Source: Amycolatopsis methanolica 239 (GTDB lineage: Bacteria; Actinomycetota; Actinomycetes; Mycobacteriales; Pseudonocardiaceae). Taken from it: a stretch of 64,000 nt of DNA. Location: assembly GCF_000739085.1 (NCBI RefSeq), contig NZ_CP009110.1, positions 2,232,001 through 2,296,000 of the forward strand. Reading direction: 5' to 3'. The notes beneath the pieces are model-generated. The model searched no databases. It had not been told where the DNA came from and saw only the letters and a list, made by a program, of their open reading frames with translations. This document shows positions 1-64,000 of this stretch, piece after piece (position 1 is the first letter of the stretch; each line of letters begins with the position of its first letter). The position numbers and the translations under genes were made by a program.

Positions 1-1
1 G

Positions 2-619
2 ACGTGCTGCGCGCAGCCGATGGTCAACACCGGCTACCTCGACGAGGCCGTGCCGGTGGTGCGCAACTTCGTGGACGCGTTCGCCGGGTACGACGCGATC
101 GTGACCCCGTCCGGTTCGTGCGCGGGATCGGTGCGGCACCAGCACTCGATCGTCGCCCGGCGCAGCGGGGACGACCGGCTGGCCGCGACCGTCGCCGAGA
201 CCTCGCCGAAGGTGTACGAGCTGACCGAGTTCCTGGTCGACGTGCTCGGTGTTACGGACGTCGGTGCGTACTTCCCGCACCGCGTCACCTACCACCCGAC
301 CTGCCACTCATTGCGGATGCTCGGGGTCGGCGACCGGCCGCTGCGGCTGCTGCGCGAGGTGCGCGGGCTGGACTTGGTGGAGCTGCCCGCCGCGGACGAG
401 TGCTGCGGCTTCGGCGGCACGTTCGCGGTGAAGAACGCGGAGACCTCGACCGCAATGGGCGCGGACAAGGCGCGGCACGTGCTGGACACCGGCGCCGAGG
501 TGCTGGTGGCCGGGGACAACTCGTGCCTGCTGCACATCGGCGGGCTGCTGTCGCGGCAGCGCACCGGGGTGCGTGTGATGCATCTGGCCGAAGTGCTCGC
601 GGGGACGGAGAGCTCATGA
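2..619 (+). CDS. lutA: LutA/YkgE-type (Fe-S)-binding protein of lactate oxidation, 5' end outside window
   Basis: The reading frame is open from the window edge, so the N-terminus is missing. The visible part carries cysteine-rich (CCG-domain) signatures: TCCAQP at the very start, PTCHS near residue 100 and DECCGFGG near residue 135, as in LutA, one of three subunits of the LutABC L-lactate oxidation complex. The family carries electrons through Fe-S clusters bound by such Cys motifs. The stop overlaps the lutB start (ATGA), indicating translational coupling in a lutABC operon. An ATG at 20 is in frame but lies after the conserved TCCAQP motif, so it is not the real start. Confidence 0.9.
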   Translation, partial: TCCAQPMVNTGYLDEAVPVVRNFVDAFAGYDAIVTPSGSCAGSVRHQHSIVARRSGDDRLAATVAETSPKVYELTEFLVDVLGVTDVGAYFPHRVTYHPTCHSLRMLGVGDRPLRLLREVRGLDLVELPAADECCGFGGTFAVKNAETSTAMGADKARHVLDTGAEVLVAGDNSCLLHIGGLLSRQRTGVRVMHLAEVLAGTESS

Positions 620-2076
620 GCGCCACTTTCGTTGGTATGCCTGCCTTTCCGGCGGCGGCGCGGGAGGCGTTGTCGGACACGCAACTGCGGCGCAACCTGG
701 CGCACGCGACCGGCACCATCCGCGCCAAGCGCGCCGCGGTCGTCGGCGAGGTCGACGAGTGGGAGGAGCTGCGCCTGGCCGGTGCGGCGATCAAGGACAA
801 CACGCTGCGCCACCTCGACGAGCACCTGCTGCGGCTGGAGGAGTCCCTGACCGACCGGGGCGCGACCGTGCACTGGGCGCGGGATGCCGCCGAGGCGTGC
901 GAAATCGTCGCGTCGATCGCGAAGCAGCACGCCGTCGACGAGGTCGTCAAGGTCAAGTCGATGGCGACGCAGGAGATCGGGCTCAACGAGGCGCTCGCCG
1001 CGCAGGGCATCACCGCGTGGGAGACCGACCTGGCCGAGCTGATCGTGCAGCTCGGCGACGACCTGCCCTCGCACATCCTGGTGCCCGCGATCCACCGCAA
1101 CCGCGCGGAGATCCGGGAGATCTTCCGCGACAAGATGGCCGCCGCGGGACGCCCGGCGCCCGACGACCTGTCCGACCGGCCGGCGGAGCTGGCGGGCGCG
1201 GCGCGGCTGCACCTGCGGGAGAAGTTCCTACGGGCGCGCATGGCGGTGTCCGGGGCGAACTTCGCGGTCGCCGAGACCGGGACGCTGGTCGTGGTCGAGT
1301 CCGAGGGCAACGGGCGGATGTGCCTGACGCTGCCCGAGGTGGTGGTGTCGGTGGTGGGCATCGAGAAGATCGTGCCCACCTGGTCCGATCTGGACGTGTT
1401 CCTGCAGCTGCTGCCCCGCTCCAGCACGGGGGAGCGGATGAACCCGTACACCTCGACGTGGTCGGGCGCGACCGAGGGCCAGGAGGCGCACGTAGTGCTG
1501 CTGGACAACGGCCGCACCCGCGCGCTGGCCGACGAAGTGGGGCGGCAGGCGCTGCGCTGCATCCGGTGCTCGGCCTGCCTGAACGTGTGCCCGGTGTACG
1601 AGCGCACCGGCGGGCACGCATACGGCTCGGTGTACCCGGGTCCGATCGGGGCGATCCTGAACCCGCTGCTGCGCGGCACCGGCGTCGACGACCAGGTGGA
1701 CTCGCTGCCGTACGCGTCCAGCCTGTGCGGCGCGTGCTTCGAGGCGTGCCCGGTGCGGATCGACATCCCGGAGGTGCTGGTGCACCTGCGGTCCAAAGTG
1801 GTCGATGCGCACCGGTCGGCGCCGAAGGCCGAGGCGGTGGCGATGAAGTCGGCGTCCTGGGTGCTGGCGGACTCGAAGCGCCTGGGCCTGGCCGAGCGCG
1901 GCCTGGGTCTCGCGGGCCGGTTGCTCGGGCGGTTCGGGCGCAAGGTGATGCCCGGCGGGCGGCGCGCGCTGGGCCGGTTGCCGTGGCCGGGTTCGTTGTG
2001 GAGCAACGCGCGGGACGTGCCGGCGCCGCCGGTGGAGTCGTTCCGCGCGTGGTGGCGCCGGGAGGGACGGCGATGA
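616..2076 (+). CDS. lutB: LutB iron-sulfur lactate oxidation protein
   Basis: 486 residues, usual length for LutB. The N-terminal two thirds form the LUD domain (VKVKSMATQEIGLNEAL region, later AETGTLVVVESEGN). A C-terminal 2x[4Fe-4S] ferredoxin segment follows, with CIRCSACLNVCPV and LCGACFEACPVRIDIPE. Together with LutA and LutC it is expected to oxidise L-lactate to pyruvate. The ATG at 616 is chosen because it overlaps the lutA stop; the frame is open upstream only as a shadow of lutA. The stop overlaps the lutC ATG by ATGA. Confidence 0.95.
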   Translation: MSATFVGMPAFPAAAREALSDTQLRRNLAHATGTIRAKRAAVVGEVDEWEELRLAGAAIKDNTLRHLDEHLLRLEESLTDRGATVHWARDAAEACEIVASIAKQHAVDEVVKVKSMATQEIGLNEALAAQGITAWETDLAELIVQLGDDLPSHILVPAIHRNRAEIREIFRDKMAAAGRPAPDDLSDRPAELAGAARLHLREKFLRARMAVSGANFAVAETGTLVVVESEGNGRMCLTLPEVVVSVVGIEKIVPTWSDLDVFLQLLPRSSTGERMNPYTSTWSGATEGQEAHVVLLDNGRTRALADEVGRQALRCIRCSACLNVCPVYERTGGHAYGSVYPGPIGAILNPLLRGTGVDDQVDSLPYASSLCGACFEACPVRIDIPEVLVHLRSKVVDAHRSAPKAEAVAMKSASWVLADSKRLGLAERGLGLAGRLLGRFGRKVMPGGRRALGRLPWPGSLWSNARDVPAPPVESFRAWWRREGRR

Positions 2077-2669
2077 GCGCGCGCGAGGAGATCCTCGGCC
2101 GGGTGCGTTCCGCGCTGGCCGCGACGGACCCGTCGGAGGCCCCGGTGCCGCGCGGCTACCGTTCGGTGGTGCCGGCGGGTGATGTGGTGGAGCTGTTCGC
2201 CGAGCGGCTGGTCGACTACCGGGCCGAGCTGACCCGGTGCACGGCGGACACCCTCCCCGCGGCGCTCGCCGACGCGCTGGGCACCGCCGAGTCCGTCCTG
2301 GTGCCGGACGGTTTCCCCTGGGAGGTGCCGGGTGGCGTCCCGGACACCGGGCAGTCCGCGGCGGAGCTGGACCGGCTGGACGCGGTGGTGACCCTGGCGG
2401 CGCTGGCGATCGCGACGACGGGCACGATAGTGCTGGACCACGGGCGGGGGCAGGGGCGCCGGGTGGTGAGCCTGGTGCCGGACCGGCACGTGTGCGTGCT
2501 GCGGACGGACCAGATCGTGCCCGGCGTGCCCCAGGCCGTGGCGGCGCTGTCCCCGGACCGGCCGCAGACGTGGATCAGCGGCCCCAGCGCGACGAGCGAC
2601 ATCGAGCTGAACCGGGTCGAGGGCGTGCACGGGCCGCGCACGCTGCACGTGCTGCTGGTGTCGTCGTGA
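2073..2669 (+). CDS. lutC: LutC, LUD-domain lactate utilisation protein
   Basis: 198 residues, one LUD domain. Typical elements are MSAREEILGRVRSAL at the N-terminus, an ATTGTIVLDHGRGQGRR segment near residues 110-130 and the C-terminal GPSATSDIELNRVEGVHGP motif. It is the third member of lutABC. The ATG overlaps the lutB stop and its own stop overlaps the GTG of the next gene, so four genes are chained by 4-bp overlaps. Confidence 0.94.
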   Translation: MSAREEILGRVRSALAATDPSEAPVPRGYRSVVPAGDVVELFAERLVDYRAELTRCTADTLPAALADALGTAESVLVPDGFPWEVPGGVPDTGQSAAELDRLDAVVTLAALAIATTGTIVLDHGRGQGRRVVSLVPDRHVCVLRTDQIVPGVPQAVAALSPDRPQTWISGPSATSDIELNRVEGVHGPRTLHVLLVSS

Positions 2670-2878
2670 CGAGCGCGCAGCGCCCGGACACCTTGCCACA
2701 GGCTGACCTGGAGCTGCTGGAACTGCTCGCGGACGGCCTCCCGCTGGACGCCATCGCCCGGCGCCTGGACCTGTCGGAGCGCACGGCGCGGCGGCGGTTG
2801 CGGGCGATCTGCGACCGGCTCGGCTTCGCCGCACCGATCCAGGCCGTGGTATGGGCCGCCCGGCGCGGCCTCCTCTGA
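2666..2878 (+). CDS. Small LuxR/HTH-type DNA-binding protein coupled to lutC
   Basis: 70 residues starting at a GTG that overlaps the lutC stop. The sequence is essentially one helix-turn-helix: LADGLPLDAIARRLDLSERTARRRLRAI resembles the GerE/LuxR effector domain, followed by RLGFAAPIQAVVWAARRGLL, typical of the last helix of LuxR HTH domains. There is no receiver or sensor domain. The overlap suggests co-translation with the lactate genes; a regulatory role for lut is an inference. A hairpin follows about 40 bases downstream. Confidence 0.72.
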   Translation: MTSAQRPDTLPQADLELLELLADGLPLDAIARRLDLSERTARRRLRAICDRLGFAAPIQAVVWAARRGLL

Positions 2879-2918
2879 CCCCGCCCGCACCCCACCCGCA
2901 GAACTCGCACGCCTGATG

Positions 2919-2952
2919 CGTGGGACTCGCGCGAGCCTCCGCGAGTCCCACG
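2919..2952 (+). terminator. Perfect 13-bp hairpin downstream of the lut operon
   Basis: CGTGGGACTCGCG, an 8-base loop, then CGCGAGTCCCACG form a perfect 13-bp stem. It lies about 40 bases after the stop of the last lut-operon gene and can end that transcript. There is no U-tract, as is usual for GC-rich actinomycete terminators. The right arm is also the start of the tandem repeat at 2941. Confidence 0.5.
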
Positions 2953-3003
2953 TTCGCGGCCGTGAGTCCTGCGTTCGCAGACGTGAGTTCTGCGGCGTAC
3001 GCC
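2941..3003. repeat. Three tandem degenerate 21-bp repeats
   Basis: Three consecutive units share the core G(C/T)GAGT(C/T)C(C/T)(A/G)CGTTCGC: units begin near 2941, 2962 and 2983, the third being shorter at its core. Inverted relatives (GCAGAACTCGCAC and GCGTGGGACTCGCG) lie just upstream at 2898-2931. The arrangement is intergenic and non-coding. Positions may be off by one base. Confidence 0.55.
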
Positions 3004-3114
3004 CCCCGCGCGGGCGTTCCGGCGGCGATCGGGTTGACCGGAATCGGACACCGATCTTGTTCCGGACGTGAAGTCCCGTAACGTTCCCTCGGGTTTGAAA
3101 CGATTCACCATCGA

Positions 3115-3213
3115 ATCAAGCACCCCTACCTGGACGGCGCGGTCGCGGACTTCCGGCTGTACGGCCGGGAGGTGCCCGCCGCCGACGTCCGGGAGGTGGC
3201 CACGGGCAGCTGA
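3115..3213 (+). pseudogene. C-terminal scrap of a LamG/concanavalin-like lectin domain
   Basis: One frame reads YLDGAVADFRLYGREVPAAD followed by VREVATGS and a stop. This matches the closing strand of LamG/concanavalin A-like lectin domains (usually LD-x-hydrophobic-R-hydrophobic-Y-x-R-x-L-x-x-x-E). The region upstream has no matching start or remaining domain, so it is read as the 3' remnant of a deleted secreted carbohydrate-binding protein. Confidence 0.5.
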
Positions 3214-3302
3214 CGCGACGTCCGGAAACCGCCGGCCTGGTCGTTCCCTCCGGTTCGACGGAATCGATCGGGTGAAGGCCTGCGGCTCCGGCCCGGCGCC
3301 CA

Positions 3303-3308
3303 TACCAT
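3303..3308 (+). promoter_or_regulatory. -10 box TACCAT of a leaderless SDR transcript
   Basis: TACCAT lies exactly six bases before the ATG at 3315. There is no Shine-Dalgarno sequence, consistent with a leaderless mRNA. The same spacing recurs at other genes in this window. Confidence 0.5.
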
Positions 3309-3314
3309 CGCTGC

Positions 3315-4109
3315 ATGCGTCTCGATCTGAGCGGGAAGACGGCCCTGGTCACCGGTTCCACGCAGGGCATCGGCGCGGCGATCGCGCTCGGGCTGGCGCG
3401 GGCGGGCGCCCGGGTCGCCGTGAACGGCCGCGGCGCGGACAAGGTGACGAAGGCGATCGAGCAGCTGACCGCCGAGGTGCCCGACGCCCAGGTGGTGCCG
3501 GTGGTCGCCGACCTCGCGAGCGAGCAGGGCGCCCGTGACGCGGTGGACCAGCTGCCGCGCGCCGACATCCTGGTCAACAACCTGGGCATCTTCGACTCGG
3601 CCGATCCGCTGGAGATCAGCGACGACGAGTGGCGCCGGTACTTCGAGGTGAACGTGCTCGCCGCGGTGCGGCTCACCCGCGCCTACCTGCCCGGCATGAC
3701 CGAGCGGGGCTGGGGCCGCGTCCAGTACATCGCGAGCGACTCGGCGATCGTCATCCCCGCCGAGATGATCCACTATGGCATGTCGAAAACGGCGCTGCTG
3801 GGCGTTTCCCGTGGGTTCGCGAAGGCCGCCGCGGGCACCGGGGTGACCGTGAACGCGGTCATCGCCGGGCCGACGCACACCGGCGGCGTGCGGGACTTCG
3901 TGTACCAGCTCGTCGACCGGAACCTGCCGTGGGACGAGGCGCAGAAGGAGTTCATGCGTAAGCACCGGCCGCAGTCGTTGCTGCAGCGTCTGATCGAGCC
4001 GGAGGAGATCGCGAACATGGTGGTCTACCTCAGCTCGCCGCAGGCCTCGGCGACGACCGGGGCGGCGGTGCGCGTGGACGGCGGATACGTGGATTCGATC
4101 GTGCCCTGA
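3315..4109 (+). CDS. Short-chain dehydrogenase/reductase (SDR) oxidoreductase
   Basis: 264 residues, classical SDR length. The cofactor motif TGSTQGIG is at residues 13-20, NNLGI corresponds to the NNAG motif, the catalytic Ser lies in IASDS, and YGMSK puts the catalytic Tyr at 154 and Lys at 158. It most likely reduces or oxidises a carbonyl/hydroxyl substrate with NAD(P)(H); the substrate cannot be read from sequence. The start is supported by a -10 box six bases upstream. A flavoprotein gene follows after 18 bases, probably co-transcribed. Confidence 0.9.
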   Translation: MRLDLSGKTALVTGSTQGIGAAIALGLARAGARVAVNGRGADKVTKAIEQLTAEVPDAQVVPVVADLASEQGARDAVDQLPRADILVNNLGIFDSADPLEISDDEWRRYFEVNVLAAVRLTRAYLPGMTERGWGRVQYIASDSAIVIPAEMIHYGMSKTALLGVSRGFAKAAAGTGVTVNAVIAGPTHTGGVRDFVYQLVDRNLPWDEAQKEFMRKHRPQSLLQRLIEPEEIANMVVYLSSPQASATTGAAVRVDGGYVDSIVP

Positions 4110-4127
4110 CCGCCCCTGGGAGGCGTC

Positions 4128-5417
4128 GTGACCAAGCGCATCGTGATCGTCGGGGGCGGTTTCGCCGGCTTTTCGGCGGCCCATGCACTGCTCAAGACCC
4201 TCCCGCCGGATTCCGGCACGGAGATCGTGCTGGTCAACCGCACCGACTACTTCCTGTACCTGCCGTTGCTGCCCGAGGTGGCGGCCGCGGTGATCGACCC
4301 GCGGCGTGTCACCGTGTCGCTGCCCGCCGCGCTGCCCGGGATCCGGCTCGCGCTCGGCGAGGTGACGGCGCTGGCGCTGGAGGACCGCAAGCTGACGTAC
4401 GTGGACCCGGAGGGCACGTCGCGCGGGCTCGACTACGACCGCCTGATCATCGCGGTCGGCAGCGTCAACAAGCTGCTGCCGATTCCGGGCATCGCCGAGC
4501 ACGCGCACGGGTTCCGCAGCGTGTCGGAGGCGTTGTTCCTGCGTGATCACGTGATCCGGCAGGTCGAGCTGGCGGCGGACGCGGACGACCCGGCGGAGCG
4601 GGACGCGCACTGCACGTTCGTTGTGGTCGGCGCCGGCTACACCGGGACCGAGGTGGCCGCGCAGGGGCCGCTGTTCACCAGCGCCATCGCGCGGCACCAC
4701 CGCGAGCTGGACGGGCAGCGGATGCGGTGGCTGCTGCTGGACCTGGCGCCGAAGGTGCTGCCCGAGCTGGACCGCAGGCTGTCCCGCGCGGCGGACCGCG
4801 TGCTGCGGCGGCGGGGCGTGGAGATCATGACGGAGACGTCGGTGAAGGAGGCGACGACCGACGGCGTGCTGTTGACGACCGGGGATTTCGTGCCGACCCG
4901 GACGCTCGCGTGGTGCGTCGGCGTGCGCCCCGACCCGCTCGTGGAGGCCGCGGGTGTGGCGACGCAGCGTGGGCGGCTCTGCGTCGAGCCCACACTGGTC
5001 GTGCCCGGGCACCCGGAGGTGTTCGCCTGCGGGGACGCCGCGGCCGTCCCGGACCTGACCCGGCCGGGCGAGGTGACGGCGATGACGGCCCAGCACGCCA
5101 CGCGGCAGGGCACGCTGGCCGGGCTCAACGTGGCGGCGAGCCTGGGGTACGGCGAGGTGCGCCGGTACAAGCACCACGACCTCGGTTTCGTGGTCGACCT
5201 GGGCGGCGCGCAGGCGGCCGCCAACCCGTTGCACATCCCGCTGTCGGGCCTGCCGGCGAAGGCGGTGACCCGCGGCTACCACCTGCTGGCGATGCCGGGG
5301 AACCGCATCAGGACCGCGGTGGACTGGACCCTCGACGCGGCGATCGGCCGCCAGACGGTGCAGCTGGGGCTGGTCCGCTCGGACGAGGTACCACTGGAGA
5401 CGTCGAGCGTGCGCTGA
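4128..5417 (+). CDS. Type II NADH:quinone dehydrogenase-like FAD oxidoreductase
   Basis: 429 residues from a GTG with GGGAGG upstream. The N-terminal FAD-binding motif is VIVGGGFAGFSAA, the second dinucleotide motif VVGAGYTGTEVAA is near residue 170, and the C-terminal FAD motif VFACGDAAAVPDL is near residue 302. This two-Rossmann layout with a hydrophobic C-terminus (PLSGLPAKAVTRGYHLLAMPGNRIRT, read as two pieces) fits NDH-2-like enzymes that pass electrons from NADH to membrane quinone. Physiological role is inferred from the family only. Confidence 0.85.
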   Translation: MTKRIVIVGGGFAGFSAAHALLKTLPPDSGTEIVLVNRTDYFLYLPLLPEVAAAVIDPRRVTVSLPAALPGIRLALGEVTALALEDRKLTYVDPEGTSRGLDYDRLIIAVGSVNKLLPIPGIAEHAHGFRSVSEALFLRDHVIRQVELAADADDPAERDAHCTFVVVGAGYTGTEVAAQGPLFTSAIARHHRELDGQRMRWLLLDLAPKVLPELDRRLSRAADRVLRRRGVEIMTETSVKEATTDGVLLTTGDFVPTRTLAWCVGVRPDPLVEAAGVATQRGRLCVEPTLVVPGHPEVFACGDAAAVPDLTRPGEVTAMTAQHATRQGTLAGLNVAASLGYGEVRRYKHHDLGFVVDLGGAQAAANPLHIPLSGLPAKAVTRGYHLLAMPGNRIRTAVDWTLDAAIGRQTVQLGLVRSDEVPLETSSVR

Positions 5418-5596
5418 CGGTCCGGTTTGGACCTCGCGGAGATCCGGTCCCGCCGACTGGCGCGGACACTGGCAAACCGGGCCATCGGAGTGCTGGTGAA
5501 AACCTGCCACAAATTCCGAGGGAATCTGAATTCGTTGTAACGGTGGCGGGGGAAAGCGCGATCTGCGAGCCAGAACGGGACCGAGAAAGGCACGGC

Positions 5597-6751
5597 ATGG
5601 AGATCGCGGAGCGCGCCCAGGCGCTGGCACTCAAGATTCGGAAGCACAAGGCGGGCATCGAAACAGAGGAAGCCACTAAGAACGCGTTCGTGATGCCGTT
5701 CATCAGCACCGTTCTCGGATACGACGTCTTCAACCCGGCCGAGGTGATCCCCGAATTCACCGCGGATGTCGGCACCAAGAAGGGTGAGAAGATCGACTAC
5801 GCCATCGTGCACGATGGTCAGGTCCAGGTGCTCATCGAGGTCAAGAAGATCAATGATCCCTTGCGCATCGAGCACGCATCGCAGCTCTTCCGGTATTTCG
5901 CGGTCACGAACGCGCGCATCGCGATCCTGACGAACGGTGAGGTCTACGAGTTCTACACCGACCTCGACGCGCCCAACCGCATGGACTCCAAGCCCTTCCT
6001 GGTGCTGAACTTCTCGGACGTCGACGAGACTCTCCTGCCGGAACTCGCCAAGCTGGCGAAGGATTCCTTCAACCTGGAGTCGGTCATCAGCGCCGCCGGT
6101 GAACTGAAGTACATCGGCCAGTTGAAGCGCGTGTTGGCGGCTCAGTTCAAGCAGCCGGAGGACGAATGGGTGCGGTTCCTGACCACCCGGGTCTACGACG
6201 GCTCCTTCACCCAGCGGGTCCGCGACCAGTTCGTGCCCTTGGTCGACAAGGCCATGCGGCAGTTCCTCAACGAGCAGGTCAACGACAGGTTGAAGAACGC
6301 GCTGGGTGGCCCGGACGCGTACGTCAGCGTGTCGGCGGACGCGCCCGACCTCTCGGCCGCCCAGCCCGCTCCGGCTGCGCCTGCCGGTGAAGCGCCGCGG
6401 GATGTGACGACGACGGAGGAGGAGCTGGACGGTTACCGGATCGTCCGTGCGGTCGTCTGCAGCGAAGTTCCGGCTGCACGTGTCGTGGGACGTGACACGA
6501 AGACGTACTTCGGCGTCCTGCTCGACGACAACAACCGGAAGCCCATCGCGCGGCTCTGGTTCAACCGCAGCCAGAAGTACCTCGGCGTGTTCGACGAGAA
6601 CAAGGTCGAGACACGCATCCCCATCCAATCGACCGAGGACATCTACCAGCACGCTGACCACTTGCGGACGGCCGTGCGCCGGCATCTGGGTCGCGCTGCG
6701 GCGGCTGTGGAACCGAACGCCGGCGCCAGTCCGGTTCCCCTGCAAGCCTGA
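5597..6751 (+). CDS. Solitary PD-(D/E)XK (HsdR-N-like) restriction-type nuclease protein
   Basis: 384 residues. The N-terminal domain resembles the nuclease domain of type I restriction R subunits: Asp67 in EKIDYAI and Glu81-x-Lys83 in LIEVKK form a D...ExK site, followed by HASQLFRYFAVTNARIAILTN split over two strands. A central helical region, an Ala/Pro linker (about 265-285) and a distinct C-terminal domain (GYRIVRAVV...TYFGVLLDDN...ARLWFN) follow. No helicase, HsdM or HsdS is nearby. Codon choice is noticeably less GC-rich than the neighbours, hinting at acquisition. Start by ATG after GAAAGGCACGGC. Function in defence is inferred. Confidence 0.8.
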   Translation: MEIAERAQALALKIRKHKAGIETEEATKNAFVMPFISTVLGYDVFNPAEVIPEFTADVGTKKGEKIDYAIVHDGQVQVLIEVKKINDPLRIEHASQLFRYFAVTNARIAILTNGEVYEFYTDLDAPNRMDSKPFLVLNFSDVDETLLPELAKLAKDSFNLESVISAAGELKYIGQLKRVLAAQFKQPEDEWVRFLTTRVYDGSFTQRVRDQFVPLVDKAMRQFLNEQVNDRLKNALGGPDAYVSVSADAPDLSAAQPAPAAPAGEAPRDVTTTEEELDGYRIVRAVVCSEVPAARVVGRDTKTYFGVLLDDNNRKPIARLWFNRSQKYLGVFDENKVETRIPIQSTEDIYQHADHLRTAVRRHLGRAAAAVEPNAGASPVPLQA

Positions 6752-6755
6752 GTGA

Positions 6756-6792
6756 CAGCTCGCCCGGCCCGCTGGGCGGAGTCGGCGAGCTG
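6756..6792 (+). terminator. Hairpin after the nuclease-like gene
   Basis: CAGCTCGCC at 6756 pairs perfectly with GGCGAGCTG at 6784, and the loop contains a smaller GC stem. It begins five bases after the stop codon of the nuclease-like gene. Confidence 0.5.
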
Positions 6793-6936
6793 CTCCCTTC
6801 ACGCACGCAGTCGCCCGGACGCACCGGTGCGCGTGCACGTCCACGCCCTCGAACCCCCGCGCCCTTGACTTCCGCGCCACGCGGGACCAAGCTGTCCGTC
6901 AGACGGACACTGGTCCGAAAGTGAAGAGGTGCGGTG

Positions 6937-7446
6937 ATGGACCTCGGTCTGGCGCTGCTGCGGCTCCTGCTCGCCGCGTTGCTGTTCGGCCACAGCACGC
7001 AGAAACTGCTGGGCTGGTTCCACGGCGCCGGCCGCACTGGCACCGCCCAGGTTTTCGAACAGTGGGGCTTCGTTCCGGGGCTCAGGCTCGTCGTCGTCGC
7101 GGGGGTGGCTGAGCTCGCCGGCGCCGCGAGCCTCGCGCTGGGGCTGCTCACCCCCGGCGGCTCGGCGGTGATCATCGGCACGATGGCCGTCGCCGCGGTT
7201 GCCACCGCTCCCAACGGCTTCTGGGCGCAGCGGGGCGGCTGCGAGGTGCCCTTCTGCTACGGCGCGCTCGCCCTCGTGCTCGCGTTCACCGGGCCCGGCG
7301 CCTGGTCCGTGGACCACGCCCTGAACCTGACCTTCGGCCCGTGGTGGGGCCTCGGCGCGCTCGCGCTCGGGCTGCTCGCCGCCGCCGTCCCCCTCACTGC
7401 CCGCGCCCGCGTGCTGCGCGCACGGGCCACGACCACCACGAGGTGA
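6937..7446 (+). CDS. DoxX family membrane protein
   Basis: 169 residues with four hydrophobic segments (about 5-22, 48-75, 80-95 with FWAQRGGCEVPFCYG between helices, and 135-155). The pattern RLLLAALLFGHSTQKLLGWF near the N-terminus is characteristic of DoxX/SURF4-like proteins. The ATG at 6937 is preferred over the GTG at 6934 because AAGAGG then lies seven bases upstream. The stop is three bases before the amidohydrolase start, so it may head that operon. Its function is not established. Confidence 0.85.
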   Translation: MDLGLALLRLLLAALLFGHSTQKLLGWFHGAGRTGTAQVFEQWGFVPGLRLVVVAGVAELAGAASLALGLLTPGGSAVIIGTMAVAAVATAPNGFWAQRGGCEVPFCYGALALVLAFTGPGAWSVDHALNLTFGPWWGLGALALGLLAAAVPLTARARVLRARATTTTR

Positions 7447-7449
7447 CCC

Positions 7450-8889
7450 ATGACCGGCCCCATCCTGTTCCGCGACGCCACGATCCTGTCCATGGACCCG
7501 GCGATCGGCGACCTCGACGGCGGCGACCTCCTCGTCCGCGGCGACCGCATCGAGCAGGTCGGCCGGAACCTCGACACGCCACCGGATGCCACAGTCGTCG
7601 ACGCACGAGGCGGCATCCTCATGCCCGGCATGGTCGACACCCACCGGCACATGTGGCAGACCGCCCTGCGCGGCCTCGGCGCCGACTGGACCCTGTCCCA
7701 GTACTTCGTCTTCTACTACCTGAACTGGGGCAAGATCTTCCGCCCCGAGGACATCCACGCCGGCAACCTGCTGTCCGCGATCGAGGCCCTCGACGCCGGC
7801 GTCACCACCACCGTGGACTGGTCCCACGGCCTGCAGACCCCCGAGCACGGCGACGCCGCCGTCGAGGCCCTGCGCGCGGTGCCCGGCCGCTTCGTCCTGG
7901 CCTACGGCAACCTCCTCGGCGCTCCCTGGGAATGGGCCAACTCCCAGGAGTTCCGCGCGTTCGTCGACCGGCACTTCACTTCGCGCGACGACATGCTCGG
8001 CCTGCAGCTGGCCTTCGACGTCACCGGCGACGCGGCGTTCCCCGAGAAGGGCGCCTTCGAGGCCGCCCGCGAACTGGACCTGCGCGTCACCACGCACGCC
8101 GGCGTGTGGGGCGCCACCGGCGACGACGGCATCCGGCTCATGTGGGACAACGGTTTCTGCACGCCCGGCGTCACCTACGTGCACGCGGCGACCCTGAGTG
8201 AGGACTCCTACCAGCGCATCGCCGCCTCCGGCGGCACCGCGTCGGTCTCCACGGAGAGCGAGCAGAGCGCCGGCCAGGGCTACCCGCCCACCTGGCAGCT
8301 GCGCAGGCACGGCATCCCGGTCTCCCTGTCGATGGACACCAGCGTGTGGTGGAGCGGCGACCTGTTCTCCGCCATGCGCGCGACGCTGTCCGCGGACCGG
8401 TCGCGCGAGCACCTCGAAGCCCACGCGGCGGGCGAGACCGTGGTGCACAACAAGCTGCGCGCCCGCGACGTCGTCGAGTGGGCCACCATCGGCGGCGCAC
8501 GCGCCCTTGGCCTGGACGACCGGATCGGCTCGCTCACCCCGGGCAAGAAGGCCGACGTCGTGCTCATCAAGAACGACCGCTCGCCGGTGATGTTCCCGGT
8601 CCTGCACCGGTACGGGCATGTCGTCTACCAGGCCGGCCGCGGCGACGTGCACACCGTGCTGGTCAACGGGGCTGTGGTAAAACGCGACCACCAGCTCGTC
8701 GTGCCGGGCCTGGACCGGGCCAGGGCCGCGGTCGAGGCGACCGTGTCCTACGCGCGGTCCACGATGGGCGAGGAGGCCTGGCAGCAGGCCCGCGAGCCGG
8801 AGATCCCGGCGACCGAGGTGATCCCCAACCCCTACACCTACACCGACTACACGGGCGACGGAGTCGCCGTGCAGCACGCGGACGCATGA
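7450..8889 (+). CDS. Amidohydrolase of the ATZ/TRZ-like (cyclic amidine deaminase) group
   Basis: 479 residues. Metal-binding signatures: D63-T-H65-R-H67 after the first beta strand, TTHAGVWG near residue 217, VHAATLS near 240 and SMDTSVWWSGDLF near 297 where the family has its last Asp. The composite N/C beta-sandwich (LVRGDRIEQVG and GKKADVVLIK) is present. Such enzymes deaminate or dechlorinate nitrogen heterocycles or hydrolyse related bonds. It is the first gene of a run ending at 12018, so it may open or deaminate the substrate before ring cleavage. Confidence 0.85.
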   Translation: MTGPILFRDATILSMDPAIGDLDGGDLLVRGDRIEQVGRNLDTPPDATVVDARGGILMPGMVDTHRHMWQTALRGLGADWTLSQYFVFYYLNWGKIFRPEDIHAGNLLSAIEALDAGVTTTVDWSHGLQTPEHGDAAVEALRAVPGRFVLAYGNLLGAPWEWANSQEFRAFVDRHFTSRDDMLGLQLAFDVTGDAAFPEKGAFEAARELDLRVTTHAGVWGATGDDGIRLMWDNGFCTPGVTYVHAATLSEDSYQRIAASGGTASVSTESEQSAGQGYPPTWQLRRHGIPVSLSMDTSVWWSGDLFSAMRATLSADRSREHLEAHAAGETVVHNKLRARDVVEWATIGGARALGLDDRIGSLTPGKKADVVLIKNDRSPVMFPVLHRYGHVVYQAGRGDVHTVLVNGAVVKRDHQLVVPGLDRARAAVEATVSYARSTMGEEAWQQAREPEIPATEVIPNPYTYTDYTGDGVAVQHADA

Positions 8890-10037
8890 CGGACATGAGT
8901 CCGAAGAACGGCCCGCTGTCGGGTGTCCTGATCGCGGACTTCTCCCGGATCCTGGCGGGCCCGTACGCCACGATGCTGCTCGCCGACCTGGGCGCCGACG
9001 TGGTCAAGGTGGAAGGCCCGGCCGGGGACGACACGCGCTCGTGGATGCCGCCGGTGCGCGACGGGGTGTCGACTTATTACCTGGGCATCAACCGGGGCAA
9101 GCGCTCCATCGCGCTCGACCTCCGCGACGAGGCCGACGCCGGCGTGGCGCGGGAGCTGGCGCGGCGGGCGGACGTGCTGATCGAGAACTTCAAGCCGGGC
9201 GGGCTGGGCAAGTACGCCCTGGACTTCGAGGCCGTGCGGGAGGGCAACCCGGGCATCGTCTACGCCTCGATCAGTGGCTTCGGCTCCGGCGCGGGCCGGG
9301 ACGTGCCGGGCTACGACCTGATGGTGCAGGCGATCTCCGGACTGATGTCGCTCACCGGCGATCCGGACGGGCCGCCGTACCGCGCCGGTATCTCGGTGTT
9401 CGACGTGATGGCGGGCAACCACGCGGTGATCGGGATCCTGGCCGCGTTGCGGCACCGGGAGGCGACCGGGCAGGGGCAGCACGTCGAGGTGAACCTGTTG
9501 TCCTCGGCGCTGACCGGGCTGGTCAACCACAGTTCCGCGTACGTGGCGGGCGGCACCGTGCCGTACCGGATGGGAAACGCGCATCCGAGCGTGTTCCCGT
9601 ACGAGCCGCTGCCGACGGCCGACAACGACCTGATCGTCGCGGCGGGCAACGACGCGCAGTTCGTCAAGCTGTGCCAGGTGCTCGGGATTACGGAGGTCGC
9701 GGAGGACCCGCGGTTCGCCCGCAACGCCGACCGGACCGAGAACCGCGAGGAGTTGCGGCCGATCCTAGTAGACCGGCTCAAGCGCCGTGGCGCGGTCGAG
9801 TGGTTCGACCTGCTGGTGGCCGCCGGGGTGCCGTGCGGGCCGATCAACACCATCGACGGCGGGTTCGCGATGGCCGAACGGTTCGAGCTGGATCCGGTCG
9901 TGACGGTCGGCGGCATCCCGACGACACGGCATCCGATCCGGTTCTCGGCGACCCCGGTGTCCTACCGGCTGCCGCCGCCGGAGCTGGACGAGCACGGCGC
10001 GGAGATCCGCAAGTGGCTGGAGGAGGAAAGTGCCTGA
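8886..10037 (+). CDS. CaiB/BaiF-type (class III) CoA transferase
   Basis: 383 residues from an ATG overlapping the upstream stop. Motifs of formyl-CoA transferase-like enzymes include DFSRILAGPYATMLLADLGA, LDLRDEAD, ENFKPG and PGYDLMVQAISGLM, the last containing the Asp used for acyl-enzyme formation in this family. It is expected to move CoA between carboxylates. Its overlap with the next gene (10030) implies that the citryl-CoA-lyase-like protein acts on its product. Confidence 0.9.
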   Translation: MTDMSPKNGPLSGVLIADFSRILAGPYATMLLADLGADVVKVEGPAGDDTRSWMPPVRDGVSTYYLGINRGKRSIALDLRDEADAGVARELARRADVLIENFKPGGLGKYALDFEAVREGNPGIVYASISGFGSGAGRDVPGYDLMVQAISGLMSLTGDPDGPPYRAGISVFDVMAGNHAVIGILAALRHREATGQGQHVEVNLLSSALTGLVNHSSAYVAGGTVPYRMGNAHPSVFPYEPLPTADNDLIVAAGNDAQFVKLCQVLGITEVAEDPRFARNADRTENREELRPILVDRLKRRGAVEWFDLLVAAGVPCGPINTIDGGFAMAERFELDPVVTVGGIPTTRHPIRFSATPVSYRLPPPELDEHGAEIRKWLEEESA

Positions 10038-10809
10038 GTACCCGACAGCACTGGGTGCGTCGTCGCTGGAGAAGATCACCCTGCTCGGCCAGGACCTGGC
10101 GCGCGACGTGATGGGCGAGGTCGGCTTCGGCGAGCTGGCGTTCTGGCTGGCCACCCAGCGGCGGCCGGGCAAGGGCGAGACGCGGGTGTTCGAGGCCGTG
10201 CTCGCCGCGCTGGCCGACCACGGGTTCACCCCGACCGCGATCGTCACGAGGCTCACGTACCTGTCGGCGCCCGATTCGATCCAGGGCGCGCTGGCCGCCG
10301 GACTGCTCGGCGGTGGTTCCCGGTTTCTCGGCGTGACCGAGGACTGCGGCCGGTTCCTGCACCACGCACTGTCCACAAAGGATCGTCCGGTCGACGACGA
10401 GCTGGCGCTGGAGATCGTGCGGGCCGAGCGCGCGGCGGGCCGGTTCATCCCGGGGCTCGGTCACCACGTGCACAAGAACGGCGATCCCCGCACCCCGCGG
10501 CTGTTCGAGATCGCCCGCGAGGAGGGCAAGTTCGGGCCGCACCTCGCGTTGTTCGAGGCCATCGGCCGCGTGCACCCGCAGGTGCTGGGGAAGACGTTGC
10601 CGCTCAACGGAGCCGGCGCCTGCGGTGCGGCGCTGGCCGATCTCGGGTTGCCGCTGGAACTGCTGCGCGGGTTCGCGCTGCTGGCCCGCGCCGCAGGGCT
10701 GATCGGGCAACTCGCCGAGGAACTGCGCACCCCCGTCGCGAACGAGATCTTCCTGTCCGTCGACCTCGACAACCGGCCCGTCCCACCGGCAGGAGACAGC
10801 CATGGCTGA
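10030..10809 (+). CDS. Citryl-CoA lyase/citrate synthase-like protein
   Basis: 259 residues from a GTG with GGAGGAA upstream, overlapping the CoA transferase by 8 bp. GLGHHVHKNGDPR matches the citrate synthase histidine loop (PGFGHRVYKxxDPR). The region where citrate synthases carry the catalytic Asp (N-V-D-G-A) reads L-N-G-A-G-A, so that Asp appears replaced. The length agrees with the short citryl-CoA-lyase-like family. It probably performs C-C cleavage (or condensation) of a CoA thioester to give a 2-oxoacid plus acyl-CoA. The exact substrate is unknown. Confidence 0.82.
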   Translation: MPEYPTALGASSLEKITLLGQDLARDVMGEVGFGELAFWLATQRRPGKGETRVFEAVLAALADHGFTPTAIVTRLTYLSAPDSIQGALAAGLLGGGSRFLGVTEDCGRFLHHALSTKDRPVDDELALEIVRAERAAGRFIPGLGHHVHKNGDPRTPRLFEIAREEGKFGPHLALFEAIGRVHPQVLGKTLPLNGAGACGAALADLGLPLELLRGFALLARAAGLIGQLAEELRTPVANEIFLSVDLDNRPVPPAGDSHG

Positions 10810-11662
10810 ACTGGTCGCGGTGATCGCGTCCACGCACCACCCGTTCTACTACCGGGCCAGCACCGCCACCGGCGCGGACCGCCCGGACTTCGCGGACGAG
10901 TGGGTCCGCAAGGTCGAGGCGTTCCGCGAGACCCTGACCCGGGCCCGCCCGGACGTGCTCGTGATGGTCGGCTCGGACCACTTCCATCAGCTGTGGCTGG
11001 ACAACATGCCGCAGTTCCTGGTCGGCAAGGCGCCCTTCTACGACGCGAACTTCTACAACGAGGAACGCGAGTTCGGCTTGCCGCGGATGCTGCTGAAGGG
11101 CCAGGAGTACCTGTCCGCGTACGTGCTGCGGGAAGGCCTCGACGCCGGTTTCGACCTCGCGTTCTCCAACGAACTGCGCATTGACCACTCGATCACGTGC
11201 CCGATCATCACGCTGCGCCCGGAGAACGACCTGCCTATCGTCCCTATCTACACCAACATCTTCGCGCCGCCGCTGCCGCAGCCGAAGCGGTTCGTCCAAC
11301 TGGGACGGACGATCCGGCAGCTGATCGAGTCGTGGCCGTCGGACCAGCGGGTCGCCGTCATCGGCACCGGGCACCTCTCGCTCGAACTCGGCGGTCCGCG
11401 CCAGTTCGGGCCGCACGGGCCGGATCCGGAGTTCGACCGCAAGGCCGTCGACTGGATCGCCAACGGGGACATCGAGAAGTGCCTGGGCGAGGTCACGCTG
11501 GAGAGCCTGCACCTGCCCGGCAACGCGACGCACGGGTTCATGGATTTCATGCTGATGATGGGTGTGGCGGGGGAGGGGCAGCGGGTCGACTACGTGGACA
11601 CCTACGACCTGTTCCACACGATGGAGGCCTACTTCACCTGGTACCCGGGAGGTCCGCGGTGA
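10802..11662 (+). CDS. LigB-type extradiol ring-cleavage dioxygenase, catalytic subunit
   Basis: 286 residues; overlaps the previous gene by 8 bp. ASTHHPFYY near residue 12 and VGSDHFHQLW near 57-60 correspond to the paired iron-ligand histidines of class III extradiol dioxygenases (LigB/DesB/gallate dioxygenase group). GTGHLSLELGGP is typical of the central strand. It should open a dihydroxylated aromatic or heterocyclic ring next to its hydroxyls. The small LigA-type subunit follows directly, so the enzyme is a two-component AB type. Confidence 0.9.
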   Translation: MAELVAVIASTHHPFYYRASTATGADRPDFADEWVRKVEAFRETLTRARPDVLVMVGSDHFHQLWLDNMPQFLVGKAPFYDANFYNEEREFGLPRMLLKGQEYLSAYVLREGLDAGFDLAFSNELRIDHSITCPIITLRPENDLPIVPIYTNIFAPPLPQPKRFVQLGRTIRQLIESWPSDQRVAVIGTGHLSLELGGPRQFGPHGPDPEFDRKAVDWIANGDIEKCLGEVTLESLHLPGNATHGFMDFMLMMGVAGEGQRVDYVDTYDLFHTMEAYFTWYPGGPR

Positions 11663-12018
11663 GCAAGTACCTGCTGGACAAGTTCCTGTTCACCGTCGAC
11701 CGCGACCCGGGGCTGGTCGAGCGCTACCGCGAGGACCCGGCCGGGACGGTCGCGTGGTGGGAGGAGACGCAGGCGAACCGGATCCTGAACTGCGTGGGCG
11801 CCGAATCCTCGACGTGGCTGGCGTTCGAGGAGGAGGAGCGCGCGGCGTTGGCCGCGCACGACTACGTGAAGCTCTTCGAGCTGGGCGCGCACCCGTTCCT
11901 GACGCTGACCCTGTTCATCGGGATGTTCGAGCGGGACCACGGGCCGCTGGAGTTCCAGAGGGAATACGCGCGGCGGCTGGCGCATTTCTCGTTGCCATAC
12001 CCGGACATCGCGACGTAG
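11659..12018 (+). CDS. LigA-type small subunit of extradiol dioxygenase
   Basis: 119 residues from a GTG overlapping the ligB-type stop. An all-helical protein with KYLLDKFLFTVDRDP at the start and LFELGAHPFLTLTLFIGM in the second half, as in the protocatechuate 4,5-dioxygenase alpha subunit family. It closes the substrate pocket of the catalytic subunit. Last gene of the 7450-12018 run. Confidence 0.85.
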   Translation: MSKYLLDKFLFTVDRDPGLVERYREDPAGTVAWWEETQANRILNCVGAESSTWLAFEEEERAALAAHDYVKLFELGAHPFLTLTLFIGMFERDHGPLEFQREYARRLAHFSLPYPDIAT

Positions 12019-12152
12019 GCTGACGGCGTGATCACCGGAACGGCCTCGCGCCACACACGGGAAGGCGATCCGGTGACGGCCTGATCGGCTCGCGTGGACC
12101 GCCGGGAGCTTCCGCTTCCGCGCCGTCCGCCCAACCGATCGAAAGGACTTCC

Positions 12153-12527
12153 TTGACCGTCACCTTCAACCACACCATCATCGCCGCCAAGGACCGCCAC
12201 GAGTCGGCCCGCTTCTTCCGCGAACTGCTGGAAGTCCCCGAAGCCCCGTCGTGGGGGCCGTTCGTCAACGTCATGCTCGACGGGGGTGCGCTGCTGCAGT
12301 TCGCCGAACCGCCGGTCGAGATCCAGATGCGGCACTACGCCTTCCTCGTCGACGACGAGCTGTTCGACCGCGCCTACGCGCGGCTCGTGGAGCGGGGGAT
12401 CGAGCACTGGGCGGATCCGCAGACGACCAGGCCCGGGGAGATCAACCACGAGCACGGCGGGCGCGGTGTCTACTTCAAGGACCCCGCCGGGCACGCGATC
12501 GAGGTGATCACCCGACCCTACCTGTAG
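12153..12527 (+). CDS. VOC (glyoxalase/dioxygenase fold) protein
   Basis: 124 residues from a TTG with GAAAGGA upstream. One VOC unit: FNHTIIAAKDRHESARFF at the start and GRGVYFKDPAGHAIEVITRPY at the end, with potential metal ligands His (FNH), His (MRHYAF) and Glu (IEVIT). It stands 135 bases after the dioxygenase operon and may process a product of that pathway; this is inference. Its stop abuts the convergent IclR gene stop. Confidence 0.85.
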   Translation: MTVTFNHTIIAAKDRHESARFFRELLEVPEAPSWGPFVNVMLDGGALLQFAEPPVEIQMRHYAFLVDDELFDRAYARLVERGIEHWADPQTTRPGEINHEHGGRGVYFKDPAGHAIEVITRPYL

Positions 12528-13325
12528 TCAGGACACCGTCTTGATGGGGCGGGCGTGCCAGGCGTCCCAGTCGGAGCCGATCGCGCCCGCGGTCTTCAGC
12601 AGCAGCGGCAGGTGGTGGCCGATGAGCGTGTCCATCGTCGTCTCGGCGGCGTGGGCGTTGACGTTGACCGCGGCCACCACCCGGCCGTCCCCGTCCCGGA
12701 TGGGGGCCGCCACCGAGCGGATGCCCAGCGCCAGCTGCTGATCGGTGGCCGCCCAGCCCCTCGTGCGCACGTCGCGCAGCAGGGCGTCGATCTCGTCGCG
12801 CCCCGGCTGCCAGCGGGGTTCGACGCCGGAGCGGCTCGGCTCGGCCAGCACCCGGTCCAGCTCCTCCGGCGTCAGCGCGGCGAGCAGGACCTTGCCCAGC
12901 GAGGTCTGCACGGCCGGGAACCGCGTGCCGATGGTGACGGCCAGCGCGACCAGCTTCGGCACCGCCACGCGCGCCACGTACACGATGTCCGACCCGTCGA
13001 GCTGCGCGATCGAGCACGACTCGTTCGTCCGCGCGACCAGGTCCTCCAGGTGCGGGCGGGCCAGGTCCCACAGGTTCGCCGAACCGATGTAAGCCATGCC
13101 GAGGTCGAGCACACGCGGGGTGAGCGAGAAGCCGCGCTCGCCACCGCGCACGTAACCGAGCTGTTCGAGGGTGATGAGGATGCGCCGCGCGGTGGGGCGG
13201 GCCAGCCCGGTCGCCGTGGCGACCTCGGACAACGTCATCACCGGATGGCCGGGCCGGAAGGCGCACAGGACGTCCAGGCCGCGGGCCAGGGCCTCGATGA
13301 AGTCCGGATTGCCGTCTCGACGCAT
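12528..13325 (-). CDS. IclR family transcriptional regulator (PcaR/PobR type)
   Basis: 265 residues. N-terminal winged HTH (EALARGLDVLCAF, LSEVATATGLARPTARRIL) and a C-terminal effector domain (SCSIAQLDGSDIVYVAR, TRFPAVQTSLGKVLLA, IRSVAAPIRD). This subgroup commonly controls aromatic-acid catabolism such as pca genes, which suits the dioxygenase operon next to it. The start is supported by a -10 box TAACCT six bases upstream. Convergent with the VOC gene, no intergenic gap. Confidence 0.92.
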   Translation of the reverse strand: MRRDGNPDFIEALARGLDVLCAFRPGHPVMTLSEVATATGLARPTARRILITLEQLGYVRGGERGFSLTPRVLDLGMAYIGSANLWDLARPHLEDLVARTNESCSIAQLDGSDIVYVARVAVPKLVALAVTIGTRFPAVQTSLGKVLLAALTPEELDRVLAEPSRSGVEPRWQPGRDEIDALLRDVRTRGWAATDQQLALGIRSVAAPIRDGDGRVVAAVNVNAHAAETTMDTLIGHHLPLLLKTAGAIGSDWDAWHARPIKTVS

Positions 13326-13331
13326 ACCAGC

Positions 13332-13337
13332 AGGTTA
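13332..13337 (-). promoter_or_regulatory. -10 box TAACCT of the leaderless iclR-type gene
   Basis: On the minus strand TAACCT is followed by exactly six bases and the ATG at 13325. Confidence 0.5.
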
Positions 13338-13372
13338 GCCGCCACGGCCGTGCGTCGCGGACAATGGCGTCC

Positions 13373-13987
13373 ATGAGCGTCTACGCGAACCGGATCCGGC
13401 CACGGCTCATCGACGTTACCTGCGGGGCCACGCAGGCGCACCCGCACCGGGAACGCGCCTGCGCCGGGCTGCGCGGCCGGGTGCTGGAGATCGGCTTCGG
13501 CTCCGGCCTGAACGTGCCCTTCTACCCGGCGGCGGTCGCGGAGGTCGTCGCCATCGAGCCGTCGGACGCGGCCTGGCGGCTGGCGAGCGGACGGCTCGCC
13601 GCGTCCGCCGCGCCGGTCGAGCGGGCCGGCCTGGACGGGCAGTCGCTGCCCTTGCCCGCGCACAGCTGCGACACCGCGCTGACAACCTGGACGCTGTGCG
13701 CCATCCCGGACCCCGCCGCCGCGGTGCGGGAGATCCGGCGGGTCCTCAAACCCGGCGGCACACTGCACTTCGCCGAACACGGCCTCGCCCCGGACGCGGG
13801 CGTCCGGCGGTGGCAGCGCTGGCTGAACCCGCTGCAGCGCGCGGTGTTCGGCTGCCGCCTCACCAACCCCGTCGCGGACCTGCTGACCGGGGCCGGGTTC
13901 GTCATCCGGGAACTCGACGCGTTTTACGAGGCCCGCTCGCCGCGGCCGTTCGGCGCGCAGTCGGTCGGCGTCGCCGTCGCGCCCTGA
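13373..13987 (+). CDS. Class I SAM-dependent methyltransferase
   Basis: 204 residues (an in-frame ATG at 13364 would add three). Motif I is LEIGFGSGLNVPFY, the acidic end of strand 2 is VAIEPSD, motif post-I TALTTWTLCAIPDP and LKPGGTLHFAEHG follow, a UbiE/Methyltransf_11-like order. The later ATG is favoured because GACAAT sits seven bases upstream. Substrate unknown. Convergent with the sirtuin gene. Confidence 0.85.
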   Translation: MSVYANRIRPRLIDVTCGATQAHPHRERACAGLRGRVLEIGFGSGLNVPFYPAAVAEVVAIEPSDAAWRLASGRLAASAAPVERAGLDGQSLPLPAHSCDTALTTWTLCAIPDPAAAVREIRRVLKPGGTLHFAEHGLAPDAGVRRWQRWLNPLQRAVFGCRLTNPVADLLTGAGFVIRELDAFYEARSPRPFGAQSVGVAVAP

Positions 13988-14005
13988 TCAGACGGTCAGG
14001 CGCGT

Positions 14006-14881
14006 TCAGGCGGCCAGGCGCGTGACCAGGTCGGTGAGCGCGCGGCCCAGCGGCAGGTCCACCCGCACGTCCGCGTACTTGTCGCCGCGGGTGGGGCCCT
14101 GGTTGATGATCGCCACCGGCTTGCCCGCCTCGGCGGCGCGGCGGACGAACCGCAGCCCGGACATGACCGTCAGGGATGAGCCGAGCACCAGCAGCGCGGA
14201 CGCCTCGTCCACCAGCCGGAAACACTGGTCCACACGGGACGGATCGACGTTCTCGCCGAAGAACACGACGTCCGGCTTCAGCACGCCCGCGCACACGGTG
14301 CACGGCACGACGCGGAAGCCACGCACGTCGTCGTCGGCCAGGTCCACGTCGCCGTCCGGGTTGACGCGGGTCGCGGTCGCCGTGAAGTCCGGGTTCGCCT
14401 CGCGCAGGCGCCGGTCCAACTCCTCGCGGGGCGACAACGCACGGCAGGACAGGCACACGACCCGGTCCAGGCTGCCGTGCAACTCGACCACGTCCGGCGT
14501 GCCGGCCGCCTGGTGCAACCCGTCGACGTTCTGCGTGATCACACCGCCGACCACGCCCGCGGACCGCAGCGCCGCCACTGCCCGGTGGCCGTCGTTGGGG
14601 TGCGCACGTGCGATCGTGCGCCAGCCGAGGTGGCTGCGCGCCCAGTAGCGGCGCCGCGCGTGCTCGGCCGCCACGAACTCCTGGTACGTCATCGGCGTGT
14701 GGCGCCGCAGGCTGCCTGTCACGCCGCGGTAGTCCGGGATCCCGGACTCGGTCGACAGCCCGGCGCCGCTCAGCACGACCACGCCGCCGGCGCCGGCGAT
14801 GCGGACTAGTTCGTCCAGGCTGGTCGTGCGGGGCAGCGGCTCACCGGCCGGCGTCCAGCTCAGGGTCGGTCGCGTCCGCAC
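14006..14881 (-). CDS. Sir2-type NAD-dependent protein deacylase
   Basis: 291 residues. GAGLSTESGIPDYRG binds NAD, TQNVDGLH precedes the catalytic His in ELHGS, and a Zn ribbon is formed by VCLSC and CTVCAG. FFGENV and GSSLTV complete the fold. This pattern fits bacterial class II sirtuins. It removes acyl groups from lysines using NAD. GTG at 14881 is preferred because TACACT stands exactly six bases before it; a GTG one codon upstream is also possible. Confidence 0.92.
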   Translation of the reverse strand: MRTRPTLSWTPAGEPLPRTTSLDELVRIAGAGGVVVLSGAGLSTESGIPDYRGVTGSLRRHTPMTYQEFVAAEHARRRYWARSHLGWRTIARAHPNDGHRAVAALRSAGVVGGVITQNVDGLHQAAGTPDVVELHGSLDRVVCLSCRALSPREELDRRLREANPDFTATATRVNPDGDVDLADDDVRGFRVVPCTVCAGVLKPDVVFFGENVDPSRVDQCFRLVDEASALLVLGSSLTVMSGLRFVRRAAEAGKPVAIINQGPTRGDKYADVRVDLPLGRALTDLVTRLAA

Positions 14882-14887
14882 CACACG

Positions 14888-14893
14888 AGTGTA
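14888..14893 (-). promoter_or_regulatory. -10 box TACACT of the leaderless sirtuin gene
   Basis: Minus-strand TACACT followed by six bases and the GTG start at 14881. The divergent DinB gene starts only 64 bases away. Confidence 0.45.
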
Positions 14894-14944
14894 CGTGCGG
14901 AAATCCGGTTGGCCGCCGGGCCCGGGCGCTGCGATCATCCGGCC

Positions 14945-15445
14945 GTGTCCCTCCTGCGCTGGCAGTTCGACCCGACCTGGTCGCTGGCCGACCTCCACCT
15001 GAGCGCCCTCACCCCGGCGGACTTCCGCTGGGAGCCAGGGCCGCTGACCTGGCACGTCCGGCGGGCCGGGGACGGCTGGACGATCGACTGGGCGGACACC
15101 GAACCGGACCCGGTGCCTACCATCGCCTGGATCACCTGGCACGTGGGCTGGTGGTGGAGCATCGCGCTGGACCACGCGCACGGCCGCCCGCCCCGCGAAC
15201 GCGAGTCGGTCGGCTGGCCCGGCGACGAGAACACCGTGGCCTGGCTGCGCGAGCTGGCCGCCGGCTGGGGCGGTGTCCTCGACCGACTGTCCGATCCGGA
15301 CGCCCCCGCAGCCTTCCCATGGCCCGCCGACGCCGGGCTCACCGTGGCGCACCAGGCCGCGTGGGTGAACGCGGAGCTGATGAAGAACGCCGCCGAGATC
15401 GGGCAGCTGCGCCTGCCGCGGGCGGCTCAGGCCACGTCGGGCTGA
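14945..15445 (+). CDS. DinB-like (DinB_2) four-helix protein
   Basis: 166 residues from a GTG. LLRWQFDPTWSLADLHLSAL opens the first helix and PTIAWITWHVGWWWSIALDH gives the conserved His motif of the DinB/YfiT metal-binding fold. ENTVAWLRELAAGW follows. Members are putative thiol-dependent transferases; the substrate here is unknown. GATCAT six bases before the GTG suggests a leaderless transcript. The 3' end overlaps the convergent merR-type gene by 19 bp. Confidence 0.82.
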   Translation: MSLLRWQFDPTWSLADLHLSALTPADFRWEPGPLTWHVRRAGDGWTIDWADTEPDPVPTIAWITWHVGWWWSIALDHAHGRPPRERESVGWPGDENTVAWLRELAAGWGGVLDRLSDPDAPAAFPWPADAGLTVAHQAAWVNAELMKNAAEIGQLRLPRAAQATSG

Positions 15446-15804
15446 AGGCCCTTCCGCACGATGTCCAGGTACTCGCTGATGGCGTCCCGGTTGCGGGTGA
15501 GGCACTCGATGCGCCGCGTCATCCGGTCCCGCTCCTGTTCCAGCGTCGCCAGCATCTCCGGAGTGGCGTCCGGGAAGTAGATCGTGCGCGGCTTGTCCAG
15601 GCACGGCAGAATCTGCTTGATGATGCGCGTGGGCAGGCCGGCGTCGAGCAGGCCGCGGATCTGCAGCACCCGGTCGACGTTGTACTCGTCGTAGTCGCGG
15701 TAGCCGTTGGGCAGGCGCCGGGACACGATGAGCCCCTGCTCCTCGTAGTAACGCAGCAGGCGGCGGGGCGTTTCGGTGCGTTCCGACAGCTCCCCGATGC
15801 GCAT
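15427..15804 (-). CDS. MerR family transcriptional regulator
   Basis: 125 residues. MRIGELSERTETPRRLLRYY is the standard MerR HTH start, EEQGLIVSRRLPNGYRDYDE the wing, followed by a coiled-coil dimer helix (ATLEQERDRMTRRIECL). There is no Cys cluster, so an organic ligand rather than a metal is expected. Divergent from an MFS efflux gene with an inverted repeat between them, the usual layout for a local activator/repressor of a pump. Confidence 0.9.
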   Translation of the reverse strand: MRIGELSERTETPRRLLRYYEEQGLIVSRRLPNGYRDYDEYNVDRVLQIRGLLDAGLPTRIIKQILPCLDKPRTIYFPDATPEMLATLEQERDRMTRRIECLTRNRDAISEYLDIVRKGLQPDVA

Positions 15805-15827
15805 GTGGTCCCCCTCACAGCGATTTG

Positions 15828-15849
15828 ACCTTCACATCTGTGTGATGGT
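15828..15849. promoter_or_regulatory. MerR-type operator between merR-like and MFS genes
   Basis: ACCTTCACA, four bases, then TGTGATGGT is a 9-4-9 inverted repeat with one mismatch. It sits between divergent start codons (15804 and 15864), where MerR proteins bind across the promoter spacer. Confidence 0.55.
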
Positions 15850-15863
15850 TTCAGCATAACGCC

Positions 15864-17024
15864 GTGATCGATGTGCTGACCCCTTCCCGACTCCGGCTGC
15901 GGTCCCTGCTCGCGTTGACGACCGCGGCGTTCATCACCGTCCTCACCGAAGCCCTGCCCGCCGGCGTGCTGCCCGCGATGAGCGCGGACCTGCGCGTCGG
16001 CGAGTCCGCGATGGGGCAGGCCGTCACGATCTACGCGATCGGCACCGCGCTCGCGGCGATCCCGCTGTCCGCGGCGACGGCGGGCTGGCGCCGCAAGCGA
16101 CTGCTGCTCGCCGGGGTGGCCGGGTTCGCCGTCGCCAACACCGTCACCGCGGTGTCCGGCGCCTACGTGCTGACCATGGCGGGCCGGTTCGCCGCCGGGG
16201 TGGCCGCCGGCGTGGTGTGGGCGCTGCTCGCCGGATACGCGCGGCGGCTGGCGCCGGAACACCTGCAGGGCAAGGCGATCGCGGTCGTGATGGCCGGGAT
16301 CCCGCTCGCGTTGTCGCTTGGCGTTCCGGCGGGCACGTTCCTCGGCGAGGTCGTCGGATGGCGCGTGACGTTCGGCGTGATGTCGGTGATCGCCGTCGTG
16401 CTGATCGCCTGGACTGTCGCGACCGTGCCGGACCAGCCGGGGCAGCGTGACGGCGGCCGGATCCCGGTGCGGCGCGCGGTCGCTGTCCCGGGCGTCGCGC
16501 CGGTCCTGGTCGTCACGCTCGTGTTCGTGCTGGCCCACAATATCCTCTACACCTACCTGGCGACGTTCCTGCACGGCGTCCGGATCGACGTGGTGCTGCT
16601 GGTGTTCGGCGTGGCGTCGGTGCTGAGCATCGCGATCGTCGGCGCGCGCATCGACCGGCAGCTGCGGGCGCTGACCGTCGCCGCGACCCTGCTGGTCGCC
16701 GTCGCCGCGGTGATCCTGGCCGTGCTGTCCGGCAACGCGGTGCTCGTCTACGCCGGGGCCGCGCTGTGGGGGCTCGGCTGGGGCGGGGTGCCGACGCTGC
16801 TGCAGACGGCCGCCGGGAACGCGGGCGGCGAGGCGGCGGACACCGCGCAGGCCGCGCTGGTGACGTTGTGGAACGCGGCGATGGCGGGCGGCGGCGTGGT
16901 CGGCGGGATTCTGCTCGACGCGTTCAGGCCCGGCGTGTTCCCGTGGACCGTGCTGGTGCTGCTCGTGCCGGTGCTGGCCGTCGTGCTCGGCGCACGGCGG
17001 CATGGCTTCCCGGTCAGTTCGTGA
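15864..17024 (+). CDS. MFS transporter (DHA1/AraJ-type)
   Basis: 386 residues from a GTG, twelve predicted membrane helices. LTEALPAGVLPAMSADL in helix 1, the WRRKRLLLAG loop between helices 2 and 3, and RFAAGVAAGVVWALLAGYAR in helix 4 are typical of the AraJ/drug-efflux group. The adjacent divergent MerR regulator suggests ligand-induced export of a drug or metabolite. Cytoplasmic membrane. Confidence 0.88.
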   Translation: MIDVLTPSRLRLRSLLALTTAAFITVLTEALPAGVLPAMSADLRVGESAMGQAVTIYAIGTALAAIPLSAATAGWRRKRLLLAGVAGFAVANTVTAVSGAYVLTMAGRFAAGVAAGVVWALLAGYARRLAPEHLQGKAIAVVMAGIPLALSLGVPAGTFLGEVVGWRVTFGVMSVIAVVLIAWTVATVPDQPGQRDGGRIPVRRAVAVPGVAPVLVVTLVFVLAHNILYTYLATFLHGVRIDVVLLVFGVASVLSIAIVGARIDRQLRALTVAATLLVAVAAVILAVLSGNAVLVYAGAALWGLGWGGVPTLLQTAAGNAGGEAADTAQAALVTLWNAAMAGGGVVGGILLDAFRPGVFPWTVLVLLVPVLAVVLGARRHGFPVSS

Positions 17025-18882
17025 CCGTTACGTCCTCGGGCACGAGGACGAGCTCGCAGCGCACCGGGTCGTCGCCGACCCGCACCGGAACGGCGGCGGT
17101 CCGGTACCCGCGCCTGGCCACGGCGAGCGCGTAGCGGCCGGGCAGCAGGCCGGGCAGCTGGAACGAGCCGTCCGCGCGGGAGGTGACGCTTCCGGCGACC
17201 TCGCCGCGCTCGTCGGTGGCGATCAGCAGCGCGCCGCCCACCCCGACGGTGCCGGTGATGGCGCCGGTGGCCGACAGCGTGAAGTCCACCTCGCCCGGTC
17301 CGCTCACCGGCGCCGCCTCCGGCTGGAAGCCGTCGGCCGAGCAGACGAGGACGTGCTCGCCGTCCGGGATATTCAGCGAGTACCGGCCGCTCGGGTCGGT
17401 CGCGGTGGTGCCGGTCTGTTGCCCGCCCTTGCTGATCAGGGTCACCGCCGCGCCTTCGAGGACACCGCGCGGCGAGCGCACGACGCCCAGCAGCAGCGTC
17501 TCCGCCGGGCGGGCGCGGCCGGGGATCAAGAACGCGATCAGCAGCGCGGCCACGCACGCGGCGCAGCCGATCAGGAACGTCGTGCGGAACCCGTCGAGGC
17601 TGGGCACCGGCGTGCCGCCGAAGTCGATCGTCATGCCGGCGAGCACCATGCCGACCACGGCGCTCGACGACGACGTGCCGATCGAGCGCATCAGCGTGTT
17701 GAGACCGTTGGCCGTGGCGGTCTCGGTGGCCGGGACCGCGCTCATGATCAGGCTGGGCATGGCGGCGTAGGCGAGTCCGACGCCCGCGCCCGCCATCGCC
17801 GAGAAGATCGCCATCTGCCAGCCCGCGCCCATCAGCGTCAGGCCGAGCCCGTAGCCGGCGCCGAGCACGGTGATGCCGCACAGCAGCGAAACCTTCGGGC
17901 CGCGCGCGGCGATCAGCCGGGCCGCGAGCGGCGACATCGCCATCATCAGCAGGCCCGACGGCGCGACGCACAACCCGGCGACGACCATCGACAGCCCCAG
18001 CCCGTAGCCGGTCGCGGACGGCAGCTGCAGCAGCTGCGGCGGCACCAGCTGCGTCGCGTACAGCGCGAAGCCGACCATGATCGAGGTCAGGTTGGTGAGC
18101 AGGACCGGCCGTCGCGCGGTGGTGCGCAGGTCGACCAGCGGTTCGGCGGTGCGCAGCTGCCGGAACCCCCACGCCACGAACAGCACCACCGCCGCGCCGC
18201 CGAAGCCGAGGGTGCGGGTGCTGCCCCAGCCCCAGTCGCCGCCCTTCGAGATCGCCAGCAGCAGGCACACCAGCGCCGCGGACAGCCCGATCGCGCCGGG
18301 CAGGTCGAAGCGGCCGGGGGAGCGGACCGCGGACTCCGGCACCACGAGCACGATCAGCACCAGGCTGACGAGCCCGAGCGCGGCCGCGCCGAGGAACAGG
18401 ATGTGCCAGTTGAAGTGCTCGGCCACCAGCGCGGCGACCGGGAGCGCGAAGGCGCCGCCGATGCCCAGCGACGAGCTCATCAGGCCGACCGCGCCGCCGA
18501 GGCGTTCCGGCGGCAGCTCGTCGCGCATGATGCTGATGCCCAGCGGGATCGCGCCGATGGCGAAGCCCTGCAGCCCGCGGCCGATCATCATGGGCAGCAG
18601 CGCGGTCGTCAGGCCGCACACCAGGGAGCCCACGACCTGCAACGTCAGCGCGACGAGCATCATGCGGCGCTTGCCGTACATGTCGCCGAGGCGGCCCAGC
18701 ACCGGGGTGGCGACCGCGCCGGTGAGCAGGGTGATCGTGATGACCCAGGCGGTGTCGGAGCTGTCGCTGTGCAGCAGCGACGGCAGGTCGGCCAGCAGCG
18801 GCACCATGAGGGTCTGCATGACGGCGACGACGACACCGGCCAGCGCGAGAACCGCCGTGAGGCGGCCGGGAGACGAGGACAT
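17014..18882 (-). CDS. DHA2-type MFS transporter with C-terminal CnaB-like domains
   Basis: 622 residues. About fourteen membrane helices occupy residues 5-460 (LGRLGDMYGKRRMM loop, GRGLQGFAIGAIPLGISIMR). After GRARPAETLL come two carboxypeptidase-regulatory/CnaB-like beta sandwiches: SGRYSLNIPDGEHVLVC and DGSFQLPGLLPGRYALAVAR carry the usual D-G-x-Y/F...L...G-x-Y pattern. The tail probably assembles on one side of the membrane and may stabilise or gate the pump. A truncated paralogue lies at 61391. The ATG at 18882 begins MSSSPGRLTAVLAL. Its 3' end overlaps the convergent MFS gene by 11 bp. Confidence 0.85.
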   Translation of the reverse strand: MSSSPGRLTAVLALAGVVVAVMQTLMVPLLADLPSLLHSDSSDTAWVITITLLTGAVATPVLGRLGDMYGKRRMMLVALTLQVVGSLVCGLTTALLPMMIGRGLQGFAIGAIPLGISIMRDELPPERLGGAVGLMSSSLGIGGAFALPVAALVAEHFNWHILFLGAAALGLVSLVLIVLVVPESAVRSPGRFDLPGAIGLSAALVCLLLAISKGGDWGWGSTRTLGFGGAAVVLFVAWGFRQLRTAEPLVDLRTTARRPVLLTNLTSIMVGFALYATQLVPPQLLQLPSATGYGLGLSMVVAGLCVAPSGLLMMAMSPLAARLIAARGPKVSLLCGITVLGAGYGLGLTLMGAGWQMAIFSAMAGAGVGLAYAAMPSLIMSAVPATETATANGLNTLMRSIGTSSSSAVVGMVLAGMTIDFGGTPVPSLDGFRTTFLIGCAACVAALLIAFLIPGRARPAETLLLGVVRSPRGVLEGAAVTLISKGGQQTGTTATDPSGRYSLNIPDGEHVLVCSADGFQPEAAPVSGPGEVDFTLSATGAITGTVGVGGALLIATDERGEVAGSVTSRADGSFQLPGLLPGRYALAVARRGYRTAAVPVRVGDDPVRCELVLVPEDVTVTN

Positions 18883-19579
18883 GCGGCTCCGGAGTTCGTG
18901 CACGGATGGTTGCCTTGTGAAAGTACCTTCCGGAACGTCCCGTGCCGAGTGAGTTGTCCCGAAGCTCACTGCGTTCGGACGCGGTGTAACGATCACCGAG
19001 AGCCGGCCACAGCTGGAGCAGCCTGGCCAGGCTCCTCTTCGGGGAGCTGGGCGAGCGGTCCGACCCGACGAGATCCGCGGCGCCCTGCCTGTCGCGCACG
19101 TGCACGGCGTGATCCTGCGAGCGCGGATCACCGCAGACATCGTGCTCGACGAGGTGGACTACCTCCGGACGGAGGCGGGCCCTGTGACGACCTCATCTAC
19201 GCGCAACGGCGCCGGTGAGCCGACCGTGCAGGCCCAGCGGAAGGATCACGCCGAGCTCGAACGCGCTCTGGACCGGATACTCCTCGCGTCCGAGCTTCTG
19301 CAACGGTGTGGTGCACCTGCGGTTCGGGCCGAACAGCCCGCGGGACCGGTGGAAGAAGTGACTGGCGGTGCTGGCCGGTGGAGGTACCGGCAACGCGTCG
19401 GGGAACCGCGAGTGGCCCGGCGGTGTGTCGCGGATCCGGGCTAAGCCCGGGGTTCTTCCGGGCGATGCGGTTGAATGGGTACGTCCGGTAGTCGCGGGCG
19501 CACCCGTTCCGGCGCCGGCCGGCACCGTTGGAAACCCCGGCGGCGGGCTCGTCCGCTCGAAGCCCGCCGCCGGGGTGGC
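18883..19579. other. About 700-bp stretch without a convincing gene
   Basis: Short open frames exist on both strands but none has a recognisable domain or clear codon bias. A plus-strand frame ending at a TGA near 19362 reads GVVHLRFGPNSPRDRWKK and could be the 3' end of a decayed gene I cannot identify. The right edge holds the mftD terminator. The stretch also contains the promoter of the MFS-CnaB gene. Confidence 0.4.
19535..19575 (-). terminator. 15-bp perfect hairpin terminating mftD
   Basis: CCCCGGCGGCGGGCT and AGCCCGCCGCCGGGG pair perfectly over 15 bp around an 11-base loop. The stem begins four bases beyond the stop codon of the mftD-like gene (minus strand). Confidence 0.7.
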
Positions 19580-20761
19580 TCAGCTCTTCGGCACCCCGAG
19601 GGCGCGTTCGAAGCCAGGCGGGATCACCACGTCGTCGCGGGTGAGCTCGTGGATCGAGGTCTTGCCGAGGCCCAGTACGGCCGAGTCGATGCCGCCGCGG
19701 AGGATGTCCAGCACGTTCTCCACCCCGGCCTGCCCGTTGGCCGCCAGGCCCCACAGGTACGCGCGGCCGATGAGCACGGCCTTCGCGCCGAGGGCGATCG
19801 CCTTGACGACGTCGCTGCCGCGCCGGATGCCGCCGTCCAGCAGCACCTCGACATCGCCACCGACCGCGTCCGCGATCGCGGGCAGCGCGCGGATCGGGGC
19901 CGGTGTGCCGTCCAGGTTGTTGCCGCCGTGGTTGGACACCGAGATCGCGGTGACGCCGGCGTCCACGGCCCGCTTGGCGTCGTCCACCCGCATGACGCCC
20001 TTGAGCATGAACGGCCCGCCCCACTGCTCCCGCAGCCACGCGACGTCCTCCCACGTCGGCAGCGGCGTCTGCATCCACTCGCCGTACGCGCCGAAGAACG
20101 TCGGGGCCGTGCCGCCGGGCGGGGTCAGGTTCGGGGTCGTCAGGTCGGGCAGCTTGCGCGTCTTCGCGAAGTCCCACAGCCACTTCGGCCGCGTGATGCC
20201 CTCCGGCGCGAACCGCGCCATCGCCTTCAGGTCCAGCTTCTCCGGGATGACCGGGCTGCCCCAGTCGCGGCCGGTGGAGAACGACCAGTCCAGCGTCATG
20301 ATCAGCCCGACCGCGCCGGCGGCCCTGGCGCGCTCCATGCGCTGCACGAGCACGTCCCGGCTGCCGACCCAGTACATCTGGAAGAAGGTCTGCGGGTTGG
20401 CTGCCGCGACCTCCTCGATGGACTTGCTGGCGAACGAGCTCAGCCCCATTGCGGTGCCGCGCGCGGCTGCGGCGCGGGCCACGGCCACCTCGCCGTCGGG
20501 GTGCACGGCCTGGACGCCGGTGGGGGAGATGACGACCGGCAGCGAAATCGGCTGGCCCATCACGGTCGTGCCCAGCTCACGCTTGTCGGACAGCCCGGCG
20601 ACGTGCGGGGCGAAGCCGAGTTCGGCGAACGCGGCGATGTTGTCGTCGACCGTGATCCCGCGTTCGGAACCCGCCACCAATGCGCCGTAGACCGACTTCG
20701 GCAGCCGTTTCCTGGCCCGCCGCTGAGCTTCGGCCACCGTCTCGAACCAACCGTTGGACAT
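19580..20761 (-). CDS. mftD: MftD-type FMN alpha-hydroxyacid oxidase (pre-mycofactocin synthase family), orphan
   Basis: 393 residues. The sequence opens with WFETVAEAQRRARKRLPKSV and continues AELGFAPHVAGLS, VMGQPISLPVVISPTGVQA, the signature of MftD rather than of ordinary lactate or glycolate oxidases. FMN/substrate residues include His278 in SVSNHGGNNLDG and LLDGGIRRGSDVVKA. MftD converts the AHDP intermediate of mycofactocin to pre-mycofactocin. No mftA, B, C, E or F is near it. ATG at 20761 has GGAG seven bases upstream; the frame is open further 5' but that part does not match the family. Confidence 0.85.
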   Translation of the reverse strand: MSNGWFETVAEAQRRARKRLPKSVYGALVAGSERGITVDDNIAAFAELGFAPHVAGLSDKRELGTTVMGQPISLPVVISPTGVQAVHPDGEVAVARAAAARGTAMGLSSFASKSIEEVAAANPQTFFQMYWVGSRDVLVQRMERARAAGAVGLIMTLDWSFSTGRDWGSPVIPEKLDLKAMARFAPEGITRPKWLWDFAKTRKLPDLTTPNLTPPGGTAPTFFGAYGEWMQTPLPTWEDVAWLREQWGGPFMLKGVMRVDDAKRAVDAGVTAISVSNHGGNNLDGTPAPIRALPAIADAVGGDVEVLLDGGIRRGSDVVKAIALGAKAVLIGRAYLWGLAANGQAGVENVLDILRGGIDSAVLGLGKTSIHELTRDDVVIPPGFERALGVPKS

Positions 20762-20797
20762 CTCGCCACTCCGCCTCGCCGATGAGGGACACCATTT

Positions 20798-20812
20798 TGG
20801 CACTTGATGCCA
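20798..20812. promoter_or_regulatory. Inverted repeat at the mftD promoter
   Basis: TGGCA-CTTGA-TGCCA lies just downstream of a minus-strand -10-like TAATAT, so it overlaps the predicted transcription start of mftD. It is a plausible repressor site. Confidence 0.35.
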
Positions 20813-20885
20813 TATTAGGCCACACGGGTTCGCCGGACGCAAGACCGGGCTTTCCGCGGTCAGCTCCTCGCGGTTAGATCGAACG

Positions 20886-21245
20886 GTGTCCACCTTCCAG
20901 CCGAACGAGCCCGTCGCGCACGTGGACGTGCACGTGGAGCACCTGCCCGGCGCGACGCTCGTGCGGGTTGCGGGCGAACTCGACCACCTGACCGCGCCCG
21001 CGTTCGAGGCCGTCGCACTGCCCGCGGCGCGTGCCTACCCGCAGCGGCTGGTGATCGACCTGACCGAGGTGAGTTTCCTGGCGTCGGCCGGGATCGCGGT
21101 CGTGCTGGCCGCGGGGGCCGAGGCGCCGGGGAAAGTGCACGTGGTGGTCGGATCCGGCTTCATGCGGCGGCCGCTGGAGATCGCCGGGGCCGGCGAGGTC
21201 GTGCGCCTGTGCACCACGCGCGAGGAGGCCCTGGCCGAGGCGTGA
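20886..21245 (+). CDS. STAS-domain anti-anti-sigma factor-like protein
   Basis: 119 residues from a GTG, a single STAS domain. ATLVRVAGELDHLTAPAF is the first strand-helix pair and VIDLTEVSFLASAGIAVVLA carries the phospho-acceptor Ser in ASAG. Such proteins release sigma factors by binding anti-sigma kinases in their dephosphorylated form. No partner kinase is adjacent. TTAGAT six bases upstream suggests a leaderless start. Confidence 0.85.
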   Translation: MSTFQPNEPVAHVDVHVEHLPGATLVRVAGELDHLTAPAFEAVALPAARAYPQRLVIDLTEVSFLASAGIAVVLAAGAEAPGKVHVVVGSGFMRRPLEIAGAGEVVRLCTTREEALAEA

Positions 21246-21416
21246 CCTCGCGCGCCCTACTCCCGCCGCAGGCGGATGACGCCCCGCCCCGCTCGAGGTC
21301 GAGGGCCGGGGAGCGCCCTGGGCGTCCTCCTCGCGCATCATCGACGTCGAGTCGCGGTGTTCCAGTTCGAGGCGCTTGGTGCCGTAGAACATGGCCGTCA
21401 CCTCAGCGCGGTTCCG

Positions 21417-22301
21417 TCAGCACCCGGCGGCGGGGGTGCCCGGCGGGCTGAACTCCAGCCAGATCGTGTTCGTGCGGGGGAGTAGGTACGTGGCGTCCTC
21501 GGGGCGGCGCCAGCCGTCCGGGACCAGGACGTACTGGCCGCCCGACTGGAGCAGCAGCTTCAGCCCGGGGTAGCGGTACTGGAACGCGCCGTCCGGGGCC
21601 GGGCAGTGCACCTCGCCCGGGAGGTTGAGCTTCTGGGTGCTGTAGAGGACCACCGCGGGGCGGGCGGGCAACGCCTGCTCCGTCTCGAACGCGCGCCGGA
21701 CGCCGACCTGGCCCGCGTAGTCGGCGACCGCCCAGAACAGGCCGAACGTCACCAGCGCGTACGCCACCAGCCACTCCGCCACCCCGAGTGCGCTGCCGGC
21801 GGGCGCGGTCCACCGGCGCCACGCGAAGATCAGCAGCACCACGGCGAGCGCGAAACCCAGGCCGGGCAATGCGGTGAACCGCCGGTAGGGCACCGGGTTC
21901 AGCGCGATCGCGAACGTCACCGCGAGCAGCGCCGCCCCCAGCACCGCCGCCACCGGCGTCGCCCGGCGCAGGAGGGTCTGCCAGGCCCGCCGCGACAGCC
22001 GGAAACGCAGGAAGCGGATCACCCCGAGCACCAGGAACACCGCCGCGGAGATCTCGGCGATCGGTAGCAGCAGCCCGTCCACCCCGCGCGCCAGTATCTC
22101 CGGCGTGGTCTGGCCGAGCAGCGTGTAGTGCACGCGGAAGTAGCTGAAGAACACTTGCGTGGTCAGGAAACCGAAGTAGTACAGCAGGCCGGTAAGCAGC
22201 GTCGCGTTCGCGGCCAGGGTGCCGACCACCCGCAGCGCTCTGGCCGGTCCGGTCTGCGGCGGCGTCCGGGGCCGGGGTGGCGACAGCCGGGTCCTAGCCA
22301 C
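21417..22301 (-). CDS. Polytopic membrane protein of unknown function
   Basis: 294 residues from a GTG that overlaps the stop of the upstream lipoprotein gene by 8 bp. Five hydrophobic helices are visible (LAANATLLTGLLYYFGF, ISAAVFLVLGVIRFL, VAAVLGAALLAVTFAIAL, FALAVVLLIFAW, LVAYALVTFGLFWAVA). A C-terminal soluble part of about 95 residues follows (AFETEQALPARPAVVLYS..., QYVLVPDGW). I do not recognise the family. The coupling to a lipoprotein suggests a joint role at the outer face of the membrane. Confidence 0.75.
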   Translation of the reverse strand: MARTRLSPPRPRTPPQTGPARALRVVGTLAANATLLTGLLYYFGFLTTQVFFSYFRVHYTLLGQTTPEILARGVDGLLLPIAEISAAVFLVLGVIRFLRFRLSRRAWQTLLRRATPVAAVLGAALLAVTFAIALNPVPYRRFTALPGLGFALAVVLLIFAWRRWTAPAGSALGVAEWLVAYALVTFGLFWAVADYAGQVGVRRAFETEQALPARPAVVLYSTQKLNLPGEVHCPAPDGAFQYRYPGLKLLLQSGGQYVLVPDGWRRPEDATYLLPRTNTIWLEFSPPGTPAAGC

Positions 22302-22776
22302 CGGACCCGGTGGTGACGGAAGTGGATTCCTCCGATGTGGACTCTTCCGTGGTCGTCTCGTCCGTGGTCTCGCACGGGGCAGCCGTGATGGTGATCGTCC
22401 CGCCCGGGTACACCGGGTCCGGCGAGATGTCCGGCACGCACTCGCCGGAGCCGACGATCCGCACCCGCACGCCACAACGGTCCGGGCCGCAGAACTCCGC
22501 GAGCTCGCGGAGGATCGCGCCCTGCGCGCTGGTCGGTCCCGCCGCGCGGACCGTGCTGTCGTAGTTGATGGGGCTGCCCGGCACCCCGGGCGGTTCGTTC
22601 TTCGACGTGCGCGTGTGCCCGCTCGTGGGCGTCGTGCCCGTGGTCTCACCGGTCGCCGTGGTGGTGGCGGCGGTGTCGGCCGGGCTGTCCCCGGTCTGCT
22701 CGCCGGGGATCGGCGAACCGCCCGCGCACCCCGTGAGGGCCGCGCCGATCAGCAACGCTGCGTAGTACCTCCGCAT
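22294..22776 (-). CDS. Thr-rich lipoprotein of unknown function
   Basis: 160 residues. The signal peptide MRRYYAALLIGAALTGCAGG has the lipobox LTGC with Cys17 as lipidation site. A Thr/Ser-rich linker (residues 30-60) and a small domain with paired cysteines (FCGPDRCG, GECVP, AAPCET) follow; the C-terminus is again Thr/Ser/Glu-rich. GGAGG precedes the ATG at eight bases. It is translationally coupled to the membrane protein downstream. Confidence 0.78.
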   Translation of the reverse strand: MRRYYAALLIGAALTGCAGGSPIPGEQTGDSPADTAATTTATGETTGTTPTSGHTRTSKNEPPGVPGSPINYDSTVRAAGPTSAQGAILRELAEFCGPDRCGVRVRIVGSGECVPDISPDPVYPGGTITITAAPCETTDETTTEESTSEESTSVTTGSGG

Positions 22777-23207
22777 GGTTCACCCTCCAGGAGGGAGTTC
22801 TTGCTTACAGGACGCGCACGGAGCGCCACCTGATACAGCAGTTCGCTAGTTCCTTCGGGTGAATCGGCGTTGTCGAGTGAGGTGTCCGCCCGTGCCGGGA
22901 CGGCGTACGGGTGCTTCCCACCGTCGCGCGGGAACAGCGCAGCCACCCAGGCGCCGCCCAGTTGGCGAACACGGCCAGCGGGGTTCCGGCGAGCCCGGCC
23001 GGCCGCGGGACGTAGATGTCGTCCAATCGAACAGGCAATCGCGCGACGCGCAGGAACTGTTGGAGCACCGCACGCGCGGTAGGTCACCTCGGTCGTCGGA
23101 TCTGAAGTTGCGGGCGCGCATCTGTGACCGGAGCCACTTTGACAAGCTCGCTGCGGCTGGCTGAGTATCTGCAATTAACCATCTGGTCCATTGAGAAGGA
23201 GCACGAC
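22777..23207. other. About 430-bp stretch, possibly a decayed gene
   Basis: All three minus-strand frames stay open over long parts, but fragments that look protein-like switch frame: LPVRLDDIYVPRPAGLAG in one, RQLGGAWVAALFPRDGGK in another. This is consistent with an old frameshifted gene I cannot name, or with chance open frames in GC-rich DNA. The right end carries the ribosome binding site of the MFS gene. Confidence 0.3.
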
Positions 23208-24545
23208 GTGGTGGCTCAGCCGGGTGCCGACAGGGCGCGCTCGAGGAAGGCGGCGCTCGCCGCCTGGGTCGGCAGCGCCCTCGAGTACTACGACTTCTTC
23301 ATCTACGGCACGGCGGCTGCGCTGGTGTTCGGCAAGATCTTCTTCCCCGCCTCGGACCCAGCGACCGGCACGCTGCTGGCCCTGTCCACGTTCGGCGTCG
23401 GCTACGTGTCGCGGCCGCTCGGCGCCGTCCTGCTCGGCCACCTCGGCGACCGGTTCGGGCGCAAGCGGGTGCTCGTCCTCACCCTGCTCATGATGGGCGT
23501 CTCGACAGTGCTCGTCGGCTGTCTGCCCAGCTACCAGACCGCGGGGGTCGCCGCGCCGGTCATGCTCGTCGCGCTCCGGTTGCTGCAGGGGTTGTCCGCG
23601 GGCGGGGAGCAGGCGAGCGCCAACTCGATGTCGCTGGAGCACGCGCCGGAGAACCAGCGCGCCTACTACACCAGCTTCACCCTCAGCGGCACCCAGGCCG
23701 GGCAGATCGTCGCCACCGCCGTGTTCCTCCCGGTCGCCGCGCTGCCGCAGGACGCACTCCTGTCCTGGGGCTGGCGCGTGCCGTTCTGGGGCAGCGCGCT
23801 GATGGTCCTCGTCGGCTACCTGGTGCGCCGCACGGTCGAGGAGACCCCGGTGTTCGAGCAGGAGGTCCGCACCGGCGAGGTCACCAAGCTGCCGCTGGTC
23901 GTGCTGCTCCGCGAACACTGGGCCGACGTGCTCCGGGTGATCGTCGCCGCGCTGATCGCCTCCGTCAGCACCATTTTCACCGTCTACGCCCTCTCCTACG
24001 CGGTCAACACCGTCGGCCTGAGCAAGACGCCGATGCTGTGGGTGGGGGTCCTCGCCAACATCGCCGCCGTCGTCTCGATCCCGCTGTGGGCCAAGCTCGC
24101 CGACCGCGTCGGGCGCAAACCGCTGTTCATCGCCGGGTCGCTCGGCTGCGCGGTGCTGATCTTCGCCTACCTCGGCGCGATCGCGGCGGGCAGCTGGGTG
24201 CTGATCTTCGCCGTCGGCGTCGTCCTGTTCGGCGTCGTCTACACCGCCACCAGCGCCGTCTGGCCCGCCTTCTACGGCGAGATGTTCCCGGCCCGGGTGC
24301 GGCTGTCCGGCACCGCGATCGGCACCCAGATCGGCTTCGCCATCAGCGGGTTCCTGCCGACGGTCGCCGCCGCGGTCGCCGGCGACGGGGCAGGCGCGTG
24401 GCTCGGCGTGTCGATCTTCACCGCGGCGCTGTGCCTGGTCAACGTGATCGCCGTGGCCACCGCACGCGAGACCTACCGCGTGCCGACCGCGCGGCTCGGC
24501 CTCAAGGAAACCGCCGCACCGGAACCGGTGGGCGCCGCGCGGTGA
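23208..24545 (+). CDS. MHS-family MFS transporter (metabolite:proton symporter)
   Basis: 445 residues, twelve helices. AAWVGSALEYYDFFIYGTAA in helix 1, GHLGDRFGRKRVL in the 2-3 loop and LRLLQGLSAGGEQASANSM are diagnostic of the shikimate/proline-type symporters. The GTG at 23208 has AAGGAG six bases upstream; an upstream GTG at 23124 lacks a site and its extension does not match the family. It is followed immediately by an MBL hydrolase (4-bp overlap), suggesting uptake and hydrolysis of one compound, perhaps a lactone. Confidence 0.88.
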   Translation: MVAQPGADRARSRKAALAAWVGSALEYYDFFIYGTAAALVFGKIFFPASDPATGTLLALSTFGVGYVSRPLGAVLLGHLGDRFGRKRVLVLTLLMMGVSTVLVGCLPSYQTAGVAAPVMLVALRLLQGLSAGGEQASANSMSLEHAPENQRAYYTSFTLSGTQAGQIVATAVFLPVAALPQDALLSWGWRVPFWGSALMVLVGYLVRRTVEETPVFEQEVRTGEVTKLPLVVLLREHWADVLRVIVAALIASVSTIFTVYALSYAVNTVGLSKTPMLWVGVLANIAAVVSIPLWAKLADRVGRKPLFIAGSLGCAVLIFAYLGAIAAGSWVLIFAVGVVLFGVVYTATSAVWPAFYGEMFPARVRLSGTAIGTQIGFAISGFLPTVAAAVAGDGAGAWLGVSIFTAALCLVNVIAVATARETYRVPTARLGLKETAAPEPVGAAR

Positions 24546-25288
24546 GCCGGTACGAGGTCCACGCCCTCTGCTACGGCCGCCGCGAGGGCACCCGGGGACA
24601 GCACTTCCTCGGGTGCGCCGCGGGTGAGGCCGACCAGCCGCACCCGACCGCGTACTACGTGTGGCTGGCGCGATCGGCCCAGCACACCGTCCTGATCGAC
24701 GCCGGGATCCACCCGTCGCGGGTGCCGGCCGGGCTGGAGTACCGGCGGCCCGCCGAGCTGCTGGACTCGATCGGCGTCGCGGCCGGGGACGTGGACCTCG
24801 TGGTGCTCACGCACCTGCACTACGACCACGCCGGCACGGTCGCCGACTTCCCCGGCGCCCGCTACCTCGTGCAGCGCGGGGAACTGGCCTACTGGACGGG
24901 GTCGTGGGCGAAGCGCATCCGGCGCGAGCACTGGCTGCTCGACGAGGACGCGCTCGCCCACGTCCGCGGCGACCGGCTGTCCGAAGTGGACGGCGATGCG
25001 GAGGTTCTGCCCGGGCTGAGCGTCCACCTCGTGGGCGGGCACACGGCCGGGACGCAGATCGTCCGCGTCGCGACCGCCGCGGGGCCGGTCGTGGTGGCCT
25101 CGGACGCCAGCCACTTCTACGAGAACCTCGACGACGACCGCCCGTCGCCGCTGCCGCACTCGATGCCCGGCGTCTACGGCGCGTTCGACCGCATCCGCGA
25201 GCTGGGCGGCATCGTGCTGCCCGGCCACGACCCGGCGGTACTGGAGCGGTACCCGGCCGTGGGACGGGACGTCGTCCGCGTCGCCTGA
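24542..25288 (+). CDS. Metallo-beta-lactamase-fold hydrolase, lactonase-like
   Basis: 248 residues from a GTG overlapping the MFS stop. The metal motif T-H91-L-H93-Y-D95-H96-AG is intact, with later His in VGGHTAGT, Asp in ASDASH and His in LPGHDP. Length and motif spacing resemble AHL-lactonase (AttM/AiiA) and related esterases. Coupling to an MHS symporter suggests the substrate is imported. Quorum quenching is possible but not shown. Confidence 0.87.
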   Translation: MSRYEVHALCYGRREGTRGQHFLGCAAGEADQPHPTAYYVWLARSAQHTVLIDAGIHPSRVPAGLEYRRPAELLDSIGVAAGDVDLVVLTHLHYDHAGTVADFPGARYLVQRGELAYWTGSWAKRIRREHWLLDEDALAHVRGDRLSEVDGDAEVLPGLSVHLVGGHTAGTQIVRVATAAGPVVVASDASHFYENLDDDRPSPLPHSMPGVYGAFDRIRELGGIVLPGHDPAVLERYPAVGRDVVRVA

Positions 25289-25308
25289 GCCGGGCACCAC
25301 TTCCCGCG

Positions 25309-26484
25309 TCAAGCCGCCTGGTCCGTGACGGCCGGCGCGTGGTTCCGCACCAGTTCGCGGCGCTTCTCGTCCTTGGCCCACCATTGCCGCTTGCCCGGGT
25401 GGCGCGCCTCGTAGCCCAGCTGCCACACGATGCTCCGGCAGATGACCTCCTTCACCAGCGCGCCGAACCAGCCGCAGATGAAGTTCGACTTCGCGGTGTC
25501 GTCCTTCGTCGAGAACTGGAAGATGCCGTGGCGGCGGCCCAGGCTGATGCACATCCCGGCGAACCCGACGTCGACCGGCGCGGGCTCCTCGCCCGCGATC
25601 CGGGCCAGTACCGTCCGCGCGGCCTGCGGACCGACCTGGACCGCGGCCTGGCAGCTCATCCGCACCGGCAGCCCCGACGGCGCCGCCGAGTCCCCGGCCG
25701 CGACGATGCGCTCGTCGTCCACGCTGGTCAGGGTCTCGCCGGTGAGCAGGCGGCCCAGCGCGTCGGTGGTCAGGCCGCTGCGGGCGGCGAGGTCGGGCAC
25801 GCCGAACCCGGCGGTCCAGATGGTCACCCCCGACAGCAGCGCGCGGCCGTCGCTGAGCTCGACGGCGTCGCGCGTCACGGCCGTCACCGCGAGCCCTTCG
25901 AGCACGGTCACCCCCAGCTTTTCCAGGCGCCGGGCGACCGAGCGCCGCCCCTTCGGGTGCAGGTACGGGCCGAGCTCGCCACCGCAGACCAGCGTCACGG
26001 CGCGACCCTGCCCGGCCAGCTCGGCGGCGGTCTCGATGCCGGTCGGCCCGCCTCCCACGACGGTCACGGTCGACGCAGCGTCGAGCAGCGGCCGCACGCG
26101 CTCGGCTTCTTCCAGGGAGGCGATCGGGTGCGCGAATTCGGCCGCGCCGGGCACACCCGGGTCGGCGCTGCCGCTGCCGACGGCGTAGACCAGGTAGTCG
26201 TAGCCGAGGGTGTCGCCGCCGGCCAGCGTCACGCGCCGCGTGGCCGCGTCGATCCGGGTCGCGGTGTCCACGACCAGCCGGACGCCCGGGGCCAGCACTT
26301 TCCGGTAGTCCACGACCGCCGGGCCGGTGCCGCCGGCCAGCTGGTGCAGGCGGATCCGGTCGACGAACTCCGGGCGCGAGTTGACCAGGGTGACGGTCAC
26401 GTCGCCGCGCTGCGTCAGCCGGTTCGCCGCCATGACTCCGGCGTAACCGCCGCCGATCACGATCACATCGGTGTTGCCGCTCAT
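25309..26484 (-). CDS. NDH-2/AIF-like FAD-dependent oxidoreductase
   Basis: 391 residues. The N-terminal FAD motif is VIVIGGGYAGVMAANRL, the second Rossmann motif is TVVGGGPTGIETAAELAGQG near residue 165 and the C-terminal FAD site is IVAAGDSAAP near residue 274. The tail contains KSNFICGWFGALVKEVICR. It probably oxidises NAD(P)H with quinone or another acceptor. AAGGAG lies before ATG 26484. It is transcribed away from the P450 remnant behind it. Confidence 0.87.
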   Translation of the reverse strand: MSGNTDVIVIGGGYAGVMAANRLTQRGDVTVTLVNSRPEFVDRIRLHQLAGGTGPAVVDYRKVLAPGVRLVVDTATRIDAATRRVTLAGGDTLGYDYLVYAVGSGSADPGVPGAAEFAHPIASLEEAERVRPLLDAASTVTVVGGGPTGIETAAELAGQGRAVTLVCGGELGPYLHPKGRRSVARRLEKLGVTVLEGLAVTAVTRDAVELSDGRALLSGVTIWTAGFGVPDLAARSGLTTDALGRLLTGETLTSVDDERIVAAGDSAAPSGLPVRMSCQAAVQVGPQAARTVLARIAGEEPAPVDVGFAGMCISLGRRHGIFQFSTKDDTAKSNFICGWFGALVKEVICRSIVWQLGYEARHPGKRQWWAKDEKRRELVRNHAPAVTDQAA

Positions 26485-26555
26485 GGTGTCTCCTTCGCAG
26501 AGGGTCGACCATCTGACAAAGCGGCTCCCGGGAGTGTGACAACGCGTGACCCGGA

Positions 26556-27498
26556 TCACTCCCGCCCGGTGAACGCCAGCGGCACCGACCGGGTGCCCCA
26601 CTCCGCCCAACGGGCCGTCAGGATCTCCCCGGCGACCGAGAAGTTTGTGGTGGCCGCGAGGAGTTCCTCGAGCGTGAGCACCAGCATCATGCGGGCCAGC
26701 GGCGCGCCGGGACAGGCGTGGATCCCGGCCCCGAACTGGATCGCCTCGCGCAGGTTCGGGCGGTCCAGCACGAAGTTCTCGCCGTCCGGGAACACTCTCT
26801 CGTCCCGGTTCGCGGAGGTGTAGACGAGCGCGGGCGGCTCGTCCTTGCGGATGAGCCGCCCGCCGATGACCACGTCCCGCGTCGGCGTGCGCGACATGCC
26901 GCGGTAGGGGGTGTAGAGCCGGAGGTACTCCTCGGCGGCGGCCGGGATCCGCGACGGCGCCGCCCGCACCATCGTCCGCAGGTCCTTGTCCGACGCCAGG
27001 TGCGCCAGCATCGTGCCGATGAACACGCTCGGCGCCACCATCCGGGTGACCAGCAGCTGCCGCACGCAGCCGAGCACCATCTCGTCCGGGAACGGCTCTC
27101 CGCCCGGCGCTGCTCGATGACCTCCGCCGCGATGCCGTGGAGCACCCGGCTGCCGCGCTTGACCTCCTCGTCGTCCACCACCTGGATCGCGCGCACGTAC
27201 TCGGCGCTGATCTGCTCGATCCGCTCGGCCAGCTCAACGGGCAGGTGGAAGAACTCGGCGAACACGTGCGCCGGGACGACGCGTGCGTACTCGGCCGCCA
27301 CTTCTGCTTCGCCACGCGCGACCAGCCCGGTCAGCGGCTTCCGGGCGTGCGCCCGCACGGCGGTTCCAGCTCGGCCATCTTCCCGCGGGTGAAGAACCGG
27401 TTGACCACGCGGCGGTAGTCGGTGTGCTCGGGCGGGTCGAGGTGCAGTGGCGGGCGCCGCCCGGTGAACGCGAACTTCGGCATCACGTTCTGCACGCT
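26556..27498 (-). pseudogene. Cytochrome P450 remnant with two frameshifts and a lost N-terminus
   Basis: P450 signatures occur in order but in three different frames. RPPLHLDPPEHTDYRRVVNR lies at about 27370-27480, HARKPLTGLVARGEAEVAAE at about 27290-27350, and the third segment (26556-27110) holds AAEEYLRL (ExxR), the PERF-like FPDGENF region and FGAGIHACPG with the heme Cys. Frame changes fall near 27360 and 27110. About 90 N-terminal residues before DPPEHT are absent; homology stops at 27498, where the divergent PaaX-like sequence begins. Not expected to make an active enzyme. Confidence 0.85.
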
Positions 27499-28296
27499 GG
27501 TTGGCTGCCGACGGTGTCCCGCCAGGGCCGGACGACGGCGTACGGGATCCCGCCGCGCACGTCGGAGGTGATCGTCGAGCGCACGCACCGCATGCTGACG
27601 TTCGGCTCGACCGCCCCGAAATGGGACGGCCGCTGGACGGTCGTCGCGTTCTCCGTCCCCGAACAGGACCGGACGCTGCGCAACAACCTGCGGTCCCGGC
27701 TGCGGGTCCTGCGTTTCGCCGCGTTGTACGACGGGGTGTGGGTGTCGCCGCACGACCTGGGCGAGGAGGCCTTGGAGCTGCTGGGCGAGCTGGGCATCAC
27801 GACGGCGACCGTGCTGCGGTCGACCGAGGTGCCGGGCGGGCCGGTCAGCCCGGTCGCCGCGTTCGACCTGGACCCGCTGGCGCGGGAGTACCGCGAGTTC
27901 GCCGACCGGTACGAGCCGATGTTGCAGAGCCTCGACGACGGGCTCATCGGGCCGAAGCAGGCGCTGCGGATGCGGACCGAGCTGCGCGTGGACTGGCGGC
28001 ACTTCCCGGAGACGGACCCGGACCTGCCCGCCGAACTGCTGCGCGCGGGCTGGGACCGGGCGCGGGCGCATCGGGTGTTCGTGCAGATCTACGACCGGCT
28101 CGGCCCGCTCGCGGAGATCCGGTTCCGGCAGATCCTCGGGTCGGTGGCGCCGGAACTGGCCGAGCACGCGTCGCACCACGACTCGGCGACGGTCGCGGAG
28201 CTGTTCGCCACCCTCAGGGACCGCCATGCGCACGGCGACACGCCGTTCGAGCAGGCGGCCGCCGCGCGTCGCATCGCGGAGGCGGAGCGGGGTTAG
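27499..28296 (+). pseudogene. PaaX-family regulator lacking its N-terminal DNA-binding domain
   Basis: About 265 codons match PaaX from the end of the winged helix onward: GWL, then GRTTAYGIPPRTSEVI, FGSTAPKWDGRWTVVAFSVP, LRVLRFAALYDGVWVSPHD and the C-terminal PaaX_C region RTELRVDWRHFPETDPDLP. The roughly 50 residues of HTH that should precede GWL are missing; upstream sequence is the antisense of the P450 remnant. In-frame GTGs (e.g. 27514) could still give a HTH-less protein. Intact PaaX proteins repress aromatic-acid genes in response to CoA thioesters. Confidence 0.75.
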
Positions 28297-28346
28297 CGCC
28301 GTGCCCGCGCAGGCCGCGCCGGTGGGCATCGCCCTGTCGCCGGACG

Positions 28347-28390
28347 GCGAAGACCTGGCTGATCACGGGCGCGTCCGGCGGAAGCGCGCC
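28347..28390 (+). pseudogene. N-terminal scrap of a short-chain dehydrogenase
   Basis: One frame reads AKTWLITGASGGSA, the beta1-turn-helix start of SDR enzymes (usually KTWLITGASGGFG). Nothing after it continues the fold. It lies 50 bases past the PaaX-like sequence and adds to the decay zone. Confidence 0.6.
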
Positions 28391-28564
28391 GTGCTGCCGG
28401 TGATGCGCGCGGCCGGCGACCTGCCCCGGTGACCCGCCCGGCCCCTGTTACGGTCCTCGGCGGGGCCGGACGAGGGGAACGTTCGCCTGCTCGGCCCTCG
28501 CCTGCGGCAGCACCTTCGTGGGTGAACTGGACCGAGCAGGCGGACCGAGGACGAGGAGAGACCC

Positions 28565-29944
28565 GTGACGCTGCCGGAGTGGCTGGTCAAGGAGATCGAC
28601 GGGGTCGGGGACCACTCGGCGTTCGCGGGCGTCGACGAACTGGAACGCGGGTTGCGCACACTCGCGGCGGGCTACCCGGAGATCACGGCGCTGCAGCGCG
28701 TCGGCACGTCCCGGCACGGCGAGCCGTTGCTGTGCCTGACGATCGACGGCGAGCCCGGTGATCCGACTGCGCTGGTGTTCGGGCTGTCGCACCCCAACGA
28801 GCCCATCGGCGGCCTCACCGCGCTGCACCTGGCCGCGCGGCTATGCGCCGACCCGGGGCTGCGGGGGCGGTTGCGGCACCGGTGGCGGATCATCGCGTGC
28901 ATCGACCCGGACGGGCTGCGGCTCAACGAGGGCTGGCTGGCCGGCCCGTTCACGCGGGAGCACTACGCGCGGCACTTCTACCGCCCGGCCGGGCCGGACC
29001 AGGTGGAGTGGACGTTCCCGCTGGACTACAAGGACGCTTACTTCGACGCGGCGTTGCCGGAGACGCAGGCGCTGATGCGGCTCATCGACTCCGACCGGCC
29101 GGACCTGGTGTGCTCGCTGCACAACAGCGAGCTGGGCGGCGTCTACTACTACCTCAGCCGCGCCGAGCCCCCGCTGCACCGGGCGCTGCAGGCGCTGCCC
29201 GGGCACGTCGGGTTGCCGCTGGACCGCGGCGAGCCGGAGGCGCCCTACATCACGCGGCTCGACGACGCGATCTTCCAGGGCACGTCGATCAGCCGGGCCT
29301 ACGACTACCTGACCGGGCTGGGCGAACCGTGGACGAACTCGGCGGGCGACAACACGGCGTCGTACGCCGGCCGGTACGGCGCGCTCACGCTGGTCACCGA
29401 GCTGCCGTACTGGACGTCGGACACGGCGGACGACGACGGCCCGGCGGGCACCGGGTACGCGTCGGCGCTGGCCGCGCACGCCCGGGCGCTGGCGGACCTG
29501 TCGTCGCTGATGGCGGACACGATCGAGGCGGTGTCCGGGGCGCTGATGGTGCCGGACTCGCCGTTCTGGCGGGCGAGCCGGTCCTTCGCGACGATGATGG
29601 CGTCGGGGGCGCGTAGTGCCCGGTCGCGCAGCACGTCCCCGGAGGCCGACCGGCCGGCCACGGTGGCCGAGGTGTCGTCCTTGACGGAGGCGACGCACAG
29701 TTTCCGGTTGCGCTACGGCGGGGTTTTGTTGCGGGCCCTGGACGGTGAGCTGGCGGTGGGCAACACGCGGCCGGTCGTGCGGGCGGCCAGGGAGCGGGTC
29801 GCGGCGCGGCACGCGGAGTGGATCGCCGGGGACGCGCTGATCGGCGAGTACCGGACGATTCCGATCCGGCAGCTGGTGGCGACCCAATACGGTGCGGTGC
29901 TCGCGGCGGCTTCCCAGGTGGCTGGGGCGCTAGGCGGGTTCTAG
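28565..29944 (+). CDS. M14-family zinc carboxypeptidase-like protein
   Basis: 459 residues from a GTG with GAGGAG upstream. The zinc motif H76-P-N-E79 (LSHPNEPIGG) is present, SLHNSELGG supplies the third His and LVTELPYW the catalytic Glu. No signal peptide is visible, so it appears cytoplasmic. Such proteins remove C-terminal residues from peptides or act as amidoligase-like relatives; substrate unknown. The C-terminal 130 residues are Ala/Arg-rich helical sequence. Confidence 0.85.
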   Translation: MTLPEWLVKEIDGVGDHSAFAGVDELERGLRTLAAGYPEITALQRVGTSRHGEPLLCLTIDGEPGDPTALVFGLSHPNEPIGGLTALHLAARLCADPGLRGRLRHRWRIIACIDPDGLRLNEGWLAGPFTREHYARHFYRPAGPDQVEWTFPLDYKDAYFDAALPETQALMRLIDSDRPDLVCSLHNSELGGVYYYLSRAEPPLHRALQALPGHVGLPLDRGEPEAPYITRLDDAIFQGTSISRAYDYLTGLGEPWTNSAGDNTASYAGRYGALTLVTELPYWTSDTADDDGPAGTGYASALAAHARALADLSSLMADTIEAVSGALMVPDSPFWRASRSFATMMASGARSARSRSTSPEADRPATVAEVSSLTEATHSFRLRYGGVLLRALDGELAVGNTRPVVRAARERVAARHAEWIAGDALIGEYRTIPIRQLVATQYGAVLAAASQVAGALGGF

Positions 29945-29984
29945 GGCGCCGGGCTTCGCTTCGCCACGCCCGGATGCAAAGAAG

Positions 29985-30104
29985 CCCCTCCCGAACCCGA
30001 TCTCTCAGTGTTCGGTCGCCGAGAAGTCGCGTCAAGGCGGGAAAGAGTACCTTGACCCGACTGCTCGGCAACCGATCTGGCTGGGGATCGGGTTGCGGGA
30101 GGGG
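29985..30104. repeat. 120-bp imperfect palindrome between convergent genes
   Basis: CCCCTCCCGAACCCGATC at 29985 pairs with GATCGGGTTGCGGGAGGGG at 30086 with one bulged base. The inner parts also pair: GTCGCCGAGAAGTCGCGTC with the antiparallel GACCCGACTGCTCGGCAAC (a few mismatches), then CAAGG with CCTTG, closing on a tip of about 12 bases. It lies between the stops of the M14 gene and catC and could be a bidirectional terminator or a small mobile palindrome. Confidence 0.6.
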
Positions 30105-30169
30105 ACTGGTCAGTGGGGTTGCTGCTCTCGTTGCCGGCCGGCGGTGGCCGGCCGGCTGCTTGGAACCGG

Positions 30170-30448
30170 TCAGGAAACCTTCGAAGGATGCGTAGCCAAC
30201 GGCATCACCCGAATGTCCATGTATGGGAACAACGGCAACCCCGATAGCAACTCGTGCAGCTCATCGTTCGACGACACGTCGAAGATCGAAATGTTCGAGT
30301 ACTCACCCACGATGCGCCACAGGTGCGGCCACTTCCCTTCCCGCTGCAGCTTCTGGCTGTACGCCTTCTCCCGGGCCACGATGTCGGCCCGCACCGACGG
30401 GTCCATATCGGACGGCAGCCGCACATCCATCCGGACGTGGAACAACAT
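30170..30448 (-). CDS. catC: Muconolactone delta-isomerase
   Basis: 92 residues, full family length. MLFHVRMDVRLPSDM at the start, ADIVAREKAYSQKLQREGKW with catalytic-region residues, and HELLSGLPLFPYMDIRVMPL at the end are characteristic. The enzyme isomerises (+)-muconolactone to 3-oxoadipate enol-lactone in the catechol branch of the beta-ketoadipate pathway; it forms a decamer. Last gene of catR-B-A-C; only 21 bases separate it from catA. Confidence 0.96.
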   Translation of the reverse strand: MLFHVRMDVRLPSDMDPSVRADIVAREKAYSQKLQREGKWPHLWRIVGEYSNISIFDVSSNDELHELLSGLPLFPYMDIRVMPLATHPSKVS

Positions 30449-30469
30449 GGGTGAGTCCTCCAGAAAGTA

Positions 30470-31315
30470 TCAAGCCGGGTCGAGCACGAAGTCGTAGGTC
30501 ACCGTCTCGCCGCGCTCGGCCGGCTTCGGGTCCAGCAGCAGCTCCGGCTTGACCGCCGAGGCGATGTCGTCGTCGTTGTGCTCGTCGCCGGGGAAGTACA
30601 GCTGCGCGGTGAGCAGCTCGTGGCCCGGGGCGGACACCTTGACGTGCAGGTGCGCCGGGCGCCACGCGTGCCAGCCCGCCGCCGCGATCAGCTTGCCGCA
30701 CGCGCCGTCGGTCGGGATCTGGTACGGCGCGGGCCGCACGGTGTGGATCTCGAACGAGCCGTCCTCCTCGACGGAGAAGGTGCCGCGCAGGTTCCACTCC
30801 GGGATGCCGGGCGCGAACTGCGAGTACAGGCCGTCGGCGTCGGCGTGCCACAGCTCGACCTTCGCGTCCTTCAGCGGCGTGCCGTCGACGGACGTGACAC
30901 GGCCCGTCCACACCAGCGGCGTGCCGCCCTCGCCCTCACGCATCGGCACCGAGCCGCGCGAGCCCTGCTCGGGCGCGCCGGGCACGTAGTACGGGCCCTC
31001 GATGGTGCCCTTGTTGCCCTTGCGGTGCGAGGTGGCGACCTCCTCGACCACGTGCTCGACCCACACGTCCAGGAACAGCGGCCACTCGCCGTCCTCGCCG
31101 ACCTGGATCAGCCACGCCTTCAGCGCGTTGTACTCGTCGTAGGTGACCTTGTGCTTGCGGATGGTCTCGTGCACGGCCGAGAGCACCTCGCGGGCCAGCA
31201 GCGACACCCGCTCCTTCGGGGTGTCGGCGACGGCGGCGAACTTGTCGCTCTTGAACCGGGCCGTGGCGCTCGCGCCGGACTCCGCCGCGGCGGGAGCGTG
31301 GTGGGTGGCGGTCAT
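30470..31315 (-). CDS. catA: Catechol 1,2-dioxygenase (intradiol)
   Basis: 281 residues. The N-terminal dimerisation helices come first (VLSAVHETIRKHKVTYDEYN). The Fe(III) ligands are the Tyr of GPYYVPGAP, the Tyr of GLYSQF and the two His of RPAHLHV. It cleaves catechol to cis,cis-muconate with O2. AAGGAGG stands six bases before ATG 31315. It lies between catB and catC and is the entry point for catechol made by the divergent ben genes. Confidence 0.97.
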   Translation of the reverse strand: MTATHHAPAAAESGASATARFKSDKFAAVADTPKERVSLLAREVLSAVHETIRKHKVTYDEYNALKAWLIQVGEDGEWPLFLDVWVEHVVEEVATSHRKGNKGTIEGPYYVPGAPEQGSRGSVPMREGEGGTPLVWTGRVTSVDGTPLKDAKVELWHADADGLYSQFAPGIPEWNLRGTFSVEEDGSFEIHTVRPAPYQIPTDGACGKLIAAAGWHAWRPAHLHVKVSAPGHELLTAQLYFPGDEHNDDDIASAVKPELLLDPKPAERGETVTYDFVLDPA

Positions 31316-31350
31316 GGGATCCTCCTTGATTCCTTGATATCCGGGGGAGT

Positions 31351-32454
31351 TCAGTGGTCCTGGCGGTATCGGTCGAGCTTGGCCGGGTCGATCTCGATGC
31401 CGAGCCCGGCGCCGGGACGGATGTGCAGCTCGCCGTCGTGGATCTCCAGGGGTTCGGTGAGCAGGTCGTCGCTCATGTCGAGGAAGTTCGACAGCTCCCC
31501 GGCCCGCCGCGAGGTGAGCGCGTAGGACGCTCCGAACGCGACAGTGCACGCGGAACCGATCTGGCCGTCGATCTGGTTGCCCATCACGACTTCCAGCCCG
31601 AGCCCCTCGGCGAGGTGGTGCACGCGCTGCGAGTGGGTGAAGCCGGTCCGCGCGGTCTTGATGCTGATCGCGGTCGCCGAGCCGGCCAGGATCTCGCGCG
31701 TCACATCGGCCGGGGTGACGGCCGACTCGTCGGCGATGAACGGCACATCCAGCTGCGACACCAGCCAGCGCCTGCCCAGCACGTCGTCGGCGGGGCACAG
31801 CTCCTCGGCGAACAGCAGGCCGAGGTCGGACATCTCCTTCATCGCGACCGCCGACTCCGAGGCTGTCCAGCCCCGGTTGCCGTCGACGTACAACTCGACG
31901 TCGTCGCCCATGCCCTCGCGCAGGGCCCGCACGACGGCGGTGTCCAGCGAGACCGGGCGGCGCCCCACCTTGACCTTGAACGTGGTGATGCCGTGCACAT
32001 CACGCATGCGCTGCGCCTCGGCGACCATCGCCGCCGGCTCGTCGAACCCGAGCATGTGCGACACGCGCATCCGGTCGGTGTAGCCGCCGAGCAGCTCGGT
32101 GACCTGCACGTCCAGCGTGCGGCCCAGCGCGTCCCACACGGCCATGTCGATGGCGGCCTTCGCGGCCGGGTTGCCCACGGTGCGGCCCAGCCGGGACGCC
32201 ATCGTCTCGCGTTCGAGCAGGGTCAGGCCGACCACCTGCGGCGCGAAGATCTTCTCGATCACCGCGATGATCCCGGCCTGCGTCTCGCCGTAGGTGAACG
32301 GCCGCGGCGGCGCCTCCGCCACACCCACGACCCCGTCGTCGGTGTGCACTCGCACCAGCACGTGCTCGGCCACGTGCACCTCGCCAGAGGCGAACTTGAG
32401 CGGTTTGCGGTACGGGATGGCGAACGGGATCGCCTCCACGCGCGTGATCTTCAT
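31351..32454 (-). CDS. catB: Muconate cycloisomerase
   Basis: 367 residues, enolase superfamily (MLE subgroup). A capping domain (KITRVEAIPFAIPYRKPL) is followed by the barrel with FKVKVG (the K-x-K base), metal ligands Asp in YVDGNRG, Glu in AEELCP and Asp in IADESA, and SIKTARTGF with the opposing lysine. It closes cis,cis-muconate to muconolactone. The ATG overlaps the stop of the LysR gene upstream (ATGA), so regulator and enzyme are coupled. Confidence 0.96.
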   Translation of the reverse strand: MKITRVEAIPFAIPYRKPLKFASGEVHVAEHVLVRVHTDDGVVGVAEAPPRPFTYGETQAGIIAVIEKIFAPQVVGLTLLERETMASRLGRTVGNPAAKAAIDMAVWDALGRTLDVQVTELLGGYTDRMRVSHMLGFDEPAAMVAEAQRMRDVHGITTFKVKVGRRPVSLDTAVVRALREGMGDDVELYVDGNRGWTASESAVAMKEMSDLGLLFAEELCPADDVLGRRWLVSQLDVPFIADESAVTPADVTREILAGSATAISIKTARTGFTHSQRVHHLAEGLGLEVVMGNQIDGQIGSACTVAFGASYALTSRRAGELSNFLDMSDDLLTEPLEIHDGELHIRPGAGLGIEIDPAKLDRYRQDH

Positions 32455-33353
32455 CGAGTGACCTCGTGTGGTTGCGGGGCGAGTGCGGCCTCGAGCACCT
32501 CGAGGACCGACCGGACGAGCGGGGAGTCGTTGTCGCGGCGCCAGGCGAGCGCGAGCTCGACGGCGCCGGCGTCGGCGAGGTCGCGGAACACGACCCCGGC
32601 CAGCGGCAGTGCCCGGGCCGACGCGGGCAGCACCGCGATGCCGAGCCCGCCGGCGACCAGCGCGAGCAGCACCGCCGTGCCAGCCGCTTCGTGCTCGCGG
32701 TGCGGGCTGAACCCGGCGGCCTGGCAGCTGCGCATGACGGCGTCGTTGACCACGGAGTCCTTGGCGGCGTAGCTGATGAACCCCTCGGTGCGCAGGTCGG
32801 CCATCGACACGACGGGCTCGACCGCGAGCCGGTGGTCGGCGGGCACGGCGAGGATCAGGGGCTCGACCTCCAGCGTGTGCAGATCGATGTCCTCGCCCCG
32901 TGCGGGCGGGCGCAGCACGGCCAAGTCGAGGTCGCCGTTGCGCAGCCCGTCGCACTGGGCCGGGGTGAGCAGGTCGGCGTGCACCTCGACGGCGACGCCG
33001 GGCAGGTCCCGCTTGACCGCGCGGGCGATACGCGGCAGGTGCGAGAACGCCGAGGTGCCGGTGAACCCCACCCGCACCAGGCCGAGGCGGCCGTCGGCGA
33101 TGCGGCGCACCCCGCGGACGCTGTCCTCGACCGTGTCCAGCACCCGCTGCGCCTCGCCCAGCAGGAACTCACCCGCCGGGGTGAGCCGGACCTGCCGGGT
33201 CGTGCGCGTGAACAGGGGCGCGCCCAGTTCGGCCTCCAGCTGCCGGATCGCGTGCGACAGGGCAGGCTGCGCCATGTGCAGGCGCTCGGCGGCTTTCCCG
33301 AAGTGGCAGGTGTCGGCCACAGCGGTGAAGTACCGCAGGTGACGCAACTCCAT
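32451..33353 (-). CDS. catR: LysR-type regulator of the cat operon
   Basis: 300 residues. N-terminal HTH MELRHLRYFTAVADTCHFGK, AAERLHMAQPALSHAIRQLE; C-terminal periplasmic-binding-like sensor domain (VRVGFTGTSAFSHLP, GGLGIAVLPASARA). It is first in the catR-B-A-C transcript and divergent from benA. The CatR/BenM group binds muconate and activates the genes. ATG at 33353 is chosen because MELRHLRYF is the family start; an upstream ATG is unlikely. Confidence 0.9.
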   Translation of the reverse strand: MELRHLRYFTAVADTCHFGKAAERLHMAQPALSHAIRQLEAELGAPLFTRTTRQVRLTPAGEFLLGEAQRVLDTVEDSVRGVRRIADGRLGLVRVGFTGTSAFSHLPRIARAVKRDLPGVAVEVHADLLTPAQCDGLRNGDLDLAVLRPPARGEDIDLHTLEVEPLILAVPADHRLAVEPVVSMADLRTEGFISYAAKDSVVNDAVMRSCQAAGFSPHREHEAAGTAVLLALVAGGLGIAVLPASARALPLAGVVFRDLADAGAVELALAWRRDNDSPLVRSVLEVLEAALAPQPHEVTR

Positions 33354-33438
33354 CGCCGGCCTCCTTCCCGCTCCTCGTCGTGGATTCATTCACCGTAGGT
33401 ACGGATATTGAGTCAAGACAAGGAGCGATTCAGTCTCG

Positions 33439-33461
33439 ATTGATCGATGCTGTCGATTAAT
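33439..33461. promoter_or_regulatory. LysR-type binding site between catR and benA
   Basis: ATTGATCGA-TGCTG-TCGATTAAT is a 9-5-9 inverted repeat with one mismatch, in the AT-rich centre of the 219-bp divergent region. Form (T-N11-A-like dyad) and place fit a CatR site that could serve both operons. Confidence 0.5.
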
Positions 33462-33572
33462 AGCACCCTGGGTCAGGACTAGGTAATCGCCCGGTGTGAC
33501 TGGGGCCACCACTTGTCAAGGTCAGGGGAACACCGAAGCCGAGCAGTGCCGCTGAGGCCGTTGGAGGTTTCC

Positions 33573-34922
33573 ATGACCGAGACCCTGGACCACGTGTCGG
33601 AGGTCCTCGCCGACGCCGTCGTGGAGGACCGCGACGCCGGGATCTACCGGGCGAACCGCCGGATCTTCACCGACGAGGAGATCTTCGAACTCGAGATGAA
33701 GCACATCTTCGAGGGCAACTGGATCTACCTCGCCCACGAGAGCCAGGTCCCGAACCCGGGCGACTACTTCACCACCTACATCGGACGCCAGCCGGTGGTG
33801 ATCACACGTGACTCCGGCGGCGAGCTGCACTGCCTGATCAACGCGTGCGCGCACCGGGGCGCGATGGTCTGCCGCCGCAAGACCGACAACCGGATGACCC
33901 TGACCTGCCCGTTCCACGGCTGGACCTTCCGCAACGACGGCAAGCTGCTCAAGGTCAAGGATCCCGACGGCGCCGGCTACCCGCCCTCGTTCAACACCGG
34001 TGGCTCGCACGACATGACCCGCGTCGCCCGGTTCGACAGCTACCGCGGGTTCCTGTTCGGCAGCCTCAACGCCGACGTGCTGCCGCTGGAGGAGCACCTC
34101 GGCGACACCACCAAGATCATCGATATGCTGGTGGACCAGTCCCCGGAGGGGCTGGAGGTGCTGCGCGGCTCGTCCACCTACACCTACGACGGCAACTGGA
34201 AGGTGCAGGCCGAAAACGGCGCGGACGGCTACCACGTCACCGCGACGCACTGGAACTACGCGGCCACCACCGCACGGCGCAACACCGGCGAGTCCAAGAA
34301 CGACACCAAGACCCTCGACGCGGGCAGCTGGGGCAAGTCCGGCGGCGGCTATTGGTCGTTCCCGCACGGGCACCTGTGCCTGTGGACGTGGGCCGCCAAC
34401 CCGCAGGACCGTCCACTGTGGAACCGAATGGACGAGCTGAAGGAACAGTTCGGCGACGCCAAGGGCGAGTTCATGGTCAAGGGGTCGCGCAACCTGTGCC
34501 TGTACCCCAACGTGTACCTGATGGACCAGTTCTCCACCCAGATCCGGCACTTCCGGCCGATCGCGCCGGACAAAACCGAGGTGACGATCTACTGCATCGC
34601 GCCGAAGGGGGAGAGCGCCGAGGCCCGCGCCTGGCGCATCCGGCAGTACGAGGACTTCTTCAACGCCTCCGGCATGGCCACCCCGGACGACCTGGAGGAG
34701 TTCCGCTCCTGCCAGCTCACCTTCCGCGCCACCGCCGCGCCGTGGAACGACATGAGCCGCGGCGCCGAGCACTGGCTCACCGGCCCGGACGAGGTCGCGC
34801 TGGCGCTGGACATGAAGGGCGTCATCTCGGCGGGACAGAAGAACGAGGACGAGGGCCTGTACCCGGTGCAGCACGGCTACTGGCGGGACACCCTCCGCAA
34901 GGCGATCGGAGCGGCGGAATGA
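33573..34922 (+). CDS. benA: Benzoate 1,2-dioxygenase, large (alpha) subunit
   Basis: 449 residues. Rieske ligands C92-x-H94 and C112-x2-H115 are intact, and the mononuclear iron site has His221 and His226 in [10 protein letters not shown]. It dihydroxylates benzoate to the cis-1,2-diol with electrons from BenC. GGAGG lies six bases before ATG 33573; the upstream open frame has no site. The stop overlaps benB (ATGA). Confidence 0.97.
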
Positions 34923-35425
34923 CCAGCGCGACCAAGACCATCACGCAGACCGACATCGAGCAGTTCCTCTACCGCGAGGCGCGTTACCTCGACGACCGCG
35001 AGTTCGAGAAGTGGCTCGACTGCTACGCCGACGACGTGGTGTTCTGGATGCCCTCCTGGGGCGACGACGACCTGCTGACCGAGGACCCGCAGAGCCAGGT
35101 CTCGCTCATTTACTACCCGAACAAGGGCGGGCTGGAGGACCGGGTGTTCCGGATCCGCACCGAGCGCTCCAGCGCCACGTCGATCCCGGAGCCGCGCACC
35201 AGCCACAACATCACGAACGTGGAGCTGATCGAGCGCCGCGGCGACATCGTGGACGTGCGGTTCAACTGGCACACCATGTACTTCCGCTACAAGACCGTCG
35301 ACCCGTACTACGGCACGTCGTTCTACACGATCGACTTCTCCGGCGAGTCACCGCTGATCCGCCGCAAGACCGTCATCTTGAAGAACGACTACATCCACCA
35401 CGTCGTCGACGTCTACCACATCTGA
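34919..35425 (+). CDS. benB: Benzoate 1,2-dioxygenase, small (beta) subunit
   Basis: 168 residues, SnoaL/NTF2-like fold of ring-hydroxylating beta subunits. It reads [42 protein letters not shown] and ends [14 protein letters not shown]. It packs with BenA in an alpha3beta3 oxygenase. ATG overlaps the benA stop; ten bases separate it from the benC-benD fusion. Confidence 0.96.
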
Positions 35426-35435
35426 GGGAGGCGTC

Positions 35436-38078
35436 ATGGCTTTCCAGGTCGCACTGTCCTTCGAGGACGGTGTCACCCGCTTCATCAAGTGCGAGCCGGA
35501 CCAGACGGTCGCCGACGCGTCCTACCGGCAGCGCATCAACATCCCGCTGGACTGCCGCGACGGGGCGTGCGGGACGTGCAAGGCGTTCTGCGAGTCCGGC
35601 GACTACGACGGCGGCACCTACATCGACGACGCGTTGTCCCCGGACGAGGCGTCCCGGGGTTACGTGCTGCCGTGCAGCATGAAGCCGCGCTCCGACCTGG
35701 TGCTGCAGATCGCCAGCACCTCGGCCGTCGCGAAGACCCAGGCGGCGACCTATTCGGCCACGCTGACCGGGTTGGACCGGCTGTCGCCCACCACGTTCGC
35801 CCTCACGCTGGAGACGCCGGACCGCGACAAGCTCGCGTTCCTGCCCGGCCAGTACGTCAACATCGAGGTCCCCGGCACCGGGCAGACCCGCTCCTACTCG
35901 TTCAGCAACGCGCCGGACGACAAGGAACTGACGTTCCTGGTGAAGCTCACGCCGGGCGGCGTCATGTCGGACTACCTGACCGAGCGGGCCGCGCCCGGCG
36001 ACGAGCTGCGCTTCACTGGCCCGAACGGCAGCTTCTTCCTGCGCGAGACCGACCATCCGGTGCTGCTGCTGGCCGGCGGGACCGGGCTGGCGCCGATCCT
36101 GTCGATCCTGCGCGCGATGCGGGCCTGCGGGGCGTCGCGCCCGGCGCACCTCGTCTACGGCGTCAGCACCGACGACGACCTGGTCGAACTGGACACGCTC
36201 GCCTCGCTGGCCGCCGAGGTGGACGGGCTGACGTGGGACTACTGCGTCGCCGCCCCGGACTCCAGCGCCCCCAACAAGGGCTACGTGACCAGCCTGATCC
36301 GCGACGAGCACCTGCACGGCGGCGACGTGGCCGTGTACCTGTGCGGCCCGCCGCCGATGGTCGAGGCGGTGCGCAAGCACTTCACCGACGCCGGCCTGCA
36401 GCCGACGGGCTTCTACTACGAGAAGTTCGCGCTCGCCGCCACGACGGCCGAACCCACGGTGGTGGAGACGAAGGCCGAACCCGAATCCGCTCCGGCCGTC
36501 CAGACTCCGGCGCCCCCGGCGCCGGAGGCCCCCGCCGCTCCGGTTTCCGCGTCCCCTTCGCCGGAGCGCGCGGGGGCGAGCCGGACCGTCGCCGGGCAGG
36601 CGATCTTCCCGCCCGCCGAGCTCGCGCCGCTGCGCGGCGGGGCGGTCCCCGACGAAGGCCAGACCAGGCGCGCCATCGCCGGGCAGCTCATCTGGCCGGG
36701 CGGCGCCGGCGGCGCCCTCGATCCAGGTGACACCCCGCTTCCCGCGCAGGCACGCGCCATCGCGGGGCAGGAGATGTTGCCCCGAGCCGAAATCGCCCCG
36801 CTCACCGAGCCCGGGCGGTACGAGATCGGCGAGGAGCACCCGTCGGTGCACGAGTCGGACGCCGTGTTCGAGGCACGCCAGGCCCTGGAGCTGGGCGCGG
36901 TGGAGATCACGATCGGCCGGCTGTCCTCCCAGCAGCTGGCCGGGTACCGCTTGCTCGCCGAGGCCACTCTGCCCTATGTGGACGGTGACAGGTTCCTCGA
37001 CGCGGCCGCCTACACCGAAACCAACGCGGCCTTCCACGACTACCTGTTCACCCTGACCGGCAACGAGCACCTCCTGCAGGCCTACCACGCGCTCGGTGTG
37101 AAGGGCCACATGACCGAAACGCTCCGCGACGCCACCTGGTGCCACCCCCGCTGCACGCAGGACCACCTGGACATCGTGGCCGCGTTCGAGGCGGGGGACC
37201 GGGCGGCCGCGCGCCGCCTGGTCGCCGAGCACGCCGAACGCTCGAAGACCACCATGCGCCGGGCGATGGACGATAAGAAGGCCGCGCGGCGGCCGCGGTT
37301 CATCAGCCCCGGCCGGTTCGACGGCAAGGTCGTCGTGGTCACCGGCGCCGCGCAGGGCATCGGCGAGCGGGTGGCGCGGCGGATCAGCGCGGAGGGCGGC
37401 ACGGTCGTCCTCGCCGACCGCGCCGCCCTGGTCAAGGACGTGGCGGACGAGCTGACCGGCGAGGCCCTGCCGGTGCTGGCCGACCTGGAGACCTGGGCCG
37501 GCGCGCAGGCGGTGGCCGAGGCGGCGCTGGCCCGGTACGGCCGCATCGACGTGCTGGTCAACAACGTCGGCGGCGCGATCTGGTTCAAGCCGTTCACCGA
37601 GTTCACCCCGGACCAGATCGACGCCGAGATCCGCCGGTCGCTGATGACCACGCTGTACTCGTGCCGCGCCGCGCTGCCGTCGATGGCCGCGCGGGGGCGG
37701 GGCGTGATCGTCAACGTCTCCTCGGCCGCCACCCGCGGCATCCACCGCATCCCGTACTCGGCGGCGAAGGGCGGCATCAACGCCATCACGGCGTCGCTCG
37801 CGCTGGAGTACGCCGACACCGGGATCCGGGTGGTCGCGACCGCGCCCGGCGGCACCGAGGCGCCGCCCCGCCGCATCAGCCGCGGCGGATCGGCACTGGA
37901 GACCGAGCAGGAGCGCGCCTGGTTCCAGGCGCACATCGACCAGACCGTGAACTCCTCGCTGATGAAGCGCTACGGCACGCTCGACGAGCAGGCCGCCGCG
38001 ATCACGTTCCTGGCCTCCGACGAGGCCTCCTACATCACCGGCACCGTCCTGCCGGTGGCCGGGGGCGACCTCGGCTGA
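35436..38078 (+). CDS. benC: Fusion: BenC electron-transfer reductase + FCD-like domain + BenD diol dehydrogenase
   Basis: 880 residues in one uninterrupted frame. Residues 1-95: plant-type [2Fe-2S] ferredoxin (LDCRDGACGTCKAFCESG...VLPCS). Residues 105-335: FAD (RSYSFSNAP) and NAD (GGTGLAP, CGPPPMVEA) reductase domains, i.e. full BenC. Residues 340-470: Pro/Ala linker with three AGQ repeats. Residues 470-622: FCD domain, the effector domain of GntR/FadR regulators (AFHDYLFTLTGN, DHLDIVAAFEAGD, VAEHAER) without any HTH. Residues 629-880: SDR matching BenD, with TGAAQGIG and YSAAK (Tyr774, Lys778). It should feed BenAB with electrons and oxidise the cis-diol to catechol. GGAGG precedes the ATG. 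Confidence 0.93.
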   Translation: MAFQVALSFEDGVTRFIKCEPDQTVADASYRQRINIPLDCRDGACGTCKAFCESGDYDGGTYIDDALSPDEASRGYVLPCSMKPRSDLVLQIASTSAVAKTQAATYSATLTGLDRLSPTTFALTLETPDRDKLAFLPGQYVNIEVPGTGQTRSYSFSNAPDDKELTFLVKLTPGGVMSDYLTERAAPGDELRFTGPNGSFFLRETDHPVLLLAGGTGLAPILSILRAMRACGASRPAHLVYGVSTDDDLVELDTLASLAAEVDGLTWDYCVAAPDSSAPNKGYVTSLIRDEHLHGGDVAVYLCGPPPMVEAVRKHFTDAGLQPTGFYYEKFALAATTAEPTVVETKAEPESAPAVQTPAPPAPEAPAAPVSASPSPERAGASRTVAGQAIFPPAELAPLRGGAVPDEGQTRRAIAGQLIWPGGAGGALDPGDTPLPAQARAIAGQEMLPRAEIAPLTEPGRYEIGEEHPSVHESDAVFEARQALELGAVEITIGRLSSQQLAGYRLLAEATLPYVDGDRFLDAAAYTETNAAFHDYLFTLTGNEHLLQAYHALGVKGHMTETLRDATWCHPRCTQDHLDIVAAFEAGDRAAARRLVAEHAERSKTTMRRAMDDKKAARRPRFISPGRFDGKVVVVTGAAQGIGERVARRISAEGGTVVLADRAALVKDVADELTGEALPVLADLETWAGAQAVAEAALARYGRIDVLVNNVGGAIWFKPFTEFTPDQIDAEIRRSLMTTLYSCRAALPSMAARGRGVIVNVSSAATRGIHRIPYSAAKGGINAITASLALEYADTGIRVVATAPGGTEAPPRRISRGGSALETEQERAWFQAHIDQTVNSSLMKRYGTLDEQAAAITFLASDEASYITGTVLPVAGGDLG

Positions 38079-38146
38079 ACCCGGCCGCCCCGCCCGGGGC
38101 CGCCGTTCCCCTCCCCTCCCCTCCCCACCCCACACCGGGAGCCATC

Positions 38147-39457
38147 ATGTCCGACACCGACGCGAACGTTGCGCGGCGCACCGTGTCCTGGGTGGTCGCC
38201 CTGTCGACGATCGCCCTCGTCTTCGACGGGTACGACCTGGTCGTCTACGGCACCGTCCTGCCCACCCTGCTCGCCGATCCCGCGCATCTCGGCCACATCA
38301 GCGCGGGCCAGGCCGGGGCGCTGGGCAGCTACGCCCTGATCGGCGTGCTCGTCGGGGCGCTGGCCGCCGGCAGCCTCGGTGACTGGATCGGCCGCCGCAA
38401 GATCATGCTGGTCAACCTGGCCTGGTTCTCGGCCGGCATGGGGCTGACCGCCCTGACCCAGAACGTCACGGCGTTCGGCTTCGGCCGGTTCTTCACCGGC
38501 ATCGGCGTCGGCGCACTCGTCGCGACGGTCGGCGCCCTGGTGGCCGAATTCGCGCCCGCGGGGCGGCGCAACCGGCTCAACGCGATCGTCTACAGCGGAG
38601 TCCCCGCCGGTGGCGTGCTCGCGTCGCTGCTGGCGATCGCGCTCGCCGACGCCGTCGGGTGGCGCGGGCTGTTCTGGGTGGGCGCGCTGCCGATCGTGCT
38701 GGTCCTGCCGCTGGCGGTCGTCAAGCTGCCGGAGTCGGCGAAGTGGCTCGCCGCCCGCGGCCGGGTGGACGAGGCGCGCGCGGTGTCGGAGCGGACCGGC
38801 GTGCCGCTGGTCGCCGAGCCGCCGGTGACCGACCGCCTGGGCTTCCCGGCGCTGGCGACCCGCGCACTGGCCTGGCCGACCGCGCTGCTCGGGCTGATGA
38901 GCTTCGCCGGGCTGCTGCTGACCTACGGGCTGAACACGTGGCTGCCGAAGATCATGGCGGACAACGGGTACGGCAAGAGCTACTCGCTGACCTTCCTGCT
39001 GGTCCTCAACCTCGGCGCGATCGTCGGTGGCATGCTCGCGTCGCTGTGGGCGGACCGGGCCGGCGCGAAGCGGGTCGTGGTCACCACGTTCATGCTCGCC
39101 GCGCTCACGCTCGCGCTGCTGCCGCTGGACCTGCCGCTGGCCGCGCTGCTGCTCGCGGTAGCCGTGGCCGGGGTCGGCACGATCGGCACCCAGGTGCTGA
39201 TCTACGGGCTGGTGTCCAACTACTACCCGACGCGGGCGCGGGCCGCGGGTGTGGCGTGGTGCGCGGGCTTCGGCAGGCTCGGCGGGATCGTGGGGCCGGT
39301 GATCGGCGGCCTGCTGGTCGGCGCCGGCCTGGGCGGCACCACGGCGTTCTACATCTTCGCCGGGGTGGCGCTCGCCGCGGCGCTGGTCACCGCGCTGGTG
39401 CCGCGGGCACAGCACGCCGACGTTCCGGTGCCCGCCGTCGCGCCGGAGCCCGCCTAG
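38147..39457 (+). CDS. benK: Benzoate MFS transporter (aromatic acid:H+ symporter)
   Basis: 436 residues, twelve helices. DGYDLVVYGTVLPTLL in helix 1 and GSLGDWIGRRKIMLVNLAWF at the 2-3 loop are the AAHS-family signatures with the membrane Asp used for substrate coupling. It follows the ben fusion by 68 bases and precedes the LuxR-type regulator, so benzoate import is the likely role. ATG preceded by GGGAG. Confidence 0.9.
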   Translation: MSDTDANVARRTVSWVVALSTIALVFDGYDLVVYGTVLPTLLADPAHLGHISAGQAGALGSYALIGVLVGALAAGSLGDWIGRRKIMLVNLAWFSAGMGLTALTQNVTAFGFGRFFTGIGVGALVATVGALVAEFAPAGRRNRLNAIVYSGVPAGGVLASLLAIALADAVGWRGLFWVGALPIVLVLPLAVVKLPESAKWLAARGRVDEARAVSERTGVPLVAEPPVTDRLGFPALATRALAWPTALLGLMSFAGLLLTYGLNTWLPKIMADNGYGKSYSLTFLLVLNLGAIVGGMLASLWADRAGAKRVVVTTFMLAALTLALLPLDLPLAALLLAVAVAGVGTIGTQVLIYGLVSNYYPTRARAAGVAWCAGFGRLGGIVGPVIGGLLVGAGLGGTTAFYIFAGVALAAALVTALVPRAQHADVPVPAVAPEPA

Positions 39458-39460
39458 AGT
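39455..39460 (+). promoter_or_regulatory. -10 box TAGAGT of the leaderless LuxR-type gene
   Basis: TAGAGT, six bases, then the GTG at 39467. It suggests the regulator also has its own promoter inside the ben cluster, overlapping the benK stop codon. Confidence 0.45.
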
Positions 39461-39466
39461 GACCAT

Positions 39467-42055
39467 GTGGTCCACCGTCGCCCGCAGCTGATCGCCCGCG
39501 CCGCCGCGCTCGCCGCATTGGAGAGCGTGGCGGCGCCGGCGTTCGTGCTCGTCACCGGCCCGGCCGGGGTGGGAAGGACGGCGCTGGCCGACGAGTTCGC
39601 CGCCCGCTGCGAGGGCGCGCGGCGCGCGGCCGGGGCGCCGTGGGAGACCGGCCGCGCCGGTGGTGTGCTCGCCCAGCTCGGCGGTGCCGACGGTGTGGTC
39701 ATTGTGGACGATGCGCAGTGGGCGGACCTGGAGTCGTTGCGCACTCTGGTGTCCACGGTCCGGCACGACCGCGACGCCCGGTCGCTCGTCGTCGCCACCT
39801 GCGTGAGCGGCGACCACCGGGTGCCCGCGGCCGCGCTCGAACTGCTGCACCGGGCCGCCACTACCACGGTGCGCCTGGAACCGCTCACCGCGCCGGAGAC
39901 CGGCGAACTGGCCGCCGCGCACGGCGTCCTGCTGCACCCGTCGATGGCCGAGCGGCTCTGGCGGCACACCGGCGGCATCCCGCGCCACGTCGTGCAGTTG
40001 CTCGCCGAGGTGCCGCGGTCGACGTGGGCGCGGTTCGACCCGGACCTGCCCGCGCCCGCCGCCGTCGCCGCGCGCGTGCGCGAGGGCCTGGCGTCCTGCT
40101 CGCCCGAGGCGCGCCGGCTCGTCGAGGCCGTCGCAGTGCTCGGCCCGGGCACCGCTGTGCGGGACGCGGCGTCGCTGGCCGGGGTCGACGGCGACGTGCT
40201 GCCCCTGCTCGACGAGGCCTGCGCCGCGGGGCTCGCCGAGTTCGCCCCGCACGGCCTCACCGAAGCCGGGCCCCCGGACGCGATGGTGCGGGCCGCGGTG
40301 CTCGCCGCGATGGGCCCGGCCGCCGCCGCGGACGCCCACCGCCGGGCCGCGGACCTCATCGAGGACCCGGTGCGCCGCATGCACCTGCTGGTCGCCGCCT
40401 CCCCGGTGCCGGACGCGGCCGTCGCCGACCGGCTCGACGAGCTGGCCGCGGAACGGGCCGCGGAGGGCGCGTGGGGTGTGGCGGCGTCACTGCTGTCCGA
40501 CGCCAGCCGTCTCACCGACGACCGGCTGAAGCGGGAAAGCCGCCTGACCCGCGCGGTGGACGCGTTGATCGGCGCCGGGGACGCGTTCGCCGCCGCGGCG
40601 CTGGTGCCGGAGGTGGAGAGCCTGCGGGAAACACCGCTGCGCAACGCCGTGCTGGGCTACCTGGCGATCGTGCGTGGTCGCGCCGCCGAAGCGGAAACCC
40701 GGCTGGGCCGCGCCTGGGGGCTGGTCAACACCGGCCGGGAGCCGGACGTCGCGGCGTTGATCTGCCAGCGCTATGTGCTGCATTCGCTGTCGCGGTGCCG
40801 CGCCGAGGACCTGGTGCGGTGGGCGGACCGGGCGATCTCGCTGGTGCCCGCCGACGCCCCGGCGGCGGTGGAGGCGGCAGCGATCCGCGGGCTGGGCCTG
40901 GCCGGCAGCGGCCGTCCGGACGAGGCACTCGCCGGGTACGCGGAGCTGGCCGAACGGGTGCAGCACGGCGCGCAGGCGCAACGGATCCAGATGGGCCGCG
41001 GCTGGCTGAACCTGATGGTCGACGCGATCGACGAGGCGCGAGTGGACCTGGAGATCGCGGTGCCCACGACGTTCCTCGGCGGTTCGACCCGGATTTCCTT
41101 GTGGGCACGCGGCTGGCTGGCGCGGGCGCAGTTCCTGGCGGGGGAGTGGGACGGCGCGCTGCGCACCGTCGCGGAGGCGGAGCCGTTGCTGGACCGCTCG
41201 GGGATCGTGCTGGCCGGGCCGCTGCTGGCGTGGACGGCGGTGGCGGTGCACGCGCTCCGGGGCGACTGGGAGCGTGCCGAGGAGGCCTTGCGCCGCGCCG
41301 ACGCCGGGCCGCAGGACTACGAGATCATGCGGGTCCCGTCGTGCCTGGCGCGGGCGCAGGTCGCGGAGGCGCGCGCGGACGCCGCCGGGGTGCTGCGGGC
41401 GTTGCGGCCGCTGACGATGCCGTGGGCGGGCGGCAGCATCGACGAGCCGGGGTTGTGGCCGTGGGCGGACATGTACGCGCACGCGCTGGTGCTGGAGGGC
41501 AAGACCGCGGACGCCGACGCGTTCCTGGCGCCGCACGAACGCCTCGCCGCGCGGCGCGGGCGCGTCTCGGCGCGGGCCAGGCTGGGCGCGGCGCGGGGAC
41601 GGCTGCTCGGCACGCAGGGCGACGTCGACGGGGCGCGGGCGGCGTTCGACGAGGCGCTGGAACTGCTGGAGGACCTGCCGTTGCGGTACGACCTGGCGCG
41701 GGTGAACTTCGCCTACGGGCAGATCCTGCGCCGGGCAGGCAAGCGCCGCGAGGCCGACGCGGTGATCAGCGCCGCGCGGGACGTGTTCGCCGCGCTGGGC
41801 GCCGCGACGTACGTCGCGCGCTGCGACCGCGAGCTGAAGGCGGGCGGCGTGCACGTCCCGCGGGGCCGCGGGTTCGGCGAGCTCACCCCGCAGGAGGAGG
41901 CGGTGTCCCAGCTGGTCGCGAGTGGACTGTCCAACCGGGAGGTGGCGGCGGAGCTGTTCCTGTCCACCAAGACGGTGCAGTACCACCTGACCCGGATCTA
42001 CGCCAAGCTCGGCATCCGCTCGCGCGCGGAGCTGGCCGCCCGGCGGCGGTCATGA
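39467..42055 (+). CDS. Large LuxR-family (LAL-type) regulator, BenR candidate
   Basis: 862 residues. An N-terminal AAA-like module has a Walker A variant GPAGVGRT (residues 31-38, Arg37 instead of Lys) and Walker B VVIVDDAQWAD. A long helical TPR-like middle is followed by a C-terminal LuxR HTH (LTPQEEAVSQLVASGLSNRE, AELFLSTKTVQYHL). LuxR-type BenR activates ben genes in Corynebacterium glutamicum, and this gene sits between benK and benE, so the same role is likely. Start by leaderless GTG. Its 3' end overlaps benE by 6 bp. Confidence 0.88.
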   Translation: MVHRRPQLIARAAALAALESVAAPAFVLVTGPAGVGRTALADEFAARCEGARRAAGAPWETGRAGGVLAQLGGADGVVIVDDAQWADLESLRTLVSTVRHDRDARSLVVATCVSGDHRVPAAALELLHRAATTTVRLEPLTAPETGELAAAHGVLLHPSMAERLWRHTGGIPRHVVQLLAEVPRSTWARFDPDLPAPAAVAARVREGLASCSPEARRLVEAVAVLGPGTAVRDAASLAGVDGDVLPLLDEACAAGLAEFAPHGLTEAGPPDAMVRAAVLAAMGPAAAADAHRRAADLIEDPVRRMHLLVAASPVPDAAVADRLDELAAERAAEGAWGVAASLLSDASRLTDDRLKRESRLTRAVDALIGAGDAFAAAALVPEVESLRETPLRNAVLGYLAIVRGRAAEAETRLGRAWGLVNTGREPDVAALICQRYVLHSLSRCRAEDLVRWADRAISLVPADAPAAVEAAAIRGLGLAGSGRPDEALAGYAELAERVQHGAQAQRIQMGRGWLNLMVDAIDEARVDLEIAVPTTFLGGSTRISLWARGWLARAQFLAGEWDGALRTVAEAEPLLDRSGIVLAGPLLAWTAVAVHALRGDWERAEEALRRADAGPQDYEIMRVPSCLARAQVAEARADAAGVLRALRPLTMPWAGGSIDEPGLWPWADMYAHALVLEGKTADADAFLAPHERLAARRGRVSARARLGAARGRLLGTQGDVDGARAAFDEALELLEDLPLRYDLARVNFAYGQILRRAGKRREADAVISAARDVFAALGAATYVARCDRELKAGGVHVPRGRGFGELTPQEEAVSQLVASGLSNREVAAELFLSTKTVQYHLTRIYAKLGIRSRAELAARRRS

Positions 42056-43285
42056 GCGGAAGTCGCCGCGCTCCAGCAAGAACGACACCGCCAGCCCCGC
42101 GACCAGGCCCCAGAACGCGGAGCTGATGTGCAACGGCTGCACGCCGGACACGGTCACCAGGAACGCCACCAGCGCGCCGAGGGTGAAGCGGGTGCGGAAG
42201 GCGGTGGCGAAGGCGCTCTGCAGCGCCCGCAGCATCGCCAGCCCGCCCAGGACCGCGATGAACGCGGGCGGCGTCGCGAGCATCAGGCGCACGAATGCCG
42301 GCGCGAACAGGCCGGCCACCACCGCGCCGGCCCCGCACACGACGGCCGCCGTGTACTGGCGGTCCCGCTCGCCCGAGGCGACCAGCAGCGCGTTCGTCGG
42401 CCCGGTCAGGCACGTGGAGACCGCGCCCACCGCCGCGGCTGGCAGCGACCACAGTCCGCACAGGATGGTCACGACGTTCGTGGGCGGCTCGTGCCCGGCC
42501 TGTTTCAGGACGGCGACGCCCTGGCCGTTCTGCACCACCAGCACGGTCACGGCCAGCGGCACGACCAGTTCCAGCAACGCGGGCCAGGTGAACCGGGGTG
42601 CCTGCAGCAACGGCTCGGCGAGCCAGCCGGAACCGGCAGGGGAGAAACGGCCGGAAACCGCCACGGCGACCGCGCCGGCCAGCAGCGCGCCGAGGATCGG
42701 CGGCAGCCGTCTCCCGGCCGCTGGCAGGGCGCTGAGCAGCACGAACACCACCACCATCGGGACCGCGACGCCCGGGTCCGCGCCGAGCGCGGTCACCAGG
42801 TCCAGCCCGAACTTCAGGAACACCCCGGCGACCATGGCCATGACGATCGGCATCGGCAGCGCGGCCATCACCGCGCGCACCCAGCCGGTAAGGCCGATCA
42901 GCAGGATCAGCAGCGCGGTGACCACGAACGCGCCCAGCACCTCGGGCCAGGTCAGGTGGGTCAGCGACCCGCCGACGACGACCGTGCCGGGGATCGTCCA
43001 GAAGAACGCCAGCGGCCGCCGGTACAGCCACGACGCGAGCACCGTGAGGATGCCGTTGAGGAAGAAGACCCCGAAGATCCACGACGCGAGCTGCGCCGGG
43101 CTCAGGCCGCCCTGCACCCCGACGGCGAGGATGACCGCGATCGGCCCGGTCGCGGAGAACACCAGGCCGATCACGCCGTTGGTCAGGGTGGCGCCGGTGA
43201 GGTCCCGGCGCACCCGCCGCGGCCCGGCGACCGGTGCCGGCGGACGCTCGAACCGCGGCGCGCTGATCTCCTCGTCGACTCTCAT
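42050..43285 (-). CDS. benE: BenE-family benzoate transporter
   Basis: 411 residues, about twelve helices. ATLTNGVIGLVFSATGPIAV, WPEVLGAFVVTALLILLIGL and the VQNGQGVAVLKQAGHEPPTN loop match BenE benzoate/H+ symporters. It is convergent to the LuxR gene and transcribed separately from benABC-D-K, giving a second benzoate uptake system. ATG 43285 has no ribosome binding site; an inverted repeat begins at the start codon. Confidence 0.93.
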   Translation of the reverse strand: MRVDEEISAPRFERPPAPVAGPRRVRRDLTGATLTNGVIGLVFSATGPIAVILAVGVQGGLSPAQLASWIFGVFFLNGILTVLASWLYRRPLAFFWTIPGTVVVGGSLTHLTWPEVLGAFVVTALLILLIGLTGWVRAVMAALPMPIVMAMVAGVFLKFGLDLVTALGADPGVAVPMVVVFVLLSALPAAGRRLPPILGALLAGAVAVAVSGRFSPAGSGWLAEPLLQAPRFTWPALLELVVPLAVTVLVVQNGQGVAVLKQAGHEPPTNVVTILCGLWSLPAAAVGAVSTCLTGPTNALLVASGERDRQYTAAVVCGAGAVVAGLFAPAFVRLMLATPPAFIAVLGGLAMLRALQSAFATAFRTRFTLGALVAFLVTVSGVQPLHISSAFWGLVAGLAVSFLLERGDFRS

Positions 43286-43321
43286 GTACGCATGCTGAAC
43301 TTACCGAACGCCATGCGTACA
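43285..43321. promoter_or_regulatory. Long-spaced inverted repeat at the benE promoter
   Basis: TGTACGCATG and CATGCGTACA are perfect 10-bp arms 17 bases apart. The left arm reaches into the benE start codon and the minus-strand -10-like TAAGTT lies between the arms. Position and symmetry suggest an operator for a dimeric regulator, possibly the LuxR-type protein next door. Confidence 0.5.
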
Positions 43322-43347
43322 CCCTGTTGTGGCGTGTGCCACCGGGG

Positions 43348-43533
43348 TCAGCGGTCGAACACGTCCTTCGCCGCGTCCTTGATCTTCTCGCCCGCCTGCT
43401 TGACGTCGGCCTTGCCCTGGTCGCCCTTGCCCTCGGCCTCCCACTGCTCGTTGCCGGTGGCCTTGCCGAGGCCTTCCTTCGCCTTGCCCTTGAGTTCTTC
43501 GGCCTTGTTCTGGGCCTTGTCGTCGGTGCTCAT
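43348..43533 (-). CDS. CsbD-like stress protein
   Basis: 61 residues, highly charged and helical: KAQNKAEELKGKAKEGLGKA is the CsbD repeat pattern, followed by KGDQGKADVKQAGEKIKD. Members accumulate in the general stress response; molecular function is unknown. GGAG directly precedes the ATG region and a minus-strand GGGTAA at 43565-43570 resembles a stress sigma factor -10 box, though no clear -35 is seen. Confidence 0.85.
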   Translation of the reverse strand: MSTDDKAQNKAEELKGKAKEGLGKATGNEQWEAEGKGDQGKADVKQAGEKIKDAAKDVFDR

Positions 43534-43677
43534 CTCCGGTCCTTCCGGTCGGTGAGCCTTGGGATTACCCGGCCGGATGGTCCTTATTCGACGGCCATCG
43601 GGGAAGTCAGGTGCGTGGCGAGGACAAGGGTGAGGCATCCCGCGGCCGTCGCGAGACCGCGAGTTCCGCGCCGCGGG

Positions 43678-44607
43678 TCAATCCAGCCCGTCGCGGTCCG
43701 CCCACTCCAGCAGCGTCTCCAGCGAGTAGACCGTGTCGTCGATGCCCGCGTGCAGGTCGCCGAGCTTCGCGAACCGGGCGGGGACCGTCGCGATCGTGCA
43801 GTCGCCTGGTTCGACGTTGTCCACCTCGTCCCACGCGATCGGCGTCGATACCGTCGCCTCGGGCACGCCCCGCACCGAGTACGCGCTCGCGATCGTGTGG
43901 TCGCGCGCGTTCTGGTTGTAGTCGACGAACACCAGCGCCGGGTCGCGGTCCTTGCGCCACCACGTCGTGGTGACGTCGTCCGGGGCGCGGCGCTCCAGCT
44001 CGTGCGCGAACGCCAGCGCCGCCCGCCGCACCTCGCTGAACCCCCACCGCGGCTCGATCCGCACGTAGATGTGCAGGCCGCTGCCACCGGACGTCTTGGG
44101 CCACCCCGGCGCGCCCAGCTCGTCGAGCACCTCGTGCGCGACGTGCGCCACCCGCCGCACCCGGGCGAAGTGGGCCTCCGGGCCGGGATCGAGGTCGATG
44201 CGCCACTCATCGGGCTTCTCGGTGTCCGCCCGCCGCGAGTTCCACGGGTGGAACTCCACGGTGCTCATCTGCACCGCCCAGATCACGTGCGCCAGCTCGG
44301 TCACGCACAGCTCGTCGGCATGCCGGTTGTAGCGCGGGAAATGCACGCGCACCGTCTCCAGCCACGGCGGCGCCCCGGCGGGCACGCGCTTCTGGTGCAC
44401 CTTGTCGCCGCTCACCCCGGACGGGAACCGGTGCAGCATGCACGGCCGCTCCCGCAGCGCCCGCACAATGCCGTCGCCGACGGACAGGTAGTACCGCGCC
44501 AGGTCCAGCTTCGTCTCGCCCCGCGCCGGGAAGTAGACCCGCTGCGGGTTCGAGATCCGCACCGTGTGGTTCCCGACCTCCAGCTCCACCGCCTCGCCCT
44601 TGGCCAT
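43678..44607 (-). CDS. Stand-alone LigD-type polymerase/primase domain protein
   Basis: 309 residues. The archaeo-eukaryotic-primase-like PolDom of DNA ligase D: ISNPQRVYFP at the start, catalytic acidic pair in RIDLDPGP, SGGSGLHIYVRI and the third Asp in VFVDYNQN. No ligase or nuclease domain is attached and no ku gene is adjacent. It may fill ends during non-homologous end joining with partners elsewhere. The start is supported by a TAGGTT box six bases upstream. Confidence 0.92.
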   Translation of the reverse strand: MAKGEAVELEVGNHTVRISNPQRVYFPARGETKLDLARYYLSVGDGIVRALRERPCMLHRFPSGVSGDKVHQKRVPAGAPPWLETVRVHFPRYNRHADELCVTELAHVIWAVQMSTVEFHPWNSRRADTEKPDEWRIDLDPGPEAHFARVRRVAHVAHEVLDELGAPGWPKTSGGSGLHIYVRIEPRWGFSEVRRAALAFAHELERRAPDDVTTTWWRKDRDPALVFVDYNQNARDHTIASAYSVRGVPEATVSTPIAWDEVDNVEPGDCTIATVPARFAKLGDLHAGIDDTVYSLETLLEWADRDGLD

Positions 44608-44613
44608 GGGCCG

Positions 44614-44619
44614 AACCTA
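44614..44619 (-). promoter_or_regulatory. -10 box TAGGTT of the leaderless ligD-type gene
   Basis: Minus-strand TAGGTT, six bases, then ATG at 44607. Confidence 0.5.
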
Positions 44620-44643
44620 GCGTGAAATCCGCGCCGCGGCGGG

Positions 44644-44663
44644 GTGCCGGGCTAACCCGGCAC
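44644..44663 (-). terminator. Hairpin terminator after the 44688-45212 gene
   Basis: GTGCCGGG-CTAA-CCCGGCAC is a perfect 8-bp stem with a 4-base loop, 24 bases beyond the stop codon of the minus-strand gene. Confidence 0.55.
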
Positions 44664-44687
44664 GCCATCGGAGCCAGGGGAGCAGGA

Positions 44688-45212
44688 TCAGTGCGGCTCC
44701 TCCTGCCGCCGCCGGTCGACCATCTCCTGGATCCGGGCGAAGGCGGCCATGCGCCCGGTACCTCCGGGCCCGGCGGGTCGCGGCAGCATCGGCTCGGGGC
44801 GGTGACTGAGCAGCAACGGGTTCCCGATCATCTCCAGGCCGTCGCTCGTGCGGTAGTAGCGCTGCGCGAACCGCACGCCTTCCGGCCTGCCCTGCTCGTA
44901 GGCGTCGACGAACACGGCCTCGGTCCGGTCCTCGTCCAGGGTCAGGAAGCCGTCCCAGGCCAGCGCGACGTGACGCGGCAGCGGGTCGGCCGCGGCGAGG
45001 TCCTGCCGGGCCAGCGCGACGCTGCCCTCGACGGTGAAATTCTCCTCGGAGTCGACGTAGCGCGTCGCGACCTTCTCGCCGTCGGGCAGGACGGCGAGCA
45101 CGAAGGGCACGAACCCGGACTCGGTCGTTTCCGCGTTTTCGACCGCGAAGTCGATCGCGTCGAACAGGGTCGCCGTGGCGTCGTTGCCGAGGTTCGGCAC
45201 GGGGTCGGTCAT
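44688..45212 (-). CDS. Hypothetical acidic protein
   Basis: 174 residues; no family recognised. The sequence is acidic, soluble and has strand-rich stretches (FVPFVLAVLPDGEKVATRYV, RHVALAWDGFLTLDEDRTEA) and a C-terminal Arg/Glu helix. A Shine-Dalgarno-like GGAAGG lies upstream of ATG 45212. It is preceded by its own promoter region divergent from the NAD(P)-binding protein and followed by a hairpin terminator, so it is a monocistronic unit. There is no membrane segment or signal peptide. Confidence 0.7.
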   Translation of the reverse strand: MTDPVPNLGNDATATLFDAIDFAVENAETTESGFVPFVLAVLPDGEKVATRYVDSEENFTVEGSVALARQDLAAADPLPRHVALAWDGFLTLDEDRTEAVFVDAYEQGRPEGVRFAQRYYRTSDGLEMIGNPLLLSHRPEPMLPRPAGPGGTGRMAAFARIQEMVDRRRQEEPH

Positions 45213-45308
45213 CAGGCAGCCTTCCGGGGAGGATGATCGTTCCCGGTTCCGACTCGCCGCGGGCCCGGGCGGTTCCCGCTCCCCGCTGCGGGCGGGGCCA
45301 CCGTGGAC

Positions 45309-45314
45309 TACCGT
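45309..45314 (+). promoter_or_regulatory. -10 box TACCGT of the leaderless NAD(P)-binding protein gene
   Basis: TACCGT, six bases, then ATG 45321; this decides between several in-frame starts. Confidence 0.45.
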
Positions 45315-45320
45315 CGCATC

Positions 45321-46232
45321 ATGCCGCGATTTTGCAACGGTTCTCCCGTCCTGGTGCGGGTCGTGGTCGCGGGTTCGTCCGGATTCGTGGGGCGGCGCCT
45401 GTGCCCGGCGCTCGCCGAGGCCGGTCACGACGTCGTCGCGATGACCCGGCGCCCGGACGACTACGCCGGCGCGGGTGAACCCGTCCACGGGGATGTGCAC
45501 GACGCTGGATCCCTGAGTGAGGCGCTGACCGGCGCCGACGCGGCCTACTACCTGGTCCACTCGCTGGGCGAGCCGGACTTCGAACGCCGCGACGCCCGTG
45601 CCGCGCGCAACTTCGCCCGCGCCGCCGCGGACGCCGGCCTGTCCCGCATCGTCTACCTCGGCGGGCTCGGCGACGACGCCGACGACCTGTCCCCGCATCT
45701 GCGCAGCCGCCGTCAGGTGGAGGGCCTGCTGGGAGAGGCGGGCGTGCCGGTGACCGTGCTGCGCGCCGGGATCGTCATCGGCCACGGCGGGATCTCCTGG
45801 GAGATCACGCGCCAGCTGGTCGAGCACCTGCCCGCGATGGTCACCCCGCGGTGGGTCAGCACCCGCACCCAGCCGATCGCGCTGGCCGACGTCGTCCGGT
45901 ACCTGGTCGCGCTGCTGGACGTGCCGCCGGGGCGGGTGTTCGAGGCAGGCGGCCCGGACGTCCTGGCCTACGGCGACATGCTGAAGCGTGTGGCCCGGAT
46001 CGAGGGCCGGTTCCGGGTCATCGTGCCGGTGCCGCTGCTGTCGCCGAAGCTGTCGTCGCTGTGGTTGGCGCTGGTCACCGACGTGGACGCCCGCACCGGC
46101 CGGTCGCTGGTCGACTCCATGACCAACGAGGTCGTCGTGCGGGACCACAGCCTGCGCGAGGTCGTGCCGTTCGAGCCGATGGGCTTCGATGCCGCGGTGG
46201 TGGCCGCGTTGCGGGAGCGAGCCGGGTCGTGA
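45321..46232 (+). CDS. NAD(P)-binding NmrA/atypical-SDR protein
   Basis: 303 residues. The Rossmann motif VVVAGSSGFVGRRL starts near residue 13, followed by VHGDVHDAGSLSEAL, AAYYLVHSLG and VYLGGLGDD; there is no YxxxK pair, typical of atypical SDRs related to ubiquinone-complex NDUFA9-like proteins. The ATG is chosen by the -10 spacing; a GTG at 45354 is the alternative. The stop overlaps the CPBP gene (GTGA). Confidence 0.83.
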   Translation: MPRFCNGSPVLVRVVVAGSSGFVGRRLCPALAEAGHDVVAMTRRPDDYAGAGEPVHGDVHDAGSLSEALTGADAAYYLVHSLGEPDFERRDARAARNFARAAADAGLSRIVYLGGLGDDADDLSPHLRSRRQVEGLLGEAGVPVTVLRAGIVIGHGGISWEITRQLVEHLPAMVTPRWVSTRTQPIALADVVRYLVALLDVPPGRVFEAGGPDVLAYGDMLKRVARIEGRFRVIVPVPLLSPKLSSLWLALVTDVDARTGRSLVDSMTNEVVVRDHSLREVVPFEPMGFDAAVVAALRERAGS

Positions 46233-46813
46233 AGACCGCGCTGGGGCTGGTCACCGCGGCAGGGGCCGGGCTGCTGGGGTACTCCCTGTCGCGGAAGCCG
46301 GGTTCGACCGAATTCGTGGGCTCGACGGCGGCGGTGGCGGGGGTGTGGGCCGCCGGGAGCCTGCTCGACCGGACGCCGGCAGGCCGGATCGGCGCGGGCC
46401 CGGTGGCCGCCGGCGTCGGCGCGTTTGCGGTGTTCCGTGCCGGTGCCGGGGTGGCCCGGCGGATCCCGGTGCTGCGCCGGGCGCTGCAGGGCGTGCTCCG
46501 CTACGCGACCGCGGGCAACGGTGGCGCCGTGCTGCTCACCACGCTGGCCAACGGCGCGGCAGAGGAGCTCTTCTTCCGCGGCCCGGTCTACAACACGCTG
46601 GGCGCGACCGGGTCGACTGCCGTGTACGTCCTGACCACCACGGCCACCCGCAATCCCGCGCTGGTTGCCGCGTCCGCCGTGATGGGGACGGTGTTCGCGT
46701 GGCAGCGGCGGTCGGGTGGCGGGGTGCTGGCGCCGGTGGTCACGCACGTGGTGTGGTCTGCGTTGATGGTGTGGCGGCTGCCCGCTCTCGTCCCGGAGAA
46801 GGCCGGTCCGTAA
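46229..46813 (+). CDS. CPBP-family intramembrane glutamic protease-like protein
   Basis: 194 residues from a GTG overlapping the previous stop. The abortive-infection/CaaX-type motif E112-E113-L-F-F-R is intact, and a second motif with His (APVVTHVVWSALM) follows. Several hydrophobic helices place it in the membrane. CPBP proteins cleave prenylated or bacteriocin-related peptides or act as scaffolds. Coupled to an NAD(P)-binding protein; joint role unknown. Confidence 0.82.
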   Translation: MKTALGLVTAAGAGLLGYSLSRKPGSTEFVGSTAAVAGVWAAGSLLDRTPAGRIGAGPVAAGVGAFAVFRAGAGVARRIPVLRRALQGVLRYATAGNGGAVLLTTLANGAAEELFFRGPVYNTLGATGSTAVYVLTTTATRNPALVAASAVMGTVFAWQRRSGGGVLAPVVTHVVWSALMVWRLPALVPEKAGP

Positions 46814-46816
46814 CCT
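46811..46816 (+). promoter_or_regulatory. -10 box TAACCT of the leaderless kinase gene
   Basis: TAACCT, six bases, then GTG 46823. The box overlaps the stop of the CPBP gene. Confidence 0.5.
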
Positions 46817-46822
46817 GATCGG

Positions 46823-48541
46823 GTGACGACTACGGACGGACTGACCGTGGACGGCGCCGGCAACCTCCTCGCCGGGCGGTACCGGCTGGAGAGCCGCGTC
46901 GGAGCCGGCGGCACGGGCGTCGTCTGGCTGGCCCGCGACGAGCGTCTGGAGCGCCAGGTCGCGGTCAAGCAGCTGTGGCCGGGCCCGGCGCAGAGCGAGC
47001 AGGCGCGGCAGCGGATCCTGCGCGAAGGGCGCAACGCTGCCCGGCTGCGCCACCCGAACGTGGTCACCGTGCACGACGTCGCCGAGCACAACGGCCAGCC
47101 CGTGCTGGTGATGGAATACGTGCCGTCCCGCAGCCTCGCCGAAGTCGTCGCCGAGCAGGGGCTGCTCACACCAGAGGCCGTCGCGCGGATCGGGCTGCAG
47201 GCCGCCGCCGCGCTGGCCGCCGCACATGCGGCCGGGATCGTGCACCGCGACGTCAAACCGGGTAACCTGCTTGTCGCCGACGACGGCACGGTGAAGATCG
47301 CGGACTTCGGCATCTCCCGCGCGACCGGTGATTCGGCGTTGACGCAGGGTGGCCTGGTCTCCGGGACACCCATGTTCCTCGCGCCGGAGATCGCGCGCGG
47401 CGAAGAGCCGACGCCCGACTCCGACGTGTTCTCGCTCGGCGCCACGCTTTACGACGCGGTCGAGGGCGCGCCGCCGTTCGGCGACGACGAGAACCCGATC
47501 GCGCTGCTGCACCGCGTCGCCGCCGGGGAGGTCCCGGAACCGGAGCACGCGGGCCCGCTCGCCCCGGTCCTGATGGCGATGCTGCGGCCCGACCCCGCCC
47601 AGCGGCCCAGCACCGTGCAGGTGGTGACCGCGCTGCAGGCGGTCGCCGACGGGCAGCCGGTGCCGCCGCGCACGCTGAACCCCGCGCGCGCCCGGACGCA
47701 ACCCGTTGTGACACCGGCCTCACCGACCGTGCCCGTCGCGCCGGTCGCCGGGCCGGTTGACAGTGGGACGCGGGTGAACGCGCCGGCTGCTGGGCTGGGC
47801 GGTGCCGGGACGCGGGTGAACGCGCCGGTCGGAGCTGGGACGCGCCTGGACATGCCGGTGGCCGAGCCGGTTGGCGCTGCGACGCGGCTGAACACTCCGG
47901 TGGCCGAGCCGGGCGGTGCCGGGACGCGGCTGGACAAGCGGGTCGCCGGGCTCGTCGCGTCGAAGCGCCGGTTCTTGCTGCCCATCGCGGGCGCCGTGCT
48001 CGCCGTGCTGGCGGTCGTCATCCTGTTCACCCAGCTCACGCCCGATCCGCCGGCCCCGGCTCCGGCCCCGCCGCCCGTGGCGCTCGACGCCGCCGCGATC
48101 ACCGGGACGGTGCGCGAGTACTACGCCCTCTTGCCCGCGCGGCCGGACAACGCGTGGACCCACCTCGGCCCGAAGATGCAGGCGCAGGGCCAGGACGCCT
48201 ACCGCGCCCAGTGGGCGGGCATCACGGCACTGACGGTCACCACCCCGCCCGCCGTCGTCGCCGACAACACCGTGTCGGTGACCATCGCGTACACCTTCGA
48301 GGACGGCCGCGTGGTCACCGAGACGCACCACCTGGGGCTGATCCCGGCCGCCCCGGCCCCCCTGATCGACAGCGACGCCGTGTTGACCAGCGAGACGAGC
48401 ACACCGCCGCCCCCACCGCCGTCACCCACCCCGGCAACCGCCGCCGAACCACCACGCGGCGGCGACACGGGAGACCGCGACGACCGCGACGACCGCGACG
48501 ACCACAAGCCCGGCCGCGGACACGGCCGGGACCGCAACTGA
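46823..48541 (+). CDS. Transmembrane Ser/Thr protein kinase (PknB-like)
   Basis: 572 residues. Kinase domain 10-275: glycine loop VGAGGTGVVWLARD, Lys in VAVKQLW, catalytic HRDVKPGNLL, DFGIS and GTPMFLAPEI. Residues 310-380 hold five copies of a (G/A)TR(V/L)(N/D) motif. One membrane helix (about 384-404, LLPIAGAVLAVLAVVILF) is followed by an outside NTF2/SnoaL-like segment (VREYYALLP...) and an Asp/Arg-rich tail. It should sense an extracellular or envelope state and phosphorylate cytoplasmic proteins. Leaderless GTG start. Confidence 0.92.
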   Translation: MTTTDGLTVDGAGNLLAGRYRLESRVGAGGTGVVWLARDERLERQVAVKQLWPGPAQSEQARQRILREGRNAARLRHPNVVTVHDVAEHNGQPVLVMEYVPSRSLAEVVAEQGLLTPEAVARIGLQAAAALAAAHAAGIVHRDVKPGNLLVADDGTVKIADFGISRATGDSALTQGGLVSGTPMFLAPEIARGEEPTPDSDVFSLGATLYDAVEGAPPFGDDENPIALLHRVAAGEVPEPEHAGPLAPVLMAMLRPDPAQRPSTVQVVTALQAVADGQPVPPRTLNPARARTQPVVTPASPTVPVAPVAGPVDSGTRVNAPAAGLGGAGTRVNAPVGAGTRLDMPVAEPVGAATRLNTPVAEPGGAGTRLDKRVAGLVASKRRFLLPIAGAVLAVLAVVILFTQLTPDPPAPAPAPPPVALDAAAITGTVREYYALLPARPDNAWTHLGPKMQAQGQDAYRAQWAGITALTVTTPPAVVADNTVSVTIAYTFEDGRVVTETHHLGLIPAAPAPLIDSDAVLTSETSTPPPPPPSPTPATAAEPPRGGDTGDRDDRDDRDDHKPGRGHGRDRN

Positions 48542-48621
48542 CCAGCCCACGCAGTTTTCTCCAGAGGGTGACCGGCGCCGGTCGCGCGGGTTTGCGGTCG
48601 GCTAGCCGCTAGGAGACCACG

Positions 48622-48753
48622 ATGACCGACCCCCGCCGCGAAGACCTGGACGAGGAAGCCCGCCCGGCCACCGAACAGGACGAGGGCCTCGGTGAGGAGG
48701 ACAACTCCCTGCCCGAGGACCGCACGCCCAGCGGCCCCGGCGAGGAAGCCTGA
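48622..48753 (+). CDS. Small acidic protein
   Basis: 43 residues with AGGAG seven bases before the ATG. Very acidic and unstructured in appearance (DLDEEARPATEQDEGLGEED). I do not recognise it. The good ribosome binding site and proper stop support expression; it follows the kinase by 80 bases. Confidence 0.6.
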   Translation: MTDPRREDLDEEARPATEQDEGLGEEDNSLPEDRTPSGPGEEA

Positions 48754-48833
48754 TCGAGGCCGGCCCCCGCGTTGCTGGGCGACGCCCGCGCGGGAGCTGT
48801 GCGCGGTCCCGGGGGCGCCGCATCGGCGAAAGG

Positions 48834-49895
48834 CTACCGCGGCACGGTCGAGCCCCGCGCGACCAGCTTCGCCCGGAGCTGGATGTGCTGCGGCCGCCGG
48901 GGCGCGGCGCCGTCCGCGATGCGGTCCAGCAGTTGCCGTCCGGCGCGGGCGCCCAGGTCGTAGGTCGGCTGCTCCACGATCGTCAGCTCGGGCCGCACGA
49001 GCGTCGTCCACGGCTCGTCGTCGAAGCCGATCAGCGACAGCTGCGTCGGCATCCGCAGGCCGCGGTCCTGCGCCGCCCGGTAGGCGCCCGACGCGAGCAC
49101 GTTGTCGGTGCACAGCACGGCCGTCGGCGGTTCCGGGAGGTCCAGCAGCCGGTTCATCGCGTCGTAGGCCGATTCGCGGTCGTACCGCGCCGACGCCACC
49201 AGCCCGGCGTCGACCGGCAACCCCGCCGCCTCCAGCGCGCTCACGTACCCCCGCAGCCGCACCGCGCTCGGGAAAAGCCCGCGCCGCCGGTTGCCCGTGC
49301 GCACGCGCGCCAGCTGGTCACCGGCCTCCGTGATCACCCCGATCCGCCGGTGTCCCAGCTCCGTCAGGTGGCCGACGGCCTCCGCCGCCGCGTGGTCGTT
49401 GTCCACGGTGATGCTGTCGGCCTCCGGCACCCCGCTGACCTGCCGGTCGATGAGCACGACCGGCACCCCGGCGTCCATCGCCCGCCGCAGGTGCGCCCCC
49501 TCGCCCGGGCGCGCCGCCGCGACGATGACACCGTCCACCCGCTTCTCCGACATCACGCTGACCGCCCGCTGCTCGGCTTCCAGCACGCCGCCGGTGTTGG
49601 CCAGCAGCACCTCGAACCCGGCAGGCGACGTCACGTCGGTGATCCCGCGCAACGCGGTGGCGAAGAACGGGTTCGCCACGTCCGTCACCACCACGCCGAT
49701 CGTCTGCGTGCTGCCGGTGACCATGCTGCGCGCCAGCCCGTTCGGCCGGTACCCCAGCTCGGCCGCCGCGGCCAGCACCCGCTCCCTGGTCCGTTCGCTG
49801 ACCTGTCCGTACCCGCCGAGCGCGCGCCCCGCGGTCGCCGTCGAGACCCCGGCCGCGCGGGCCACGTCGATCAGCGAGGCTCCGTGCGTGGTCAC
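48834..49895 (-). CDS. LacI family transcriptional regulator
   Basis: 353 residues. HTH SLIDVARAAGVSTATAGRAL, hinge YRPNGLARSM, then a periplasmic-binding-like sensor domain (TIGVVVTDVANPFFATALRG, GVIVAAARPG, LSLIGFDDEPWTTLVRPELT). GTG 49895 has GGGGGAGG seven bases upstream; the frame is open for another 43 codons without homology. Divergent from the hyu operon, whose promoter region contains matching palindromes, so it is the likely repressor. Confidence 0.92.
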   Translation of the reverse strand: MTTHGASLIDVARAAGVSTATAGRALGGYGQVSERTRERVLAAAAELGYRPNGLARSMVTGSTQTIGVVVTDVANPFFATALRGITDVTSPAGFEVLLANTGGVLEAEQRAVSVMSEKRVDGVIVAAARPGEGAHLRRAMDAGVPVVLIDRQVSGVPEADSITVDNDHAAAEAVGHLTELGHRRIGVITEAGDQLARVRTGNRRRGLFPSAVRLRGYVSALEAAGLPVDAGLVASARYDRESAYDAMNRLLDLPEPPTAVLCTDNVLASGAYRAAQDRGLRMPTQLSLIGFDDEPWTTLVRPELTIVEQPTYDLGARAGRQLLDRIADGAAPRRPQHIQLRAKLVARGSTVPR

Positions 49896-49921
49896 CTGCG
49901 TGCCTCCCCCGGTAACAAGCC

Positions 49922-49931
49922 GTTTGCAAAC
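49922..49931. promoter_or_regulatory. LacI-type palindrome near the regulator start
   Basis: GTTTGCAAAC is a perfect 10-bp palindrome with central GC, 27 bases upstream of the LacI-family start. It may be an autoregulatory operator. Confidence 0.45.
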
Positions 49932-49958
49932 CAAGTCTTGACTGAGACTACTACCGAC

Positions 49959-49998
49959 TGAGAAGGTTCTCACCCAACAGGTACTGAGAAGGTTCTCA
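49959..49998. promoter_or_regulatory. Two identical palindromes TGAGAAGGTTCTCA upstream of hyuA
   Basis: Copies at 49959-49972 and 49985-49998, 26 bp apart, each a 6-2-6 inverted repeat. A TTGACT (-35-like) lies at 49938, so the sites overlap or follow the promoter. The distance is about two and a half helical turns. Best candidate operators for the divergent LacI protein. Confidence 0.65.
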
Positions 49999-50017
49999 CT
50001 CAAGCGAGGCCCAGCAC

Positions 50018-52063
50018 ATGACACTTAGGATCGGCGTCGACACCGGTGGCACGTTCACCGACGTCTGCGCCTTCGACGAGCAGACCGGGCGCCTCTACGT
50101 GCGCAAGGTGTCCAGCACCCCGGACGACCCCGGCCGGGCGATCGTGACGGGCGTGTCCCAGCTGCTCGCCGAGATCGGCGGACGCGACCTCGGCGACGTC
50201 GGCTACTTCGCCCACGGCACCACGGTCGGCACCAACGCGCTGCTCACCGAACGCGGCGGGCGCACCGGCCTGCTCACCACCGCCGGCTTCCGCGACCTGC
50301 TCGAACTGGGGCGCGGCCGCCGCCCGTCGCTCTACGACCTGCAGGCCGACAAGCCCGCCGCCCTGGTGCCGCGCGACCAGCGGCTCGAGGTGGACGAGCG
50401 GGTCCGCCACGACGGCCGGGTGGAGCGCGCCCTCGACCAGGACCAGGTCCGCGCGCTCGCCCGCGAGCTGCGCGAGCAGAATGTCGAAGCCGTCGCCGTC
50501 TGCTTCCTCTACAGCTTCGTCGACCCCGCCCACGAGCGGACCGCGGAACGCATCCTCGCCGAGGAACTGCCCGGCGTGCACGTCTCGGTGTCCTCGGCCG
50601 TGCTGCCGGAGTTCCGCGAGTACGAGCGTCTGTCCACAGTGGTCGTCAACGCCTACCTCGGCCCGGTGGTCGCGCGCTACCTCGCGAAACTGCGCACCAG
50701 GCTGGGCGAGCTCGGCCTGCGGGCGACCCCGCATGTCACCCAGTCCAACGGCGGCATCATCCCGTTCGAGACGGCCGAGCGGATGCCCTCCCGCATGGTC
50801 CTCTCCGGACCCAGCACCGGCGTGGTCGGCGCGGCCGAGATCGCGCGCGCGGCCGGCTACCCGGACATCATCACCTTCGATGTGGGCGGCACGTCCTCCG
50901 ACGTCTCGCTCGTCCAGGACGGCGTGCCCAAGTCCTCCAGCGGCACCGAGATCGACGGCAGGCCGGTGCGCGCGCCGATGCTGGACATTCATACCGTCGG
51001 CGCCGGTGGTGGTTCGATCGCGTGGATCGACGCGGGCGGCGCGCTGAAGGTCGGCCCGGGCAGCGCGGGCGCCGATCCGGGCCCGGCGTGTTACGGACGC
51101 GGCACGGAACCGACGGTCACCGACGCCAACGTGGTGCTGCGCGTCCTCAACCCGGAGTACCTGCTGGACGGGCAGATGAAGATCGACGCCGAGGCGGCCC
51201 GCCGGGCGGTGTCCACAGTGGCCGGTCCACTGGGGATGGACGTGCTCGACGCTGCGCAGGGGATCGTGCGGGTCATCACCGCCAACATGGCACGCGCCAT
51301 CCGCGTCATCTCGGTCCAGCGCGGCTACGACCCCCGCGACTACGTCCTGGTGCCCTTCGGCGGCGCCGGCCCGCTGCACGCGGTGCGCCTGGCGCGCGAG
51401 CTGGGCATGCGCACCGTGCTGGTGCCGGAGACACCGGGCGCTCAGTGCGCCGCGGGCCTGCTGATGACCGACATCCGCGCCGACTTCCTGCGCACCCACA
51501 TCTCGCCGCCCGACGAAACCACCGTCGCCGGCGTGTTCGCGGAGCTGGAGGCCGAAGCGACGGCGTGGCTGGTGGAGGAGAACGTCCCGGCCGAGCGCCG
51601 CCGTGTCGAGCGGTTCGCCGAAATGCGGTACGCGGGCCAGAACCACGAGCTGCCGGTGGCGGTCCCGGAGGGCGGGATCACGGCGGACACCGTCGCCCAG
51701 CTGACCAAGCGGTTCGCCGCCGAGCACGAGCGGATGTACGGGTACTCCTCGGCCGAGGACGAGGTCCAGGTGGTCACCTTCCGCCTGCGCGCGATCGGCG
51801 AGGTGGCCCGCGCCGAGTTGCACCGCGCCCCGCTCGGCGACGCCGACGCGAGCGCCGCGATCCGCGCCACCCGTGAGGTCTACCTGCCCGAAAGCGGCGG
51901 GTTCACCGAATGCCCGGTGTACGACCGCAGGCTCCTGGAACCCGGCCACCGCGTCGACGGCCCCGCGGTCGTCGAGCAGATGGACACCACCACGCTGCTG
52001 CTCCCCGGCGACGTCGCCGTCGTCGACGAGCTGCGCAACCTCGTCGTGACGGTGGGCCGATGA
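50018..52063 (+). CDS. hyuA: Hydantoinase/oxoprolinase family protein, HyuA-type subunit
   Basis: 681 residues. ASKHA ATPase signatures are seen: IGVDTGGTFTDVCAFDE at the N-terminus, GTTVGTNALLTE, FDVGGTSSDVSLVQDG near residue 290 and VGPGSAGADPGPACYG near 350. It pairs with HyuB to hydrolyse a cyclic amide (hydantoin, N-methylhydantoin or 5-oxoproline) with ATP; acetone carboxylase relatives also exist. First gene of a six-gene operon. The stop overlaps hyuB (ATGA). Confidence 0.92.
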   Translation: MTLRIGVDTGGTFTDVCAFDEQTGRLYVRKVSSTPDDPGRAIVTGVSQLLAEIGGRDLGDVGYFAHGTTVGTNALLTERGGRTGLLTTAGFRDLLELGRGRRPSLYDLQADKPAALVPRDQRLEVDERVRHDGRVERALDQDQVRALARELREQNVEAVAVCFLYSFVDPAHERTAERILAEELPGVHVSVSSAVLPEFREYERLSTVVVNAYLGPVVARYLAKLRTRLGELGLRATPHVTQSNGGIIPFETAERMPSRMVLSGPSTGVVGAAEIARAAGYPDIITFDVGGTSSDVSLVQDGVPKSSSGTEIDGRPVRAPMLDIHTVGAGGGSIAWIDAGGALKVGPGSAGADPGPACYGRGTEPTVTDANVVLRVLNPEYLLDGQMKIDAEAARRAVSTVAGPLGMDVLDAAQGIVRVITANMARAIRVISVQRGYDPRDYVLVPFGGAGPLHAVRLARELGMRTVLVPETPGAQCAAGLLMTDIRADFLRTHISPPDETTVAGVFAELEAEATAWLVEENVPAERRRVERFAEMRYAGQNHELPVAVPEGGITADTVAQLTKRFAAEHERMYGYSSAEDEVQVVTFRLRAIGEVARAELHRAPLGDADASAAIRATREVYLPESGGFTECPVYDRRLLEPGHRVDGPAVVEQMDTTTLLLPGDVAVVDELRNLVVTVGR

Positions 52064-53712
52064 CCCACACGGAAGGGAAGACCATGCAGGACCCCGTGCT
52101 GGTCGAGGTGATCGGCTCCGCGCTGTCGTCCATCGTGGAGGAGATGGGCGAGACGCTGGTGCGCGCGGCCTACTCGACCAACATCAAGGAACGCCGCGAC
52201 TGCACCGCGTCGCTGTTCGACGCCGCGGGCCGGATGCTCGCCCAGGACGAGGGCGGCTCGCCGCTGCACCTGGGCTCGCTGATGGGCATCGTCGACGAGA
52301 TCACCCGCCGCTACCCGGCCGGGACCATCGAGGACGGCGACACGTTCATCGGCAACGACCCGTTCACCGGCGGCGGTTCGCACCTGCCGGACATCGTGCT
52401 GGTGTCGCCGGTGTTCCTGGACGGCGAGATCACCGCGTGGGTGGCGAACCTGGCCCACCACGCCGACTTCGGGGACCGCGGCCACGCGCACATCTTCCAG
52501 GAGGGCCTGCGCATCCCGCCGGTGCGGCTGATGCGCCGGGGCGAGCTGCAGACCGACCTGTTCGAGCTGATCCTGCTCAACTGCCAGGTGCCGCACGAGC
52601 GCCGCGCGGACCTGCGTGCCCAGATCGCGGCGAACCGGCTCGCCGTCACCCGCTACACCGAGCTGGCCTCGCGGTACGGCCGCGACACGCTGGTGGCGGC
52701 GGCCGCGGCGCTGCTCGACTACACCGAGCGGCGCACCCGCGCGGCCATCGCGAAGGTCCCCAACGGCACGTACACCTTCGCGGACCGCTTCGACTGCCCC
52801 GAGCTGGACGACGAACTCGACCTCGGCGTCACCGTCACCGTGCACGGCGACGAGGTCACGTTCGACTTCACCGCGCCGCCGCAGGTCCGCGCCAGCGTCA
52901 ACGTCGTGTGGACCGCGCTGCACGCGGCGGTCTACTACTCGCTCAAGACCCTGGTGGACCCGGACATCATCCCGAACGCGGGCCTGCACCGGCCGGTCAC
53001 GATCAACGCCCCGCGCGGGTCGGTGCTCAACTGCGCCGAACCCGCCGCGGTCAACGGCCGCAGCGAGACCTGCCAGCGCGTGGTCGACCTGATCCACGGT
53101 GCCCTCGCCACCGCGGTGCCGGAAACCGTGACCGCGGCGAGCAACGGCGCCAACACCGGCGTGCACTTCTCCGGTGTGGACAGCCGCACCGGCCGCTACT
53201 TCGTCTACCTGGAGACGATCGGCGGCGGCTGCGGCGCGCGGCTGGGCAAGGACGGCATGGACGGCGTGCAGGTGCACATGACCAACACCAGCAACCTGCC
53301 GGTCGAGGCGCTGGAGACCGAGTACCCGCTGGTGGTCGAGGAGTACGCGCTCGTCGACGACTCCGGCGGCGACGGCCGCACCCGCGGCGGCATGGGCATC
53401 TTGCGCACGGTCCGCGTCGAGGAGTCCGACGTGCACTTCTGGCTGGACACCTCGCGGCAGCGCTCGCAGCCGTGGGGGCTGTTCGGCGGCGGGCCCGGCG
53501 CGAGCGCCAGCGTCGAGCTTGCCGAAGGGGCGCAACCGGTCGAGCACGGCTACACGCGCCTGCAGCCCGGCGACCGGGTGTCGATCCGGACCGCCGGGGC
53601 GGGCGGCTACGGGCCGCCGTCCGACCGTGACCCGGACCAGGTGCGCCGGGACGTCGCCGAAGGTCGGATCTCCGCCGAGCGCGCCCGGACCGTGTATGGG
53701 GTGGAGTCGTGA
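52060..53712 (+). CDS. hyuB: Hydantoinase/oxoprolinase family protein, HyuB-type subunit
   Basis: 550 residues. ERRDCTASLFDAAGRMLAQD, HLGSLMGIV, NDPFTGGGSHLPDI, LAHHADFG and the C-terminal TAGAGGYGPPSDRDPDQV are typical HyuB features. It forms the hydrolase with HyuA. ATG 52060 overlaps the hyuA stop; an ATG at 52084 with AGGGAAG just upstream could be the real start and would shorten it by eight residues. GTG of the next gene overlaps the stop. Confidence 0.92.
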   Translation: MTHTEGKTMQDPVLVEVIGSALSSIVEEMGETLVRAAYSTNIKERRDCTASLFDAAGRMLAQDEGGSPLHLGSLMGIVDEITRRYPAGTIEDGDTFIGNDPFTGGGSHLPDIVLVSPVFLDGEITAWVANLAHHADFGDRGHAHIFQEGLRIPPVRLMRRGELQTDLFELILLNCQVPHERRADLRAQIAANRLAVTRYTELASRYGRDTLVAAAAALLDYTERRTRAAIAKVPNGTYTFADRFDCPELDDELDLGVTVTVHGDEVTFDFTAPPQVRASVNVVWTALHAAVYYSLKTLVDPDIIPNAGLHRPVTINAPRGSVLNCAEPAAVNGRSETCQRVVDLIHGALATAVPETVTAASNGANTGVHFSGVDSRTGRYFVYLETIGGGCGARLGKDGMDGVQVHMTNTSNLPVEALETEYPLVVEEYALVDDSGGDGRTRGGMGILRTVRVEESDVHFWLDTSRQRSQPWGLFGGGPGASASVELAEGAQPVEHGYTRLQPGDRVSIRTAGAGGYGPPSDRDPDQVRRDVAEGRISAERARTVYGVES

Positions 53713-54734
53713 TCCGCACCGCGGTGATCGGTTTCGGGGTGGCCGGGCGGATCTTCCACGCCCCGTTCCTCGCCGCCGACGAGAACTACTCGCTCGACTA
53801 CATCGTCACCGGGAACGCGGAGCGGGCAGCGCAAGCCCGTGCCGAGTATCCACACGCGACGGTCGTGGCGACCCCCGACGAGCTGTTCGCCCGCGAACTC
53901 GATCTGGCCGTCATCGGCACGCCGCCGCCCACGCACGCGGGCCTCGCCGCGGAGGCGCTCCACCACGGCCTGCACGTGGTGGTGGACAAGCCGTTCGCGG
54001 TGACCAGCGCGCAGGCTGAGGCGCTGATCGAGCAGGCCGACCTCGCCGGCCGCATGCTCACGGTGTTCCAGAACCGGCGCTGGGACGGCGACTTCCGGAC
54101 CCTGCGGCGCCTGCTCGACGACGGTGAGCTGGGACGGGTGCACACCTTCGAGTCCCGGTTCGAGTGGTGGAAGCCACAGGGGCCACGTGACTGGAAGGCG
54201 CGCGCGGGCGCGGCCGACGGCGGCGGCATCCTGTACGACCTCGGCACCCACCTGATCGACCAGGCGATCCAGCTGTTCGGCCCGGTCGCGCACGTGCACG
54301 CCGACGTCCTCCGCCGCGGCGCGGGTGACGGCGACGACGACACGTTCCTCGTGCTGGCCCACGAAAACGGCACCCGGTCCCGGCTGTTCATGACCGGTCT
54401 CGCCGCGCTGCCCGGCCCGCGGTTCCACGTTCTCGGCGACCGGGCCGGCTACACGAAACACGGCCTGGACCCGCAGGAGGACGCGCTGAAGAACGGCGCC
54501 CGGCCCGGCGACGACGGGTTCGGTCACGAACCGCGGGACAACTGGGGCACGCTCGGCGTCCCCGGCGACACCCGCCGCGTCGAGCCGGAACCCGGGGATT
54601 ACGGCGAGTTCTACCGGCTGCTCGCCACCGCGATCGCCACCGGCGGCGCACCGCCGGTCGATCCGCGCGACGCGGTGGACGTCCTTCGCATCATCGAACG
54701 GGCACACGCCCAGAAGGGGGATCTTTCCCGATGA
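53709..54734 (+). CDS. Gfo/Idh/MocA-family NAD(P)-dependent oxidoreductase
   Basis: 341 residues. Rossmann motif AVIGFGVAGRIFHAPFLAA at the N-terminus, then IGTPPPTHAGLAAEALHHGL, VVDKPFAVT with the catalytic Lys of the E-K-P-type motif, and DLGTHLIDQ supplying the catalytic His. Members act on sugars and other polyols or imines. Fully embedded in the hyu operon by 4-bp overlaps on both sides. Confidence 0.88.
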   Translation: MIRTAVIGFGVAGRIFHAPFLAADENYSLDYIVTGNAERAAQARAEYPHATVVATPDELFARELDLAVIGTPPPTHAGLAAEALHHGLHVVVDKPFAVTSAQAEALIEQADLAGRMLTVFQNRRWDGDFRTLRRLLDDGELGRVHTFESRFEWWKPQGPRDWKARAGAADGGGILYDLGTHLIDQAIQLFGPVAHVHADVLRRGAGDGDDDTFLVLAHENGTRSRLFMTGLAALPGPRFHVLGDRAGYTKHGLDPQEDALKNGARPGDDGFGHEPRDNWGTLGVPGDTRRVEPEPGDYGEFYRLLATAIATGGAPPVDPRDAVDVLRIIERAHAQKGDLSR

Positions 54735-55822
54735 CCGCAGGCAAGTACGTCGTCGTGGTGGGCGGGGGCGTTCTCGGCGTCTCCACGGCCACGCATCTGC
54801 AGCGCGACGGCGTGGCGGTGACACTGGTGACCGAGGGCGAGCTGGCCGACGGCGCCTCCGGCCGGTCGCTGTCCTGGCTCAACTCCGCCGGGACCCGCTC
54901 GGCGGCCTACCACGCGCTGCGGATGGCAGGCATCGATCGCTACCGCACCCTCTTCGCGCAGGACCCCGGCCGCGAGTGGCTCCGCTTCGACGGCGCCCTG
55001 CACTGGAGCCTCGACGAGGACTCGATGCGGGAGCGGCACCGCGCCGAGGTCGCGCACGGCTACGACTCGAAGCTGGTCTCGGACCACCCCGGTCTCGACC
55101 CGGCCGCGTTCCCCGAGGTGGCCGTGCACAACCCGGGCGAGGGCTGGGTGTCCCTGCCGCACCTGATCGAGCACCTGGCCGCGGAGTTCACCGCGCTCGG
55201 CGGTGAGATCGTCACCGGGACCGGGCGCGCGAGCGTCACGACCGCCGGGGGAGTGGCCACCGGGGTGACCACCGAGGGCGGACAGCGGTTCGAGGGCGAC
55301 GCCGTCGTGGTGGCCTGCGGCGCCGCCACCCCGGGCGTCGTCGCGGAGCTGGGCGTGACCATCCCGGACGCGTCCCCGCTGTCGATGCTCGTGCTCACCC
55401 AACCCGCCGAGGCCGGCGTCAAGGCTGTGCTGAACACTCCGCGCGTTGCGCTGCGGCCCAACCCGGGTGGCACGTTCGCGCTGGACCACCACTGGTACGA
55501 GGACCGGATCACCGAGGCGGCCGACGGCACGTGCTCGATCGACGAGTCGGTGGTCAAGGAGCTCGCCGCCGAGGCCTCCGCGCTGCTGGACGGCGGGGTC
55601 ACGCTGACCGCCGCGTCCTGGAAGCTCGGCCGCAAGCCCATTCCCGGCGACGGCGAGCCGGTGTTCGGCGAGCTGTCCGCCGTGCAGCGGTGCCACGTCG
55701 CCTTCACCCACTCCGGCGCGACGCTCGGCCTGATCGCCGGCGAGCTGCTGGCAGGCGAGATCCGCACCGGCGAGCCCCACCCGATGCTGGAGCCCTTCCG
55801 GCCGGACCGCTTCCGGCCCTGA
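54731..55822 (+). CDS. DAO-family FAD-dependent oxidase/dehydrogenase
   Basis: 363 residues. FAD motif VVVVGGGVLGVSTATHL, GASGRSLSWLNSAGTR, and the C-terminal THSGATLGLIAGELLAGEI loop place it with D-amino-acid oxidase, glycine and sarcosine oxidases. It would oxidise an amino or N-methyl amino acid, a reasonable product of hydantoinase plus transferase action. ATG overlaps the upstream stop. Confidence 0.88.
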   Translation: MTAGKYVVVVGGGVLGVSTATHLQRDGVAVTLVTEGELADGASGRSLSWLNSAGTRSAAYHALRMAGIDRYRTLFAQDPGREWLRFDGALHWSLDEDSMRERHRAEVAHGYDSKLVSDHPGLDPAAFPEVAVHNPGEGWVSLPHLIEHLAAEFTALGGEIVTGTGRASVTTAGGVATGVTTEGGQRFEGDAVVVACGAATPGVVAELGVTIPDASPLSMLVLTQPAEAGVKAVLNTPRVALRPNPGGTFALDHHWYEDRITEAADGTCSIDESVVKELAAEASALLDGGVTLTAASWKLGRKPIPGDGEPVFGELSAVQRCHVAFTHSGATLGLIAGELLAGEIRTGEPHPMLEPFRPDRFRP

Positions 55823-55840
55823 AACCCGCAAGGAGATCCG

Positions 55841-57175
55841 TTGACCGACCACGACACGCGGGCGTCCGCGCCCGCCTCGACGGACCTGCGCTCGCGGCGC
55901 AAAGTGCTCATGTCCGCGATGCTCGGCAACGTCGTCGAGTACTACGACTTCGGCCTCTACGGCACTCTGGCCGTGATCATCTCCCGGCAGTTCTTCCCGG
56001 AGGGCAACGCGACCGCCGCGCTGCTGTCGACCTACGCGGGCGTGGTGCTGTCCTACGCGCTGCGGCCGCTGGCGGCGATCGTGCTGGGACCGCTGGCCGA
56101 CCTCAAGGGCCGCCGGTTCGTGCTGCTGCTGACGATCGCGGTGATGAGCGTCGGCACCGCCGGCATCGGGCTGCTGCCGACCTACGCGGCGATCGGGATC
56201 GCGGCGCCGATGATCCTGTTGTTCTGCCGGGTCCTGCAGGGCATCGGGGCCAGCGTGGAGTACACCACGGCCGCCAACTTCATCTTCGAGCACGAGCGCG
56301 GCAACCGGCGCAACTACCTCGCCGGGCTGTCCGTGGCGTCCACTTCGGTCGGTCCGCTGCTCGCCACCCTGGTGTCCTACCTGGTGATCTCCGTGATGCC
56401 GGCGCAGGCGTTCAACGACTGGGGCTGGCGCATCCCGTTCCTGCTGTCGATCCCGATGGCGCTGGTCGGCATCTACATCCGCCGTCACGTCGAGGAAACC
56501 CCGCAGTTCAAGGAAATGGCCGAACTGGCCGAGCGCAGCAAGGTCAAGCAGACCCCGTTCCGCACCGCCGTGCGCGAGCACTGGGGCGCGATGCTGCGCG
56601 CGATCGGCCTCGGCGCCGGGCAGCGCGTCGGCTCGTTCGTCATCCAGGCCTACTTCGTCACCGCGATGGTCAAGGCGGGGTTCGCCGAGAACAACGCGCT
56701 GCTCGCCTCCCTGCTGACCTACGCGATCGGTCCGATCCCAGCGATCTGGGGTGGCAAGCTCGCCGACAAGCACGGCGCGCGGATCCCGCTCGTGGTCGGC
56801 TACGGCCTGTTCGTCGTGCTGACCGTGCCGACGTTCCTCGCCATCGGGTCCGGCTCGCTGTGGCTGGCGGTCGTCGCGGTGGTCGCGTTCACCTTCATCA
56901 ACAACTTCGTCGGTGCGCCGCTGACCACGGCCTACGTGATGAGCTTCCCGGCCGAGGTGCGCGCCAGCGCGTCGGCGCTGAACTACAACATCGGCACCAC
57001 CGCGCTGGGCTCGACCGCGGGCCTCATCGCGGTGTGGCTGTTCGACCTCACCGGCACCAACGCCGCGTTCGGCTGGTACATGACGGCGATCTGCGCCGTT
57101 TCGATCCTGGTCGCCCTGTTCGCGATGCCCGCCGCGGTCGACGAGCAGCGCCGCAAGTCGCTGGCGGAGTCCTGA
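55841..57175 (+). CDS. MHS-family MFS transporter of the hyu operon
   Basis: 444 residues starting at TTG with AAGGAG five bases upstream. MLGNVVEYYDFGLYGTLA in helix 1 and GPLADLKGRRFVL in the 2-3 loop are the MHS signature. It probably imports the operon substrate with protons. The stop and the next ATG share a base (TGATG). Confidence 0.9.
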   Translation: MTDHDTRASAPASTDLRSRRKVLMSAMLGNVVEYYDFGLYGTLAVIISRQFFPEGNATAALLSTYAGVVLSYALRPLAAIVLGPLADLKGRRFVLLLTIAVMSVGTAGIGLLPTYAAIGIAAPMILLFCRVLQGIGASVEYTTAANFIFEHERGNRRNYLAGLSVASTSVGPLLATLVSYLVISVMPAQAFNDWGWRIPFLLSIPMALVGIYIRRHVEETPQFKEMAELAERSKVKQTPFRTAVREHWGAMLRAIGLGAGQRVGSFVIQAYFVTAMVKAGFAENNALLASLLTYAIGPIPAIWGGKLADKHGARIPLVVGYGLFVVLTVPTFLAIGSGSLWLAVVAVVAFTFINNFVGAPLTTAYVMSFPAEVRASASALNYNIGTTALGSTAGLIAVWLFDLTGTNAAFGWYMTAICAVSILVALFAMPAAVDEQRRKSLAES

Positions 57176-58755
57176 TGGACGCCCGCACCGCGGACGAGCT
57201 GGCCCGCTCGGCCGCCTACGGCCCGAAGGAGCCGGTCGAGGCCGAGCGCGGCATGGTGGTCACCTCGCACCCGCTCGCGGTGCGGGCCGGGCTCGACGTG
57301 CTCCGCGACGGCGGCACGGCCGCCGACGCGGCGCTCGCGGCAGCGGCGGCCCAGCTGGTGGTCGAACCACACATGACGGCGCTGACCGGCGGACTGGAGA
57401 TGCTGCACTGGGACGGCGCGAGCGGCGAGGCGAGCTACCTCAACGGCAACGTCGCCGCCCCGCTCGCGCCGCTGCCCGGGTTCACCGGGGCCGACCTGAC
57501 CACCGGCCGGGGCGTCCCCGTCCCCGGCTGGTGGCCGGCCTTCCGCGCCGCGCACGAACGGTTCGGCAGGCTGTCCCGCGACCGGTTGCTGCGGGACGCG
57601 ATCCAGGTCGCGCGGGACGGGTTCGCGGTCAACCCCTACCTGTTCGGCGAGATGTACGCGCACCGGGCCGAACTCGGGTGCCACGAGCAGGCCCGGGAGG
57701 CGTTCCTGCCGGGCGGCACCCTGGTCGCGCCGGGCGGCACCCTGCGGCAGGACCGGGTGGCGCGCACGCTGGAACGGCTGCGGGACGAGGACCTGGACTA
57801 CTACCTGGGCGACTTCGCGCGGGCGTTCGCCGCCGAGTGCGCCCGCGTCGGCGGGGTCATCACGACCGAGGACTTCGCCGCGTACGAGGCGCAGTGGTCC
57901 GAGCCGCTGCGTGGCACCTACCGGGACGTGGAGGTCGTGGCCTCCGCGCCACCGGACGACGGCGGGTGCCAGCTCATCGAGGCGCTCAACATGCTGGAGC
58001 TGGTGGACCTGCCGGGCCCGGCGCACGATTGCGTGGACACGCTGGACCTGCTGGTCGCCGTGCACAACGAGGTGTACTACGCGCCACCGCGCACGGCCGC
58101 CGCCGACCTGGAAACGCTGCTGTCCAAGGACTTCGCGGCCCGGCGGATGGACCGGCTCGGCGCGCTGCCGCGCGCCGTGCCGACGCCGGTGCCCGGCACG
58201 ATCCACATCACCGTGGTGGACGAGCGGCGCGACATCGCCTCGGTCACGCACTCCCACATGGCCTCGCCGTGGGTGAACGGGCTGTTCGCGGAGGGGTTCC
58301 AGCTCTCCGGTGGCGGGTCGTTCTTCCAGCGCTGCGTGCCGTGGCCGGGGGAGCGGGCCACCGTCTACCTGGCGCCCAACCTGGTGCTGCGTGACGGCGT
58401 GCCGGTCATCGCGTCCGGGTCGCCGTCGGTGTCGCTGGTGGCGTGCGTGCTGCAGAACCTGGTGAACCTTGTGGACTTCGGGATGTCCATCGAGGAGTCG
58501 GTGGCGGCGCCGCGCTTCGGGGTGCGGCCGCACGAACCGGCCGCCGGGTGGTTGCCGGGCGTCACGCTGGAGCACGGGTTCGCTCCGGGCGTGGACCGCG
58601 AGTTCCGCCGGCGCTGCGCCGAACGCGGGTTGTGGCTGCATGATCTCGGGCCGTGGCATTCGCTGACCGGCAACTTCGAGGGCATCACGTTGCACGGCGG
58701 GTTGCTGCGGTCCTGTGCGGACCCCCGCCGCAACGGCGGAGCGGAAGGGTACTGA
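57175..58755 (+). CDS. Gamma-glutamyltransferase family protein
   Basis: 526 residues, no signal peptide, so cytoplasmic unlike most GGTs. GMVVTSHPLAVRAGLDVLRD and GGTAADAALAAAAAQLVVEP form the N-terminal subunit start. The autoprocessing nucleophile is conserved as Thr342 in GTIHITVVD (the second Thr of the usual TTH is Ile), followed by GGGSFF instead of the common GI-LLNN segment. It may release or transfer a gamma-glutamyl-like acyl group or hydrolyse an amide (cephalosporin-acylase relatives). Last gene of the operon. Confidence 0.85.
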   Translation: MDARTADELARSAAYGPKEPVEAERGMVVTSHPLAVRAGLDVLRDGGTAADAALAAAAAQLVVEPHMTALTGGLEMLHWDGASGEASYLNGNVAAPLAPLPGFTGADLTTGRGVPVPGWWPAFRAAHERFGRLSRDRLLRDAIQVARDGFAVNPYLFGEMYAHRAELGCHEQAREAFLPGGTLVAPGGTLRQDRVARTLERLRDEDLDYYLGDFARAFAAECARVGGVITTEDFAAYEAQWSEPLRGTYRDVEVVASAPPDDGGCQLIEALNMLELVDLPGPAHDCVDTLDLLVAVHNEVYYAPPRTAAADLETLLSKDFAARRMDRLGALPRAVPTPVPGTIHITVVDERRDIASVTHSHMASPWVNGLFAEGFQLSGGGSFFQRCVPWPGERATVYLAPNLVLRDGVPVIASGSPSVSLVACVLQNLVNLVDFGMSIEESVAAPRFGVRPHEPAAGWLPGVTLEHGFAPGVDREFRRRCAERGLWLHDLGPWHSLTGNFEGITLHGGLLRSCADPRRNGGAEGY

Positions 58756-58929
58756 CCGGTTCGCAAACGCTCTTGGTCTACGTGGCGCAACGTTGTGATC
58801 GCGACGCAGCAACTTCGCCTCGTACCGGGACGTACCGGGTTGCCCGATCACCCGTCCGGGTATCGCTGGCCGGTCCCCATCGGAGCACGACCGGCGGCGC
58901 GGCCCGTCCTGCAGGCAGAAAGAGTTGCC

Positions 58930-59085
58930 ATGATCGTTCTTGGCGTCATCCTGCTCATCGTCGGTCTGCTGACCGGCATCAACATCATCTGCACGATCGG
59001 GATCGTGCTCCTGGTCGTGGGTGCGGCACTGGCGATCCTCGGTGGCACCGGCCGGAAGGTCGGCGGCAGGGCACACTGGTACTGA
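58930..59085 (+). CDS. DUF6131-like small membrane protein
   Basis: 51 residues with two hydrophobic helices (IVLGVILLIVGLLTGI and ICTIGIVLLVVGAALAIL) and the C-terminal GRKVGGRAHWY typical of this small actinobacterial family. Function unknown. ATG preceded by a weak GAAAGAG; a hairpin follows the stop. Confidence 0.8.
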   Translation: MIVLGVILLIVGLLTGINIICTIGIVLLVVGAALAILGGTGRKVGGRAHWY

Positions 59086-59101
59086 TCCGGACCACACGTC
59101 G

Positions 59102-59131
59102 AGTGCCGGCTCTCTTCGGAGGGCCGGCACT
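59102..59131. terminator. Bidirectional hairpin between convergent genes
   Basis: AGTGCCGGC and GCCGGCACT form a perfect 9-bp stem around a 12-base loop, midway between the stops at 59085 (+) and 59138 (-). Confidence 0.65.
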
Positions 59132-59137
59132 GTCCGG

Positions 59138-59440
59138 TCAGGCGAGCAGGTGGTCCAGTCCCGCGGCGGCGAGCGCCACCCTGGACGCGTGGCTGGCCGG
59201 TCCGACCTGGACCGGGATCCGCGCTGCCGCCTCGGCCAGCTCGGCGGCGCCGGACACCGACAGGAAGTCAACAGCGGACAGGTCGACCTGGATGAGCCGG
59301 GGCGAGAGCCGCCCGGCCGCGGCGAGCGCCTCGGCCAGCGACGGGACGGTCAGCAGGTCCACCTCCCCGGCGACGTGCACGCGCACGACCTCGTCGTCCA
59401 CCACCGCCGTCCGGATGTCCACCTCAGCCCGGTCCGCCAC
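59138..59440 (-). CDS. STAS-domain protein
   Basis: 100 residues. VVRVHVAGEVDLLTVPSLAE and IQVDLSAVDFLSVSGAAELA form the STAS core with a Ser in the phospho-acceptor loop (SVSG). GTG 59440 has GGAGG eight bases upstream; a TTG twelve codons earlier has no properly spaced site. A second STAS protein is at 20886. Likely regulates or is regulated by an anti-sigma kinase. Confidence 0.8.
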   Translation of the reverse strand: MADRAEVDIRTAVVDDEVVRVHVAGEVDLLTVPSLAEALAAAGRLSPRLIQVDLSAVDFLSVSGAAELAEAAARIPVQVGPASHASRVALAAAGLDHLLA

Positions 59441-59532
59441 GCCATCACCTCCGCGGACAGTCTGAACAGGGTTCAACCTCCGGGGAGGTGTCTCGGCGCG
59501 GATTCACCGGATGGGGTGACGGCGAAGTGGTT

Positions 59533-60336
59533 TCAGGGCCGTCGTCCGACACCGATCAGAGCGCCTGCGTCGAGCGTGTCGAGCCCGGCCTCGCGCAGCC
59601 CGTCGAAGAAGCGGGCGCGGACCCGGTCGAGCGCGTCGGCGGACAGGCCGCCGACGAAGCCGCGCATCGACGAGCCGAGGTAGAACGTCCAGGCGTCCTC
59701 CAGGTGCAGCGGCTGCACGTAGGCGACCTCCCGCACCTCGACGTCCCGCAGGCCGATCCACGACAGCCAGTCCGCGAGCTTGCCCGCCGTGTCGACGCGG
59801 GCGCTGTGGTTGGGCCGCGGCGGCGCGTCCTCCAGTTCCGGGCGGTCGGGCAGCGCGGCGGCGCGTCCGATCGGGACGATGCGGGACATGCCGTCGCCCC
59901 GCCAGGTGCTCACCGCGAACCGGCCGCCGGGCTTCAGCAGCCCGGCGAGGCGTCGGCTGCCCGCGTCCATGTCCGGGAAGAAGAACACCCCGAACGAGCT
60001 CTGCACGACGTCGTAGCCGTCGTGCGGCCAGGTGAGGACGTCGGCGGCCGCGAAGCGCAGGTTGCCCAGCCCGAGTGCGGCCGCCTCCCGGCGCCCCTCG
60101 TCGAGCAGTCCCTCGGCCACGTCGATCGCGTCGACCGCGCCGTCCGGCCCCACCGCGCGGGCGGCCGGGATGGCGGAGGCGCCGGTGCCGCAGCAGGCGT
60201 CGAGGACGCGCTCGCGCGGCCGCGGCCGCGCCACCGAGGTGAGGATCTCGCCGAGCGGCCGCCACAGGCGGCCCGACCAGGCGGCGAACTCCGATCTGGC
60301 CGCGGTGAACACCCCGGCCGCCGTCTCCGGATTCAT
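59533..60336 (-). CDS. Class I SAM-dependent methyltransferase
   Basis: 267 residues. Motif I VLDACCGTGASAIPAA, acidic loop AIDVAEGLLDEGR, FAAADVLTWPHDGYDVVQSS and LLKPGGRFAVSTW. Similar to UbiE-type enzymes; substrate unknown. GGAG lies upstream of ATG 60336; the open frame further upstream has no match. Confidence 0.87.
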   Translation of the reverse strand: MNPETAAGVFTAARSEFAAWSGRLWRPLGEILTSVARPRPRERVLDACCGTGASAIPAARAVGPDGAVDAIDVAEGLLDEGRREAAALGLGNLRFAAADVLTWPHDGYDVVQSSFGVFFFPDMDAGSRRLAGLLKPGGRFAVSTWRGDGMSRIVPIGRAAALPDRPELEDAPPRPNHSARVDTAGKLADWLSWIGLRDVEVREVAYVQPLHLEDAWTFYLGSSMRGFVGGLSADALDRVRARFFDGLREAGLDTLDAGALIGVGRRP

Positions 60337-60638
60337 GGCTGCTCCATCCTGGTCGTCAGTGCCACGCGTCGAGCAGATTGTCCCGGCTGAGGACGGTTTT
60401 CGGGAAATCATCTCCCGCACGGTGACCGGCAGCAGCGCCGGCACCGCGTCGTGCTGCACCACCAGAGCCACGGACCGGCGGGGCGCTCGACGCCGCCCGC
60501 GGTGACCTCGTGCAGCACGACGTGGCACTGACAGCGGGGGCGGTCACCGGTCGGTGGCCGCCCACCTTGCGCCATCGCTGTTACCAAAAGGCGCCAAACG
60601 CCGCGATCCGGCTACGCGAGCCCGGTCGCGGCCCGCCA
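60337..60638. other. About 300-bp stretch with no identified gene
   Basis: A minus-strand frame ends near 60356 with FPKTVLSRDNLLDAWH, and another reads RSVALVVQHDAVPALLPVTV; they look protein-like but are in different frames and lack a start. It may be a small decayed gene. Nothing else is seen. Confidence 0.3.
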
Positions 60639-61394
60639 CTAAGCACGTTCCAGCACCAGCTCCGCGGTCACCGCATCGGGCGGGATCGTCGTCACCACCG
60701 GGCGCCCCGCCGCGCTCGTCAGCGTGTACTGCCCGGCATGCACCCGCTCGAACCGGTAGGTTCCGTCCGCGTCCGTCACCGCCGTGGCCACCGCGCGGCC
60801 GGACGCGTCCCGCAGCTCCAGCGCCAGTCCGGCGACCGGGCGGCCGCCTGCGGTCACCGTGCCGGTCAGGGTGCTGTGCGTGTCCAGCTCCAGGTCGACC
60901 TCGTGCTCCCGCCCGCCGCCCAGCGGCACCACCGTGGCCACCGGATCGGCGCCCGGCGCGGCCGCCACCAGCGTGATCTCACCGGCGTCGATACCGGTGA
61001 TCCGGTAGCCACCGTCCGGATCGGACACCGTGCTGGCGATGACCTCCCCGCCCGCCCCGACGGCCGTCACCGCCGCCGTCGCGATCGGCCGCCCGCTGTG
61101 CCGGTCCCGCACCACGCCGCGCACGCTGGTCGCGGGTTCGAGCGTCACGTCCAACGGCACGGCCCCGGCCTCGAGCGTGACGACCGTCGCCTGCGGCTGG
61201 AACCCCGCGCGCGACACGATCAGCACGTAGTTGCCGGGCGCGAGCCCGCCGAGCCGGAACGACCCGTCCGCGCCGGTGCGAGCGCGGGACACCTGCGCGC
61301 CGACCCGGTCGGTCAACGTCAGGGTCACGTCCGGCAGCGCGCGCCGCCCGCTGCGCACCCGTCCGCTGAGCGTCACCTCTGCCGTCGTGGTCAT
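60639..61394 (-). CDS. Protein of three CnaB/carboxypeptidase-regulatory-like repeats
   Basis: 251 residues made of about three beta-sandwich repeats of some 80 residues. Each has the pattern S/T-G-x-V near its start and D-G-x-Y/F-R-hydrophobic...G-x-Y/I-T-L at its end: DGSFRLGGLAPGNYVLIVSR, DGGYRITGIDAGEITLVAA, DGTYRFERVHAGQYTLTSA. No signal peptide or anchor is visible, so it may act in the cytoplasm with the pump-derived gene whose stop overlaps its ATG. Ligand unknown. Confidence 0.82.
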   Translation of the reverse strand: MTTTAEVTLSGRVRSGRRALPDVTLTLTDRVGAQVSRARTGADGSFRLGGLAPGNYVLIVSRAGFQPQATVVTLEAGAVPLDVTLEPATSVRGVVRDRHSGRPIATAAVTAVGAGGEVIASTVSDPDGGYRITGIDAGEITLVAAAPGADPVATVVPLGGGREHEVDLELDTHSTLTGTVTAGGRPVAGLALELRDASGRAVATAVTDADGTYRFERVHAGQYTLTSAAGRPVVTTIPPDAVTAELVLERA

Positions 61395-62020
61395 GCCCGC
61401 TCCTCTCGCACTACCAAGTCGATGTCGTGCCGCTGCGTGACCCCGGCGCCGACCGAAACCGTCTCGTGCACAGCCGGGTGCTCCACCGCCACCAGCGTCA
61501 GCGGCTCCGCGGGCAGCGCCGCCAGCGCGAACCCGCCGTCCGAACCGGCCGCCGTGCTCGCCGCGACGCTCCCGTCGGCGCGGTGCGCGGTCACCGTGAC
61601 CACCGCCGCGCCACGCGCGCCACGCACAGTGCCCGACACGCTCCGCCCGGCCGCGGCCCGCCGCCGCGCGGGCAGGAACGCGGCGACGAACAATGCCACC
61701 AGCGCCGCGCCCGCGCCGATCGCCAGCACCACCCGGAACCCGTCCTGCGACGGCACGGTGACCGGGCCCAGCGAGACGGTCATCTGCGCCAGCACCACAC
61801 CCGCCACCGCGCTGGAGGTGGACGTGCCGATCGAGCGCATCAGCGTGTTCAGGCTGTTCGCCGACGCGGTTTCCGACACCGGCACCGCGGACATGATCAG
61901 CGAGGGCATGGCGCCGTAGGACAGGCCGATCCCGGCGCCGATGACGCACGAGGCGATCAGCAGCTGCCAGACCTCGCCCATCAACACGATGTTGAGCCCG
62001 TACCCGATCGAGTGCTGGAC
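61391..62020 (-). pseudogene. 3' remnant of a DHA2 MFS-CnaB pump
   Basis: Only the last three or so helices (GIGLSYGAMPSLIMSAVPVS, ETASANSLNTLMRSIGTS, FRVVLAIGAGAALVALFVAA) and one CnaB-like tail remain. They closely resemble the end of the intact pump at 17014-18882 (YAAMPSLIMSAVPATETATA). Homology begins near 62010 (YGLNIVLMGEVWQ) inside the 3' end of an unrelated gene. An internal ATG gives a 198-residue open frame, but no complete transporter can form. Confidence 0.78.
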
Positions 62021-62493
62021 CCGCCGTTGTCCGACCCGCGCCCGTACTGCCCGCGCTCCCCGAAGCCCGGCGGCTGGCCGTAGCCGCGGGGCATCCGGTC
62101 GAACTGCCCGTAGCCGGGGCGCCCGCCGTCATTGGAACCCGCGGTCGCCCGTCCGATCGCGAAGCCACCCACGCCCCCGACGGCGAGCACAGCCGCGGCA
62201 ATCCCGGCCACGACGCCGATCCCCAGCCGCCGCCCCGGCTTGGCGGGCCGCGGGGGAGCGCCGGACGGCACGCCGGGAACGGCGGCCGCCCCGGCGGGAA
62301 GCGCCGCTGCGGCCGCGTTCCCGGCTGGGGTGGCGTGGGGTGCCTGCGTCGGCGCGGCCCCGCCAGCGGGTGCGGCAGGAGCCGCCGCAGCATCGCCGGC
62401 CGCAGCCGCGTGCGGCGTCTGCGCGTGCGTGGTCACGTCGTCGGCCGATGGCCTGGCCGCCGGTTCGTCGCGGGGCTTCTCGTCGTCGTGCAC
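61981..62493 (-). CDS. Ala/Pro-rich single-pass membrane protein, 3' end replaced by deletion junction
   Basis: 170 residues from a GTG with GGAGG upstream. A disordered Ala/Pro N-terminus of about 85 residues is followed by one membrane helix (LGIGVVAGIAAAVLAVGGVG) and a Gly/Tyr-rich outside part (QFDRMPRGYGQPPGFGERGQ). The last residues read into the MFS remnant in another frame, so the natural C-terminus is probably lost. No family recognised. Confidence 0.6.
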   Translation of the reverse strand: MHDDEKPRDEPAARPSADDVTTHAQTPHAAAAGDAAAAPAAPAGGAAPTQAPHATPAGNAAAAALPAGAAAVPGVPSGAPPRPAKPGRRLGIGVVAGIAAAVLAVGGVGGFAIGRATAGSNDGGRPGYGQFDRMPRGYGQPPGFGERGQYGRGSDNGGSSTRSGTGSTSC

Positions 62494-62514
62494 GGGGCGT
62501 CCTCCTGTCCGGGC

Positions 62515-63416
62515 TCACATCGTGACCGGCCGGCCTGAGAGCACCCGCAGAACAACCTGTGCGCCGGCTATGGGCAGCCGCGCGGTCGGGTTGCACCGCT
62601 CGATCCGGTTGCCGCCGGGCTCGTAGACGTACAGGAAGAACGTCTGCTGGATCGCGTGCTTGTGCGGCCCCGTCTCGATGAACACGCCCTTGTCCAGCGC
62701 GATGTCCGCGGCCCGCAGGATGTCCTCCCGCGTATCCGTCGCGAACGCGATGTGGTGCAGCCGCCCGGACGAGCGCGTCCAGTCATTGGTGTAGACCAAA
62801 TCGTAGGACTTCTGCGCGAAGTGCGTCCACTGCCCGGAGATCACGCCGTTGTCCAGCCGGATCTGCTCGGTCACCCGCCCGCCGAGCGCGTCGCAGATGA
62901 AGCCGCCGTTCGCCGCCGCGTCCTGGGCCAGGTAGTTGACGTGGCGAGCCGCCGCACGCACACCCCGCGCGCCGGGTACGCCTGGGCCTGGTTCTTCAGC
63001 GACGGCGGCAGGTGCTTGGGCGGGTCGTACTTCTGGGTCTCCCAGTAGATCTCCATCTCGTGCCCGTCCGGGTCCCGGAACACGTACGTCGGCCCGATCC
63101 CGGTGTCGCCGTCCTCCCAGCCGATGCCCAGCCCGCGCGCCTCGATCGCCGCGACGCGCCGCTTCAGCGCGTCCTCGCTCGACGCGCGCAGCGCGGTCCG
63201 CCCCATGCCCGAGGTCTTCGCGGCGGTCAGCTTGACGCTGTGGTGCTCGTGGTCGTCCCACGTGCGCAGGTAGACGGAATCGCCCCGCGAGCCGTTCTCG
63301 GTCAGGCCGAGGACGTCGACGAAGAACTCCAGGCTCTTCTCCGGTTCCGGGGTGAGCAGCTCGACGTGACCGAGGTGCGCGATCTCGTGCCGGGGCGAGG
63401 GTTCGAGGTGGGGCAT
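62515..63416 (-). pseudogene. Type I extradiol dioxygenase (catechol 2,3-dioxygenase-like) with one frameshift
   Basis: Two VOC modules in two frames. Residues from MPHLEPSPRHEIAHLGHVEL to PARGVCVRRL are in one frame; HVNYLAQDAAANGGFICDAL to the stop are in another. All three iron ligands exist (His in HVNYLA, His in LHHIAFA, Glu in YEPGGNRIE). The break lies at about 62944, where CTCGCCACG stands for an expected CTCGACCACG, i.e. one missing base. Restoring it gives about 300 residues, the normal length. It follows a PrpF-type gene by 17 bases. Confidence 0.82.
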
Positions 63417-63433
63417 CGGCGCCTTCCGGATGG

Positions 63434-64000
63434 TCAGGGACGGGGGAAAACGGTGCCGTCGAACAACTTCCGCGCGGTGCGGATGACGGTGGAGCGCGCC
63501 ACACGGGGCCCGGGGGCCAGTTCGACCCCGACCTCCAGCGTGCCGCTCGGGTGCTCGACGCCGACCGGCGAACCGGGCGGCGGCGCGGCGAACAGCTCGT
63601 GACCGGCCGCGCCCTCCAGCATCAGCGCGGTCACCACGCTCACCGCGCCCAGCACACCGATCGACGGGTGCGGGCGCAGCGGGATGAACGTCCGGGTGCT
63701 GATGGCGCCGCCGTCCCGCGGCGCGGCCACCAGCGTGGTCTTCGGCACCGACGCGCCGCTGACGTCGCCGAGCCCCATCAGCTTCCCGGCTTCCAGCCGC
63801 AGGTCCTGGATCCGGCCGGCCAGGCCGGTCAGCTCCTCCGCCGGCTCGTAGCCGGTGATCCCGAAGTCGGCGGCGCGCGCCACGACGACGGGCATCCCGT
63901 TGTCCACGCAGGTCACCGGGATGCCGCCGATCTCGTCGACGACGTTCCCGGTGGGCAGCAGGCTGCCGCACACCGATCCCTCGGTGCCGGTGAACTCCAG
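63434..64000 (-). CDS. PrpF/4-oxalomesaconate tautomerase-like isomerase, 5' end outside window
   Basis: The frame is open to the window edge; 188 C-terminal residues are visible. GSVCGSLLPTGNVVDEI, TCVDNGMPVVVARA, PKTTLVAAP and RPHPSIGVLGAVSVVTALML match the PrpF superfamily (diaminopimelate epimerase fold), including GalD, which isomerises oxalomesaconate in gallate/protocatechuate 4,5-cleavage. The neighbouring extradiol dioxygenase supports an aromatic-pathway role. Confidence 0.82.
   Translation of the reverse strand: MEFTGTEGSVCGSLLPTGNVVDEIGGIPVTCVDNGMPVVVARAADFGITGYEPAEELTGLAGRIQDLRLEAGKLMGLGDVSGASVPKTTLVAAPRDGGAISTRTFIPLRPHPSIGVLGAVSVVTALMLEGAAGHELFAAPPPGSPVGVEHPSGTLEVGVELAPGPRVARSTVIRTARKLFDGTVFPRP

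What the first reader, a model, noticed from the sequence alone, without database searches (positions are those of the whole stretch)
50018..58755. LacI-controlled operon combining hydantoinase, oxidase, symporter and a cytoplasmic GGT-like enzyme
Six genes with overlaps or short gaps encode HyuA/HyuB, a Gfo/Idh/MocA reductase, a DAO-type oxidase, an MHS symporter and a GGT-family protein without signal peptide. Together they could import a compound, cleave a gamma-glutamyl or lactam bond, hydrolyse a cyclic imide with ATP and oxidise the amino acid. The combination does not match a pathway I know.
Basis: partly seen in the sequence, partly recalled or inferred. Interest (0 to 1): 0.66.

Follow-up and report, generated by a model that had tools for sequence, protein, structure and literature searches.

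The report
Operon for sugar-damaged (glycated) amino acids
This soil-bacterium operon most likely takes up and dismantles glutamine or glutamate that has reacted with sugar (Amadori compounds, including the closed-ring lactam form), by joining parts of two known opine-degradation toolkits and usually adding an unusual enzyme of the gamma-glutamyltransferase fold.

Summary
The six genes and the divergent LacI gene are real; the order is conserved in Amycolatopsis, Pseudonocardia and Prauserella. Two identical 14-bp palindromes, found nowhere else in the 7.24-Mb genome, sit in the shared promoter. The combination has precedents. The DAO oxidase, the LacI protein and the operator form match the soc operon of Agrobacterium pAtC58 (deoxyfructosyl-glutamine, an Amadori compound): 52% identity to SocD, 41% to SocR. 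HyuA forms a clade (100/100) with the HyuA near AgaA on an octopine-type Ti plasmid; HyuA and HyuB are 55% identical to that pair. Agropinic acid is a sugar-alcohol lactam of glutamate (recalled). A Microbacterium version of the cluster has an AgaA-like importer plus fructosamine-type kinase and deglycase, again pointing to an Amadori compound. Best explanation: catabolism of N-(1-deoxyfructosyl)-5-oxoproline and/or fructosyl-glutamine; HyuAB opens the lactam with ATP, the SocD-like oxidase splits sugar from glutamate. The 'GGT' keeps the catalytic Thr but lacks the E. coli gamma-glutamyl-binding residues; two relatives lack the gene, so it is accessory. I propose an amidase on glycated glutamine. 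Substrate and GGT role are inferred, not shown. New variant of a known kind.

The parts
48834..49895 (-). LacI-family repressor, SocR-like, divergent
   Evidence: Pfam LacI + Peripla_BP; 41% identity to pAtC58 SocR; shares the helix-turn-helix stretch A.AxRxLGGYGxVS with SocR and the Arthrobacter, Klebsiella and Pantoea regulators, but not with the Microbacterium one. GTG start read from the sequence.
49938..49942 (+). TTGAC box, possible -35 element
   Evidence: Seen in 11 of 11 intergenic regions printed; promoter role is inference.
49959..49972 (.). operator copy 1, TGAGAAGGTTCTCA
   Evidence: Binding by the LacI protein not tested.
49985..49998 (.). operator copy 2, identical, 26 bp from copy 1
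   Evidence: Klebsiella and Pantoea soc-type promoters carry two TGAGACCGGTCTCA sites, pAtC58 one plus one with a single change.
50018..52063 (+). HyuA-type ATP-binding subunit, aga-like (AgaF position)
   Evidence: Pfam Hydantoinase_A; 54.6% identity to the Ti-plasmid HyuA of the aga region; joined to it at 100/100; motifs DTGGTFTD, DVGGT, GADPGP present.
52060..53712 (+). HyuB-type metal subunit, aga-like (AgaG position)
   Evidence: Pfam Hydantoinase_B; 55.2% identity to the Ti-plasmid HyuB; segments RRDC, [ST]HLPD, AHH[AS]D present in 5 of 5 sequences aligned, matching by spacing the metal ligands named for CapB.
53709..54734 (+). Gfo/Idh/MocA oxidoreductase, SocC-like position
   Evidence: 50-54% identity to the Gfo of Klebsiella and Arthrobacter soc-type operons, only 25% over 192 residues to pAtC58 SocC.
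54731..55822 (+). FAD-dependent oxidase, SocD-like (amadoriase)
   Evidence: Pfam DAO; 52.5% identity to pAtC58 SocD, 58-63% to three oxidases in soc-like loci; only match in the genome at E<=1e-10.
55841..57175 (+). MHS-family symporter, presumed importer
   Evidence: TIGR00883, 306 bits, below its cut-off of 443; a Dpp-type ABC importer stands in the Microbacterium cluster.
57175..58755 (+). GGT-fold Thr hydrolase without E. coli-type gamma-glutamyl site (accessory)
   Evidence: Pfam G_glu_transpept 225 bits, below the NCBIfam gamma-glutamyltransferase cut-off (186.7 of 357.85); residue table; no match in L077 and L078.

Best explanation
The operon is a soc-type Amadori (fructosyl-amino acid) catabolic operon that also holds an aga-type ATP-dependent lactamase. 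Proposed route: (1) the MHS symporter imports the glycated compound; (2) HyuAB, using ATP and metal, opens the five-ring lactam of N-(1-deoxyfructosyl)-5-oxoproline (fructosyl-pyroglutamate) to N-fructosyl-glutamate, as its Ti-plasmid relatives are reported (recalled) to do on agropinic acid; (3) the GGT-fold hydrolase hydrolyses the gamma-amide of the open-chain form, fructosyl-glutamine (santhopine), to the same intermediate; (4) the SocD-like FAD oxidase splits fructosyl-glutamate into glutamate and glucosone plus H2O2; (5) the Gfo/Idh/MocA enzyme reduces the sugar product. The SocR-like LacI represses the operon from two TGAGAAGGTTCTCA operators. Shown: gene content, homologies, conserved order, palindromes, HyuAB motifs, residue differences of the GGT-like protein. 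Inferred: substrate, every reaction, reaction order, operator binding and direction of regulation; step 3 is the weakest.
For: DAO is 52.5% identical over 364 residues to pAtC58 SocD and LacI 41% to SocR. The pAtC58 gene set beside repABC is where PMC4231840 places socR-socABCD for deoxyfructosyl-glutamine (passage). Klebsiella, Pantoea and pAtC58 soc-type promoters carry paired TGAGACCGGTCTCA-like sites, the window paired TGAGAAGGTTCTCA sites. HyuA joins the Ti-plasmid, Paracoccus and Terrarubrum HyuA at 100/100, apart from five paralogues of its own genome. The binding protein in the same Ti stretch is AgaA (6hlx, E=0). The Microbacterium version has DAO, SIS protein, PfkB kinase, HyuAB and GGT-like: the kinase scores best to fructoselysine 6-kinase (7e-49), the SIS protein to fructoselysine-6-P deglycase (2.7e-29), both below the curated cut-offs; its SBP is closest to AgaA among PDB sequences (4e-80, next 6.4e-38). 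Among 200 family genomes, 13 of the 14 with the HyuB also have the SocD-like oxidase.
Against: No enzyme, transporter or repressor of the window was assayed. The Gfo protein is only 25% identical to pAtC58 SocC. The window has neither SocAB nor AgaABCD, nor FrlB/FrlD; the best FrlB-type match in the genome is 28%. The Ti oxidase near HyuAB is only 25% identical to the window DAO. That the Ti HyuAB pair opens agropinic acid is recalled, not read. G053 has a distant HyuAB/DUF885/GGT-like/Dpp cluster with no soc gene found; G056 has the HyuB without the SocD-like oxidase, and G060 and G104 an oxidase (39%, 48%) without the HyuB, so the parts also occur apart. The best PDB hit of the DAO is a 'glycine/D-amino acid oxidase' (7fgp), not a named amadoriase. 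The operator pair is absent from L078 and Microbacterium; the Arthrobacter and pAtLMG292a pairs are imperfect.
Confidence: 0.66

Rival explanations
1. The operon degrades mannityl opines (agropinic or mannopinic acid) themselves, not Amadori compounds.
For: HyuAB are close to the pair in the AgaA stretch of the Ti plasmid; the Microbacterium importer is AgaA-like.
Against: The oxidase is SocD-type, not like the Ti oxidase (52% against 25%); regulator and operators are SocR-type; the Microbacterium cluster adds fructosamine-type kinase and deglycase, which act on fructosyl, not mannityl, compounds (established knowledge of FrlB/FrlD).
Confidence: 0.1
2. A cytoplasmic gamma-glutamyl cycle: the GGT-like enzyme cleaves gamma-glutamyl compounds and HyuAB is a 5-oxoprolinase.
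For: Pfam families; GGT-like and HyuAB lie in one cluster in three lineages.
Against: E. coli residues R114, Q430, D433, S462, S463, G483 and G484 are replaced or missing in 10 of 10 cluster members (R114, Q430 and D433 are also lost in 5 of 5 other GGT-family relatives there, so this is weaker than it looks); HyuA joins the aga clade; the SocD-like oxidase and SocR-like operators stay unexplained; two relatives lack the GGT-like gene.
Confidence: 0.08
3. The operon uses glycated peptides, or gamma-glutamyl/pyroglutamyl peptides carrying a sugar; the GGT-like enzyme is a peptidase on them.
For: In G053 a DUF885 protein lies between HyuB and the GGT-like gene, followed by a Dpp-type importer; the Microbacterium SBP belongs to family SBP_bac_5, which includes peptide-binding proteins.
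Against: G053 is distant (HyuA 42%, HyuB 32%, GGT-like 44%) and no soc gene was found there; the window importer is an MHS symporter, a class not known for peptides (recalled).
Confidence: 0.12
4. Creatinine/N-methylhydantoin route: HyuAB as N-methylhydantoinase and DAO as sarcosine oxidase.
For: The best PDB match of HyuA and of HyuB is a chain named N-methylhydantoinase; DAO superfamily.
Against: No creatinine deaminase or N-carbamoylsarcosine amidase among the seven genes; the SoxA-type model gives 20.7 bits against a cut-off of 479.65; soc/aga relationships as above.
Confidence: 0.04

Closest known systems
soc operon (socR, socABCD) of Agrobacterium fabrum C58 plasmid pAtC58, deoxyfructosyl-glutamine catabolism
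   Same: Divergent LacI repressor; Gfo-family and DAO-family genes adjacent; SocD 52% and SocR 41% identity; paired palindromes of the form TGAGA-N4-TCTCA, one of the two pAtC58 copies with a single change.
   Different: The window has an MHS symporter instead of SocAB, a Gfo of a different branch (25%), and adds HyuAB and the GGT-like gene.
aga (agropinic acid) region of the octopine-type Ti plasmid NC_002377
   Same: HyuA and HyuB 55% identity, HyuA in one clade, beside a DAO-family gene and a Dpp-type importer whose SBP is AgaA; acts on a sugar-derived lactam of glutamate (recalled).
   Different: AgaA-type ABC importer; oxidase only 25% identical; no GGT annotated in the stretch. Soc-like sites with one mismatch occur near LacI genes at the SIS/kinase end of the stretch, more than 12 kb from HyuAB, none beside HyuAB.
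frl fructosamine pathway (FrlB deglycase, FrlD kinase)
   Same: Same substrate class; FrlB/FrlD relatives are inside the Microbacterium version of the cluster.
   Different: Not in the window; the oxidase route (amadoriase) stands there. PMC12632257 names both routes (passages).
Caprolactamase CapAB / 5-oxoprolinase / hydantoinase HyuAB
   Same: Same two-subunit ATP-dependent lactam-opening enzyme superfamily; nucleotide motifs and, by spacing, metal-ligand segments present.
   Different: 605 and 267 bits against cut-offs of 1000 for CapA and CapB.
Gamma-glutamyltransferase (E. coli Ggt)
   Same: Pfam family and the position of the nucleophile Thr391.
   Different: No hydrophobic N-terminus; R114, Q430, D433, S462/S463 and G483/G484 replaced or missing.

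Membership tests
soc-type Amadori operon | SocD-type FAD oxidase (amadoriase) | tested here: met
   52.5% identity over 364 residues to pAtC58 SocD; sequence only, activity not tested.
soc-type Amadori operon | SocR-type LacI repressor with paired operators | tested here: met
   41% identity, shared HTH stretch, paired palindromes; binding not tested.
soc-type Amadori operon | SocC oxidoreductase | tested here: inconclusive
   Gfo gene next to the oxidase; 25% to pAtC58 SocC, 50-54% to the Gfo of Klebsiella and Arthrobacter soc-type operons.
soc-type Amadori operon | SocAB amino-acid-type ABC importer | tested here: not met
   An MHS symporter is the only transporter among the seven genes.
soc-type Amadori operon | use of deoxyfructosyl-glutamine | not testable with these tools
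   Needs a growth or enzyme test.
aga-type lactam opener (AgaF/AgaG) | HyuA/HyuB of the aga lineage | tested here: met
   HyuA tree of 16 rows, 100/100; HyuB by 55.2% identity only; the lineage is named after the Ti pair in the AgaA stretch.
aga-type lactam opener (AgaF/AgaG) | AgaA-type importer beside it | tested here: not met
   Not in the window; met in Microbacterium (P0008 to AgaA, 4e-80).
aga-type lactam opener (AgaF/AgaG) | hydrolyses an N-glycosyl or N-mannityl pyroglutamate | not testable with these tools
   Needs an enzyme assay.
Gamma-glutamyltransferase | nucleophile Thr (E. coli T391) | tested here: met
   Thr in 9 of 10 cluster members, Ser in L031.
Gamma-glutamyltransferase | gamma-glutamyl-binding residues R114, Q430, D433, S462, S463 and GG483-484 | tested here: not met
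   None kept in 10 of 10 cluster members; N411 aligns as N beside a gapped insertion and cannot be judged. Residue roles are recalled. R114, Q430, D433 are also absent from the five other GGT-family proteins aligned.
Gamma-glutamyltransferase | N-terminal signal peptide (periplasmic enzyme) | tested here: not met
   Hydropathy of the N-terminus, a simple measure.
frl fructosamine kinase/deglycase pathway | FrlB and FrlD genes | tested here: not met
   None among the seven genes; best FrlB-type match in the genome 28% (FrlD not searched there). Present in Microbacterium.

The most novel reading that the evidence does not exclude
A dedicated actinobacterial pathway for glycated pyroglutamate. 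It would combine an ATP-dependent lactamase for N-fructosyl-5-oxoproline with a new subfamily of GGT-fold Thr hydrolases that deamidate fructosyl-glutamine, where the lost alpha-amino and alpha-carboxyl contacts make room for the sugar. Either activity would be a new enzyme function.
Probability: 0.32. Interest if true: 0.68.

Novelty: new variant of a known kind. Interest (0 to 1): 0.55.

Why it matters
Amadori compounds of glutamine occur in decaying plants, crown-gall tumours and tobacco roots (PMC4231840 and PMC8262997, passages), and glutamine derivatives can close to a lactam. If the reading is right, this is a second chemical form of the same nutrient with its own enzyme set, found in Amycolatopsis, Pseudonocardia, Prauserella and Microbacterium. 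It gives a precise substrate to test for a branch of the large HyuAB superfamily and for a GGT-fold branch that is likely to be misnamed. Fructosyl-amino-acid oxidases and lactam-opening enzymes also have uses in assays of glycation.

Tried and rejected
Diketopiperazine hydrolysis was considered because HyuAB, peptide-type importers and a DUF885 protein occur in relatives; it was dropped when the soc and aga relationships appeared. The creatinine, 5-oxoproline and mannityl-opine routes are listed as rivals. Plasmid GGT relatives in seven loci (L037-L043; 7 of 100 records) are at most 32.4% identical to the window protein; no HyuAB is annotated in six of the seven stretches, and the seventh (L041) carries no gene annotation. 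They did not help. Structure predictions were too poor to use: DAO pLDDT 43, GGT-like 53; no fold search was run on them. Paper searches for this operon: searches found nothing; (10 papers; 14 papers) I judged from the listing, opening one of the first (PMC8453981) and one of the second (PMC12632257); neither set showed this gene combination by title or abstract. Related searches: 53, 84, 98, 99 (20 of 58 papers listed), 105. PDB code 7FGP gave no paper. Primary papers on soc and on the SocA and AgaA structures are not held, so details of socABCD beyond PMC4231840, of agaF/agaG, of 6hlx's ligand and of deoxyfructosyl-oxoproline are recalled. Corrections made on rechecking: my note said 11 cluster members in the GGT table, the number is 10; the losses of R114, Q430 and D433 are shared with the five other GGT-family proteins, so I lowered the novel case from 0.35 to 0.32; the Ti stretch does hold soc-like sites with one mismatch, away from HyuAB.
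Full report
WHAT IS THERE. The window is G000:C1:2232001-2296000 of a 7,237,391-base single-contig genome that searches place near Amycolatopsis: the closest named relatives of the GGT-like protein are A. tucumanensis at 95%, A. deserti and A. thermalba at 92%. The size agrees with what I recall for A. methanolica 239; no call confirms that. Seven genes form the unit: lacI on the minus strand (48834-49895), then hyuA, hyuB, gfo, dao, mhs and ggt-like on the plus strand (50018-58755), with overlaps of 1 to 4 bp and one gap of 18 bp. Families were checked with NCBIfam and Pfam. None of the seven proteins reaches the curated cut-off of an NCBIfam model shown: HyuA scores 605 bits to CapA with a cut-off of 1000, and the GGT-like protein 186.7 bits with a cut-off of 357.85.

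CONSERVATION. A scan brought 11 named loci. In 7 of the 11 (L020-L025, L029: Amycolatopsis and Pseudonocardia) all seven genes keep order and strand. L026 (Prauserella salsuginis) begins inside the cluster at DAO-MHS-GGT, with LacI-HyuA-HyuB-Gfo on another contig. L030 (P. rugosa) holds a GGT fragment near a contig end, with the other six genes and the start of the GGT-like gene on another contig. L027 and L028 are the Microbacterium version. Three further genomes of the same genus (L032-L034) keep all seven genes in order. The GGT-like protein is rare: 12 of 200 family genomes (E<=1e-60), 7 of 397 order genomes (E<=1e-80) and 1 of 396 phylum genomes, the own one (E<=1e-80); two genomes of the own genus lack it (G113, G198).

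OPERATORS. The lacI-hyuA gap holds two exact copies of TGAGAAGGTTCTCA, 26 bp apart. No other site with at most one mismatch to TGAGAANNTTCTCA exists in the genome; the shuffle expectation in the window is 0.01. Of 11 intergenic regions compared (the window, seven named loci and three G genomes), 10 carry two exact copies and the Pseudonocardia one carries one exact and one with a single change. L056, L077 and L079 also carry pairs. L078 has no exact TGAGA-N4-TCTCA site, and the four Microbacterium stretches have none with up to one mismatch.

THE SOC HALF. Searching the DAO against plasmids gave 267 records. The four read show LacI, an amino-acid ABC importer, then Gfo in three of four, then DAO. 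The same set stands beside repABC on pAtC58, where a review places socR and socABCD for deoxyfructosyl-glutamine, also called santhopine, an Amadori compound (PMC4231840, passages). The window DAO is 52.5% identical to pAtC58 SocD, 58.6% to Klebsiella, 62.7% to Arthrobacter and 63.3% to Pantoea; LacI is 41% identical to SocR. The Gfo is 50-54% identical to the Klebsiella and Arthrobacter ones but only 25% (192 residues) to pAtC58 SocC. Klebsiella and Pantoea promoters hold two exact TGAGACCGGTCTCA sites, pAtC58 one plus one with a single change, pAtLMG292a one, and Arthrobacter an imperfect pair. The window regulator shares the helix-turn-helix stretch A.AxRxLGGYGxVS with SocR and the Klebsiella, Arthrobacter and Pantoea regulators; the Microbacterium LacI does not have it. 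[quoted passage not shown] the passages seen do not mention HyuAB or GGT.

THE AGA HALF. HyuB's best plasmid matches (40 of 443 records listed) are at 54-58% identity in Paracoccus, Terrarubrum, Martelella, Roseivivax, Rhizobium and many Agrobacterium plasmids. On NC_002377 the pair lies next to a DAO-family gene and a Dpp-type importer, whose binding protein is AgaA itself (6hlx, E=0), about 5 kb from hyuA. That this region serves agropinic acid, and that its HyuAB pair (agaF, agaG) opens the lactam, is recalled; what I saw here is only the title of a cited paper on agropinic acid import (PMC6683767 reference list) and a figure legend naming an agropinic acid uptake operon on another plasmid (PMC6341043). 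A 16-row maximum-likelihood tree puts window, Amycolatopsis, Pseudonocardia, Prauserella and Microbacterium HyuA together and joins them to the Ti, Paracoccus and Terrarubrum HyuA with 100/100 support, away from five paralogues of the own genome (five of the eight further matches; one of the five partial) and from the G053 protein; several outgroup rows have long branches and the root is for drawing only. Nucleotide motifs of HyuA and metal-ligand segments of HyuB correspond to those named for caprolactamase (PMC8453981, passages); CapA and CapB themselves were not aligned.

THE MICROBACTERIUM CLUE. In Microbacterium the cluster reads DAO, SIS protein, PfkB kinase, HyuA, HyuB, LacI (minus), Dpp-type importer, GGT-like (in M. 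resistens the DAO is cut by the contig end). No Gfo or MHS match was found there. In strain MYb66 the kinase's best NCBIfam match is fructoselysine 6-kinase (7e-49, 166.6 bits, cut-off 247) and the SIS protein's is fructoselysine-6-phosphate deglycase (2.7e-29, 102 bits, cut-off 430); in the PDB the SIS protein's best matches are a SIS domain protein and a putative fructose-amino-acid-6-phosphate deglycase, tied at 2.7e-41. In M. resistens the importer's binding protein is closer to AgaA than to any other PDB sequence (4e-80; next 6.4e-38). So one cluster holds an agropinic-acid-type importer, a lactam opener of the same lineage, a SocD-type oxidase (49% to pAtC58 SocD) and a fructosamine-type kinase/deglycase. 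An N-fructosyl lactam of glutamate is the simplest compound that needs all of them. Its existence as deoxyfructosyl-oxoproline in the chrysopine opine family is recalled.

THE GGT-LIKE PROTEIN. Against E. coli Ggt, 10 cluster members were aligned with three plasmid relatives and two own-genome relatives. The nucleophile Thr391 is Thr in 9 of 10 and Ser in L031. R114, Q430, D433, S462, S463, G483 and G484 are kept in 0 of 10. This must be read with the controls: R114, Q430 and D433 are also absent from 5 of 5 non-cluster relatives, so those losses are not special to the cluster; E. coli Ggt is the only proven GGT in the alignment. Special to the cluster in that alignment are Tyr at S463 and SV in place of GG483-484. 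N411 cannot be judged because of an insertion. The gene is not essential to the unit: L077 (G111) has LacI, paired operators, HyuA, HyuB, a gene that looks like an MFS transporter (no family search run), Gfo and DAO; L078 (G029) has HyuA, HyuB and MHS divergent from DAO, Gfo and LacI; neither has a GGT-like match. In 200 genomes of the family (same handles in each call), 14 have the HyuB at E<=1e-180, 15 the SocD-like oxidase at E<=1e-60 and 12 the GGT-like protein at E<=1e-60. 13 of the 14 HyuB genomes have the oxidase; 11 of the 12 GGT-like genomes have the HyuB, and the twelfth, G053, has a more distant HyuAB beside it. The GGT-like protein is thus tied to HyuAB, while HyuAB and the oxidase can do without it. 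The amide of the open-chain fructosyl-glutamine is the bond best placed for such an accessory Thr hydrolase, but this is inference. In G053 the company differs (DUF885 protein and Dpp importer, no soc genes found), which keeps a peptide substrate open there.

VERDICT. The paper searches made for it (the results of 54 and 85 judged mainly from listings) showed no description of this combination in the held library, which lacks most subscription journals. New variant of a known kind.

Noticed in passing
L031:6897-19419: In G053 a distant HyuAB pair is followed by a DUF885 protein, a GGT-like protein (44%, Ser in place of the nucleophile Thr) and a Dpp-type importer, with no soc genes found: a related system with perhaps another substrate.
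   Followed up: partly
L058:4956-17699: A Klebsiella oxytoca plasmid carries an frlB/frlD cluster and a soc-type cluster (LacI, ABC importer, Gfo, DAO) within about 13 kb; DAO hits occur in 20 Klebsiella plasmid records, several from human samples.
   Followed up: no
L061:1966-3329: On the Ti plasmid, soc-like palindromes with one mismatch lie next to LacI genes beside the FrlB/FrlD-like genes, so the operator type may reach beyond soc.
   Followed up: no
L056:8542-11818: In Prauserella salsuginis the LacI-HyuA-HyuB-Gfo part is followed by what looks by sequence like a TRAP-type binding protein and fused TRAP permease (no family search run), while DAO-MHS-GGT lie on another contig.
   Followed up: partly
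L065:5325-6332: The Gfo-family SocC of pAtC58 is only 25% identical to the Gfo of the window, although the oxidases beside them are 52% identical: the reductase seems exchangeable.
   Followed up: partly
L062:2095-12692 and L064:1-12457: Paracoccus and Terrarubrum plasmids carry aga-like sets (FAD oxidase, Dpp-type importer, HyuAB at 54-58% identity) outside Agrobacterium.
   Followed up: partly
L079:99-726: The GGT-like gene of Prauserella rugosa gives two adjacent match pieces at a contig start and its remainder lies on another contig: a broken gene or an assembly edge.
   Followed up: no
L080:8411-12200: G056 has a HyuAB pair at 59-61% identity without a SocD-like oxidase, near what looks by sequence like a biotin carboxylase gene.
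   Followed up: no
window 50018-52063: The genome holds eight further HyuA-like matches (E<=1e-20), two of them overlapping neighbours that may be one gene, whose substrates are unknown.
   Followed up: no
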